Part shown: one piece after another, positions 1 through 64,000 of the stretch
Position numbering within the stretch: the stretch's first letter is position 1
Layout of the letters: each line of letters starts with the position of its first letter
Origin: Tetrahymena thermophila SB210
Taxonomy: Eukaryota > Ciliophora > Oligohymenophorea > Hymenostomatida > Tetrahymenidae
DNA length: 64,000 nucleotides
Assembly (NCBI RefSeq): GCF_000189635.1
Contig: NW_002476246.1
Coordinates: forward strand, 620,001-684,000
Direction of reading: 5' to 3'
Made by a program: the position numbers and the translations under genes
The notes under the pieces: generated by a model
What the model was told of the DNA's origin: nothing
Databases searched by the model: none
What the model saw: only the letters and a program-made list of their open reading frames with translations

Positions 1-520
1 ATTGTATTTATAAGATTTGAAAACCAATCAAATAAACTAACTATCTAACTAACTAAAATAGTTTAGATGTAAATATCAAAAATAAATGTTAAAAATTGAC
101 TGATTTCTTTTATTTTATGAAAAAAAATCAAATTATTTAAATAAATTTTTTATTCAATAAATTTAAATAAAGAATGATAATTCTGATTGAATAAAATTCA
201 TATTAAGTAAAAGATATTCATTCAACTTTTCTATATAACTTATTTAAATTAAATTTTATTAAAAAAAGAATTAGAAAGTTAATCATATTCATTCAATTAT
301 AAATTATTTCTTTATTTTGTGAGTGACATCTATTTTACAAATTACAATAGCCGAATTATTTATTTTCTATTCGAGCAAGTGAGTGAGTTTGTGGTTTAAA
401 TTAATAATTAATCGTTACAATATATTTATTTTTATTTACTTCAATAAATAATTATTTTACATCACTTCAGCATTTTATAAAATATTTTATCTTTACTCCT
501 TAAAGTTTAGGTTTTTAGGT

Positions 521-543
521 ATGGAGGGGAGGGGGATACCCCC
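521..543 (+). other. G-rich run ending in a perfect hairpin
   Basis: Three guanine-rich runs are followed by five G, the trinucleotide ATA and five C, giving a 5-bp all-GC stem with a 3-nt loop, then a T-rich tract. Such a G/C block is exceptional in this spacer. It could form a stem-loop in RNA or a G-rich DNA structure. It is not the Tetrahymena telomere repeat (GGGGTT). Function unknown. Confidence 0.4.
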
Positions 544-669
544 TTTTATTTTTATGATATAATAGAAAAATAATATTAAATATGAATACACATCTATAAG
601 CCTTAAAATATTTTTTTCAATTTCTTACCTTCGTTATTTATTAGATTTATCTCACTTAAAATTTCCTAC

Positions 670-670
<1 letters not shown>

Positions 671-742
<72 letters not shown>
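671..742. repeat. (TAGA)18 microsatellite
   Basis: An uninterrupted run of 18 four-base TAGA units. A simple slippage-prone repeat with no sign of coding. Confidence 0.95.
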
Positions 743-1574
743 AGGAACATGAGTAGAAAAGTTTTGGTCTTTTCAAGGTTTAAATGATAGCAATACTTTT
801 AAAATAAATTCTATTAAAAATAAATAGGATTGATCTTTGTTTGTTTTTTGTAAACTATGCCACTCTAATTTAAAAATTAAAAAATTTTAGTAGATAATGG
901 TAAATACATACTTTTTGAATTTGGATGAAAATTAACTAGCTCAAAAAAGTAACTCGAATATATTTTTTATTTAAGATTTATTCTGAACTCAATGAATTAA
1001 ATACATAATTAAAATTAGATATAATTATTTTATTTTAAATTCAGATAATTAATTTTTTACAAAATTGCTATTTTTAATTAATTTTATGATATAAAAATGT
1101 TTACTTTAAAATAAATTTATAATTATAATAATTAAGTAATCTTAATAATGCTAATAAACAATATTTATACAATAATAACTTTAACATATCTTTATATTTT
1201 ATTTTTATTACTAAAGTAGATATTTTCTTTTATGAGTTTACTCAACAGAAACTCTTTTGTTTTTGTAGTTAATTAATTTTTTTGGGATCATAAAAATTTG
1301 ATTTTAATGTTATTGTTATTTTTTTATGTTTTATAAAATATTTTATTAAAAAAGTAAATTCAACAGTTTAAATAGTTAAATAGTAATAATAAGATAATAC
1401 AAATCGCTAAAAGTAGATTTAATTTTATATAATAGTAATTATTTTTAATAAAAATGATGGATGTTATTAATAATATATGAATTAGGATTCATATTAAATT
1501 TTGTTAAATTATTATGGTTGTTATTTTGATTTTGTTTTGATTATCTGTTACTTGCTAACTACTTCATAGTAATT

Positions 1575-1997
1575 TCAATTCTCTTTTCTTTATTACTGAG
1601 AGCATGTTATCCACATTGGTTAAAAAGTCTAAGAAAAATAGAAGCTGTTTTCTTTTGCGTATTGTGTGCAATCTTCAGCACATTAGTAAAAACTATCAGG
1701 AAGGGTGTCTTTACCTTGAGAAGACTCAAAATAAATCCACCAATGCACACATGAAGTAGAAGCTTATTGTGAAGTTTCGCTATAACACTAGCTTGTTTTA
1801 CTAGCAGCAGAGTAGCAATATTAACGATCTTATGGATCATCTTAATCACATGTCTTTAACATTATCCTTTCTATGCAATACTGCCAATCAAAAATAGTTG
1901 GCTGGTATTCACTTAGTATTCTATGCTAATTTTTTGTATTTTAAAATGTATAAAGTAGGCTAATTACTGTTAAGAATAAAATTGCTGCGTATTTCAT
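1575..1997 (-). CDS. small secreted eight-cysteine protein, copy A
   Basis: This intronless frame of 140 residues runs from ATG at 1997 to TGA at 1577-1575, with several in-frame TAA/TAG read as glutamine. It opens with a hydrophobic signal-peptide-like segment (MKYAAILFLTVISLLYTF). The mature part carries eight cysteines. Recognisable blocks are QPTIFDWQYC, TCDQDD, HWW, LPDSFYQCAEDC and QPMWITC. Every block recurs in the neighbouring gene at 3185-3613 with almost the same spacing (8, 10 versus 11, 9, 11, 22, 3 and 21 residues between successive cysteines), which is strong evidence that this frame is real and that the pair arose by duplication. A different frame of the same strand also looks open under the standard code but has no counterpart in the paralogue. 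I do not recognise the family. A secreted, disulfide-rich protein is inferred. Confidence 0.82.
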
Positions 1998-3184
1998 TTC
2001 AAATATTTTCTTTTATAATATGTAGAATTTGATAGATGTTTTTTAAAAACTTTTGGTGATAAATTAATTAATTAATTTTTTTTGTAAATTAATCAATGAT
2101 AATAATTTTTCTTCCTATATTAAAAGTAAAGAGTAGAAATCAAATAAACTGAATGCAAATATTATTATTATTCTAAATTTTTTTCATTTGAATTAGTTGT
2201 GTAGTAGTAACTTTTCTTTTCATTTCAAATGCTTTTTTAGATTTTTTAATTTTCTTAGTGAAATCAAATGACAAAGTTGTTCTATTTCAATAAATTGCAT
2301 AATACTAAATGATATGATGCAGATAATTTTATTATTATTTATTCATTTAAATAAATTACTTAAGAAATCTTGTAAATCAGTTAGATTAGCTTTTTTTGAT
2401 TGATTAGATTAATGGATTCATTTTTTTATAAAGTTTTAAGAAAAATGAATTATTTATAATTTTCATGATATTATTATATATTAATAAAGATAGAGCTATG
2501 CATTTATGACAATCTAGAAATTGCTACGCAAAGATTTGTTATATATTTAACTTAAGCAAGTAGAAGTTAAGCAAAATTTATTATCAAAAATTGTAGGGTC
2601 CAATCAATTAAAGGATCAGTTAATATATCAGTAGAAAAAGATACATCAAAAAGGAACTCCACTTATTTATCCATAAAAAACTATATATTTTATTTAGATA
2701 GATTTAAAATGAAAAATATTATATTTTGATAATAAAGAATTTTTGTTTTTATTTATGTTCGTTCTTTCATATTTTTATTTCTATCGAATATAAAATAGAC
2801 AAAATAAATTTCTAAAAAGGAAATTTATATAAGGATGAAAGAGTAATTTATATTTGAAAAACTTTTAAAAAAACGTACTAAAATTTGAATATTTTATTCA
2901 TAAAAAAAGTTGCTTTCTTACAAAAATCTATAAAAACATGCATTTACTAAAATTATATATAGGTATTATTGATTTATTGATAGAAAGATAGATTGAGATT
3001 TTCATTTTAAATATTTTGATGTTGTGTTTTAGTAAATATATTTGATAGTAAGTGCTTCAATTAATTCTCTTCTATACAGAAAAAAATAAAATGCCAATAT
3101 CTTTATTAAGGAATTTACTCTTAATAAGATAAAGCTAATTTGATAGCTATTTCATCTTAGCTCAAGATATATTTTTTAATTTTT
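1998..3184. other. AT-rich spacer between the two eight-cysteine genes
   Basis: No convincing gene. It contains the upstream region of copy A and the 3' flank of copy B. Composition is close to pure A/T with scattered poly-A and poly-T. Confidence 0.55.
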
Positions 3185-3613
3185 TCAGTTGTTATGATGA
3201 GTTGGTAAAGCACAGTTGATCCACATAGGAGAAAAGAATTTTTGGTAATAAAAATTGTTTTATTAAGCAAAATTAAGGCAATCAGAAGCACATTCATAAA
3301 AGCTATCAGGCAAAGCTTCACTAGCTAGGGAGGTTTCATAGAAATACCACCAATGAGTGCATGATTGTGATGCTGTAGGTGAAGATTCACTGTTGCAACT
3401 AGAAGTAGTGGTTGCAGCAGCATTACATTCATCAACATCGAGAGGATCATCATCTTAATCGCAAGTTGAAAGGACAGTGTTCTGCAAGCATGATTGCCAA
3501 TCATAAATGGTTGGTTAGTCAGATTTTAGACTGCTTTTTTTATTAAGGAGAAGCAATGAACTCAAAGCTAAGGTAGAAATGATAGCTATAAGAATAATAG
3601 TTTTTGAAGTCAT
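3185..3613 (-). CDS. small secreted eight-cysteine protein, copy B
   Basis: This intronless frame of 142 residues runs from ATG at 3613 to TGA at 3187-3185. The N-terminus is a hydrophobic signal-peptide-like stretch (TIILIAIISTLALSSLLLL). Eight cysteines follow in the same order as in copy A at 1575-1997, within the shared blocks QPTIYDWQSC, TCDQDD, HWW, LPDSFYECASDC and SPMWINC. The linker between the third and fifth cysteines is rich in Ala, Thr and Ser in both copies. The two genes lie head-to-tail on the minus strand about 1.2 kb apart. The conserved tryptophans and cysteines beside freely varying residues suggest selection for a compact disulfide-bonded fold. The family is unknown to me, so the extracellular location is inference from the signal peptide. 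Confidence 0.85.
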
Positions 3614-5023
3614 TGTTTTTGTTTACTAAGTAGAATATACAATCTCTGTTTTTTATAGTTATTAATTTTTAATTATTTTTGATTTTTTTCTAATTATAAA
3701 ATGAATGCCTTTCTATTTACCAAAGTGTTTTTTTATTTGTATTTAAATATAACTAAAAAACCAACCTTCTGTCTAAATAAACATTATAACATTTAAATAA
3801 GTAATTAGATTTAAGATTATTATTATTTTTATAATAAAAAAGAAAACATAATTTAGAGTCGATTTACTCATTTCTTTACAAAGAAATAGCATACTTTACT
3901 ATTTTAGTAAGAATTCTAAATATTATTCTCAAATAATAAGTTAATGAAAGAAAGAAAATATTATAGTATTTTAAATTACATTTTTAACTTTTTCTTGCTT
4001 TTTATTGATTATAATATTTCTTTTATCAATTTAATATTAACTAAATAAAATTATCTGTTTGTTTAATTAAAATAAAATTTTTTAAGAAAATTCTATTCGA
4101 AAATTTCTTCAACTTTATTAATTTATTTTTAAAAAAAGTTTTTATTATTTGAATTAAAGATTTAAAATAAAAAAAATAATATTAAATATATATTTTAATT
4201 GTTTATTATTAAAATCTAAAGAGATAATTTAATTTATTTTATTCACTTCAAATGTTATTTAATAGCTTTTTCCATCTTTTTACATAGTTCTTTTTTATTT
4301 TAAATGATGCATCAAATATAAATCATACTTAAATTTACAATTATTTCTTTGAATAAAAGGGTTAAATTGAACTAAAATCAATTAATTGTCATAATTTTAA
4401 ATGTTAGAATTTAAATTTAAAAGATTAAAAATTAAATTACCTCAAAGTTTTTCAATAAAGTTGAATAATATTTATATTTTTGATAGATATTTTTTTAAAA
4501 ATTAATGGAGTTTAAAATTAAACTTGAATTCCTTCATTTTATAAATATACCTAACTCATTAGTACTAAATATAATAAATTGAATTTTATGAGGTCAATCT
4601 TATTTAATTTAACAATTTATTTAATATTATGTTATTAGATTTTAAAATTTAAATATTTTATCTTTCTAATGGAGGCAATATTCTAATCAATCTGAAAAGA
4701 ACTAAAATAGTAAATAGCAATATATAGAAAAGTTGATTAAACATAAATAATTTTTATGGAAATGCGATTGATTTGTATTTGCATTTGTTTACATTTAATA
4801 TAAACTACCACAAAAATTAATTGATAAATTAATTAATTAATGAATTTAAATTTATTATTGTTTATATTTATTAATTTTTTGGTTAGTAAAATTTTGCGAA
4901 AGTTTGATTAAAGAATTAATTCACTCATTCATATTAATTTTTAATTAATTGGATTGTTGCAATAAAAACAAACAAAATATTTTTGTTAAATTTATACAAA
5001 AGCGAAGATATAAATATTTTAAA
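3614..5023. other. AT-rich intergenic stretch
   Basis: Divergent spacer between copy B (minus) and the kinase gene (plus), so it should hold both promoters. No motif I can name and no coding frame. Confidence 0.55.
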
Positions 5024-8000
5024 ATGATAGATGAGGTGAAATATTAATAGGAACGATAGAGAGATGGTATCGACATTCTAAAATACGTGGATTCGTGGAA
5101 TTTCATAAAATTTAGCAATAATTCTATTTTCGAAGTTGAGATTTCAGATGTTTCTCCATTTATTTAAAATGATCAAGATAAATAATTTTTTAATGAACTA
5201 AATGAAAGAAGTTTATAAATGAATTTGTCTTTAAGTTCTCCTAACTCTAATTAGTAAGAGAAGCAAAATAGCTAAAGCAAAAAACTTATTTTGAAAGAGC
5301 TTTTTGGGTAAGATATTAAATAGGAGATAGAATTTGTCAAGACAATAAGATAGCTTAATTATCGAATACCAGGACTTATTTATATGATAAATTATGCTAT
5401 TTATCAAACAGAATCGTTAGAGGTAGGCTATATTCTCATGGAAAAAGGAGAAATGAATTTGCAGTAGTTTTTAGATGAAAGATTAAAGCAAAACTTGCCT
5501 ATATAATTTAAAGAATTGGTAAGCATAATGAGGTAGAGTATTAGTGCATTGGCTAATTTGCAGGAAGAAAAGATAGCTCACAACGATATAAAATTAGCAA
5601 ATATATTAGTTTTTAGGAAACCTATTGCATAGTTAGCTCAGTAATAAACTAATAAAAATAATGAACAGATGAAGTAAAACAAGAAATAACCATTATTACC
5701 AAATTAATTGTAATTTGATTAAAGTGCAACTTTTTCTCCTAACAAATCAGCCAGGCTTAGCAGTCAAAAAAATAATAAAATAGCTCCAAATAAGTTTCTT
5801 TTTAATGAATATGATAAAAACTAATGTTCTATGTAAGAAGAAAAAGAAGCTAACTAAAATTAAACTAATCAATAGGATAGTTAATGCATAGACTATGAAA
5901 TTGAAATCAAATTTTGCGATATAGGTAGCAGCCAAGCAAATTAAAGCACTTTTAAAAAAACTAAAAAGCCAGGAACCGATTCATATTTAGCCCCAGAAGA
6001 ATTCCTAGGTGATAAAATTCATATTTATAAATACGATGTTTATAGTCTTGGACTTTGTTTTATCAATCTAATAATTCAAAAGACTAGTAACTTTCACGTT
6101 TACATGAAAAATTCAAATTGGAATAATCTTATGAGTAAAAAAGATTGGCTTGAAATACTTCAAGATATTTTAGAAGAGTGGATAAGGATAGCCTCCTTGA
6201 GGATGAATAATTAAGATGTAAAAACTATCTTGACTAAAATGCTTATAATAGATATTAATTCTCGTCCAGATTTTATTGAATTAAGAAATATTTTTGATGA
6301 CTTATTTAAAAATTAAATTTCTAAAGAGCAAATGAGCCCAAACAGCTCATCTTCTCCTAATAATATAGAAGACATATGCATAGAAAATCAATTTGAAATC
6401 AGCAAAAGTAAATATCAAAATATATTTTAAAATGTTTTTTTAAATAAAATCATTAAATAAACTTAAAATTGCTTTGCTAAAAAGCAAAGATATTAAAATT
6501 AAATCTAAAATAAACAAAATATTGCTAGAATAATTGATTAAAAGCATTCTATACAGATAATATAGAGTTATTTTTTATTTTTCAAAATTAAAACAAAAAT
6601 GGTTTTATATTTTTCATTATCTTATTTGTTTTTGGATTAATTTAATTAAAGTTTTAGTATAAAAAAAAATATTTTATTAAATAAATTGATTGATTTAAAT
6701 TATTTTGAATTAAATAGATGACTCTAAAGAAGATAAAAAAAGATCTTAATAAGAACTAAAAAATCAGAGAAATTTTGAAAAACTAGCTTTTTAACAAAGA
6801 AAATTAAAAATTAATGATGGAAAAGCGAAGATGATTCAATTGATATAGAATGGAATATGTGATAATGATTCTCCTTCTTAAGTTACACATCCAAAATAAT
6901 AATTAAGTGGCTTTAATATGAACTCTTCTTAGGAAGAATAAATAATTAAGAATAATTAAATTCCTGCATTAAACTATTTGTAATCGAACGAGTCTTAGCT
7001 CATAGCAAGTATTTCGCCAAAAGAATTGTAAAATAAAGAGTCAGAAGAGTCCCCTTCAACATTTTAAGATAGTATCAATGAAAACCCTAAGCAGCAAATT
7101 GTTCCCACGTCAATTTCTCGTAAGTAATTAACAAACTTCAAAATTCATTAACAATCTACAAAGAGAATTCCAGTAAAAATTACAGATTCAAATTCTATTG
7201 CTTCCTCTAGTTCTGTTTCTTCTTTACCTACTAACATCACTTCTATTTCCTCTACAAATTTGTATAATAGTGAATAAGTCTAATAAAGGAAGAAATCAAA
7301 CACAATTAATGATAAAAAGAAAAATTTAAATAACTAAGCAACGAATTAAAACAATTTAGTAAATTTTGCAGAATCAATATTGATTAGTTCTGATTAAATA
7401 AAGCAGCAATAGCAATAATTCAGATAACCTAGTAGTGATTCAAATAATTTTAATATTTCAAAGCAGTCTACATTAAATGGCATAAATAATCAATAGAGCT
7501 CAGCTTTCTTTTAGAATCTTCATTAAAATTAATAAGTATATTAATAGTTTTCATAGTAGCAATCTTTGTATTTTCAATAACTTTAAATTGACAGCTCAGA
7601 TAAAAAATCAACAAATATTATTACTGCTGATTAGAAATTGAATTTTTCTTAATCGACAAGAAATCAACCGTAAACAGGAACAAAAAAGATTGATTTTACA
7701 ACCAACCTTTCAGTAAGAAATCAACTTATAAGTATGAGCTCAAAAGTTAGTAGAAAAAGTTAGCAAGATGATTTAGAAAACATCAATCACAACAACACAA
7801 ACAAAAACCCTCAAATTTCTTCCTAAAAAAGTTAGCTTGATATACAAAATCCTGCAAGTTTTAGCAATATTCCTAATACTAATTTTAACACTAATCAAAT
7901 AAATTCCTTGACAAACATGTAATTTAAAAATCCATTTAATCAAACCATTAATGGAAAAACAAGCAAATCTTTTAAAGAGCTGCAATCAATTAATTAAATT

Positions 8001-10844
8001 GACTCGCCAACTTAAAATATAAAAAAATCAGTAGATAGAAGATAGAAAAATGTTTCTTCCTCTTAGTTTAAGCTTCCGCCTATTTAAAATCAATAGAATG
8101 AGTAAGATCAAAGCCTAGTTTCCAACTAAGAAAAAAAGTAAATTTGTTTATTTGAAAATAATTTTTTAATTGAATTTAATTCATAAATAAAAAAATCAGC
8201 TAATTAATTTTATTTCATTAATTATTTAATATAATTTATTTATTAAATTAAATAATTGAACAAATTCTTTAGCAAATAAATTATTCTTTAAACTAAATAT
8301 TCTATACTTTTGTTAATTAATTATCAAATTAGAATTTTGTTGTTTAATACTTTTTTAATTTAATTAAATTATTATTTTAAATTTATTGATTTCTTTATCA
8401 TTTTATCAAATTAATTTGCACCTTTTAAAAGGAAAATTTAACTTTTAATTAAGATATTTTATTTTATAAAGTGATTTTGAAGGTATTTAAAAGAGAGAAT
8501 AAGTTAGATTTAACAGCATTTAAGAGAATTTTTCAATTAAATAAGTTTTCGATTCTGATTATTCAAACCCAGCTAGTCCTCATAAATACTCTAAAAGCTA
8601 CACAAACAAAGGAGATTTGACACCTCAACTTAAATAGATGCAAATAACCTCCAGTTAAAAGTCTAAATTCAGTAATTAAAAGTTGATAAAGCCTAATTTA
8701 TCATCTACAAAATTATATCCTTTGCCAGCTTAAAATAATGGAAATCTAACTTCTATAAATACCTCAACAATGCACTTAAAAGTCAGTTTTCCTTCTTAGA
8801 CAACTTAAAAATAACATCAATAACCTTAATAAATGAATATTCTTTAAAATGGGATTTCTAACAATAATTAAAATAATTTCTTATCTGTTAACAATAATTT
8901 AAACTCAAATTTTTAAATCAAGGTATCACAAAAAAGTTTAACTGATTAAGTTAATGAAAACTTTGAATAAGTTACAATCACAGAGTATTCTGAAATGCTA
9001 AAATTTTATGATAATTTTATCAAAGTTAGCGATTCAAACAAAATTTATAAGTATTTAACTCTCATTTTAAGTGGAACAGACAAATCAAATATTCACGGCA
9101 TTATAGATTGCCTCTATAAAATGGATGGTTTAGTCCATTTAAATTTATAAATAATATAATAAAAATCAGAAGTAATTGATTGGGCTTTGGATGTAATTGA
9201 AACAATAGGTTCTTCCCTTATAAATCTATGTATACTTTTTAAAGATTGCGACTATAAAGATCATTTGAAGTCATTATAATCTGACTTTTTAAAACCAGAG
9301 TAACTAACAAAAGTTTCAGAGGATCCTTTTCAGCTGATTGTGAGATTAGAAGGTAAACAAAGTGATCCTCTGGGAATACTTGATTCTTTAATTTCTAAAA
9401 GTTCTTCATTTTAAGACAGAATTGCCATATTTAACATAGACATATAAAAAAAAAATTTAGACAACCCAGCAAAGCTGGTAAATTGTTTAAAGCAAATTTA
9501 AAAATTCAAAAATATACATTCCTTTGGATTAGATATCTCAAATAATAACATTCCTCAAATAGATTCCAACAATATATTCCTAGCTATTGAATAGCTCAAA
9601 AATATTCATACCTTGTCCTTCAACATATCTCAAAATCAACCAAGTTTATTTGATGATACATCTTTGCTTAATTTACCTCATTCGCTGCAAATACTCTATT
9701 TAAACCTTTCATATAATAAGATTTCTACTATTTAATTAGTAAAACTATAAAAGTCTATAGAATCTTGTAAAAGCCTGAACACTATTTATTTGTTTCTAAC
9801 AGGCTGTGTAAACAAAGTAAGTCTTTTATTTACATTTTTCCAAATTTACTTTTTCAATTGCTTAAAAATGCACATAAATGAAAAACAAAAATCTTAGACT
9901 TTTTTAGTTGCCATCTATCATAAAATCTTAGATAAATTTAAGATTAATATTTATAAATAAATAGGATGACACAAATTTGCTTATGCTGTTCTTTCCATTT
10001 TTATTTAAGCAAGTGAAAAAAGTAGGAATATTTTTAGACTCTAATCAGTTATTTGATTAAGAATTCAAGTTATATGAGAGTGAATTACTCAACTAATTCA
10101 AGGTAGAAGTACTCACTTTATCTCTAAATAAAAACATCCTCTCATTCGAGACATTTAAAAGTATTTTAATCAATCTATTTTAGAGAATATTTTAATCTAA
10201 TCAAATAAATATTTTAAATTTAGTTTTATGCAAAATGATCAAAATGCAGTAAAAGCTTAAGCAAGTTACAATCACATTTCCAAGGACTATTCGCAAACAA
10301 TAAATATTAGATTAATTTACTAATTTAGAAAACGAGAAATATATTTTATAACTGAAAAATGAGGAATTCGACTACATAACTATTTAAATAGATATCATCA
10401 AAAGAGCTGTTGCAAGAAAGCAAAGCAACTTATCTGTAAAATTATTATTTATAGAAGAGTATAATATAAATTTAATTATTTATTTATTTGTAAAAGATTC
10501 AAACTGGCAAAAATGCTTCGCTTACATTTATCCCATTAGAAACTATTTCAAATAATTAATGTTGGAATACTTCTAAATAGAGTGTAATATTTTAAGGGTT
10601 TTATTGCTTAACTTGCTATGAAAAAAACCAAGTCAAAAATGATAGCTACTATTGTTTATATTGCATTAAAAATTGCCATAAAGATCATAAATATATAGAA
10701 ATGCATGATTTTCCCTCAGTTTAAATTGTATGCAGCTGCAATGATAAAGGTTAGTTTTGCGAATCCTTAAAACACTTACAAAGTATAAACAATAATTTTT
10801 AAAATAGCATTCAAAACTCTCCTTCAAAATATCCATAAAAATGA
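5024..10844 (+). CDS. protein kinase with LRR-like region and C-terminal UBR-type zinc finger
   Basis: Five exons: 5024-6407, 6718-8137, 8472-9816, 9908-10435, 10497-10844. They total 5025 nt (1674 residues) and every junction keeps phase. The kinase domain covers about residues 95-410: a candidate ATP-binding lysine in LILK, catalytic loop AHNDIKLANIL (H186, D188; HND instead of HRD), CDIG for DFG (D299), and SYLAPEEF for the APE region (P324, E325). The Gly-rich loop is hard to see. Exon 2 and the start of exon 3 encode a long Gln/Asn/Ser-rich, probably disordered linker. Residues about 1200-1500 show irregular leucine-rich repeats (for example LQILYLNLSYNKIS). Exon 5 encodes a Cys/His array (GFYCLTC, YCLYC, NCHKDH, IVCSC) matching the UBR box that binds N-degrons in N-recognins. 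The joining of kinase and UBR parts rests on splice inference; two adjacent genes are possible but no internal start or stop fits better. Confidence 0.75.
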
Positions 10845-11581
10845 TAAATTACTTTCATTATAATAGAAACATAATCAAAAATATATTCAAATTATTGAGT
10901 TTTTCAATAAAAAAAATTAATCAATTAATAAAAAGAATTTAATAAATTTTAAATAAGTAAAATAAATATAAAAAATTTAATATTCAAATAATTTTTGTAA
11001 ATTAATACATTTTACTATATAAAATATATATGTATTTAATTAATTGCTGCTTAAAATAATGAAAAGAGCTTAAAATTGAAAATGGTTTTTTTAAAATACC
11101 TTTGATATTATTATCTAACATAAATTATCTTAAAATCAATTAATTCATTAAAAAATTCATCTTAAAAATATATACATTTTATTTATATTTATCCTTGATA
11201 ACTTGATTATTGGAAGAACTTTGACTAAATTACTTAATTATTAGGATAATTAAAGTATTTTTTGACTTAAATCTTAAAGGATATTTAATTTTATATTAAC
11301 TTCATGTGGTATTTTATTTACAAAAATGAATAAATAGTTTTGTAAATACTTTTGCATATATGAAGAAAAGGAGAAATGGATTAAATAAACAAATGAAACA
11401 TATATGAATAATGAATGAATGATTGTATAAATAAAGTCGTGTGTAGATTGAATATTTTAGAGAAAATTTAAATATCAATATAGATTTAGAAATAACAAAT
11501 AGCTACTTGTAAATTTGAAAAAAACTTAAAACGTTAAGTTTAAATAATTTATATTTATATATGTAAGTAATATTAGGTTCC
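10845..11581. other. convergent 3' spacer
   Basis: Lies between the 3' end of the kinase/UBR gene (plus) and the 3' end of RPS9 (minus), so it holds both 3' untranslated regions. No gene seen. Confidence 0.6.
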
Positions 11582-13606
11582 TCAAGCAGACTTCTTGGCA
11601 TTCTTTCTCTTGGTTCTACCTTCGCGACCACCACCTAAGGGAGAAGTAGAAGCAAAATCGATAGACTTTTCAGAGTCAGTTCTAACCATGAAGGAAGGAA
11701 CATTGACTAAGTTCTTACCAACCCTATTAATAAATTAAATAAATAAATTAATTAACATATTTAACAAATAATGGTAATTAGTTAATTACTTGATGTGTCT
11801 TTGTCTAATAAGGACTCTGGAATGGTGGATAGAGTTAGCCAAATTTAACTTGAAAACTCTGGTTTGGAGTCTTCTTTCCATGAGCTTGTGAATGGTCAAA
11901 CCCAAGACGTAATCCAACTTTCTTTCTTATTCACTGAGGAGACCGTATTTGAACATTCTTCTTAAAAGGGCGGAACCTTCGAATAATCTTCTGGGGTCCT
12001 TGGGGTCTAAGGTGAGCAATTCTCTAGCAGCCTTTCTGAACTTAGCCAAGATCATTTAAACTCTCCAGACTTCTCTCTTGTTCTTTAAACCGAAAGTACC
12101 GATAAGCTTCATTCTAAATAAAAAAAATATTAAAATTAAAATTTAATTTATAAAAATGGGTTTTTTTCTTTCTATTTATCATTCATTATTTATAAATGCT
12201 TATTTTATCAACAAAAATCATTAATCATTTTAGTATTATTTGTGGATTGGTATTTATTTCTTAACAAGTTTAGGACAAGCTATTGTAAGCAAGTAAAGAA
12301 TCATATGAGCTAATTAGTAGTTGACAGGTGTTTAGCGAAATAGGTAGGATATTAACTGATATATTAATCAAACAAAGAATTTATATCATCTAATTATTAA
12401 TAACTATGAATTTGAAAAGAAAGTGATCAGGAATTTTAAAAAGCAGTAGGAACTTAGTTAGAAAATTTATCAAAAAGTACACATTTATTTTGAATTTGGT
12501 TTGTATCAAGAGAGCTTAATTAAAAATTTGTTTGTTTTAATAATTTTAGTTGTTCGTTTATGATGAATATATTTTAATATTTCATACAAACTCTTTTTAA
12601 TTCTTTTATTGCGTCTCTTTGGCTTGATAGATAGCCAATTCTTTTTTTGACAGATCAATAGAGTGAGATTGATTGATCCTTTGACCAAATTGATTAAATG
12701 ATCAATCAATCAATCATAATCATTTTTTCTGCTATATATCAATAAAATATCCTAAATAAACCTTTGGTTTTTAATTAATCTTTAGCATCTTAATTGTTTT
12801 AATACTAATGCTTTGGTTTTTATATTGTTTTGGTTTGCTTATTTAAGATATTTTATACATAATCACTCTATTTTTTTAAGAATTGATTTTAAACAAATTT
12901 TTTTACTGCTTCTCTCTATTGATAGGATATTATTTGCATCCATCCTGCTTTCTAATTTGGTTTTACCTAGATATAGCTTGATTAGTTAGCGAATTAATGC
13001 CTTACTATTTTCATATGGTTTATGGTTTGTTTCTTCTTTTTTTTTCTGATTGATTGATGGCTTATAATTAAGGATATATAATTAATTACTTCCTTAAGCT
13101 GCCATTTATTTACTAATTAATCTACTTCGTTTTTTAACTTGAGGCTATTTATTTATTTTTCTATTGATTCACATTTTCTAATCAATTACTTGCGAGAAAT
13201 ATCATAATGCTAAAACTACAGTAAGAATGGTTCATAATTTTTAGAGAAGCTACTACTTTCTCATTAAATTCAACAAATAATTTGCTTTGGTCCCATGGAT
13301 ATAGGAAATTGTGCTAATAAATCAAATTTCGATAATGGATTGGGATGTTAAATTAAGGGTTTTGTGAAATTTGTGTTGATAAAATAAGAATGAGTAAATA
13401 ATAATTTGATAGATAGATTAATGGATTGGATGAAGTCAGAGTGGATAATTAAATGAATATTGTACTCATTATCGAGTCTTTCCTTTTCATAAGGTCTTCT
13501 GGGGGTAGAGTAGGTCTTGGAAGCTGTTGTGATAAGAGAATAAAGCAATTAATATGGAGATCAATTATTAAAAAAATTATTTACTGTTGATGTAGGTTTT
13601 ACCCAT
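11582..13606 (-). CDS. RPS9: 40S ribosomal protein S9 (uS4)
   Basis: Four exons on the minus strand: 13606-13585, 13523-13466, 12113-11790, 11723-11582. They total 546 nt (181 residues), with all junctions in phase. uS4 is a primary binder of 18S rRNA that organises the 40S body and decoding region. Diagnostic stretches match eukaryotic S9: [91 protein letters not shown] and a basic tail ending [11 protein letters not shown]. The length is slightly below the animal protein because the acidic C-terminal tail is missing, as in other protists. Codons are strongly biased towards C-ending forms, as expected for high expression. The third intron (12114-13465) is 1352 nt, very long for this genome; I found no clear snoRNA in it. 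Confidence 0.96.
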
Positions 13607-14673
13607 TTTTATTTATATACTTTTGGTTTTATATATCTTTTATTTGACTTTAGATAATACTTTGATTTAGATGCTGTACTTTTCTCTTTAAATTATCTTT
13701 GTACTTTCCTCCCCACACGCCCAAAATTTTTCTTTTAAATTTATTCCAACTAATTTTCTCCCCTTATATTTTATCATTAATTTCCATTAATCTATTAGAT
13801 AGATCCATCCCTTCCATTTTTTTCAAGCTTTTATAATTAAAGTAAAACCTCCATTTTTTCAAATAAACTCTCTTCTAGGTCATATTTTTTTGGGAAAATG
13901 AAAAAATTGCCATCTTTGAAAATGTCTTTTTGCTATTTGTTCTGAACATCCATGTTAAATGTCATTCATTCTTTCACATAAATTCATGCATGCATGGCAA
14001 TTGTAATTTTTTACTATTTTTTATGTTTAAATTAATTTATAAGGCAATCATTTATTATATTTATAAAACGTTAACAAATATTTATTTCAAAAATTACATT
14101 TAATGATAAAATATTTTTTTTTATATTTATTAATTAAACTTTTTTACAAATAAAAAAATGATAAACAAAAATAGTAAAACATTATCAAAAAGTTAAAAAT
14201 ATTGAAATTAAAACAATTGGCTTAAATCCAAAATAGTTTATTTATTATCTAAAATAATTATTGGAAACAAAAACATTAAAAATCCAATTTAATTTTAATT
14301 TAAATTTAGCAAATTTGATATGTGTATTTACTTTTATATTTGAAATATTTGCATATATATTTGATTTATTTTATTTGATATTATTTGTATTAATTTTGTT
14401 AATAATTTTATTCTTTTTTATTGTTTTTATTGTTGTTAAACTATAAAAAATATAAATGGTACAAATGTATGTATTGAGATATATGAAAAGTATTTAAAAA
14501 TGAGAAGGATTTAACTATGAATTGATTGATTGATTGATTAATTAATTTAAAAAGATGTTTGAGAGAGTAAATTTAAATAATTACTATATATTTTCATTTA
14601 CAGTTAATAATATATATTAAGGCAAATACTCTTTTTATTTAATTTATTGGAAGTATTATTATTAATATGCAGC
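13607..14673. other. spacer between RPS9 and RPS23
   Basis: Holds the RPS9 promoter side and the RPS23 3' flank. Just upstream of RPS9 the plus strand is T/C-rich, so the transcribed strand is purine-rich. A 61-codon plus-strand frame at 14261-14446 is almost entirely F/I/L/V and looks like composition, not a gene. Confidence 0.6.
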
Positions 14674-16088
14674 TCAACGCTTTTCCTTCTTACCCTTGAA
14701 AAGAGCCAAGAGAGAAATACCCTTGACACAAACAACTTTGAATCTAACACCCGGAATATCACCGACGGCGTGACCTTGTCTACCAAGACCAGCAACCAAG
14801 ACTTCGTCGTTTTCAGCTAAGAAGTTAAGGCAACCATCCATAGGAACGAAAGCAGCGATCTTCTTGGAGTTCTTTCTGAGCAAAACTCTAACACACTTTC
14901 TGACGGCAGAGTTAGGTTGCTTAGATTCAATACCGATCTTTTCAGTGACTAAACCCTTAGCGTGAGAAGCACCCATAAAAGGATTTCTCCATCTGGAGCC
15001 CAAAAGTCTCTTGTTGAAATCGTTATCAGCCCATCTTTTTATTTAAAATTGAATTTAATAAATTTATTTTGAGAGGAAGAGAATAATGGCAAGCAATCAT
15101 TTATTTTTTTATTAATTTGTTTATGTTTTCATATCCGCTTATCTTTTAAGATGATATTTTTATATCCATCCATCCTTCGAAATAAATTAAGCAAAAATCT
15201 TTATTAGTTTATATGCTTGTTAAAGTTAGTTGAGATCTTTCTTTCAAAAGACAAAAATTTCAAGTAAAATTTATTTGGAAATTACAAACAACAAACCTAT
15301 TTATTATTCATTTTTAAACATTCATTTTTCAAATTCGTTATAAAGCGTTAATGCTCTTTAATTTTACTAAATGCTTTATCAAACCATTTGTTCATTTATT
15401 TATTTATTGCTGCTTTTGTTATACATAGTCTCCTCTATTTAACTTCTATTTTATATATAGTTCATAATTTTTGTAATTTGATCGATTAATATTCAATCTG
15501 AGAATTTCAATCAATCATTCTAGATAAAAACCTAATTATTTCAAATAATCTAATTTAGGGGTTTGCTTTTTATTCTATTTCTTAAATCTTTGCAACAGCT
15601 TTGTTGATTGAAAGTTAGCTAGAAACTTTAGAATTCAGATTCTAACTCAAAAAATAAAACAAAATCTGTCTGCTTTTATTTATTAAAGATTATTTGGCTT
15701 TTTGAGCTATATACAAAATATTTTCAATAGGTCCGTAAGAAGGATAAAGCAAACTAAGCGCAGAGAAACGATTATATCTTAGTAGAATTGTTGGTTGAAG
15801 ACATTAATTAGATGCATTTAACAAAATTGATGAGAATGAATAAAAATAATTTTTAAATGTTTGTCAAAATTGGGGAATGTAATGGAATGGATTTGTAATT
15901 GATTTATCATTCATTTGAGAGCGTTTTGAAAAATAAAGAGAAGGATTGCTATAGCTTTGATGCAACACTCCTCAGATTCATGCTTGCTGTAGATTGATTG
16001 TTATTAAAAAAATATTTCACCTTTGGTCCTTTCTGTGTCTAGCCAATTTTCTACCGGCTCTAATACCTCTAGGTTTACCAACACCCAT
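14674..16088 (-). CDS. RPS23: 40S ribosomal protein S23 (uS12)
   Basis: Two exons on the minus strand, 16088-16021 and 15034-14674. They total 429 nt (142 residues, one short of the human protein) and join inside an arginine codon. uS12 sits at the 40S decoding centre and governs translational accuracy. Diagnostic stretches: [98 protein letters not shown], and the C-terminal LFKGKKEKR. The KQPNSA loop that contacts the decoding site is intact. The stop is TGA. The single intron (15035-16020) is 986 nt. Codon choice is strongly biased. Together with RPS9 it forms a same-strand pair of ribosomal genes, but the 1-kb spacer shows they are separate units. Confidence 0.97.
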
Positions 16089-18537
16089 TTTGATTTTTAT
16101 TTTCTTTTTTATATTTTTTACTTTAATTATTTTGTTTTCTTTTAATTTTAATCTTCCACACCGCTTTTAAGTATCTTAAATACAAATGCATATTCAAACC
16201 ATATACACATACATTTATTTAATTAGACTTCATTAAATTTCCCCTTTATATATTTCTTTTCTTTATACTATTTCTTCTTTTCATTCTAATTTATCTTCAT
16301 TATTTTACTTCCTTTTCTCCTCTCTCAATGCTAAATCTTGACATTTTCATTCATTCATTTATCTTCCTATTTATGTCACCTACTTTCCTTCTATCAATTT
16401 TTCTTTGCTTGCTAGCTAGCTTACCTGCCTACTTTATTCATTTATTTATGTTTCGCATCTTAAATTTGATACTAGCCTATCAATTAAAACAAATAACATT
16501 TCTTATTTTCCCCTTCCATTTCATTATTTTTATAAGCATTTCTTTTTAATTTGCTTTATTTTATAACTACATAAATACATCTTTTAAATTCATTAAAGTA
16601 TTTACATACAAACCTAATACAATTCAGCTTAAAATAAACTGTAACTAGAATAAAATAATTATTTTCAATTTAATTTATAATCAAGTAGAAAATAAAAATA
16701 TTAAAATTTTAATATCCAAAAAAATAGTAATCTACAATTTCAAATTAATAAGCAGTATTTTCATTAAAAATAACAAAAATAATTAAAATATTTATGGCTA
16801 AATAGAATAATTTTATAGTCTAATTATTTAAGAGCTAAAATAATTAGTAATATTCGAAAAGAGTCATTTTATTTTTAAATCGATTCAAAGAGATTAAGTT
16901 GTTTCCTATAAATATAAATCAAGCAAATAATTTAAAATTTAAATTAAAATTAAATCTGTTGAACTCTATAAAATAATTCTTTTTTGAAATAGAAAAATAT
17001 ATTTGTTTGTTTCAATTATTTTAAATTTTTAAAAATAAAAAAATAATTTTAGAATATTAATTCTACAATGTTTTTTATAAAAAATATTGAATATTCAAAG
17101 TTAGTTTTAAACTAGAATTAGTGTTTATTTATAAGTTAATATTTGCCATTAATTGATTGTTTAAAATTTTACCTTTCTCAATTAATCAATAAAATTAGTT
17201 AAGAATTCTTAAAAATTAGAACAACATCTCTTTTTTCCATAAAATTAAACATTCTGAGAATTTCTGTAAATTTATTCTTTTTATTTCTAAAATAATATTT
17301 TTTTATTTTATTGAAGTAGATTTTGACTGCTCATTATTAAAATTTAATCCAAATATATTTTACAAAACAATACAGTTGAAAATTTATTTTTGACTGCTAT
17401 AAATAAATAAAGATGGTAGATCTTTTGAATAATTTAAAATTTTTTAAAAAAAGCCATGGAATAATCTTATTTTGACTTTAAAATGAATGAAATAGAAAAT
17501 TTAAAATTATTGTATACAATATAAATACTGATAATAGCTAATAAAAAATCTTTTTATTTGATAAAGTAGATAATTTAATTTCTATTTTTTTTGCTCTAAT
17601 TATTTTTATCTTTCTCAATTAATCAATAAATACAAATAAAAATCATTTAAAATTCTACCAAAATTTTTATCCTTTAAAATCAAACAGACATTCTAATTAT
17701 TTTTATAAAATTATTCTTTGTATTTCTAAAATAATATTTTTATTAAAATTGTAGTAGATTTTGACTGTTCATTATTTAAATTGAATCCAAATATATTTTA
17801 CAAATCAAAATATTTGAATATTTATTATTCACTTCTATTATAAATAGATGTGGTGGATCTTTTGAATAATTTTAAATTTGAAAAAAAGCTATTGAATAAT
17901 CTTATTTTGACTTTGATATGAATGAAATAGAAATTTAAAATATTTTTTATTAAATGTAAATGCTGATAATAACTAACTAATAAAAATTTTTTTTGATAAA
18001 GTAAATGATTATATTTCTATTTTATTAGTTCTAATTATTTTATCTTTCTCAATTAATCAATAAATACTAATAAAAATCATTTAAAATTAATCCAACATTT
18101 TTTATTATTTAATATTAAATATTCTGATTATTTCTATAAAATTATTCTTTAGAACTTTTAAATTAGTATTTTGTTAAAAGTGAAGTAAGTTTTTAAAGTT
18201 TCTCTTTATTTTAAATGAATCCAAAAATATTAAACAAAACAAATCAGTTTACAATTTTTTATTCACTACAACAAAGATGATGGATCTTGCTTTAAAAAAA
18301 ATGTTTAAGCTTTGAAAAAAGCAATTCAATAAAATTATTTTGACATTTTGAAATAAAACAATTCAAATATTTTAAATTATTCTATTATTTTAAATACCGA
18401 TAATTGCTAATAAAAAATCTTTTTTCTTGATAAATTAGACAATTATTGTTTTTATTATATATTTTTTACCTTTGAAATCACTATTAATGTAACAAATCTT
18501 AAAATAAAAATTTAATAATTTAAATTAAATAAAATCA
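16089..18537. other. spacer between RPS23 and RPS8, partly tandem-repeated
   Basis: A divergent promoter interval of 2.4 kb. The RPS23-proximal 450 nt are T/C-rich on the plus strand. The RPS8-proximal part is occupied by three diverged ~435-bp repeats (17172-18480). No gene seen; the open frame at 16328-16549 is a by-product of the pyrimidine-rich tract. Confidence 0.6.
17172..18480 (+). repeat. three diverged tandem copies of a ~435-bp unit
   Basis: The anchor CTTTCTCAATTAATCAATAA occurs at 17172, 17610 and 18044, spaced 438 and 434 bp. Other shared landmarks follow in order in each copy: a GTAGATTTTGACTG-like block, a GATCTTTTGAATAATTT-like block, an ATTTTGACTTT block with ATGAATGAAATAG, and a GATAATAGCTAATAAAAA-like block. 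The third copy is the most decayed and runs up to the RPS8 5' flank. The unit has no open frame, so this is an old non-coding tandem duplication. Confidence 0.8.
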
Positions 18538-19158
18538 ATGGGTATTTCTCGAGACAGCACTCACAAAAAAAGATCCACAGGAGGTCTTATGCCAGTACAT
18601 AGGAAGAAAAGAGCCTAATAAAAGGGAAGACCACAGTCTATGACTAAATTAACTACAAAATCCAACATTTTAGAGGAGAAAAAGAGAGTTAGATCCATCA
18701 GAGTTAGAGGTGGTGGCATAAAGTAAAGAGCTTTGAGACTTTTTGAAGGTAATTTCTCATGGGGAACTTACAGTATTACAAGAAAGACAAAAATTTTAGA
18801 CGTGAAATATAATGCTACTAATAATGAATTAGTAAAAACAAATACCTTAGTGAAAAACTCAATCGTTGAAATAGACTCAACTCCTTTCAAGGAATGGTTT
18901 AAACTCAAATGTGGTTTAGATATTGGCCCAAAAAAATAAGATCCTGTTACTCATAATAACTCCTCAAATAAGAATGATAGTAAATCAAATGCAAACGAAC
19001 TAACTATTGAAAAGAATATTTTAGAATAGTTTTAACATTAAAGAGTTTTAGCCTGTATTACTTCAAGACCTGGATAAAGTGGTAGAGCAGATGGTTACAT
19101 TCTTGAAGGAAAAGAACTTGAATTCTATATCAAAAAGTTATAATCTAAAAAGAAATGA
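18538..19158 (+). CDS. RPS8: 40S ribosomal protein S8 (eS8), divergent intronless copy
   Basis: One uninterrupted frame of 206 residues from ATG 18538 to TGA 19156-19158. eS8 is a eukaryote-specific surface protein of the 40S body. Family landmarks: [16 protein letters not shown] at the N-terminus, [68 protein letters not shown], and near the C-terminus [20 protein letters not shown]. Oddities are several. An extra 10 or so residues lie near position 50 ([10 protein letters not shown]). The usual basic GRKKG-to-LLEEQF spacer is replaced by an Asn/Ser-rich stretch around residues 134-165. Codon use is unbiased and AT-rich, unlike RPS9 and RPS23 next door. It may be a low-expressed paralogue beside a canonical RPS8 elsewhere in the genome. 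Family certain, status as main copy doubtful. Confidence 0.9.
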
Positions 19159-19656
19159 AGCTTTGAAATAATATTAATAAGTAAATTTATTATGTTTAAT
19201 ATTTTATTATTTATTTGATATTTTATTTTTGCTTAAATTTATATAATTAAAATTTCTTTTAATAATGATTATTATCACTTCTCGTCACTTGTGCCTTAAT
19301 AAATATTTTAATGTTAAAAAAGAATTAATAATGAAATAATAAGATTAATTTTAAATATTTCATTTGAAATTATGAGAGTATAATTTTACATTTATCATTA
19401 ATTTTTATAAAAATATATTGTTTTAATAACTAAATACTATATTTTATAACTTCTGTTAAATTTAATATATTATTGTATAAAATATCGAAAATGGTAAGGT
19501 TAAAAACTATATCGTTTAATTAATGAAATAAATAACTCAAATTTTAATAAAACTGTTGTAATTAATTTAATTTTAACAATTATAAATTTGTTAGAAGAAA
19601 ATAATTTAATTCAAAAATTATTTATTTTTTTTATTAATGCTTTGTTTTATAAATAT

Positions 19657-19695
19657 AGTAAGTACCCTAGGGTACTGCCTTTTACAAGGCTTACT
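19657..19695 (-). ncRNA. structured stem-junction element, copy 1
   Basis: An outer stem AGTAAG/CTTACT encloses a 16-nt perfect palindrome (AGTACCCTAGGGTACT, sharing bases with the outer stem) and a hairpin GCCTT-TTAC-AAGGC. On the minus strand the hairpin is GCCTT-GTAA-AAGGC, that is, a GNRA tetraloop, which favours minus as the transcribed strand. A second copy at 57681-57716 keeps the hairpin and the CCTAG core but has a different, still complementary outer stem. I cannot assign it to a known RNA family. Confidence 0.45.
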
Positions 19696-21788
19696 GTCCG
19701 TACAACAACAAATATTAAAATACTATTTATTTTACTTTTTTTCCTTCGTTTTTTTATATTCTTTTAGCAAATATTAGAAAATTTATACATTATTTATATA
19801 TTATATATTTTTAGATATCAATAAATTTCACAAAAAATGTAAAATTTATAGCTTTAAATATTAAATTAACTTAAATTTTTAACTCTAATTTAAAAGATAC
19901 TTTAACAATTAAAATTAAAAATCAACGAAAATCACTTACTATAGCTTAATTTAAGATAAAATAATATCTTATTTCATTTTTACATAATTTTTATTGAACA
20001 ATTTAATTAAAAAAATAAATTAAAAATAGTAAAACAAAAGCAGAATATTTATTAAATAAAAGTTTTAAATAGCAAATCAAATAGAATTAAATGATTTTTT
20101 AAAATATGATAGTATAAATTAAATATGAAATAAGATCTTTTTAGTTTTGAAATCCATTTCAAGTTGAGAAATAAAGAGATTATTACAAAAATAAATAAAA
20201 ATTATTTTTTTTATTTTAAACAAAACAAAATCAATATATAAAGTTTTTATATTTAAATAAGATACAATTTATTGATAGGTTTAATAGGTGAATATTTTTT
20301 TTGTATTATAACTTTTTGATTACTCTAATATATTTTTATCTAATTAGAATGATATAAATACTAACTGACTGTTATTTTTTAATTATTTTTTCAAAAAATA
20401 TTAAATTATATAATCTTTTGTTAAAAAAATTTTTATCTAATAATGAAAGAATTACTCTACTTATGATGTTGTTATATCTAATTACATCAAAAATATTTAA
20501 TTTACAAATAAAATTATATTTATTATTTAAAGATGTTAAAAATATTTTACTTTTTTTTGTTCATAAAATATATTTTGATTTAAAAAGATATTAATAAAAA
20601 TAAAATATGTATGCTCTCTAGAAATATTGATTTAAAAAAGCTCTTTTATGGTGATGCTATATCGAAATACTAAATCATTTATCATCTCTATTGAGTTATC
20701 TTATGAAATCTATTAAAACCATGAATATTACAATAGAAAATGATGAAGTATTTTTATCAAATTATATGATAAAAATTATTGACATAAATATTGATTATAG
20801 TAAGGTAAGCTTTTAATTTACATTTGCTTATAGTGCTTGTTCTAAATTAATAGAACTTATTTTATTCGTTTCATTTCTTAGTATTAACATATTTGAATTT
20901 ATTTTTTAGAATTTTGATTAAATTTTGTCTAAAAATTTATAAGTTACTTATTTTTTCAAAAATGAAATGCTCTTTAAATAAACATTTTTAAATTGCAGAT
21001 TATTTATTTTTTAAATAACTTTTTCTTATGTGACCAGATTACTCTATTACAAAAGCTCTTTGAGTAATTAAGTTTGATAAATTTTCTCAATGTAATGCTT
21101 TGTATCTCTGTAAATTTTAGTTCTCGATCATCTTAAATAGCGTGAAAAAAAATAAAACACTATTTCAAGAAGGTTTTTGTGTTATTTCTTAAATTATACC
21201 TACCAAATTTATAAAAAAATATGAATTGCTTTGAAATAGCGTTCAATTAATCTACAAAAATTATAAAACTGCATATTTTGTAGAAGTTTTTGTATTCCTA
21301 TTTGAATTTTTTAAAATAAAAAATTGGTGAAGATTAATGACTGAAATTAAATTTATAAAATATTCTATGGTGCAAATATAAAAAATAAGATATTAGACTG
21401 GAAGGAAAGATATATCAAAGAGACAGAATAATTATTTAAGCCACAAACAAACAAGGATTAAATTTAGTTTAATTTCTTGCTTTAATTCCAAATAAAATCA
21501 TTTAAAGTTTTTGCATCAAATTTAAGAAAAGATTTGTGCGTTTTTATTTGTTGAAAAACAAAGAAATAAAAGAACATAGGATAATTGATATCAATTTATA
21601 TTAAATAAAACTTATTAATCCGAAATCTGAACTAAAGTGAAAGAAAATTCTTTTGAAAAATAATAAATTTTTACTAAAATAGTAATTTATAAATTATTGT
21701 TATTTAGGTGATGATTGGATTCACTCAAAATAGTAAGAATATAGAAGAAAGTTGAGTGAATTAAATAATTTATATGTCTTAAATGATA

Positions 21789-22004
21789 TCAATTTAAAAA
21801 CTATTCAATTTCTTTCGTGAAAAATGTTTTTTGATAATGTTGAGGAAGTGACAATAAGTAGAAATCTTTTTTAATAGAATCAATTTTTAGTTTGCTTGAT
21901 TTTTTTTGTTTGTTTGTTGAGAAAGTTTTTGAATTTTGATATTGCTTTTTGAGCGGGAGAGAAAGGAAAAGAAATATGATTGAGAAAAGCTGAATTACTC
22001 TCAA
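21789..22004 (-). CDS. possible 71-residue secreted peptide
   Basis: Frame from ATG 22004 to TGA 21791-21789 with one in-frame TAG. The first 17 residues (MRVIQLFSIIFLFLSLP) look like a signal peptide; the rest is Lys/Ser/Thr-rich with no cysteine. There is no paralogue in the window and frames of this length arise by chance in such AT-rich DNA, so this is a weak call. Confidence 0.2.
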
Positions 22005-23635
22005 ATATCTAAAGATATTATTTATCTTTCTGTGGATAAAGTTAAGGAGAAAATTTTATTAGAAAGATATTTGTTAGGTAGTTTTTCCAGAAATAAATCT
22101 TTATCAATTTATTTATTTTTTGGGGAGCAATTTTTGATTGATAAATTAGTATACACACACATACTCAATCACTAATTTGCTTATACAAAAGTTTGTATGT
22201 AAAATATTATTATAATACTAGATAAAATCTTCATTGTCTTATTTTTTTCTTTGATTGTTTGGAGAAGATTGATTGCAAATATCAAAATAGCACAAATAAA
22301 ATTTTATTTAGATTTATTTTCTTTCTCAAAAGATATCATGAATCTAACAATAACTGTATAAGAAAATATATGTATTTTTCTATATAATATTATCTTTTTT
22401 GTTCTGTATTGTCTGAATAATGTAAACACAGGTTATTTTATAGTAAAATATCTTTTAAGTTGATTAATATCTGGTAATTAGAATGAATCAATAAAAGGAT
22501 AAATATTATTTATTTACTTAGGTTTTAAATTTATTTATTTTTCTTAAAATCTACACTATGAAATCAGCTTGTTTTTATTTATGAAAAGAGATATAGGGAG
22601 TAAGGATGCAAATGGGAATTAATAATATTAAAATTTTTTAATTTAGAATATTGTATGTTGATTAGCTGAAGAATGAAATTGAAACATAGAGAATGAGACA
22701 TATAAAAAATAATGAAAATATGTGATTTAAAAACTGGGTATCATTTAGTATTTTATCTGTTTGATTATTTTCTTGGATATTGTTGAGTTTGAGTTATCAC
22801 AAGAAAGACTAAATAAAAAAATTATATTCAAAACAGTATTTTTACATTATATTTTGAGCTATCTCCTTACATATTAATCATAATCAGTAATATTTATTTA
22901 GTTAATCACTATAGCAAGTTTACGAATGGGTGACTTAAATAGTTCAAGTCTATTTAGCCTTAATTGATTTATAAATACTGTTTGAATTTAAAGAATAAAT
23001 ATTCTTTGCTTTATTGAGGCTACAAGCTAAGCAATTTAGTAAGTTAATTAGTTGGCTTTTAAGTATTTGAATAGGCGGATATGTGCATTATTTGATTAAT
23101 TAATTATAATTCAAAATATATCACTGCAGAGTATATATACAAATATCTTTTATATTCTTTATTATCTATCTATCTAATTATCAATCTATAAAATCAATTA
23201 ACAAGTTTATCAATTCCTTAATTAAACTATGAGTCAATCAAAACTTTCTTGCATAATTACTTTTCTATGCTTTAAAGAGGCAATTCGAATACATCACTGT
23301 GAAAAAATGTATTCATAAATGAATGAAGAAATAGTTTATTTATTTATTTTGTGTATGTATCTGCGAGCGAAATGTATTTGATTGATTGAGTAGACGACAA
23401 ACAAAAATCACCGAAGAAAGAAAAATTAATCAAACAAAAACTAACAAACAAACAAACAAACAAACTAACAAATATTAATTAAGAAAAAAGTGAACTTTTA
23501 TTTGAAAGGAATGATTTGATTTAGGTAGTGATCACTCATATGACTATCTATATTGAATATTTGTTAATAAATAAATAAAAAGAAAAAAAAGAAAAAGGAA
23601 ATAAAAAATATTTCTGATAGATAGTTGTAGAAAGC

Positions 23636-26600
23636 ATGAAGACCATTATTGCTGTCGCCCTTATCTTGGGCTTGGCTATGTCCGCTACTTTAAATATTCC
23701 CTTATAAACTTCCTAAGTTTATCATAATGATGCTAACAACGTTAAGCAACTTGTTGATGAAGTTTTATCTGCTGATGTTGACTTTACCAAGCAAGCTCAA
23801 GATTAAAGAACTGTTATTGATCTTGAATCAAATGTTAATTATCTTCTTTCTAGACAAACTTAATACAACCAAGTCGCCGTCAACCCCTTCGCTTTCGACT
23901 GCACAATTCCCTGCGCCTAAGGTGTTGAACAAACCGGTTCTTTCACCGTTCTTGGTGGAAAGGTCACCGTCAATGGTAAATATTTCAATTTTTATTAACT
24001 AATTTTGAGATTAATCAAGACATTATGATAGTTAGTTAATTTATTAATTAATTAATTAATTTATTTGATTTCATAAAAAAACTCATTTCGAATAATCAGC
24101 TTCATTTTTGTCGATTTATTCGAAGCATAGTCTACCTCTTCTTTCTGAGGATTGAATAACCTGTGAAATAAAAACTGATAAATAAATTCAGATTTAATTA
24201 GAACAAAAGCAAATTTTAAGAAATAAAAAGTTAAAATATATTTTTGGTTGATAGATTGATTGATAGAGGTATTAATTCACACTGAATATTTGATTGATTG
24301 AAGATTGATGTATCTTTCTTATAAATTGAAATTCTTTCTTCTTGAAAAATTCATGAAATTTAAAATCAAAACAAGAATCATCTCCAAGAAACATACATAT
24401 AATCATAGTTTTATAATAAGCTCATCCAATTACTTCATATCATAATTGCTTTTGTTTTTTCAAATATTATATCATTTAAAAATCTAATTCCAACTAACAT
24501 TTTTCTATCATTAGAAAATAACCTACTAATACACAAGTTAATCCAATCTAATTCATAAAAATTCAATATCAATCACTTAAAATCCTCATTTAATATAATA
24601 AAACATAATAAAACACCTACCTGAAAGCCAATTATAATGATTACTGGTTTGAAAAAAAGCATTATTCAAATATAAAAATGTCAAATTAACTTAAAAAGCT
24701 TCAAAAATTTACAATTTTTCGAAAATTTTATTGCGAGGTAATTAAACAATTATAAATATTCATAAAAACACTCATTTAATTACAGAAAATCACTATTTTA
24801 TAGACATAAAGAAGAGGAGATAATATCAAAAGAACTTTCGTTTATTTTCTATAAAAAAATTAAAGATCATACTACTAGTTTTAGTCATAAAATATTTTTT
24901 CTCTTCCAATGTTTGTTTAAAAGCATATCCATAACATCTTTTTATACCTGCAAAATGTTTATTTAGATTAGTAATAAATAAGTAAAAATATTTAATAAGT
25001 GACTAACTCAGGTAGCGAAAAAGAAGAAGAATTATTTAAAATTTAAATTTTCAACATTTAAGTTTAAAAAATTTTTAATTAACAATTGCGTTTCGCTAAC
25101 ACAAAGCAGGAATAACAATCAATCAACAAAATCTAATTTAAAAAAATATTTTAAAAATACTATCTTTAAATAAGATCTGACATTTTAGTTTGACTCTAAA
25201 AACAGTCAACAAAACCAAGCAATAAAATTTATTTAAAGATATTTATTTTTCTTAAAAAAATAAAAGATATTTATTTATTTCTCAAGTTTTAAAAATAGCA
25301 ATGAGTTTACTTAATTGCTGACTTTATTTCAAAATTTCAAAAATTTATAACACTTTTTCTAATTTAAAAAAGGTGGTACCGTATTGAAGGGAGATGCTGC
25401 TATTCAAATTCAAGATTCTGAACATAAAACCTCTGCCAGCGTACCTCTTTACGTTCCTGGTACCGTTGATCCCAGCACTGCTGCTTAAGAAAGTGCCATC
25501 ATCCAAACCTTCAACTCTGGTCTCAGCTTCTCCAAGGGTTCTAACAATGTCCTTGCTATCCTCAAGTAGAGCAGCAAGTTGGTCGCTAATAACGCCTTCT
25601 CCGTCTACGTTCACGACACTATTGCTTAACTCAATGTCGGTGGTTACAGAGAATACTTCGTTCAACCTTCAAGCACTGATTTGGTTATTCCCACTGTTAA
25701 CTCCAACACCTGGACTGTTACCATCAACGGAATCAAGATTAAGTCTGAATCTCAACTCCAAAGTGACTCCCAAACCCTCACTGCTCACTTTGATTTGACC
25801 TCCAAGTACATCTACGTTCCTCACGTTGATGCCGTCGCTATTTCTTAAACCGTAAAAAGATATTCAATAAAATATGCATTTAGAATTAAAAAATCTATCA
25901 AAACCAAACTAGAATAAACAGAAAATTAAATCAAATAAATAAATAAAATAGCTAGAAAATAAAAAAAAGACAAACTCAATTAATAGCATTCCTACTTTAG
26001 CCAGCAAAATTATAAAATAAAAAAGAAATAGCCAATATTTCCTAAATAAATTTATTCATTTAGTTAGTTAGTTAGCTAGCTAGCTAGTTAGCTTGAGATA
26101 GATTTTAAAAATTCAAACTTTACCATATCCTAAATTAACATTCTATTTTAAAATAAAAAAGCCTGCCTTCTACTATTTCATGAATTCCAAGCAACTCCCC
26201 TGCTTCCAACCCTCCAGCAATTTGGGTAATGCTTATAACTACGTCTGCCCTGCTGACTAATTCCCTGGTTTCGATGCTTACAATCCCATTACCTTCTCTT
26301 TCAAGGGCCAAGGCAAAAACAGCGTTTCTATCGTTCTTTAACCCACTGATTACATCAATAAATTAGATAACGGCAACTACGAATTATTATTCAAATTCGC
26401 CTCGTAATAATTTTTTTACTTACATGAACTTTTTATATTTTTTAGAAAAACATATAATTAAAATTTGTTTAATTTAAAAAAAGTGCTCCTCAAAACACTG
26501 GTGACTTCTACTTTGGTACCACCTTATTGAAAAAGTACTACGCTACTTTCAATGCTGATACCAGCACTGTTGTCTTAAGAAACAGATATGATGTTGCAGT

Positions 26601-26946
26601 TGGTAACCTCATTTTAAATGATAATTACAGAATCCCTGTTATCGTTGTTGGTCTTGTCTTAGCTTTACTTGCTGTTATTCTTTTAGTTTTCGTTATTTTA
26701 AAGAGAGTCGAACTCGAAGAACCCACCAATGCTATCCCTATGTACAGCGTTTACAAGCCTGCTTCCCCAGTAGTCTACCAAACTAGCGTTAATGCTAGCA
26801 ACTACGTTCCCACTTATACCAACAGTATTATCCCTGCTGGTTAAAACGTCGTTGTCAGCAGCTCCCAACTTAGATAGAGCTAAACCTAAGTCAGACAATC
26901 TCAAACTCTTGTTAGAAACAGTCAACAATAATTCAGACAATACTGA
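23636..26946 (+). CDS. membrane-anchored aspartic-protease-like protein with altered active-site motifs
   Basis: Four exons (23636-23975, 25373-25851, 26162-26403, 26484-26946) total 1524 nt (507 residues), all in phase. A signal peptide (residues 1-16) is followed by a pepsin-like (A1) fold. First-lobe motif RTVIDLESNVNYLL (D62) aligns with the usual FDTGSSNLWV; second-lobe motif AHFDLTSKYIYVP (D254) aligns with the usual IVDTGTS. So both aspartates remain but the D-T/S-G triads read DLE and DLT. Other A1 landmarks are NVGGYREYFV, TWTVTINGIKI and the C-terminal FYFGTTLLKKYYATFNAD. Residues about 404-428 form one transmembrane helix (IPVIVVGLVLALLAVILLVF), then a cytosolic tail with repeated RQSQT/QVRQSQ. 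Codons are strongly biased. A type I surface or vacuolar pseudoprotease is inferred; residual activity cannot be excluded. The first intron is 1397 nt with no gene seen in it. Confidence 0.82.
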
Positions 26947-29900
26947 GAGAATTATTGATTAATTTCGCAAATTTAAATCTCTTTTTTTCTGTATGAAAAA
27001 AATGTATAAATTTGCTTACTTTTTTGGAGTTTTTCCTTGAGGTTATTTATGTATTATCTACCCATTTCTGCCTCTAAATAGTTAATTATAGAAAGCTACC
27101 ATCACTTTGCTCTACTATAGAATAAACTTTAATATAATTTTAGCACATACATAATCACTAAGTTAGCTCATTTATGTGATTATTTATTTCTTTCTTTCTA
27201 TAAATAAATAGCAAAAATCATCTAGTTTTTTATGTAAATTAATTATTTATATTTGATGTTAGCAATCTATAATTCATTTTTTTGTACCTTTAAACAAATT
27301 CTAATTATTCATTTTAATAATTCCATATTATTTCAATTAAAATTAATTTATAAAAATTTTGTGTAAATTAATACATTAATTATATTTTAAATTATTATTA
27401 AACAATCAATAATTAATTAATTATTTTAAACTTTTCATAAGCTCTAAATTTTTAATTTATTTTCAATGAAAAATACATTTTTTGGTATTTATTACAAATA
27501 AACTAAACTTTAAACAAGTTATATTACATTTAGTCTAAATTTCAATAAAAAATTATTTACTTTTGGATTGAAAAATTTGTGAATCAAAAATTAAGTGCAT
27601 GTCATTCACTGAATATTTGAAAATTATGTTATAAAAATATCAATAATCAAAATAAATTGATTATCAACAAAATAATCTTTTATTTTTTTTGATACAAAAT
27701 TATAAATAAAAAGATACTCATCATTAGTAGTTACTTTTAATATTTTGAATATTTAAAATAGAATTAAATTATTCTAATTACTTTGAATCCTGATAATATA
27801 ATTACCTACCTCTTTTACCAAACATAATCTAAATAGTTTAGTTAAATTTAATATAAAATCCAGCTTTTATCATTATTAATATTATTTAATTCAGAAAGAA
27901 TTAAAGTATATTTTAAATTTTGAAAGAGAATCGATTAAAAATTATATTGATACTTATTTTTATTAATTTTGAAATTTCTTTTAAAAAAATATCTAAAAAA
28001 ATTGATAAAAGAATTACAACATTAGAATCATATTTTTAATGAACAAATGAAATTTAATTAATTTATGTTTATAAATTTATTTTTTAACAGCTATATTTAC
28101 ATCCAATTATTTGGATTTTAATGGTTTTAAAATTAATTTTGCAATGAATTTTATAATATTAAGTAGAAATATACTCATAAATTAAATTTATTAATTTAAT
28201 TTATTTTCATTTAATAAAACAAAATACAAGTAAAAAAGAAAATAATATATTAGCAATTTATTAGAAAAACAAAAGTGGAAATTCTATTGTAGGAATTATA
28301 AATAAATGTAGGAAATACCTCAGATCAGTGCTAAATTTAGCAAGCAATAGATAAATAAAGTATCAGCATTAAATATTAAAATTTTAGGCACTCATTCTAG
28401 ACTGATGCTGTAAAAAAAATAAGGATAGAAAGTCATTTAAATTAAAAACAAAATTAAAGCGAGTTTAGTCTAATCAAACTTAAAGAAGAATAGAAAATTG
28501 AAGCTTTGCTCATTTATTAGTGCTCTTTCCTTAGCCAAATTTAGATTTTTTAAAAGGATTTGAGCTATTTGTATATTTTTTTTTTATTTAGCCCAAGTTA
28601 ATACAGCTCTATTGACTCTAAGTTGCTGAAAAACTTATCTTATAGCTTTTTTTAGAAAAAAGAAAAAAATATGGAATATCTAAGATGAATGTTAGGTTTT
28701 AATTTATATATAGGTCTAAATAGAATTAATGAGCCAAAAAATAAATATAATGTATAAATATTTGATTAGGATTCTTAGCATTTAGCAATAAGTTAATTTA
28801 CTCGAATATGTTTAATATAGTATATTTCATCAATAATGAAATGTAAAATGATATTTAAATAATAATTCAATTCAACAATATTAAGGTTTTTTTATTTATT
28901 TATTAAAATAGTTTTGTGAGACATTTCTTAAAATAGCTTTTTCCGCAGATATACTTCTAGAGTGCAATTTAATTAGAAAAAATGAAGAAGTGCAAAATAT
29001 AAAATAATTAAAATAGGGGGTTTCTAGAAAAGAAAAATACTAGAAGAACGAGCTAGTTTACCATTTATAAATGCTAATAAGATATAGAATGTAATCTCAG
29101 AAGTTGGAATAAATTTTAGCGCTTATAATAGGATTATACTTTATTAATAAAAAAAAATTGATATATTTTGTTATCTTATAAGCTATTATTAACGTTTTGC
29201 TAATTACTAAAGTAAAATATCTTGCTATCTCGATTGATGGAAAAGTATAAGGTCCAAGTTAAAATAATTTAAAGATTAATTTTATTATGCTTGAGAATCT
29301 TAAATGTTTAAAATAGTAGAGCAAGAAATAATACTAATTAAAAGTAATTCAAAAATAAATTGATTTAATTTTTAAATATTTATTATTTTTTTTATAAATA
29401 AATAAATAAATAAATAGATATCTTTAGAAGCTTTTAGTCATAAAAAATAGAAACATTTTTTATAGAATTAAGATTTCAATTCTTTTTTTATGGTTAAATA
29501 GAAGCATTAGTAAATTCCTTCGATTTTGCTATGTAGTAATGTCTTTAGAAAAATGTTTTTAGCATCTTTATAATTTTTACTGTCATATTTTTTGGTTTAC
29601 TTATGCTAGCATAAATTTCTTTGTGTAATAATTGCAGCAGGAGTAGAAATAAAAGTATGGCAATCAACTTTATTCATATGTTAAAAGCATTTCTTTAAAT
29701 TCAATATTATATTCCTTCTTACTAACTTAATTGCTGACTTACTTACTTACTTACTTAGTAACCAATAATAATAATAATCACATAATTATAATGTTAATAA
29801 AGAATTTTTGTGAAATCAATATAAACCTAACAATATACATAATAAAATATAATGGCTAAATAAATATAAATAAATAAATAAATAGCTATTTGCTGATTTT

Positions 29901-31468
29901 TCTTTTAGATTTACAGAATTAATTACCATGCAATAACTTTCTAAAATAGAAGTAAAAAATATATTGGTAATATATTAACCAAAATTTTAATAAATTAATA
30001 AGTATGCTTTGAAGGATACTTCGAAATCATTCTTTTATTAAAAATTAGAGCATTAACAAACACTACATGAAATCTTACAACTTGCTAAATAAATAATTAA
30101 GTATTCAATTTATTAATAAAACACATAGAAGTATTTATATATTAATCAACTTTTTTGTTTCTTTTTGTTTCTAAAAAGTATTTGTAACAAAATAACAATT
30201 TTGATTAAAAAATAATATTAGAAAATCTATTTAAGTTTGTTTGTTTGAATTGATTTGTTTTGGATTATTTGTCCCAATTAAAAAGATAAATGCATTTTAC
30301 ACAATAATTAAGTAAATACAAAAGTAAAATCCTTTAAATAACATTTTGAAAAAATTAATATTGATATTTAATTGCTCTAGCAAATTTGATATTTATAATT
30401 TACATTTATTTGTTTCATACAATTTCAAAATAATTTAACTTTTAATTTTTATCCTGAAATAAAGAGTAAGAATTTAATTAAAAGCATTCATTAGATATCA
30501 ATGCGATTTCAATTGACTATTTTTATTCAAATACTTACATCATCAATAAATACTTTGGGCAGGAAAGAAGATGGCTTTTTATAATCTATAAATTAAAAGG
30601 TGAGCAGCATAGCAAATAGATTTATTACATAAAAACTATCTACAATACTTTCTATCTCACTTTAATTAAATAAAATGCTTAACTCCAGTAAAGCTAAACT
30701 AGTACAATTTCAAATGTCTCTAGATAGATTTGTTACATTGACCCTTTTTGAAAGGTTCTATGCAAAATTTAAATTAATTCATACATAATAAGCATATAGC
30801 ATATATTTTTAGTAAAAATAAAGTTTCAAGAATATTGCTTAAATAATATTTGCTATTGCGCTTTTTATAGGTTTTCATCCTTTTAATTTGAAGAGAAGCA
30901 ATGCTAATTAATAATAAATAACTATATTGAGGTATTTTGTAAAAGTTTCTATTGCTTATATTTTATTCTTTTACTTTATTAACTCTTCTATTACTTCTAA
31001 TTAATTTGATTTTTCTGTTCTGAATAGTTTCTAATCAAAATTGTTTGTTCCTTAATGAAAACATATTTATTTCTGCTCAAACTAAATAGAAAAGGTTTTA
31101 TATTAAATTAAATTACTTTCTTTTGCTTATTTGAGTTTTGATATTATAAAATGAGTGTTTGAATTACGCTTGCTAGATTTTGCTAAATTTAGAGATTTAA
31201 TAGATTTATTTTGAAGAGTAAGGTAAATAAATGAATTAATGATCGATCTAATTGATTAATTTATTCTTATGGTGATTGATATTACCAATAAATTAATTTA
31301 AATTTACAATCAGAAAAGAAAAGTTTATTATATTATAATTATTATTCTTCCAAAAATTAAGATTTTTGAATAAAAATTAAACACTAAAAGAAGAAAACTT
31401 AAATAATCTTCAATCTGAGCTTCCTTCATTCATTGATATTTCTGACAACTTCTTTCACTGATCTTAAA
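26947..31468. other. 4.5-kb intergenic region, no confident gene
   Basis: From about 28300 to 29150 several short TGA-free frames occur (for example plus-strand 28306-28563, 85 codons, very basic) and a 79-codon minus-strand frame lies at 29438-29677. None has a recognisable domain, a paralogue here or a convincing splice chain, and frames of this length are expected by chance when only TGA stops. The stretch could hold a decayed gene. Short ATTT/AAAT microsatellites occur around 29398-29416 and 29865-29884. Confidence 0.45.
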
Positions 31469-32888
31469 ATGAAGTAAACCGATATAAAAGAAGACAACAG
31501 CAGTAATTCTAGTAAAGATACAACTGATATAGAGGCAAACACTTTTTCAATTCTCAAAAAAATTAACGTCGATAATGTAATTTGGAATTTTTTCTAAAAT
31601 AAACAAATTAATACTGAGCTTTTGCTAAATTTAAGTTTTAATGAATGAACAAATTTAAGCTATTATTTTTAACTTAAATAATTAAATAAATAGATAGCTC
31701 CTACAGACATTATGCAGTTTTATCTATGGGATATTTCACCTTCCTAAATAAATGCTTCACTTTATCTTTCGAAATAAGGTATAAAATCTTTTTTTTTTCT
31801 TCAAAAAAAACCCATTAAAATAACAAATACACTTCACAATGATAAAATTTGTGCTCTTTGTGACTTTATTCGAAGCAAATTATTTTTAATCTAAAAATTA
31901 AGATAATTGATAAGAATGAGTTAAAATTAAATAGAATTTTTTTGAACATTTAAAGATATTGAAAAAATATAAAGGGAATTTAATTTATAATTTACAGAAA
32001 GAAAATAAATAGTTCTTGGACATATTATTATAACTATTAGTCATAGCTTTTGATCAAGCTAAATCCTATTTGTTCTAATTATATTCTTTTTTTAAAATAT
32101 CCCGCTTACACTATATACAGTCATATATAAATAAGATTGTAATTGCATAGAATTAAAAAGAATTACAAATGCTTACTTAAAATAAATACAAAAAGATATC
32201 ATATCAACTGTATATTATTTAAGCTAAAAATCTTTACAATTTAATACAAATAAAGATAAGAGATAATTAATTGATTTATTCATAGATAAAATTAAGTTTA
32301 TTTGGTTGAAAATTTTAATATTTTAAATTTAGATTTAGATTGAATAAAACATAAAATCAAAACAAATAATGTAAAATCGTATTTACCAATTTAATAAATC
32401 AAAATATTCAACCATTAATTAATTAATTAATAATTTTTATTTTACAAAAATTTTAGAACAAGGTTTGTTTGTTTTTTTGTTTTTGTTAAAAATTTTTTAA
32501 AGGCAATATTTGGTATAACAAAGAAACCAAATAAATAAATAAATAAATAAATAAAATAGCTAGTTTAGTTTTTTAATAAAAGATAATGAACATATTCATT
32601 TAAAAACAAAATGAAAAGACAATAAGGATTAATAAATATTGGAGAATAACTAATTATTTTTTTTATTTAAATTTTGCTTCTTAAAAAAGTCTTCACAAAG
32701 TAAGCTTTGCAAAAGTTAATGCATATTACAAAGATTCAGATAAATTCATTAATAATATTTAATTATCAGAAGATATAAGCAAATAATTTATGCTTCCTTC
32801 TTTGCTTAAAAAAATTAAAAGTTTGCAAAGTCAATTAATATTAAATAAAAAGGCAGTTAAGAGCATCAAGGCTAGATGGAAAAAATGA
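31469..32888 (+). CDS. unknown 126-residue protein overlapping the RBR gene start
   Basis: Three exons, 31469-31576, 31694-31778 and 32701-32888, total 381 nt with phases 0 and 1 and TGA at 32886-32888. The N-terminal third is Asp/Ser/Thr-rich and acidic. The remainder contains the blocks IAPTDIMQFYLWDISPSQIN, AKVNAYYKDSDKFINNIQL and a Leu/Lys-rich C-terminus (LPSLLKKIKSLQSQL, KAVKSIKARWKK) that could form a helix. I recognise no family. The last 13 nt overlap the first ATG of the downstream RBR gene on the same strand (or 4 nt, as ATGA, if that gene uses its second ATG). An alternative acceptor (31698) and 32690 would fuse these exons in frame to the RBR gene, but the resulting peptide looks far less protein-like. 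The second intron is 922 nt, which weakens the model. Confidence 0.5.
32529..32555. repeat. (AAAT)n microsatellite
   Basis: About seven consecutive AAAT units inside the second intron of the 31469-32888 gene model. Similar short AAAT tracts recur at 35640-35668 and 61895-61924. Confidence 0.9.
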
Positions 32889-35312
32889 ACAGTGATTTGA
32901 GCTTTAGCAGGCCTTTATCACTGCCATATTACAACAGTGGAAACAATGAAAACATTTTGTAAAGATAGTTCTCTATCAGCATCGAAACGAAGAGTAGCAA
33001 TAAATTTAGATTCTCTCGCATTAAAAAAAGCGATTAATTAGAAGACTGCTTACCTATTTAAGAAGAGGACGAATAAAGCAGAAAAATTTGGATTCTATAC
33101 AGACTCTACGAAATGCAGCTCAATTTAAATGATGCTGAACAATACCTAATGAGAATTGACTTAATGAATAGCCCAAAAGAATACATTTTGCAATAAACTG
33201 TAGAATACTGTCTTTTAATTAAAGAAATGCATTTCAAAATATGGAGTCAATACTACTCTAAATAAAGCGGATAGCAGAGCTCTAAATATATTTTTCCATA
33301 GTTTTTAATGAATAATAAAAAGTAAAATGAGTCTCTACCAATATCTAAATCGTCTTCGCATTCGCACTTTTAGTCTATGACTTCACCCAAAAATTTCAAA
33401 TAAATCTAAATGTAGACTTATTGTAAGCAGTTTAAAAGAGAAAACTCTCTACAAAATTCAATAAATTTCACTAGAAAGTTGATTATAGATGGAATGACTT
33501 GCTCGATTTGTTGTGATGAGAATATAGATACTTCTTTCATGATTCAAGCATCCAGCGAATGCAAGCACATATTTTGCTAAAGTTGTCTCTATTTGTATGC
33601 TTAGACTTAAATAGAAAATGGAAATGTTTCAAGCCAAGGTATTTGTTGTCCTTAGGAAAATTGTTCCGCCATATATTAAAATGCTGAATTAAGGACTATA
33701 GTTCAATAAGATCCAAAGTTATATAGTAAATATTTGAGATTCAAATCTATTTCCTAGCTAAAACTTGAAAACAGTATTTTATTTTGTATAAAACCGGATT
33801 GCCAAGGATACATGATTTAAAAACCAGACTGTCTAAATTTGGAATGCTCTGTTTGCAAGAGGTATTAATAATAAATAAATTTATAAATCTATCAATTGAT
33901 ATTCAAATGTAAGCTAAACTCATGATTTACATTATTTTAATAGTAAATAAAAATAAATAATTTAATCTTTCTAATCAAAATGTTATAATTTTATAGATTA
34001 GTAAAATATAAAAAAGGGAATCAAAAGCTTTTTAAACAAATAGACATAATCAATTAAACAAACTAGCTAAACCATATACTAAAAAATTAATTTTTTTCAG
34101 ATATTTAAAAATCTTAGTTAAAATTAGAAAGTTTTTTTCAAATATTTTTATCAGCAATTCAGGACCATCAAAATAAATTTCTGAAATATTTACACAAAAG
34201 ATAAAGCTTTGATACAATTTAAAGATTTATTTTTAAGCTTAAAACGAGAACAATAAATGTGTTTATTTAATTGATTTGCATTTTTCATTAAAATTATTTA
34301 AACCACAAATTTCTAACCAATATTAATGTTTAAAAGCAAGGAAGAATAAATAATTGACTAATTTATATTTAACATAGAAAATATTTAATAGAAAAAACTT
34401 ATTGTCTAACAAATTTGAATTTAGGACAAAATCAATAGAGATAATTACAATAAGATCAATAATATTTATAAACTAGAAAGCATAAAAGTTAAAATAAATT
34501 ATTGATAAAATTATGTTTACATTAAAGATTCAAATTATTTTAATATTGTTTGAATCTTACAATCCACTAAATTATTACTAGAAAAATACAAAATTAATTT
34601 AGGTTTTTTGTTTTATTTCTTCTTCTTATTTATTAATTTATAAATTTTTAGCTTACATTTTTATTTTTAATAAATTTTTAGCTTTTTTATGGTTATTTTT
34701 ATCTTATTTTTTATTTATTTTTCTAGTGAGATATGTTCAAGATGTTTTACTTTTTGGCACTAAGGTTTGACATGCTAAGATGCTTTGCTTATAAAGTATG
34801 GTGAAATGAAAAGCAATGAAATTCAATGCCCTAAATGCAGCAACACTGTGCAGCAATACGCTAGGCACTTGAAGAAAGATAAAATTTATTGCACCTGGTG
34901 CCACCATAAATTTTGTAAACTTTGTAGATAAGAAGCTACTTACTTACATTATAACAGATATAACTGCTTAGGTAGATGTGGAAAAAAATAATTTTTACCA
35001 ATTTCTATCCTGCACTTGATATTAATGACTTTAAAATACCTATTTCTATTCATAATTGGTTGCTTAATATATCCTATCTATCTTATTGCTATGGGAATTT
35101 GTCTTCCCTTAATTTTCTATTTCAATTATAATGAATCAACTTTCGGTTCCTATCGTATGATTAAAATACCTCTATTGATTACGATTGGAATTATATTTTT
35201 CCCTATATGGGTGCTCCTCTCGATAGCTCCAGGCACTTGTATATTAATTAATAAAACAAAACACAACATGCTCATGCAAAATCAACCAGATGAAAATGAT
35301 GACTACTATTGA
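32876..35312 (+). CDS. RBR-type E3 ubiquitin ligase with C-terminal membrane segments
   Basis: Exons 32876-33861 and 34727-35312 total 1572 nt (523 residues from the first ATG; a second ATG at 32885 has the better A-rich context). Three zinc modules appear in RBR order. RING1 begins at about residue 207 (MTCSICCDE, then CKHIFCQSC and CCPQENC). The IBR spans 304-345 (FCIKPDC, LECSVCKS, ICSRCFTFWHQGLTC). RING2 spans 363-395 (CPKC, IYCTWCHHKFCKLC). The intron (33862-34726, phase 2) falls inside the IBR, which confirms the join. In RING2 the residue at the usual catalytic cysteine position (nine residues after CPKC) is histidine H376, and the normal CxHxxC segment is changed. Two hydrophobic segments follow (about 421-460 and 474-496), as in membrane-bound RNF19/RNF144-type ligases. 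Codons are AT-rich and unbiased. Role: E2-dependent ubiquitin transfer at a membrane, if active. Confidence 0.85.
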
Positions 35313-36193
35313 CAGACAAATCATTCTAAACGATTTCTTGATAAAATAATCTTTTAATATAAATAAATATTTTTCTAAAACTATAAACCATCAATCAATA
35401 TTAATAATAAAACCTCTTTAAAATTTTGAACCAACTATCTTTTTAGAACTTAATAATTAATGGCTTAGCACTATAAAACAATAATAGTGATTTCATAAGA
35501 AAAACTGATAGTTATTAAAAAATAATTAATTTTAATTTTAACAAAAATATTAAATGAATCTCAAAACTCAAAAACAAACGACATTAAAAAATTTATTAAA
35601 CATAAAAATTATATTAATTAAATTATAATAATATAAAATCAAATAAATAAATAAATAAATAAATAAATGGTAACAAATTTATATTAAATATTTTTTTCTA
35701 TAACAAAATTTATTATTATTATTATTATTTTGTAATCAACTAATGAAACAATTTCTTTTTTTGATTTTTAAAAAACTACTTTATTGATTTATTTATTCAT
35801 TGACTCATTTCACATCATTCGTCATTTTGATTGCTTTTGAAGAAAAAAATTATAGAAAGTTTTTTTAAGAATTATTTAAATATTTGAGCTTAGCTATAAT
35901 CATTTATGCATATTTATTGCATAAATATCAATCAATTTTTTATTAAATATGGTAAAATTATTATTATTATTTTAAAAATATCACCCAAAAAAAATGAAAA
36001 TTAAAAAATATAATATAATTTAATTAATTTCAACTATTAATAAATATCTAAATTTCTTAAATATAGCAATTTTTTTTGATAGATAGATAGATTGATAAGT
36101 AAGTAATTATTTTAATATAATTAAAACAGTTTACTAATAAATAAAATTTAAAAATACTATCTATATATATTTATAGATTATTGTTAAGACAGT
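35313..36193. other. convergent 3' spacer
   Basis: Holds the 3' flanks of the RBR gene (plus) and the TMEM151-like gene (minus). Contains an AAAT microsatellite at 35640-35668 and an ATT run near 35712-35728. No gene seen. Confidence 0.6.
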
Positions 36194-37444
36194 TCAATTC
36201 ATTGGATTAGGAACGTCGTTTATTGGTTGTTGAGGATAATTATAATTAGGTTGCAAAGGCTGTTGCATATTTTAGTTTAAAATACCTTATTATTGTTACT
36301 AAAGTATTTACTGTTGCTAGTTAATAATTTATGCCTAATTATTCATAATAATTTGTTGATATTATACATTTTACCTTACCATTTCAAATTAATAGACTTC
36401 TGGGTTGACCTTATTTAAATCCATATATACCTTTTTATGTACGCAGTGCTCAAGAAAGGAAACTCTCTAATTTAATAAAATTCTGTATAATAAACTTAAT
36501 CCTACAAGACAGTAGATTATGTATACAGGTACAGAAAGCATGGGATCAAGTTTGACCCCGTCTTGGTAAGCAAGTAAAGTTGTTTTCAAGCCTTGACAAT
36601 TCTAATCTTCACTTTCTGATTGAAAAGTATCTCTGGATTTAGCTTTGTTTCTTGCAAGTTTGATCATATCATCATAGTATCTTGCACTTTGCTAATCTCC
36701 AAAAGAGTAAGTAACGAAACTGTGTATTCTAAAATATTTGGCTTTTTCGAAAAAGACTGTAGAGTCTTCTGTCTCATCTACAGTCTATCCTACTGGATAT
36801 TCAAATGTCTCATTGTAGGTATAAACTGTTTCCTAAGATCTTACGTTTCTCTTTTTTTCACTATCATAATGTGAACGATACTAATAGTGATAAGAAGAAA
36901 CATTAAACTTGAGTTCAAAATTCATCTATTTTATTTCGTTTAAATAATTTTGGAGTTCTCTCACACTCATTTAATTTCTCAAATAACCTACTACTCCATT
37001 TGTACAACACTCTATGATATAAAGGATCAGTGCAATAGATCCATAAATTAACTTATCTTTATCAGCTTCTAATTATTTTAATTTTTATTAGAAATGAATC
37101 CTTGCTTATTTTTTGATCCAAAAATAAAATTTAAACTGAATATTACCTATTCTGCCAGAGAATAAGAAGCAAAAGTAAATGGCCAATATAATCAGTGTAA
37201 TTACACCTAAAATTGGTGTTTCTAAGTGAAAAGAGTTATTCCATTTAGGCTCTAAGAAAACATGACCTTTGACATTATTTTTTTCTCTTTCTGTTAATCT
37301 TCTTTAGAAAGAATTCGATACCTATCCTATAGTTCTTTACTTCTAGAATGATTGAGGATTGAACTCCTCCTGTTGGCATTGTTGTTGTTAGCCTTAGCTA
37401 AACTAATCGCCTCTCTAATTAACTCCTTCTTGATTAAATTACAT
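36194..37444 (-). CDS. TMEM151-like multipass membrane protein
   Basis: Two exons on the minus strand, 37444-37147 and 37068-36194, total 1173 nt (390 residues); the 78-nt intron is phase 1. The N-terminal 60 residues are Gln-rich and disordered. Membrane segments lie at about 77-96 (ILGVITLIILAIYFCFLF), 107-120 (IYGSIALILYIIEC) and 280-297 (PVYIIYCLVGLSLLYRIL). Between the second and third is a soluble domain with blocks KFNVSSYHYQYRSHYD, ETVYTYNETFEYPVGQT, KYFRIHSFVTYSFGD and SARYYDDMIKLARN. The order of two close TMs, an S-Y-H-Y-x-Y-R block and a downstream TM resembles the TMEM151 family as I remember it, but identity is low, so the assignment is tentative. The C-terminus ends in a Gln-rich tract. 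Function in the family is unknown. Confidence 0.75.
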
Positions 37445-39187
37445 ATTTAGTAAGATATTAGATTTTATATGATAGTTCTATCTTTTATTTAATTTTAATT
37501 ATTAAATATGTATTTAAAAATTCTTTTTAATAGCATTCAGTAGAACTGTATTTCAAATTATGTTTGTTTGTTTGTTTTTATATCTTTTCTATTCTTTCCA
37601 GTTTTTTTATTTTTTTTGATCAGGGATATAGTTTATTTATTGATGCCTATAGGTAATTAGTTAGTTTTCTTCTATATTATTAAAGCAAACAAAACAATAA
37701 ACTTAGATAAAACATACACGTAAAAATATTAAAATAAAATCAATTGTATTACCTAAAATCCATCTGATTAGCTAAGAATTATTAAATTTTCTCTTTTATC
37801 ACCTCTTCAATGTTATTTTTTGTAACCAAAAGAATTTACTTTTTGAGAGATGTTTGAGTGTCTGACTATAAGTAAATAAATAAAAAATTAAACAATATAT
37901 CTTAAATTAAAAAAAAATGGTAATCTAAATATTATACTATGAAAGATACTATTTGTCTATCTTTTATATTTTTTATCTTTGGTTTCTTTAATCCTACAAA
38001 ATGAATAATAGTTAACTTAAAATTAAAAAATAATACCAAAATATATCAAATAAGCTGACTTGCTTCTTGATTCAATAACTTCTATGATATAAATGGACAA
38101 CGAAACTGAAAACTAAAAATAGATAAATAATAATAAAATAAATATACTTTAGGTACTCAATCAATAATTAAGGCCTCCTTTAATTAAGATTAATTTCTGA
38201 TAAAAAAAAATTAAATTTTTTGCTAAAGAAATTGTTTATTTTCTAAAAAGCAAAAATATTTATTTTGGAGTAAATATAAGTTTAGTATTTCTTTATTTAA
38301 CAACTTATATAAAATATTATGTATTTTTACTTCTAAATAGATTGAATAAAAATAAGATAAATTTTTTATTTTACTCCAAATTACTTTTTTTTTGTTTTAT
38401 TAAATTTGATTTTAAATTTTCATTCATCTAAGTTTCGATTTTTTGACATTAAAATTATTTTTTATGAATAAATTTGAAGTATAAAGACATGAAATTATTT
38501 TATTATCTGATTCTAGTTAATCAATCACAAAGAAATTTATGTGAAATTTTAATAAAAAGTTTTAAAATAAATTTAAAATCAGTTGTTTAAATCTAAATGG
38601 AAGATAAAATTTATCAAATTAAAATATCTACTATCAAAATCTATCAGAGTATGTATGTATGTGTGTGTGTGTGTGTGAATATATGAAAATAATATTTTAT
38701 TTAAGGAATCATTTATTAAATCTAAAATACCAACAAATTTTTAGCTGTTTGAGTAATAAAATAATTATTACTGAGCTTATTTATTTATTTATTAGATAGC
38801 TAGTTAGTCATAATAATATTTTGGAAAGTTATTTTTTAATCAACATTATTTAAAATATAATTTGAAAATCTTAAATGTAATCAATTTAATTATCAGTAAT
38901 ATTTTTTAAAAATTGTGAAGAATTAATTAATAAAAAAGAAAAAGACTTAATAATTAATATAGGAAGTAGAATAAAATAAATACTTGTGATATCAATCTTA
39001 TTTTATTTAAAAACACTAGTCTATCTATCTACCAATCCATCTAATTATAATTAATAGTTTTGTAAACTTTTACTGAATGCCATATCTATTATTCGTTTTA
39101 AATTTTTGATATAATCAATTTACAACTATTCTAGTTCATTATTTTGTTTGACTATTCAATTAATCTTCCATCTTATATTACAAAAGC
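37445..39187. other. divergent intergenic region with a GT repeat
   Basis: Contains both promoters for the TMEM151-like gene (minus) and the LRR gene (plus). A (GTAT)n/(GT)n microsatellite lies at 38649-38678. Otherwise A/T-rich with no coding frame I would support. Confidence 0.6.
38649..38678. repeat. (GTAT)n-(GT)n microsatellite
   Basis: A few GTAT units pass into about nine GT units. A simple repeat. Confidence 0.9.
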
Positions 39188-42100
39188 ATGCTTCAAACAA
39201 TTTATTCTTACAATCAGCTTGAAAAGATTACCGCTTAAGCAAACGAGCTTGAAGCATTAATGATAAATTTTATGTATTAATTTTTGTTAGCATTTTTTTG
39301 CATAATCAACTTAATTTATATATTTAATAGAAAATATCCATTGAAAAGCAAGGAGATCTTAACCCTCTCAGAATAAATTACAAAATTTTCTGTGTTGAAG
39401 GAGCTTTACATAAATTTCTAGTAAATTCCCATTTCTATTTTTAATAAAATTAAAAAATATTTTATGACAATTAAGAGAATGTTTAATAGGTTCAGATGGA
39501 GTTCATAGCTTGATGCATTTTTTAAACGGTATGCCTGGTTTAGAAAATATATCAATAAACCTAATGTAAAATATAATACATACAAGCTAATGCAAGACTA
39601 TTTTTGGCAAAATTTAAAAATTCAAATTAATAGGTTCAACAAAATAAGATAAGAAGGAGTTTAGGAATTAGTGTAAGGTCTGAACAAGTGTGAGAATCTA
39701 AGAAAGCTTATGATCAATATCAGGTTTCATATTTATGATTATATTAATAAAGAAAGCAATAAATAATATTTAAATTATTTAAAATTTTAATGATAATATG
39801 AAGCGATAACTAAATTGGGAGTGAAGGTATTAAGATATTCACATCGAATTTTATTCCATGTAGAAAAATAGAAAACCTTTCAATAAATCTAGAGTAAATT
39901 TTATGAATAAATAAGCTTTGGATACAATACATGTATATATAATATAAATAGGAACAACTAAATCTTGTAATCTAATATAAGTGGATTGACAAAAATATTA
40001 AACGGAATAGAGTAATGCTTAAACCTGCAATCTCTCAACCTCAACTTGGCGTAAACTTTCATTAATTATTTTAGATTTATTTATTTATGATTTATTTTTC
40101 AGTAACAATTAGTTAGCAGAAATCGGAGCGCAATCGATTTCTACCACTTTGTAGAACTGCCCAAACCTTATTTCCTTATCACTTAATTTGTGGTAATTTA
40201 GAATTTAATTTTCTTTATTACTTATCAGATATGTAATTAAAAATCAAGAAAAATCTTATCTGAATAACTACCTACTTATCTATCTTAAATAAATAAATAT
40301 TATAATAAGATCATCAAATTGTTTTTCTATGAAAAGGTTTAACAAAATAAAGTCAATAGGTGCTAGACATCTTGCTCAGGGCATTTAGTATTGTTTCAAA
40401 CTTCAAACACTTTTCTTAAATTTAGAGTAATCTTTAGTCAAAAACCATATGAATTAACTATTTAAAAATAATTTAATAATAGATACAATTAGCTTGAAGA
40501 CGAAGGTGTTTTGTAGATATCTGATTCATTTAAAAGTCTTTGTTTTTTAACAAAACTTACTTTACTTTTATGGTAAAAAAATATTTCTTACAAAAATAAA
40601 AAATATTTATTATTAATAATTCTAATAATAAAGACACATTAATATTTTAAATTCAAATAAACTTGAATAAAATTTGTTAATTTATTGATTGTGTTTTAAT
40701 GACTATTTATTGCATATTATAAAAAGGGGTAATTAAATTAAATTCAATGGAATTTCTGTTTTGTCATAGGCGATTTCTAAACTGAAAATACTTAAAAGCC
40801 TCAATCTTGGATTTGAGTAATTTATTTTTATTTTTTTGTTTAACTAAATAAATTTTTTATTAGAGAAAATGAAATTTGTAGAGAAGGTTCAAAACAACTG
40901 TCTTAAGCAATCAAAAAAAACACAGAATTACAATTTCTTTAGCTCAACTTTTGGTAAATTTTAATCTAAAATTCTCATCTTATTAATTATTTGTTATTTT
41001 TTTTATTAGTTTTTAAAAATTTTGCTATCAGTTAGTTATATTTATTCATCATTTTTTATATTTATCTAATTATTAATTTGCTGTATTTAGTATATTTATT
41101 TAAATTATTTCATTCAAAAATGAACTTTTTTCTAGTTATTTAAGATAATTTAAAAAGAATATTCAAGCTAATTTAATGTCTTTTATTTTTAATTTATAGG
41201 TTTAGCACTTTTGATGAGTACAGCTGCCAAGAAATTTCAAAGGGTTTTAAATATTGCTAAAATTTAGTTAGTATTTGCATCAGCTTAAAGTAAAAATAAA
41301 AATATCCTAAGAAATGAATTAGTAAATTTGTTAAAGTAATAATAAGATTAGATAAGAAGGAGTTAAATCTATTGTTGATGGATTAATTGAATGCAAATCT
41401 TTGGATTAGCTGAATTTAAATATAGAGTATAAATTATTTTTATTAATAATAAATTATTTATTTTTTAATCATCTTAGAGGCAATGGAGTAGGAGTTGAAG
41501 GTGTTCTAGAACTTTTAAGGTTATTTTAAAATTTATATAGCCTTAGAGATGTTTGCTTGAATTTAGGGTAACTTTAATCATTCAAATTACTTTTATAATA
41601 ATCAAGCTTATTAACTGAATTAATTAGATTAAACTAAATTGGAGAGTAAGGATGCGCTGTTTTAAGTGAAGCTCTTTAACACTTAAAGTATTTAAAAAAA
41701 TTACAGCTAAAATTATAGTAAAATCATTTTTTTTTAATTACCACCAAACAAGTTAATTATTTTAAGCTTTAATGAAAAAAAAATAAATTTACCTTAAATA
41801 TCAAAAAAAAAAATTAATTCATTTGAAAAATAATTTAAATTCAAAGAAATGTTTTATAAAAAATAGGGGAAATTCAATAAAAGAGACAGGAGTGAAAATA
41901 ATTTAGTTAGGGATTAACAATTTAGAAACTATTTCAATACTAAATTTAAATCTATAGTAATTAATATTTCAGTATTTAAAAACATATTTATTTACTCTTG
42001 TTAGTAATAATGAAATAGGATGTAAAGGGGTTTACAATTTTTGTTAAGGTTTGAAATACAATAATAAGTTAAAATAGCTAAATATAGATCTGAGGTATTT

Positions 42101-42275
42101 AATTACTTACTTACTTGATAAAATTTAATTATTCATAATTAATTCTATTAAATAAAAAATAAAAATATTTTATTTTTATTTAAGGTGGAATTAAATCAGT
42201 TCAGAGTATATCACAAAGGTAAAGCATGTGTTGCGCAAGATAAAAAGATTGGTTATCCTATAGTCATATATTTGA
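39188..42275 (+). CDS. leucine-rich repeat protein built from one-repeat exons
   Basis: Eighteen exons give 1626 nt (541 residues): 39188-39273, 39331-39420, 39476-39565, 39634-39723, 39804-39893, 39952-40050, 40103-40192, 40337-40426, 40483-40572, 40727-40816, 40864-40953, 41200-41289, 41337-41426, 41478-41567, 41628-41717, 41867-41956, 42005-42094, 42185-42275. All internal exons are exactly 90 nt except one of 99 nt, and all 17 introns are phase 2, so each exon encodes one 30-residue LRR (33 in the longer one). The consensus starts after the junction as E-N-x-I-x-x-x-G, then L-x-x-x-L-x-x-C-x-N-L-x-x-L-x-L-N-L, like the RNase-inhibitor/RanGAP class. Examples: IGARHLAQGIQYCFKLQTL, QLAEIGAQSISTTLQNCPNL, IGEQGCAVLSEALQHLKYL. 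No signal peptide, kinase or other domain is seen. Some acceptors (AAG) were chosen because they restore phase. Probably a protein-binding solenoid; partner unknown. Confidence 0.88.
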
Positions 42276-45200
42276 AAAAAATATTTCAAAATTAGATAAA
42301 TATTTAATTTAAAAACCAATGATCAATTGTTTTTTTCTAGTATTTGTTTAAGTTAAACTTAAAAATAAAAAAGCTTTAATTACTAAAAGTTGAGAAAATG
42401 AATTTACTATTAATAATAATAGAAAAATATCTCTTTTTTTAGAATATTGATAATTTAAATAAATATATGTATACGTATGTATGTATATATATAGTGGAAT
42501 ACCTGTTAATTTGCAAAAAAAAATATCTGAGATTTTGCGAATTTTTTCATTTTTTCTTTAAAAGAATAAATTAATGATATAGGTTTTATTTATTTGTTGT
42601 AAATAATAATAGTAATACAATAAATAAATAATTTTTAATTTTATGATATTAATATTTAATTTAATATTTTCTTTTTTTTGATATGAATATAAAAATAAAT
42701 ATCATATAATAATTAGGTAACAATCAGTAATTTCCATATCATCAACCATCATATATTATAAATAATATTTATATTACGCCATAAATTTATATTTAACCCA
42801 ATTTGAATATATAGATAGATCATTGATAATCTAATTAAACATTTTTACAACCAAAAACTCTAAAAATAAGAAGGCAGAAAATACATTTAATTATTTTCAG
42901 ACACCATATAAAGAAATATTATATTATTTTAAGCACATTCAAACTTTTAAGTTCATGCTCATTAACTCCCTAACTCTATAAAATAAATAAACCAACCAAT
43001 GAATTGAGATATTTGTTTAAAAAATATATAATTGTTATTAGATCTTTGATAATCTTATTTAAAATTCTTTCAACAAAAAACTCCAAAATAAGAAGGCATA
43101 CATTAAATTATTTTCATAAAACAAATCTCATATAATTTTATGCACATTCAAACTATCAAATTCATGTTACTTATTCTCATGCTCTATTAAATAAATAAAT
43201 CAACATATTTGTGTATAGAATTTTATTATGATTGATATTTACTTATTATTTATTTAAAAGAAATAAATTTTTTTATGGGTCAATGATAGTTTAATAAAAA
43301 TATAAATTTTTGGAGAATTGCAATTAATAGAAATTAAATTTTATTGTCTAATTGTAGATTTATTTCTATTTTCATATCTTGCTTCTAACTAACTAACTTA
43401 ATTAAGTAAAGTTTTAATTTTTTCAGCCAGCAATAACCATCTAGCTGAATATTACTTATTATCCTTTATGGATAAATTATTGGTTCCAAATATAAAGTGT
43501 AAGTTTTATTTTTAAATGAGGCATTCGTTATTATTTTATACACATAAACTTTATTGATATCATATCTGAATATTTAAGAAGAGATTTTATTTCAAATAAA
43601 AATTGAATAAAATATTTTTGATTATTTCAATCAAGCTGTAAATTAGCAAAGTAATTTCTAAAATATTAAAAATAGAAAAATTGATCATTGAGAGAAAAAT
43701 AAGAAATTAAATTAAGTATTATTCAAAATACAGCTAGTTTTTAAGATTAATTAATTAATTAGTGGATAAAAACTTTTGAGTATGATTTAATAATTTTTTT
43801 CCTTAATAGATTAAATAATTTTCTTTTATATTTACTTCTGAAGGGGCTTTAATCATTCAATAAATTTATAAAATCAAAAAAGTATATTTATTAATCTTAA
43901 TTAAATGTGTCTTTTATCTTAAAAACCTAATGTCACTTGCTATTCAATAGCAAAAAATTGAAGCTAATTTATTTCAAGCATGAAAATTTGTTTTATTTTT
44001 AATTTACTTTTCAGCATTTCTTTTTTACATATTTATGATTAATAATTCGAATATTGATTCATTTAAATTTAAAGTAAAAATAAGATTTTATATTATTCTC
44101 TTCAATTATACTTTAAATAAATCAGGCATACTTAGTTAGGTAAAAACTTATGAAATAAACTATAATATTAGAATAACTATTTATAGCATTCAATAAATCT
44201 AGTTTTCCTATTCTTAATTAATTTACACCGGCTTATTTAGTTTTACTGCAGAAATACAAATTAAATCAAGAGAATGTGTGGTGTTTAATGTGTTTGTTCA
44301 ATTTATATTAAATTTCTCCTTCATGTAATAAAAGTAAAATCTCTATAAAGCACAATCTAAAATAAATTATAAAAATAATGACTATTTTTTGTTTAAATTA
44401 GATTTATCTAGCATGGGCTATCCATTTCCAATTTATTCTTCATATTCTATTAAGCTTAAATATTTACTTTCATTTTATTTTAAAATGAGGAAATATTCGT
44501 AAATTCGTACTTTAATATCAAAACTAGTCTTTTTAGTTTACTAAAAACAATGATTGAAACAAAAGATTATTATTACTCCGTAATCTATCAAGAGAAAAAA
44601 ATTAATTTGGCTTTTTTCTTCTTTTTATTAGTAATTTGAAGCTTTTGATATGATTACAACATATTTATATTACCGATGAAATTTAATAATATTTCTATTA
44701 TGAATCTCAAAATACTATTTGAGTGAATAAATGGTTAAAAGGTTATTTATAAATAAAAAAAGTTAAGCTGAACATATAAATTTATCTTCTACTCATTTTA
44801 TTTCACTTTTATATATTTATTTAAATATTGAAAACACACTACTGTATTTTTGATATAAATTTTAATTTTGTATTTTTTTACCTTGGATTATTTACAATAA
44901 ATGTGTGACAATAAATTAATTAATTTTGATTGTCAAAATAATTTATTGTAAACACAAATTATGAGGCTGTCTATTTCTTAGATTATTACAAAAACTTTGA
45001 GATAAGCAAGCTAGATGTGCTTAAAATATGTAGCGCAAAATAAGAATAATTGAAATAAATATGAAAAATAGAATTAATTAGTTTGAAAAATAATTTTAGA
45101 ATATTTATAAAGCATTCAAAATATTTTATAGGTTACAACTAATTATATGACTGGGGTGTAAGAAATGTTTGGATTGATGATTTAATTTTGTATTAATTGA

Positions 45201-45724
45201 TTGATTTGATTAATTTACTTTTCTCAAACCAGAAAAAAAAAAAAATTATGGATAAGATTTGTTTTGGTTGATAAACAGGATTTTTGAAATAAATTAATCT
45301 AAACTAGTCATATTAATCTTCTTATTATCTCCAAAGATTTATTTACTTTAACAAAAAATAAGATTAATTTTGTCTTAATCAGATTAGATAAGAGGAAATA
45401 GGAAATTAATTGTTAGACTTTATCAATCTCAATTTATAATAAAAATCAACAATGGATATCTGCTTTTTTCATTTTTTTTAATGGATTTTAAAAATATTTA
45501 TCAAAAGTTTAACTTTCTCTAATTGTGATTTCCTTTATGCTACTTTTATTAATTATTCCTACATTGGGTTATCTAAAAAAAATAAACATAAATCCTTCAA
45601 ATGACAAGTTTTCCTAATTTCCCTAATCCTTTATCTCATTTTAAATTAGCTCAAATTTACTTCAGGATTCAATATAATAAATATTAAATAAATTAAAAAG
45701 TTAGACTTAAAAAAAGAAAAGAAG
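42276..45724. other. 3.4-kb intergenic region with a local tandem duplication
   Basis: Contains the ~200-bp duplication at 42815-43215. I see no gene. The 60 nt just before the BPI-like gene match the leader of its second copy at 54873. Confidence 0.55.
42815..43215 (+). repeat. tandem duplication of a ~200-bp non-coding unit
   Basis: Copy one (about 42815-43015) and copy two (about 43039-43215) share in order AGATC-TTGATAATCT, CAAC-AAAAACTC-AAAATA, AAATAAGAAGGCA, TTATTTTCA, GCACATTCAAACT and TTCATG, followed by ACTCT-AT-AAATAAAT. Identity is high but with many substitutions; there is no open frame. Confidence 0.7.
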
Positions 45725-47098
45725 ATGAATAAACAAATCATTGCTCTCTTTATGATTGCTACTTTTGCAATCGCTTAAACTCCTGGTGCTAGAATCCACT
45801 TAACTGCTGGTTTCATGAACAAGGCTAAGGACTGGGCTTTACCCACTCTCATCCCCGGTGGTAAGTTAGACCTTAACGCTCCTGACACTGATGCTTCTGG
45901 TTTCCACTTATCAAATATGCACGGTGAATTAGAAATCCCTCCTGAGACTATCTCTTTCTCTATCACTGAAAATAACTTCGAACTCTCCATTAATGACATG
46001 CACGTTTCTTTCCATTTCGAAGCTAAGTTAAACAAGTTCATTAAGGGTTCTGCTTCCCCCTCTGGTACCTTCTCCACTGATGTTACTGTTAGTTTCGGTA
46101 TCAACGGTGCCGGTCAATTATAAGTTGCCTCTTTCGGTATCCACAACTTCAGAATCGGTCACACCACCGTCGATTTACCCGGATTCGTTAAGGCCATCCT
46201 CAACTTCTTCATTGATCTCCTCTCTAGAATCGTTCAAGGCAAACTTAACGATATGGCCCCTGGTATCTAAAACTAAATTAACGCTATGTTGACTAAGTCT
46301 CCCACTGAAACTGGTTTCGGTAACTTACCCATCGGTTTGGACCTCACCTTCAGCAATGCCATCCAACTTACTTCTGGACAAATGATTGTTGCTTTGAATC
46401 TCTTTGCTTACAACAACCAAAAGCCCAAGGTTAGACCCCCCTTCGAAAACCCCACCCCCTTCCCTGCTGGTCCCGCTGCTCAAGACTTCACTTTCTTCTT
46501 AAGTGAATACACCCTTAACTCCATGTCTTTCGCTGCTTTCGACACTGGTATGATGGCCAAGGACTTCGGTATCGATATCCTCTAAAAGCTCTCCTCTGTT
46601 GAATAACTTAATGGTATGCTCGGTGGTATTGAAGATGTCCTCAAGAGTGCTACCGTTACCGTTAAGGTTCATGCTGGTAACTACCCCTAATTCAACATTG
46701 CTGGTGGTGTCTTCTCCCTCGCTACTGACTTAGTTGCTGAATTGGTTGCTACCTATGCTGACAAGACTATCCCCATCCTTGGATTAAACATTGCTACCAA
46801 CTTTGGTGTCTCTGCTTCCGTTGTCAACAACTCCTTCCTCGGTTTCCACATTGACCACGCTCAATTGACCAAGTTCGACGTTACCCTCTCTACCTTCAAG
46901 ACCATTAACTTAGAATAAGTCACCACTTTAATCAACAACGTTTTGGCTTTCTTCTTACCTGAAATTAACGAAAAGTTCTGCAACGGTCAAATCCCCATGA
47001 ACGGTGCTAACTTCGTCCTTAGCGGTGCTGCCCTCGAATTAGTCGACCACCACATCATGGTCCAAGCTACCCCCTAATTCGGTAACTTCGCCCTCTGA
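45725..47098 (+). CDS. secreted BPI/LBP-like lipid-binding protein, copy 1
   Basis: An intronless frame of 457 residues from ATG 45725 to TGA 47096-47098. A clear signal peptide (MNKQIIALFMIATFAIA) precedes a long beta-rich protein with the alternating hydrophobic pattern and length of the BPI/LBP/CETP tubular lipid-binding family. Family-like features are a GFMNKAKDWALP start, amphipathic strands such as ISFSITENNFELSINDMHVS, a central Pro-rich linker (VRPPFENPTPFPAGPAA) between the two barrel halves, and a second half repeating the strand pattern. Only one cysteine (FCNG) is present, so the disulfide of animal BPI is absent. The codons are strongly biased towards C-ending forms, suggesting abundant expression. 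The gene is duplicated at 54873-56246, including leader and 3' flank. Likely an extracellular or vesicular lipid or endotoxin binder; the ligand is not visible in the sequence. Confidence 0.82.
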
Positions 47099-48073
47099 TA
47101 AACATTTAAAATTAACATAAAATAATAAATATGAATATTTCATATATATTATATATGTGTACTTTATAACAAAACGTGTTAAATTTATAAATAAATAACA
47201 AACTACTATTAAATTCTTTTCAAAGTATTTTAAAAATTAAAAGGAATATTAAATAACCAACCATTTTTTTAAAAAAAAACTCCAAATAAAAAAATATATT
47301 TACAAATCTAAAGTAATCAAAAGATAATAAGCACGTACTAACTATGATACACTGCTTTATTTAAATTTAAAGAAAACATAGATTTTTAGCGAATATTTTT
47401 CTAATTTATCAACAAACAAACAAAAATTATACAATTCATAATAAAATATAAAAATTAAGTATTTAAATTATCAGATTATTATTTTAGGACATAATCCAAA
47501 ATCACGATTATCTCTTAAAATATTTGAATTAAATAAAATAAAGTGTAATATATTTATAAAATCTAATTATATGACATTAATATTATTTGTTTGGAAAGAC
47601 TTTCATATTATATAATCTTTTTGAAAATTAAAATTTCTTATGATATAAATTGATCAAATAGTATTATTAATATAAAGTCACTTTGATATTTAAATTATTT
47701 ATTGATACATGCAAAAATAAACCAAATAATTCCTTAAAAAGAATACCTATTGCTCTAGTGAGAAATTTTAAGATAGTTAATCCTCTTTCTATGATTTGCA
47801 TATAAATTGCTTTTTTTCTTAAAAAAAACTAAAATTATTTAAAATACCTTTACTTACAACATTTCAGCTAACAGTTATAAGACAATCAATGTAAATATTA
47901 AATAAATGATCTTAGTTAATTTCAAAAATTTTTTATTTTTTTGAAAAATAATATTTAAAAATAGATACTCTTGTTTTTATTTAAATATAATCGGAAATAA
48001 ATTTATTTTAGAAAATATTTTTACCATCCTTATATTTCTCTATATTTTAAATTTCAAGTATACAAAAATTTCA

Positions 48074-48215
48074 AACACTACCACCTACGCCCAGATAACT
48101 GACCTGAGGAAACTCCTAACTATTTCCTAGGCTACATCAGATCACTAGCATTATTAAGAAATACATGTTAGTGACTCCCAAGCATATTACTCCTCTCGAT
48201 CGAAGATACACGATT
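48074..48215. ncRNA. candidate structured non-coding RNA, family unknown
   Basis: About 140 nt of clearly higher G+C sits alone in A/T spacer and is not open in a protein-like frame. It holds a 9-bp hairpin, CACTAGCAT pairing with ATGTTAGTG (one G-U) around a 13-nt loop at about 48152-48172 and its flanks, and a smaller GAG-GAAA-CTC hairpin with a GNRA loop near 48106-48115. Strand is undetermined. It does not read as a tRNA, 5S rRNA, U1-U6 snRNA or the Tetrahymena telomerase RNA. RNase P/MRP, SRP and H/ACA remain possible but unproven. Confidence 0.4.
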
Positions 48216-49658
48216 TATAGATGGTAAAAGAATCAACTTTTAAAAATTATTTGATATGATCATTTTAATACTGATAAAGCAGTCTTACTATTTTAACCTT
48301 AAAATAATTTATCAATAGCTGATTATTTTTATTCTAGAAAAAAACAGACATAGTATATTTTTTCTGAGTGATTAGTTACCATAAACATAGATTTATCATT
48401 AAATATAAAGCAACCTTTTTTATTTTCCAAAATTTTCATAAATATATAATATAAATATCAATTAACTAGTAATTTATGTTTTTAATCTATTAGAAAGGAC
48501 AATTTTACTTGCTTTGATTTACATTTTACCTTAAGATTTTATTAGTAATAAAAATATTATTGCTTATAAACACTTTTTTTGCTAAATATTTCTAAAAAAC
48601 TATCAAAAATATTTAAAAAACTTTTTTACCACTCAAAATATGATGTGGGAAATTCCTTGCATAAATTACATTTAAAACCAGTAAAATGATATTCAGGTCT
48701 TGCTTGCATAAATATTTCTTCAACTTAATGTTATTATTATAAATTATAAATAGAAATTGCTTGTTTTACCAATATTTTACAATTTTAATTAATCTATTGG
48801 TTGGCTAAGTAAGTAGATAAATAAATAAATAAAAACTAAATTCATACATAAAAATACAAAATAAAAAAAATATTTATTTTTTATATTTTATGTGGATGAA
48901 ACAAGGTGGATAATTATTATATTTTTAAAATAAATTAAAAATATTTTTACCCAAGAGCATTCAAAATTCTACTGATGATATCATAACATTAAGGCATATA
49001 CAGATGTTTCAAATTTTTATTTATACTAGTTCCTATTTATATGCTAAATTAATGTTGGAGATTTGGAAGATATTATATTAAACAAGATTATCAAAGACGT
49101 ATTTTGTATCTGCAACTAACATCAATTACAGTGTTAGACAGATACTCAATTTAACTAATTTTTTGTTATACTTTTATCAAATAATTTTAATAAATTTCTA
49201 CTTCAGCTTTTACTTTACATTTTATTGCTCATGACAACAAATGAATCATAATCCTCATATTGAGATCTATAATAAGACCTTCTATATTATTTTCAAATGC
49301 AATTATTTAATCAGTTTTAGCTTTTCTTATAGGAATTAAATCTGCTAAACAATTTTTAAAGTAATTGATTGAGCTCTTATAGATTTTACTAATTAAAAAA
49401 TTAAAAATAACTGTATTATTCCAAACTATTTGAATCCAATCAAGTAGAACTTATTTTTTTATTATAAATTGAAGATTGGAAATTCAAAGACCTTTAGAAG
49501 ATACCTTTTTCAGATGAAACCTATTTAAATAGTAGTAAATAATGAATAAAATAGATAAGGAAAAGAGATAATTAAGCATTTAACGTCTAATTAAATAAAA
49601 TAGTATTGATTTAGTAATTTATTAATTAGACCTATTTATTATTTTTGATTTTTTTTTT

Positions 49659-49660
<2 letters not shown>

Positions 49661-49698
<38 letters not shown>
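49661..49698. repeat. (ATCT)n microsatellite
   Basis: About nine consecutive ATCT units preceded by a poly-T run. A simple repeat, complementary in type to the TAGA tract at 671-742. Confidence 0.9.
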
Positions 49699-50419
49699 AT
49701 CTTTTTACTATTATCATTTATTATTGATGTCAATTTCTTGTAAAAAATTTTAATTTTAAGATTCTTGAACAAGAGTTTTCAACAATAAAAATAGGTAACT
49801 CTTCTACAATAAATAATAAGTATTTGATGTTTTTTTTTTTAATTAAACAGGTTTTACCAACCAACTTTTTATATATTGATAAAATATAATCATCTCTATT
49901 TTGTGTGAAAGAAAGTATTTATTTAAATAGTTTACAAATTAAGCTTTCCTTACTTAAATAATTTTTAAACTTATCTTTTTATAACTCTAATTAAACATTT
50001 TTAGGATAAATATAAAATTTTCAGTTTTAAAACTAAATATCTAATTATATCCTTATTTAAACACAATTAAAAATATTCAAAAGTATCAATCAAGACAATA
50101 TTAAAAACTATATTATATTAATTATTTATTCAATTAGTAAGTGAATTAGTTTACAATTAATAAATCTGTTAACTATGTAGGTAAATTTAAATATTTTATT
50201 TTAAAATTTTTTCAAAATATTTTTTTAGTAGAAATTGAGAAATCAAATCTTTAAAATTAATTAAAGACAGACATGCAAATAATCTTTTGTTGTAATAATT
50301 TTAATTAATCATAATATAAAAATTTTTTATATACTCTATCTATATATCAATCAATAAAAGTACTAGCTACTTTTTGCAACTATTTTACTATCAATCTATT
50401 TGTAAAAAACTCATATTTA

Positions 50420-52405
50420 ATGGTCAGGTTAGACTTTTATGGAACTGGGAAAGATAGTAGATTGATTAAATCGATGCAAAACTTTCCTCCTTTAATGGCA
50501 AGTCCTGTAGAGAGTTATTTTATTACTAGATTAATTCTTTAATGTAAAAAATATAATTGTTTCAATAGGACAAGAGCTCTTCATTGGAGCAAAGAAATGA
50601 GTTAGATAAGAATTTTAAAGCTGAAAGCAGAATCTAACATGAAAGTTAAATTTACAGAGATAATTTTAAGCAAAATAATTGTAGTTATTCATAAGACAAG
50701 TAAAATTTCTTGAAATAAATAAATAAATTGAGTTTATCCATAATTAACACTTATTACTTTTAATTTGAAATAGGAAGTATTTTTAAAGTCATTATGACTC
50801 TTTGAAATAAAAAAGTTAAGCTTATGATACAACAAAATAATAATCTTTAAATAGCCCATTTCATTCATCCAGCTTAAAGCTCTTCAGTAATAAAGCCTAT
50901 GCAGAGTAAATATAACACATATTATTTCAATTCTTTTATTATATATAAATTATATTAAGTACTTATTAAATTATATTATTTTTGTATGTATGAATGGTCA
51001 TTAAGTAATGAGGACTTTTAGTAGAAAAAAGAAATTTAGATTTTTTTGTTATATTTCAAAATCGATTAATTAATTTAAGGGTTTTTAGAAAAAAATGACC
51101 TTCTTATTGCTTAAAATATTCTAAATTAGATCTCCAAGAAATAACTAAGTAAATAAAAGTAACTTTTCAACAAGAGTGCAGAGCTTAAATGCTACAAGAA
51201 ATAGTGATAACAATAAGAATTTTCATGATTAGATTTCAAACTAAGCAAGTCCAGTTGCATAAACGAAGTCTAGCTTAAACGTGAATAATATAAATGGAAG
51301 TATTGAAAAAGATCATTTTTATGTGACAAGACCTTTACTTAGAATAAATAAAGATTTTATTGAAAAACCTTTAATTAAGAATGTCTAGTAAATATATTTA
51401 TGTTGATAAGAAAAATGTAAATTATATTTTTAACTTTAATTATGTTATCAAAAAAGAGTGGTATCAGATGATCTGCCTAACTGGTGCTAGTCAACTAACA
51501 AGTATTACACTCCAGAAAATATTGATAAAACTAAAAAGTCGAAGATAGTTATAAAAAAAAACCAAGATATTTTTGGAAACGATATTAAAATGTATCCCAA
51601 CAATTTTAAATTTTTCTGCGAACCACCATCTGAAGGACAAAGATTTGTGAGTCTTTTCTTAAATTTATAAAAAGATTTCATTTTAAATTAAAGTTTTTTT
51701 TGAGGGTGTAATAATTCAAATTTATATTTTTCATGCTTTGTTTCTTTCTATATTAATTATTCTTATTTAATCAGGAAAAGAAAAGGATGGTGATTGCAGA
51801 CCGATAAGAAGATTCTAAAAAAACATAAAGTAAGAATATTTTAAATTCATTGTTTGTTGATCGAGTGTTTGTTTGTATAAACAAATTTTATGTAATTAAT
51901 CATTAATAGCTATTTTTAAATATTAATTTGAATTTCTTCTTATTTATTCATTTAAATTCAATGAATATTTGCCATCTTTATTTAATTTTCCACAAAAATT
52001 AAGAATTGTTCATGTATTCATAATAAACACTGTTAGCTGTGCATTTATTTACCATGAGAATAATACTTTTTTTTCGATCAGAAACGTTGCTTATAAACTT
52101 TTCTTTTATACAATAACCTATAATTAGCAAAAAAGGAATTAATGCTAGGCAAACTTAGACTGAGATGGGATGAAGATGTAAAAAAGTAAAAATATGAACC
52201 TCGCTTGCCTTTGAAGATAGGACACGAAAACGAAACTCCATACATTAAAAAATTAGAAATGAAAAGAAATTCATCCCTTAACGAGTTTAGAAAGATAGGT
52301 GAAGTAGATCAATTCAAACGCGAAAATCGAGATAAACCTGTATAGCTTAAAATTGGACATGGCATACCAGAGATAATAAATCCAATAAAATTTAATTTAT
52401 CATGA
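50420..52405 (+). CDS. unknown 376-residue basic protein, seven exons
   Basis: Exons 50420-50506, 50569-50699, 50774-50905, 51130-51387, 51457-51646, 51775-51829 and 52128-52405 total 1131 nt, and every junction keeps phase through to TGA at 52403-52405. The protein is Asn/Ser/Lys/Gln-rich and largely disordered in its first half. It is followed by a more ordered basic part with blocks DHFYVTRPLLRINKDFIEKP, DDLPNWCQSTNKYYTPENI and NNFKFFCEPPSEGQRF. The motif LKIGH occurs twice near the C-terminus (LPLKIGHENETP and VQLKIGHGIPEI), an internal repeat. No signal peptide or membrane segment. I recognise no domain. The abundance of Arg/Lys with aromatic spacing would suit a structural or microtubule-associated protein, but that is only a guess. 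It lies between the two BPI copies and is not part of that duplication. Confidence 0.75.
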
Positions 52406-53035
52406 ATACAAATTTAGAACAGGTATATATTTCTCTAAGTAAAAATTTTGAACTGTAAACAATCAATTTGTTGAGTAGAAATGAATTCAAACAAAAAACT
52501 AGTTAAAAATAAATTGAGAATAAATAAAGATGACAAGCAAATAAATAATTAAATAGATTAATAAAATAAATAGTTTATAATCATAAATAATTTATATTTA
52601 TCAAAATAGTTTATCAATTTATTTAAATTGATGGGAGAAACTGACCTCTTATCTTCTTTCTTTCTTTGTGTTTGTGTTTATTAATTTATATTTATCCATT
52701 TAAATATTTAAAATAAAGTGTAAAGCAAAGCAAATATTTTCAAATCACATTCAATCATTAAACCAATTAAAAAAATTTTTAATTTGTTAGTTTAAAAGAA
52801 AGTAAACACTTTTGTCTTTATCATATAAACAAAGAAACACTGCATGCTTTTTTGTTTGTTTTATATTTTGATATGATTATTTTAAAGAGACTATTAAAAT
52901 CCTTTGAGTGTTAATGTAAATTATTATAGCACCGGTTAATACTATAACTGATAGAGCAAAATAAAGAAAGGATTTATTTTTTTAAGATTTTGAATCTTTA
53001 GCTTTCAGGAAGATGGCATTGGTTAACAACAATTT
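52406..53035. other. short intergenic stretch
   Basis: A/T-rich spacer between the seven-exon gene and the uncertain frame at 53036-54264. A TTTCAG just before 53020 could be a splice acceptor for an upstream exon of that frame, but no such exon was found. Confidence 0.5.
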
Positions 53036-54264
53036 ATGAATATGAATGATTTCTTTAAAAATAAAATAGACTCTGAAAATATAAAAAATTAATCCTTGGA
53101 TTAAAAAAAAATTTACTTAGATTTGTTGGTAAGAAGACCTCGTTAAATTCAATTTATGGCTTTGATTGTGATAACAATTCTAAAAATCAACTATTGATTG
53201 TAAATTTGCAAAAACATTGCATAACATAGGATCAGAATTCTGATATTAATTTATTAAATAATTTTTTAATGTTACTAATTTACCAGCAATTAGTAAGTGT
53301 AAATAAGATGATCAAAATTAAAATTGAAGGAAAAACAAATGTTGGAATTAATTTATTGGATTGGTAAAGTTACTAGGTGAATGTATAAATCTAGCTTTTG
53401 TTTTACCCAATTAATAGCTTCTTAGCATTTTATGATTACTGCCTTAAGATAAATTAAATAAAGATAACTTCTGATACTATAAATTTCTAATCAATCAAAA
53501 GCAATTTTATTAATTTTATTCACTTGCTCAGTTCGATTTCTTTTCCCAATAGAAACAATTATAAAAGATAAAAAATTAGAATGCATAATCACTAAAAGTC
53601 TGTAATGTAAGTTATAATTTGGCATGCAGTGACAAGAAAGGATTTACTTATAATTATTGCGTAAATCAAAAAAGAGTTTATTGTATAGAGCTAAATTTTA
53701 TTTCACTTTTTGAAGTATGAAAATTTATTTAAATTTTAAATTATGAAACGAAGTGTAATCTTTTTTAATTTAATAAATCCACATAATATCAGTACTTATT
53801 ATTTACTCTAAGCTGCATTTTAGAACTAATTTTATTTTGGCTTTTTTTCTCTTTTGTATATTAAGTTAAGGATATTGACAGCTCATTTAATGAGAAAGAT
53901 TGATTATTTGATTATTTATCTTTGCGTTTATTTTATTTTAATCACATTATCGCTACCGCTTGCTTATTATTTTATTTCTTTCTTTCATTCTTTCTAATTA
54001 GCTTTCTTTCTAAAAATTGAGTTAGTAAGAAATAAATTGAGATATTTTTAGTATCTCATAGGATAAAATATATATTTGGAAATAAAATTCCCTTTGCTAA
54101 TTTTAATTACATTGATTGAATGCGTGTGTATTACTTTAGATTTCAAAATTTTTTGTTTAATTTTGCTTGATTTTATCATGGTTTCTTTACATTTAACTAG
54201 TGATGATAAATTAATTCCATCAGATTATCAAAGAACTTTTTTTTATTTTAAAAGTTAAATATGA
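53036..54264 (+). CDS. uncertain membrane-protein frame interrupted at a 9-A run
   Basis: From 53077 to TGA 54262-54264 one frame is free of TGA for 395 codons, far longer than chance frames here. Its natural N-terminus (ATG 53036, MNMNDFFKNKIDSENIKN) is in a different frame; the two frames meet at a run of nine A at about 53103-53111, where one base more would join them. Alternatives are a spliced start (acceptor TTACTTAG ending 53120) or initiation at the in-frame ATG 53269. The C-terminal part is hydrophobic with likely membrane helices (IIYLCVYFILITLSLPLAYY; FPLLILITLIECVCITL). Gln content from TAA/TAG is high and composition is close to spacer, so a decaying gene or a sequencing error is possible. 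No family recognised. Confidence 0.35.
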
Positions 54265-54872
54265 CAGAAATCCTCTATTATAGATTCACTAAACTAATAG
54301 GTTGTAAGGGTTTAGTATGAAGAAATCCTTGATGATAATAGGATTTGAGGATGAAGTAGAATGCAGTGTGTAATGAAGAACAAAAAACATTTTAAGAAGT
54401 GGTATTAAGATTTACTTAGTGTGTAAAAAGAGATCAAAGGTTCCTTTTAATCCCAAGAAATTCTTACTTAATATTTGCTAAAGAATATTTTGGTTGTGGA
54501 GAATTAGTTTTTGTTTTACGCATTAATCAAGATAAAGAGAGAGAATAACACTTTTAATAAGAAGAATTTTAACTTAATTAATAAAAAAGTAGATTGATTG
54601 TAAAACAAGATAGTCAAGATTCGTCAGATTTATTAATTCGCTCATTATTTTAATAGCTTTTACATATAAAAGGAAAAATCTTGATCAAATTAGATTAGAC
54701 AAAAGATAACCAGAAATCAAATCAAATCTGTGTGACTTTTGTAATCGCTAATTCACTCTAGATCACAAATCAACTAACTATTTGCAATTAAAATTAGCTC
54801 TTATTCACACCAGGATTCAATATAATTATTATAAATTAATTAAAAAGTTAGACTTTAAAAAAAGAAAAGAAG
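54265..54872. other. spacer upstream of BPI-like copy 2
   Basis: The last ~60 nt share with the 45725 gene the leader GGATTCAATATAAT plus AAAAAGTTAGACTT and the poly-A/GAAAAGAAG context immediately before ATG. Weaker matches extend further upstream, showing the duplication included promoter sequence. Confidence 0.6.
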
Positions 54873-56246
54873 ATGAACAAACAAATCATTGCTCTCTTTA
54901 TGATTGCTACTTTTGCAATCGCTTAAGCTCCTGGTGCTAGAATCCACTTAACTGCTGGTTTCATGAACAAGGCTAAGGACTGGGCTTTACCTACCGTTCT
55001 CCCCGGTGGTAACTTAGATATTGCTATCCCTGATCAAGATGCTTCTGGCTTCCACTTATCTAATATGAATGGTTAATTAAGTATCCCCCCCGAGACTATT
55101 ACTTTCTCCATCACTGAAAATAACTTCCAACTCTCTATCAATGATATGCATCTTTCCTTCCACTTTGATGCTAAGTTGAACAAGTTTGTTAAGGGTTCTG
55201 CTTCTCCCTCTGGTACCTTCTCCACTGATATTAATGTCAGCTTCGGTATCAACGGTGCTGGTCAATTATAAATTGCTGGTTTCGGTATCAATAACTTCAG
55301 AATCGGTCACACCACCGTCGATTTACCCGGATTCGTCAAGGGTATCCTCAACTTCTTCATTGATCTCCTCTCCAGATTCATCCAAAGCAAGCTTAACGAT
55401 GTTGCCCCCGGTATCAGAGATTAAGTTAATGCTATGTTGACCAGATCTCCCACTGAATCTGGTTTCGGTAGCTTACCCATCGGTTTAGACCTCACTTTCA
55501 GCAATGCTATTGAACTCACCTCCGGTTAAATGATCGTTGCTACTAACCTTTATGCTTACAACAATCAAAAGCCCAAGGTTAGACCCCCCTTCGAAAACCC
55601 CACCCCCTTCCCTGCTGGTCCCGCTGCTCAAGACTTCACTTTCTTCTTAAGTGAATACACCCTTAATTCCATGTCTTTCGCTGCTTTCGACACTGGTATG
55701 ATGGCCAAGGACTTCGGTATCGATATCCTCTAATAACTTTCCTCTGTTGACCAACTCAATGGTATGCTCGATGGTCTCGCTGATGTCCTCTCAAGTGCTA
55801 CCGTTACCGTTAAGGTTCATGCTGCTAACTACCCCTAATTCAACATTGCTGGTGGTGTCTTCTCCCTCGCTACTGACTTAGTTGCTGAATTGGTTGCTAC
55901 TTATGCTGACAAGACTATTCCCATCCTTGGATTAAACATTGCTTCTAACTTTGGTGTCTCTGCTTCCGTTGTCAACAACTCTTTCCTCGGTTTCCACATT
56001 GATCACGCTCAATTGACCAAGTTCGACGTTACCCTCTCTACCTTGAAGACTGTCAACTTAGAATAAGTCACTACTTTAATCAACAACGTTTTGGCTTACT
56101 TCTTACCTGAAATTAACGAAAAGTACTGCAACGGTCAAATCCCCATGAACGGTGCTAACTTCGTCCTTAGCGGTGCTGCCCTCGAATTAGTCGACCACCA
56201 CATCATGGTCCAAGCTACCCCCTAATTCGGTAACTTCGCCCTCTGA
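54873..56246 (+). CDS. secreted BPI/LBP-like lipid-binding protein, copy 2
   Basis: An intronless frame of 457 residues, the same length as copy 1 at 45725-47098, from ATG 54873 to TGA 56244-56246. The signal peptide is identical (MNKQIIALFMIATFAIA). Roughly 50 residues differ between the copies, most of them before residue ~245 (for example LIPGGKLDLNAP versus VLPGGNLDIAIP). The central Pro-rich linker and the second half are nearly identical at DNA level, including most silent sites. That mosaic points to gene conversion of the 3' two-thirds. Strong codon bias suggests high expression. A single cysteine (YCNG) again means no internal disulfide. The same lipid-binding role as copy 1 is inferred; the divergent first barrel may tune ligand specificity. 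Confidence 0.82.
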
Positions 56247-56946
56247 AAAGTGTGAAAAAAAATTTAACTTATCATAATAAATATTAATTGTTCATATATA
56301 TAAATATTTTATATATGTACTCTATAATAATAATGTGTATTAAATTTAAAAACAAAATATAAAATAAATATTTTTTTTTAATTGAATTTATAAAAAAAAA
56401 ACTAAAAAAACAAATCAAAGAAAAAAATCTACATATTTTAAATTAAAAAAAATGAAAAGAAAACTTTTTATAAGTAATTATTTTTTGAAAATTAATTAAT
56501 ATATGTAAATTTAGTTTGTAAATACCAACGTATAAAGAGAGAATTAATTGCATAGACTATTACTAGAATTTGATAACTAAAATGGATAAATTACCTCATT
56601 TCAAAGTTAGTTATTTATTAATTAATTGCACTTCAACAAAGAAAAGAGTGAATCAATTTAAATATGTTTAGTAAATAAATAATTGACTAAATTTTTAAAG
56701 AATTTAAAAAATTTATGATATTTGTTGGTAAGTATTGCTATTGTTGTTGATTTTTTGTTTTTGAATGAACTTTTGCATGATAAAAAAAATTAAGAGAAAT
56801 TTAAAAAGAAGTAGGATTTATCAAATCAAATTTTATTGATTTTTTCTGTTTAATTAAAAGAAGAAACAAAGTACAAACAAATATTAAAAAACAAGCAAAT
56901 AAGCAAATTAAGTCTGGTTAGTAAACTGAAAAAATATTTTTATAAC
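56247..56946. other. convergent 3' spacer
   Basis: Holds the 3' flank of BPI copy 2, still alignable with that of copy 1 over about 100 nt (TATATATGT-ACT-TATAA core), and the 3' flank of the cysteine-rich gene on the minus strand. No gene seen. Confidence 0.6.
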
Positions 56947-57291
56947 TCAATAGCAATCTGAATACTTACATTATTCATAATTTTCAAAACAAATTTAGTC
57001 ACAAGCTGAGTCTTTGCATTCAGAATAGCAAAGAAGTAATTCATTTTTGCATAGACTATCGCATTATTTAATTGATGCTGCATAATCTTCTGAATCATAA
57101 TTCTAGCAATTGAATAAGCAATTATCAAGAAAAGGGAAACATAACATATTTTTTTCCAATTTATTTTTATGTTTTGAGCATTTTTCATAATGAGCAGTGC
57201 AAATTTTAAAGCAGTTGCTTTTTTGAGCATCCTAGCATTTGATTTCTTGAAAAGCTATAAGAAAAATGACCAAGATATAAAAGACTCTCAT
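56947..57291 (-). CDS. secreted 15-cysteine protein, copy A
   Basis: An intronless frame of 114 residues from ATG 57291 to TGA 56949-56947. A signal peptide (MRVFYILVIFLIAFQEIK) is followed by 15 cysteines. Intervals between successive cysteines are 7, 3, 6, 12, 6, 3, 14, 3, 6, 3, 4, 3, 6 and 4 residues. All 14 intervals and the total length are identical in the second gene at 58695-59039, which fixes the frame beyond reasonable doubt. The recurring C-x3-C and C-x6-C spacing suggests a helical disulfide-rich fold built from repeated hairpins. A GTAAG and a downstream TTTTTTCAG near the 3' end could mimic an intron, but the paralogue supports reading straight through to CKYSDCY. Family not recognised; secretion is inferred from the signal peptide. 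Confidence 0.88.
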
Positions 57292-58694
57292 TTAAAAATT
57301 TGAAGTGTTGTTAAATTATTTATTTATTTATCTCTTTATTTCTACTATTTTTAAAAACTATCAATTTATTTATTCAAAGTCTCAAGCTAATATTAGTAAT
57401 TTAAATAAAATAAACTAAACTAACGTTCAAATTCTTAAAATAGTAATTAATTAAAAAGGCTTAAATTTATTTCAAATAATCTAAGATAAATAAAAAATTA
57501 GTATTTGTTTTAAAAATACATTTCTTCTATTCATTTTGTTGAAATATTTGAATTTATATTTAATTAATCAATCAATATTAAATGTCTTAGATAAATTATA
57601 AATTAGTACTTGCTAATGAAATTCAGTTGAAGAAAGGAAACTATTATAAAGTATACCATATTATTATTATTATTCGTGTATATAGCCTTGAAAAAGGCAG
57701 TACTCTAGGGACTATATTTATATATTAGTACTTGCTTTTAAAATAAACTTCTACTATTAATTTATTGAAATATTTTATTTATTTTTTTACTTAAATAATT
57801 AGTAATTTCATCAAATATTTGATTTCAAATCATTTAAGATTAATTGTAATAAATTAATATTTGTTTTAAAAACTTTTTTCTTTTGTTATATTGAAAAATT
57901 ATTTTAATACAAAAAATTCTAAAAATATTTTAATATGTTTTTAAATTTCAAAATATTTTAATTATTGAAACAATTTTAGATGAAAAAATTTTATTTATTT
58001 ATTTAAATTTTTTACTATTAATTATTTGTTAAAAATATTCACTTAAACAGATAAATAAAGGCTACAGCTAATACCTTTATATTTTATGATTGATATATAT
58101 ATTGAAAATATTTTCATAATTATTCAATTTTAACATTTTCTTGATTGATTGATTGTTATTATTTAATATATTTAATCACATTTGTTAAATTTGGAAGACC
58201 ACAATAATTCTATTTGATTTATTTCTTACCTTAAATTGAGGATGCTAGCTAGATATATTGAGGTAGTAAAAATTATATTATTTCATCACAATTTGTTGTA
58301 CTATTTGAATGAAAAAAAAAAAAAAAATAATGAATAAAGCATCATTTGGAATAATTTATTTGGATGAAGGCAACTTAGCTGGTAAACTGGTAATATTTTT
58401 GATAATTTAATATTTAGTTTACTTTTAATTTATATTTTTGTAAGTCCTTAAAAGTTATTAATAAGAAAAAGTAAAATATTTATAATGATGATCATATTTA
58501 TTTTTTACTAAAAAACAAAGAGTTTTATATCTAATTAATGTAATATTTACAAAATAATTTAATTATTTTTATTTTAAAATTTAATTTAAGTAAGATAAAG
58601 CAGTACAATTTTGTATTGCACATTTATATAATGGTTCATTTTAGGTTTAATATTTGCTAAATTACTATGTGAATAAATAATTCTGAATTTTCAA
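57292..58694. other. spacer between the two 15-cysteine genes
   Basis: Contains the second structured element at 57681-57716 and an ATT run just before it. Otherwise A/T-rich with no gene. Confidence 0.55.
57681..57716 (+). ncRNA. structured stem-junction element, copy 2
   Basis: Outer stem TATAG/CTATA encloses hairpin GCCTT-GAAA-AAGGC (GNRA loop) and the AGTACTCTAGGGACT segment, which can fold on itself through AGT/ACT. In the same orientation copy 1 (19657-19695, minus strand) has AGTAAG/CTTACT as outer stem, the same GCCTT/AAGGC stem with loop GTAA, and AGTACCCTAGGGTACT. Both are followed by ATATTTATA. The outer pairing is kept while its sequence changes. Confidence 0.45.
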
Positions 58695-59039
58695 TCAAGA
58701 ACATTCATAATTCATGCAATGTTTCAATCCTTCTACGCACTGTTTATCGCATTACTGGTCTTTGCACTAAATGTTGCAAACAAAAAAATCGTTTTTGCAT
58801 AAGTTTTTACACTCTTTTGAAATATTTAAATCGCTTCTTTGCTCAGGATGGGAACAATGGTTCAAGCATAATTATAGCTAGGGTAAACATAAAATACCGC
58901 TTTATAATTTTGTTTTACCAATAACACAGTCATCATGAGGAGCTTTGCATATTTAAAAGCACTCATAAACATCTTGCTTTTAACATAGTACCATGTATTA
59001 AACTGCTAATAAAATAAAAATGTTTATAGCTACTTTCAT
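58695..59039 (-). CDS. secreted 15-cysteine protein, copy B
   Basis: An intronless frame of 114 residues from ATG 59039 to TGA 58697-58695. The N-terminus (MKVAINIFILLAVQYMVLC) is a signal peptide. The 15 cysteines sit at exactly the intervals of copy A (56947-57291). Shared words include F-x-I-C, LCLP/LCFP, C-K-N-L-C-K-N and QCKD, while most other residues differ, so the pair is old and the cysteine scaffold is under strong constraint. Both copies lie on the minus strand 1.4 kb apart. No domain name can be given. Possible roles for such proteins in ciliates include cell-surface, cortical granule or cyst components, but nothing in the sequence selects one. Confidence 0.88.
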
Positions 59040-60667
59040 ATCAGGGAGAAGCTACTAATTTGTTTATTTTTTTATTTATGTGTGTATGTATGTATCTGTT
59101 TCTACTTATTTGCTAATTTATTGTTAAAATTTTTTTATCCTAAAATGATGAGGAACAAATTAAATTATTTAATAGAATGTGAGATAATAAATTTGTAAAG
59201 TTTTTAATTCAGTATTGTTTTAAACCAAAATAAAATTTTTTGCTTAGTTTTAATTTTAAATAGATTTAAGTCAATATGTTTTTAATCACAATTTAAAATT
59301 TAATTTATATAATCTAATATTTATATTCTAACCAATTAAATTCAAGCAAAATAAACATAATAGCTCTATCTTATAAATTTTTTAAGCATTTTTTATTTTC
59401 TGAAAATTTTAATAAAATTTTTAGCTCAAGTGACTAAATTTATTTAACAAATAAGTAGATAAAATATTTAGAATTTAAAAGATTTTTAATTTTTACATAT
59501 TTAAATAAAATACTTATTTAATAGAAAAAAACATTATATCATTCAGCAAAATTTAATCCATAATCAGAGAATCTATAGAAAAATTAATTTCATAATAAAA
59601 ATCATTAACAACTATGAAATAGTTTATTTTAAAAATAATATTTTAATTTAATTTAATTAAAATTAATTTATATTAATTTTTTTTGTTTCAAATTAAATAT
59701 TTTTAATTTTTTTTTAATTTAGCACAAACTCTACCTACACTTTCATTTTTTAGTAAAATAAATATTTAAACAAGCAAACAAAAGTACAATTTAATAAATA
59801 GATAAATATATTAATAAATAAACAAATGAACTAGTTGATAAATAACTATATTTAAATATATAAATAACTAACTAATAACCAAATTAGCAAATATTTAAAT
59901 AATTAAGTTAATATTCAAGAAAATAAATAACTTAATTAACGAATAAGTAGCTTTAAATAAATAAATTAACAAATAAATCACTAAAAAATAATAAATAATT
60001 AAACAAATGAAGAAGTAGATAGATAGATAATAACTAAGCATATAATTAAGTAATTAAATTTATAAATAACAATTGAATAAACAAATTAAAACATATATTA
60101 ATAAATAAATAAATAGTTTAAATTTTTTAGAACCTCTGTAAGTATTATGAGATATTTTGGTAAATTGAAAAAGCTCAATTTAATTTTATAATTGAAAATG
60201 AAAAAATAGATTGGAAGTATTTTAAAATTACATTTAAATTGATTAATGACCAATTTAGCTTACAATACAGGATTGTCGAATATATGTAGAAATATAAAAC
60301 ATTTGATTTATTCATTTATTTGCTTGAATTTGTGTTAGAATAGAAAAGTAATCTTTTAAACAAATATAAATAAAAGAGAATGAAATATGATAGAAACCGC
60401 TTTAAATGGAATTCTAGAAACTTTATATTTTTGTACAGTACTTCTATTTTACAATTTTTAAAAATAGAAGAAATCTAGATTTTTGCTAATTGTAATTAAA
60501 TATTAAGACAAAAAGAAAGACTTATATGATTGATAGCTTATCAGATAGACAGACAGATAGACCTTGCTCGATTAGATTATTAAATAATTAGTCAGAAAGA
60601 AACTAGCAAACAAATAAACAGATAAAACTGATAATAATATTTATTAAAAATAAGTAATTTAAGTAAA
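59040..60667. other. AT-rich spacer with AAAT-type low-complexity block
   Basis: Between about 59740 and 60120 the plus strand is dominated by degenerate AAAT/AACT units, including a TAGA run near 60017-60029. No gene seen. The 3' part is the upstream region of the hydrolase gene. Confidence 0.6.
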
Positions 60668-61738
60668 ATGGATTAAAATCTAAACAAAATTAAAGAATTA
60701 AAGCATTACATTAAAGCAGTAGAAATAGAGAAGAAAATTCTAGCTCAGAATTACAATCTAGATAATGAGCTTAGAATTTTTGATGTAGAAGTTATTCTCA
60801 ACGGATTGCCCACATTTATTCATACTTATGTTATTGGAGAGAATAATCAAGAAACACTTGTTATGCTTCATGGATTTGGAGGAAGTTCTCTAACATTCTA
60901 TAAAATGTATAAATAATTAGCAACTAGATTTAGAGTATTCGCTCTAGATTTTATTGGAATGGGATTATCAGATAGATAAAACTTCAATGTAGTTGAGAAT
61001 GCCACCTAAGTTATTAATTTTTTTGTGAATTCAATCGAGTAGTGGAGAAAAGTTTTAGGAATATAATAATTTAGAATCGCTGGTCATTCTTTTGGTGGCT
61101 ACATGGCTGCTAATTACACTGTGAAGTATCCTAGTTAAGTAATTGAGACATATTTGCTCTCGCCTATGGCAGGAACCAAAGTTACTCCTGAAAACGATTT
61201 GCAAAGTGAAGAAAGATTTTAAGAATTTGTAAACAAGCAACCCTTTTTGAGGAAATGGGCTATGAAATATATGAGATGCCAAGCAGAAAATTAAAAAATG
61301 ACGCCAGGAAAGCTGCTGAAAAAATGGTTTATCCCAGGAAATTACCTTCTAAAAAGAGCAGTTTAAAGCAGATTGAAAATATCTGATAAAACAGAAGCAG
61401 AATTATGGAAAAACTTCTTAAAAAATATATTTAAATTACCCTAATCAACTGAACATCATATTCATGATTTAGTTAGCATGCCAGGAGCTTAAGCTAGACT
61501 CTCAATTGAGTAAGTAGTTATGGAAAGCCCTAACAAAATAGATGTAGAATTTACAATAATGTTTGGTGATGATGATTGGATGAATAAAACAGGATGCTAA
61601 AGATTATTTAAAGAAAATTATTTATAAGGTAGAGTAGTAGAGATTAAAGATGCTGGACATTAGTTGCCTTTTGATTAGCCAGATGACATAACCAATAAAA
61701 TATTAGAATAAACAAAAATTAACATTTAAGTAAAATGA
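60668..61738 (+). CDS. alpha/beta hydrolase of the ABHD4/5 type
   Basis: An intronless frame of 356 residues from ATG 60668 to TGA 61736-61738. Core fold landmarks are all present: LVMLHGFGGSS (oxyanion-hole strand, about 64-74), FALDFIGMGLSDR (91-103), the nucleophile elbow AGHSFGG with S141, the acid in FGDDDW (D301-D303) and the catalytic histidine in DAGHQLPFD (H331). The HxxxxD motif H331-D336 beside the catalytic histidine is the ABHD4/5 (CGI-58 group) acyltransferase signature. Unlike ABHD5, which has lost its serine, this protein keeps the complete Ser-Asp-His triad, so it resembles ABHD4 or plant ICHG1-type (N-acyl phospholipid or lysophospholipid) lipases. No signal peptide or membrane helix is seen; it is probably cytosolic or lipid-droplet/membrane associated. 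Codon use is moderately AT-rich. Confidence 0.92.
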
Positions 61739-64000
61739 AAAACCAGCCTGTCTATTTAGCACATAACAAAAGTTAAAGTAAAAAAAACATAAAAAAAGGA
61801 AGATTAGCTTAAAATTTGTTTTGATAACAATTATAAATAAATAAGTAAATACATCCATAAATAATGTGATATATACTACTAATTAACTAACTAACAAATA
61901 AATAAATAAATAAATAAATAAATATAATAAATTATTTCAATATTTAATGTTTTTGAAATCTTACTAAAAAACATTTTATAAAATTTCTGTGGTATTAAAT
62001 ATTATATAAAAAAAGATAATTAAATAAATAAATATATATTTATCTTTAAATTAGTATTTTATAAATAGTAGCAAATAAAATAATCACTCTATTTTTTTAT
62101 AAATAAATTTCATATTAAAGCTAATATTAGAAAAACTAGTATTAATCTTTTAGAAAAATAAATTAATCATCAAAAAATATTCAAAAATTTAAGTTTTACT
62201 AACATAATTATTATAGCTATATATTGATTGATAAATAAATAAATAAGTACAAAGGTACTCTTCTATAAGGTTTGTCCAAAAATAACTAAAATTTTACTCT
62301 CCTTATTGGAAAATCATCCTTTTTATAAAATATAAAAATAAATAAGAAATAATATTTAAATTCCCATATTTTTTTTAATTATAGCTATATGAATACTTCT
62401 TCAAAGTATATTCCTTTATCTTAATATTATTACTAATTTTAATAATACATTAATTATTTATTTATTTATTGATATTATATTTGAAAATTGTAAAATATTT
62501 TTAAAATTCTAATTAATTAATTAGATTTATGTTTTTGATATGTTTTATTTAAAAAAATGAAAAATATTCTTTAAGATGAAGTAATTTTATAAGGAAAAGC
62601 CATCCTTATAGGCGAGTACCTAAAATAGATAGATAAATAAATAAGTAAATTTTATCATATCTTTGAACATAAATTTTAATTGATAAATAGATTTAGAATA
62701 TAAATAAATAAATATCTATTAAATAATAAATAAAGATAGTTTTTTATCTTTTTAATATTTTTGTGGTATTAAATAAAAATATAAATAATAATTCTATCAA
62801 TATTCATTTCTTTTTTACTTTTTTGCTCAATTAGACTAATTAGAATAAAGCAAATCAGTTTCTTTATTTATTGCTTTGTCCAATAAAACTTACGTTTAAC
62901 TTATTTTCTAACTTTTAGATTGTAAAAAATTGACTATTTAGTAGATTTTATCAAGCTCTACCTTTAAAAAAACAATATTTTTAATAATATAAATAAAAAT
63001 ATTTCTTTTGTTTTGCAACAAAAGGCAGCAATTTTTAAATATATCATGAATTTCAAAATATCTGTCACCCTCATTTAAAAACTTTCATTCAGGAGAGTCA
63101 TAGAATGTCGGGTATTGAATTTTATAGGGTGGTGACAAATATTTTGAAACATATGATATATGATGATATTTTATATCAAATTATCTCCAAAAGAGTGTCG
63201 TATTAATTACTAATTTGTTTACAATTTGAAATTGTAGCTAATTTTAACTTTTTAAGCTTATTTATGTTCAATATATAATTAGCATCCATTTAATAATATA
63301 TTAAAATATAAAAGTGAACTAAATAACATTAGCTAATTGAGAATGTCTGTCTATACTCTTTATATATTTAACAGAAATTTAATAATATTCAAAAATAAAA
63401 AATAACTAACTTATTGGGCATGATTATTTTCTCTTCATAACGAACACCAATTAATTTAAAAATTTTACTAAATATTTAAAAAGAAGAAGTATTCATGGAT
63501 TTAAAAAATAATCTTGTAGATTGAGATAAATTTAGGTATTATTATAAATTTATTTCATTTCTACATTAAAAAAATTAAATAGTGAAATTTATTTAGAAAT
63601 CTATTCCAAATTAAATCTTTTTTAAGTTAATATAAATTATTTAAAAATTGTTTGTCTATCTTATTAAATTACACAAAAATTGATTATTAAATTATAGATT
63701 AGATTACGCAGATTCAGGTTAAATTTAGTCATCTAAATATAAACTACCTGCATAAGTAAATAAATATATAAATTAACATGTATAAAATTTTTATAATTTA
63801 AAATATCCATCCACTATTTGATTCTTATAGATACTTACATTAATTTAAATTTCATAAAAGCTACAAATTAAAGAAAATTAAAATTAATCCATATGTAGAC
63901 CTTAGGTTTTCTAATTACTGTTGCATACTTTGGCTATTAGATTTCCAACTAAAATTTAACCAATTTTTAAAAAATAATTTAAGGAGCAAAAGTAACAAAT
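61739..64000. other. terminal intergenic region with a long inverted repeat
   Basis: A/T-rich spacer after the hydrolase gene. AAAT microsatellite at 61895-61924; a large inverted repeat at 63039-63161 (listed separately). No coding frame supported up to the window end. Confidence 0.55.
63039..63161. repeat. ~120-nt inverted repeat forming a long hairpin
   Basis: The left arm (63039-63071) and the reverse complement of the right arm (63126-63161) share ATATATCAT, then TTTCAAAATAT, then TGTCACC, then CCT/CT, differing by a 3-nt bubble (GAA versus ATG), one C/T change and a 3-nt bulge (ACC). The apical ~54 nt contain a second stem (CATTC/GAATG). G+C rises inside. It could be a hairpin RNA, a small-RNA precursor, or a miniature inverted-repeat element. 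Confidence 0.7.

Follow-up and report, generated by a model that had tools for sequence, protein, structure and literature searches.

Exon-intron anatomy of the LRR gene

The locus at 39188..42275 of the window, by which we mean the whole 64-kb stretch of Tetrahymena thermophila SB210 DNA that was analyzed, raises a question. Does a tandem run of equal-sized exons, each encoding one leucine-rich repeat (LRR) period, represent a real gene, and does its regularity record ongoing amplification or present use in splicing? When the gene was rebuilt from the sequence under the ciliate code, the + strand yielded a predicted coding sequence of 18 exons and 541 codons, running from an ATG at 39188 to a TGA ending at 42275. 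In order, the exons comprise one of 86 nt, four of 90 nt, one of 99 nt, eleven of 90 nt, and one of 91 nt, so that a length of exactly 90 nt is found in 15/18 exons, as runs of 4 and 11. All 17 introns in the model are GT-AG, interrupt the frame in phase 2, and measure between 47 and 246 nt. This model agrees with the sequence-only reading, which had counted 18 exons (15 of 90 nt and one of 99 nt) and 17 phase-2 introns.

The exons were compared with a family profile built on exon pieces of 29 aa, 116 in number and drawn from 25 other loci; these loci were found with exon 13 as the query, and the profile is thus not fully independent of the gene. Exon 1 (86 nt; 39188..39273, as all following exons on the + strand) supplies the ATG start and the N-terminal region, in which a first LxxL-like segment occurs. 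Exon 2 (90 nt; 39331..39420) holds one LRR period and is matched weakly by the family profile (E 0.11), and exon 3 (90 nt; 39476..39565) is placed by the gene model and missed by the profile. Gene model and profile together support exons 4 (90 nt; 39634..39723), 5 (90 nt; 39804..39893), 6 (99 nt, three codons extra; 39952..40050), 7 (90 nt; 40103..40192), 8 (90 nt; 40337..40426), 9 (90 nt; 40483..40572), 10 (90 nt; 40727..40816), and 11 (90 nt; 40864..40953). Exon 12 (90 nt; 41200..41289) is a weak repeat (E 0.14), and exon 13 (90 nt; 41337..41426), the query for the genome search, is again supported by both. Exon 14 (90 nt; 41478..41567) comes from the gene model and is not detected by the profile, whereas exons 15 (90 nt; 41628..41717), 16 (90 nt; 41867..41956), and 17 (90 nt; 42005..42094) are found by both. 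Exon 18 (91 nt; 42185..42275), from the gene model, carries a partial last repeat and the TGA stop. The introns occupy the span 39274..42184 (+), and their lengths from 5' to 3' are 57, 55, 68, 80, 58, 52, 144, 56, 154, 47, 246, 47, 51, 60, 149, 48, and 90 nt.

At the 5' end, a stop codon lying shortly before 39152 closes the frame of exon 1. No LRR-like exon was found upstream by two profile scans of the open reading frames (ORFs) between 36.1 and 39.3 kb, where the sole match was partial (37856, E 0.43), and the ATG at 39188 was therefore retained as the start. An acceptor-like AG at 39185-39186 leaves a small doubt about that choice.

Within the gene, the family profile matched 14 stretches at E values up to 2, 10 of them with E<0.01. 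Exact AG and GT dinucleotides stood at the 90-nt borders of 13/14 stretches, and the fourteenth was the 99-nt exon. Elsewhere in the window the profile matched 12 stretches (best E 0.018), with both borders present in 0/12, and 20 first-order random 64-kb control sequences gave 1 match at E<0.01 in total. A second profile, which is circular in that it was made from the same 15 exons of this gene that it finds, recovered those exons at E values of 1e-12 to 1e-7 and nothing below 0.08 in the rest of the window. At the level of sequence, these results confirm the tandem array of equal-sized exons, with one predicted LRR period each, and the locus looks like a real gene.

Repeat unit, protein, and relatives in the genome

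The exon consensus of the LRR gene, xNxIxxxGxxxLxxxxxxxxxLxxLxLNL, belongs to what we take to be the RI-like repeat class. The intron lies between the strand residues LxLNL, which it follows directly, and the loop Asn. It had been claimed that exon and repeat are the same unit, and this holds in that one exon spans one period; the border nevertheless cuts the conventional LRR motif, at least under the boundary convention that we assume here, so that the motif straddles two exons. The conserved leucine codons of 90-bp exons are reported at positions 36, 48, 66, 75, 81, and 87 (PMC6564038). In the LRR gene, each of these positions is hydrophobic (LIVFMC) in 15/15 exons, and leucine itself occupies them in 8, 6, 13, 12, 9, and 10 of the 15 exons, respectively.

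Pfam matched the 541-aa product to LRR_6 only (whole-protein score 32.3 bits, cut-off 23.4), with no single repeat above that cut-off on its own and no other Pfam domain. The product also has no strongly hydrophobic stretch, the hydropathy maximum being 1.02 over 19 residues. Since both a strongly hydrophobic stretch and a further Pfam domain are missing, the protein is most likely a cytosolic, RI-like LRR solenoid that binds other proteins. Thirteen distinct PDB sequences match it, and the names among them include DRC5, leucine-rich repeat protein, Ran GTPase-activating protein 1, and NLRP2. From the repeat pattern we infer a strand-loop-helix fold, in which each exon would contribute the Asn-loop, the helix, and the following beta-strand to an LRR solenoid like that of ribonuclease inhibitor, with the introns at the same point after every strand. 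That Tetrahymena LRR proteins recognize bacteria or their digestion products is offered as a hypothesis only in PMC6564038.

The best homologue of the predicted protein is TTHERM_01243420 of T. thermophila SB210 (27% identity over 93%). On contig C358 of the same genome, 718/758 of its residues map residue-exact; the mapping stops 40 residues short of the protein's end, 70 nt before the fetched stretch runs out. The 15 mapped introns are all in phase 2, and 11/14 internal exons measure 90 nt (the rest 93, 93, and 120 nt), with the end of the 16th piece not being a mapped border. Because TTHERM_01243420 was annotated by others, it backs the splice pattern of 90-nt, phase-2 exons, and its mapping bears out the earlier claim of a ciliate gene, here from T. 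thermophila. No near-identical annotated protein was found for the LRR gene itself among proteins of 0.55 to 1.75 times the query length, and the gene may be absent from public annotation or modelled differently there.

The same unit was sought in the rest of the genome by searches that scored the best candidates only (for LRR_6, the best 150 of 280), so that the locus numbers are no census; matches with a border beyond the end of a locus were left out of the border counts. Among the 27 non-self loci from the exon-13 search, AG and GT stood at the exact 90-nt borders of 116/123 profile matches (E<0.01), and 25/27 loci had such borders. For all fetched non-self loci together, exact 90-nt borders were found in 119/222 matches, and when the borders were slid by 1 to 7 nt the count fell to 0-1/222. 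A long query, which favors uninterrupted genes, gave 27 loci with 90-nt borders in 3/99 profile matches. LRR loci on other contigs of this genome (L009-L038) matched unbroken over several repeats. One-exon-per-repeat and nearly uninterrupted LRR genes thus both seem to be present in T. thermophila.

Other genes lie in the same window. A stretch at 5024-11000 (+) begins with a protein kinase ORF (Pkinase, E 6.5e-17), continues with ORFs containing LRR-like text, and is possibly one or more kinase-LRR genes; it includes an LRR-like stretch at 9540 without 90-nt AG/GT borders and a Cys-rich stretch that no Pfam entry matches (10359-10841, +). The ORF at 11582-12112 (-) presumably encodes ribosomal protein uS4 or something like it. 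An eS8-like ribosomal protein ORF at 18538-19158 (+), inside the ORF 18487-19158, has many differences from its best match, eS8 of 4bts, a ribosome structure that we assume to be from T. thermophila; judged by its sequence, it probably represents a second, diverged copy. Encoded at 45725-47098 and about 54873-56246 (+) are two proteins that resemble each other, share a putative signal sequence, and carry LBP/BPI/CETP C-terminal domains. Both loci fall in the 2-kb bins with the highest G+C content in the window (0.32 and 0.35, with neighbors at 0.21-0.23). The BPI-like window protein is 97% identical to its T. malaccensis match, and the T. malaccensis protein P0006 has a best match of 36% in the T. 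thermophila genome. As species markers the eS8-like and BPI-like proteins were misleading, and TTHERM_01243420 decided the matter; a telomerase RNA also looked like the T. thermophila one.

Subgroup and history of the exon array

Tetrahymena LRR genes with 90-bp exons have been reported in full as a phenomenon by Xiong et al. (2019; PMC6564038), the one paper that a library search on them returned; a passage search found neither LRR nor leucine mentioned in the body of a study of T. thermophila strains (PMC10868616). Of the 1,874 LRR genes that PMC6564038 counts in T. thermophila, 1,500 contain one or more 90-bp exons (group II, 566; group III, 934), and more than 98% of the introns preceding such exons are in phase 2. 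RNA-seq support for the arrays is cited in the legend of its figure S8. Group II genes have introns of about 56 nt, the genome background, and no nucleotide repeats, whereas group III genes have introns of about 257 nt and retain nucleotide similarity between units. The origin proposed there is massive exon shuffling via unequal crossing over, perhaps with the participation of a non-LTR retrotransposon, and the clonal expansion of the 90-bp exon is dated before the last common ancestor of ten Tetrahymena species.

The LRR gene shares with this class the species, the arrays of 90-bp exons, the phase-2 introns, the leucine positions, and introns near 56 nt, and no nucleotide repeats were found in it; against the description in PMC6564038, nothing of substance differs, one exon of 99 nt apart. 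The median intron is 58 nt, with 13/17 introns at or below 90 nt and four of 144 to 246 nt. Between its 15 exons, the mean nucleotide identity is 44% (30% when shuffled) and the mean amino acid identity 27%. A genome DNA search returned the gene itself and 7 short stretches covering 39 to 144 nt of the query; the search passes over simple repeats and high-frequency words, and by its own account lack of a match is no proof of rarity. No tandem repeat of exon-unit size was found in 37.4-44 kb. The comparison with group III gives the same exon size, phase, and repeat, but the nucleotide similarity between units and the introns of about 257 nt that mark those genes (PMC6564038) are both missing, a single intron of 17 reaching 246 nt. 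A young form does exist among the fetched loci: in three of them (L054, L055, and L057) the exons are 75 to 91% alike, and 12/15 gaps between found exons measure 240 to 370 nt. The median intron of 58 nt and the lack of a close DNA copy in the search lead to a strong inference that the LRR gene is of the older, group II type, an assignment made from introns and DNA search.

Does this gene, taken alone, record its own growth? Amino acid identity was 26.8% among its own exons and 28.9% between its exons and those of other genes. The nearest relative lay in the same gene for 3/15 exons (ties not counted), against 1.6 expected with random labels, and a permutation test of neighboring exons among the 15 detected no adjacency signal. 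With neither a within-gene excess of similarity nor adjacency, this gene by itself does not demonstrate tandem amplification. The claim of exon-wise tandem amplification therefore stands for the ultimate origin, on the family evidence published in PMC6564038, and is not supported for growth within the gene, whose sequence suggests that it survives, diverged, from an old expansion; it makes no clear example of amplification still under way.

A two-exon unit was considered for exons 8 to 13, prompted by introns that are long and short by turns (144, 56, 154, 47, 246, and 47 nt) and by alternating W/E junction codons. It was rejected, in that even-lag exons were not closer in protein (BLOSUM mean of 24.7 versus 27.2; the split ranked 7th of 10) and only slightly closer in DNA (44.1 versus 42.6%). 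Among the introns, 0/11 pairs tested aligned above shuffles, and the shuffle test led us to regard the intron-intron BLAST matches as AT-rich noise.

We therefore assign a probability of about 0.92 to the reading in which the locus is a T. thermophila macronuclear protein-coding gene that belongs to the 90-bp-exon LRR class as one of its older, group II type genes. Its array would derive from clonal expansion of a 90-bp exon followed by divergence, perhaps with exchange with other LRR genes.

Exon skipping, coding status, and meaning of the array

One alternative is that the array is in present use, with exon skipping or recombination generating variable LRR binding surfaces. The earlier claim that exons can be lost without damage to the frame was largely upheld: skipping keeps the frame because all introns (17/17) are in phase 2, and 144/153 forward exon joins leave an open junction codon. 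The remaining 9/153 joins make TGA, including those produced by skipping exon 8 or exon 10 (2/16 single-exon skips). These stops arise because exons 7, 9, and 11 end in TG, while exons 9, 11, 14, and 15, downstream of exon 7, begin with A. Comparable splicing of LRR exons is reported elsewhere. Brown algal ROCO genes also encode one LRR per exon in phase 2, for which exon shuffling is the supposed origin, and show alternative splicing of these exons, although the exons are 72 bp, the repeat consensus is 23 aa, and ROC-COR is attached (PMC11378527). In human NLR genes the LRRs are of RI type, the exon borders sit at one fixed point of the repeat, and the exons are mostly frame-preserving; skipping of exon 5 has been shown for NLRP3, whose exons differ in being 171 bp long with two LRRs each (PMC6642158). 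The LRR gene, however, shows no signal of within-gene exon similarity or adjacency, and neither of the strings "alternative splic" and "skipp" appears in the body of PMC6564038. The splicing idea appears reasonable in kind and unsupported here, and we regard present use as very unlikely. Its more elaborate form, in which single LRR exons would be skipped or swapped over life stages or somatic growth to give one cell a cytosolic recognition repertoire, with the TGA joins serving as off-switches, strikes us as highly improbable.

Next in standing, and similarly hard to credit, is an untranslated, decaying pseudogene of the 90-bp-exon family. Its weak repeats would suit such a gene (exons 3 and 14 missed and exon 12 at E 0.14 with the family profile), as would the lack of an identical annotated protein in the length range searched. 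The coding frame argues otherwise. The spliced frame holds TGA at its end only, with 0 internal TGA in 541 codons where 11.5 are expected from composition, and the other five frames contain 5 to 15 each. In addition, 34/34 splice-site dinucleotides are intact, and every 90-nt exon retains hydrophobic residues at all six positions.

Least probable of all is that the spacers are partly coding in an LRR gene of few introns, with the 90-nt exons illusory, since the 7/17 introns that are open and a multiple of three in length, together with the unbroken LRR loci elsewhere in the genome, are set against a retention that shifts the frame or meets TGA in 10/17 introns, a GC content of 0.23-0.37 in exons and 0.08-0.21 in introns without overlap, and the same exon size and phase in TTHERM_01243420.

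The LRR gene is thus an ordinary older member of a large, published Tetrahymena class, and the phenomenon it displays is already known. What the analysis adds is one instance of the published exon-equals-repeat class, confirmed from raw sequence and from the annotation of a homologue. Its equal-phase architecture would be a relic of family growth and not a demonstrated splicing device. The gene also serves as a warning that exon lengths alone are no basis for reading recent amplification, for in this old member the form of the amplification has been kept and its sequence trace is gone.
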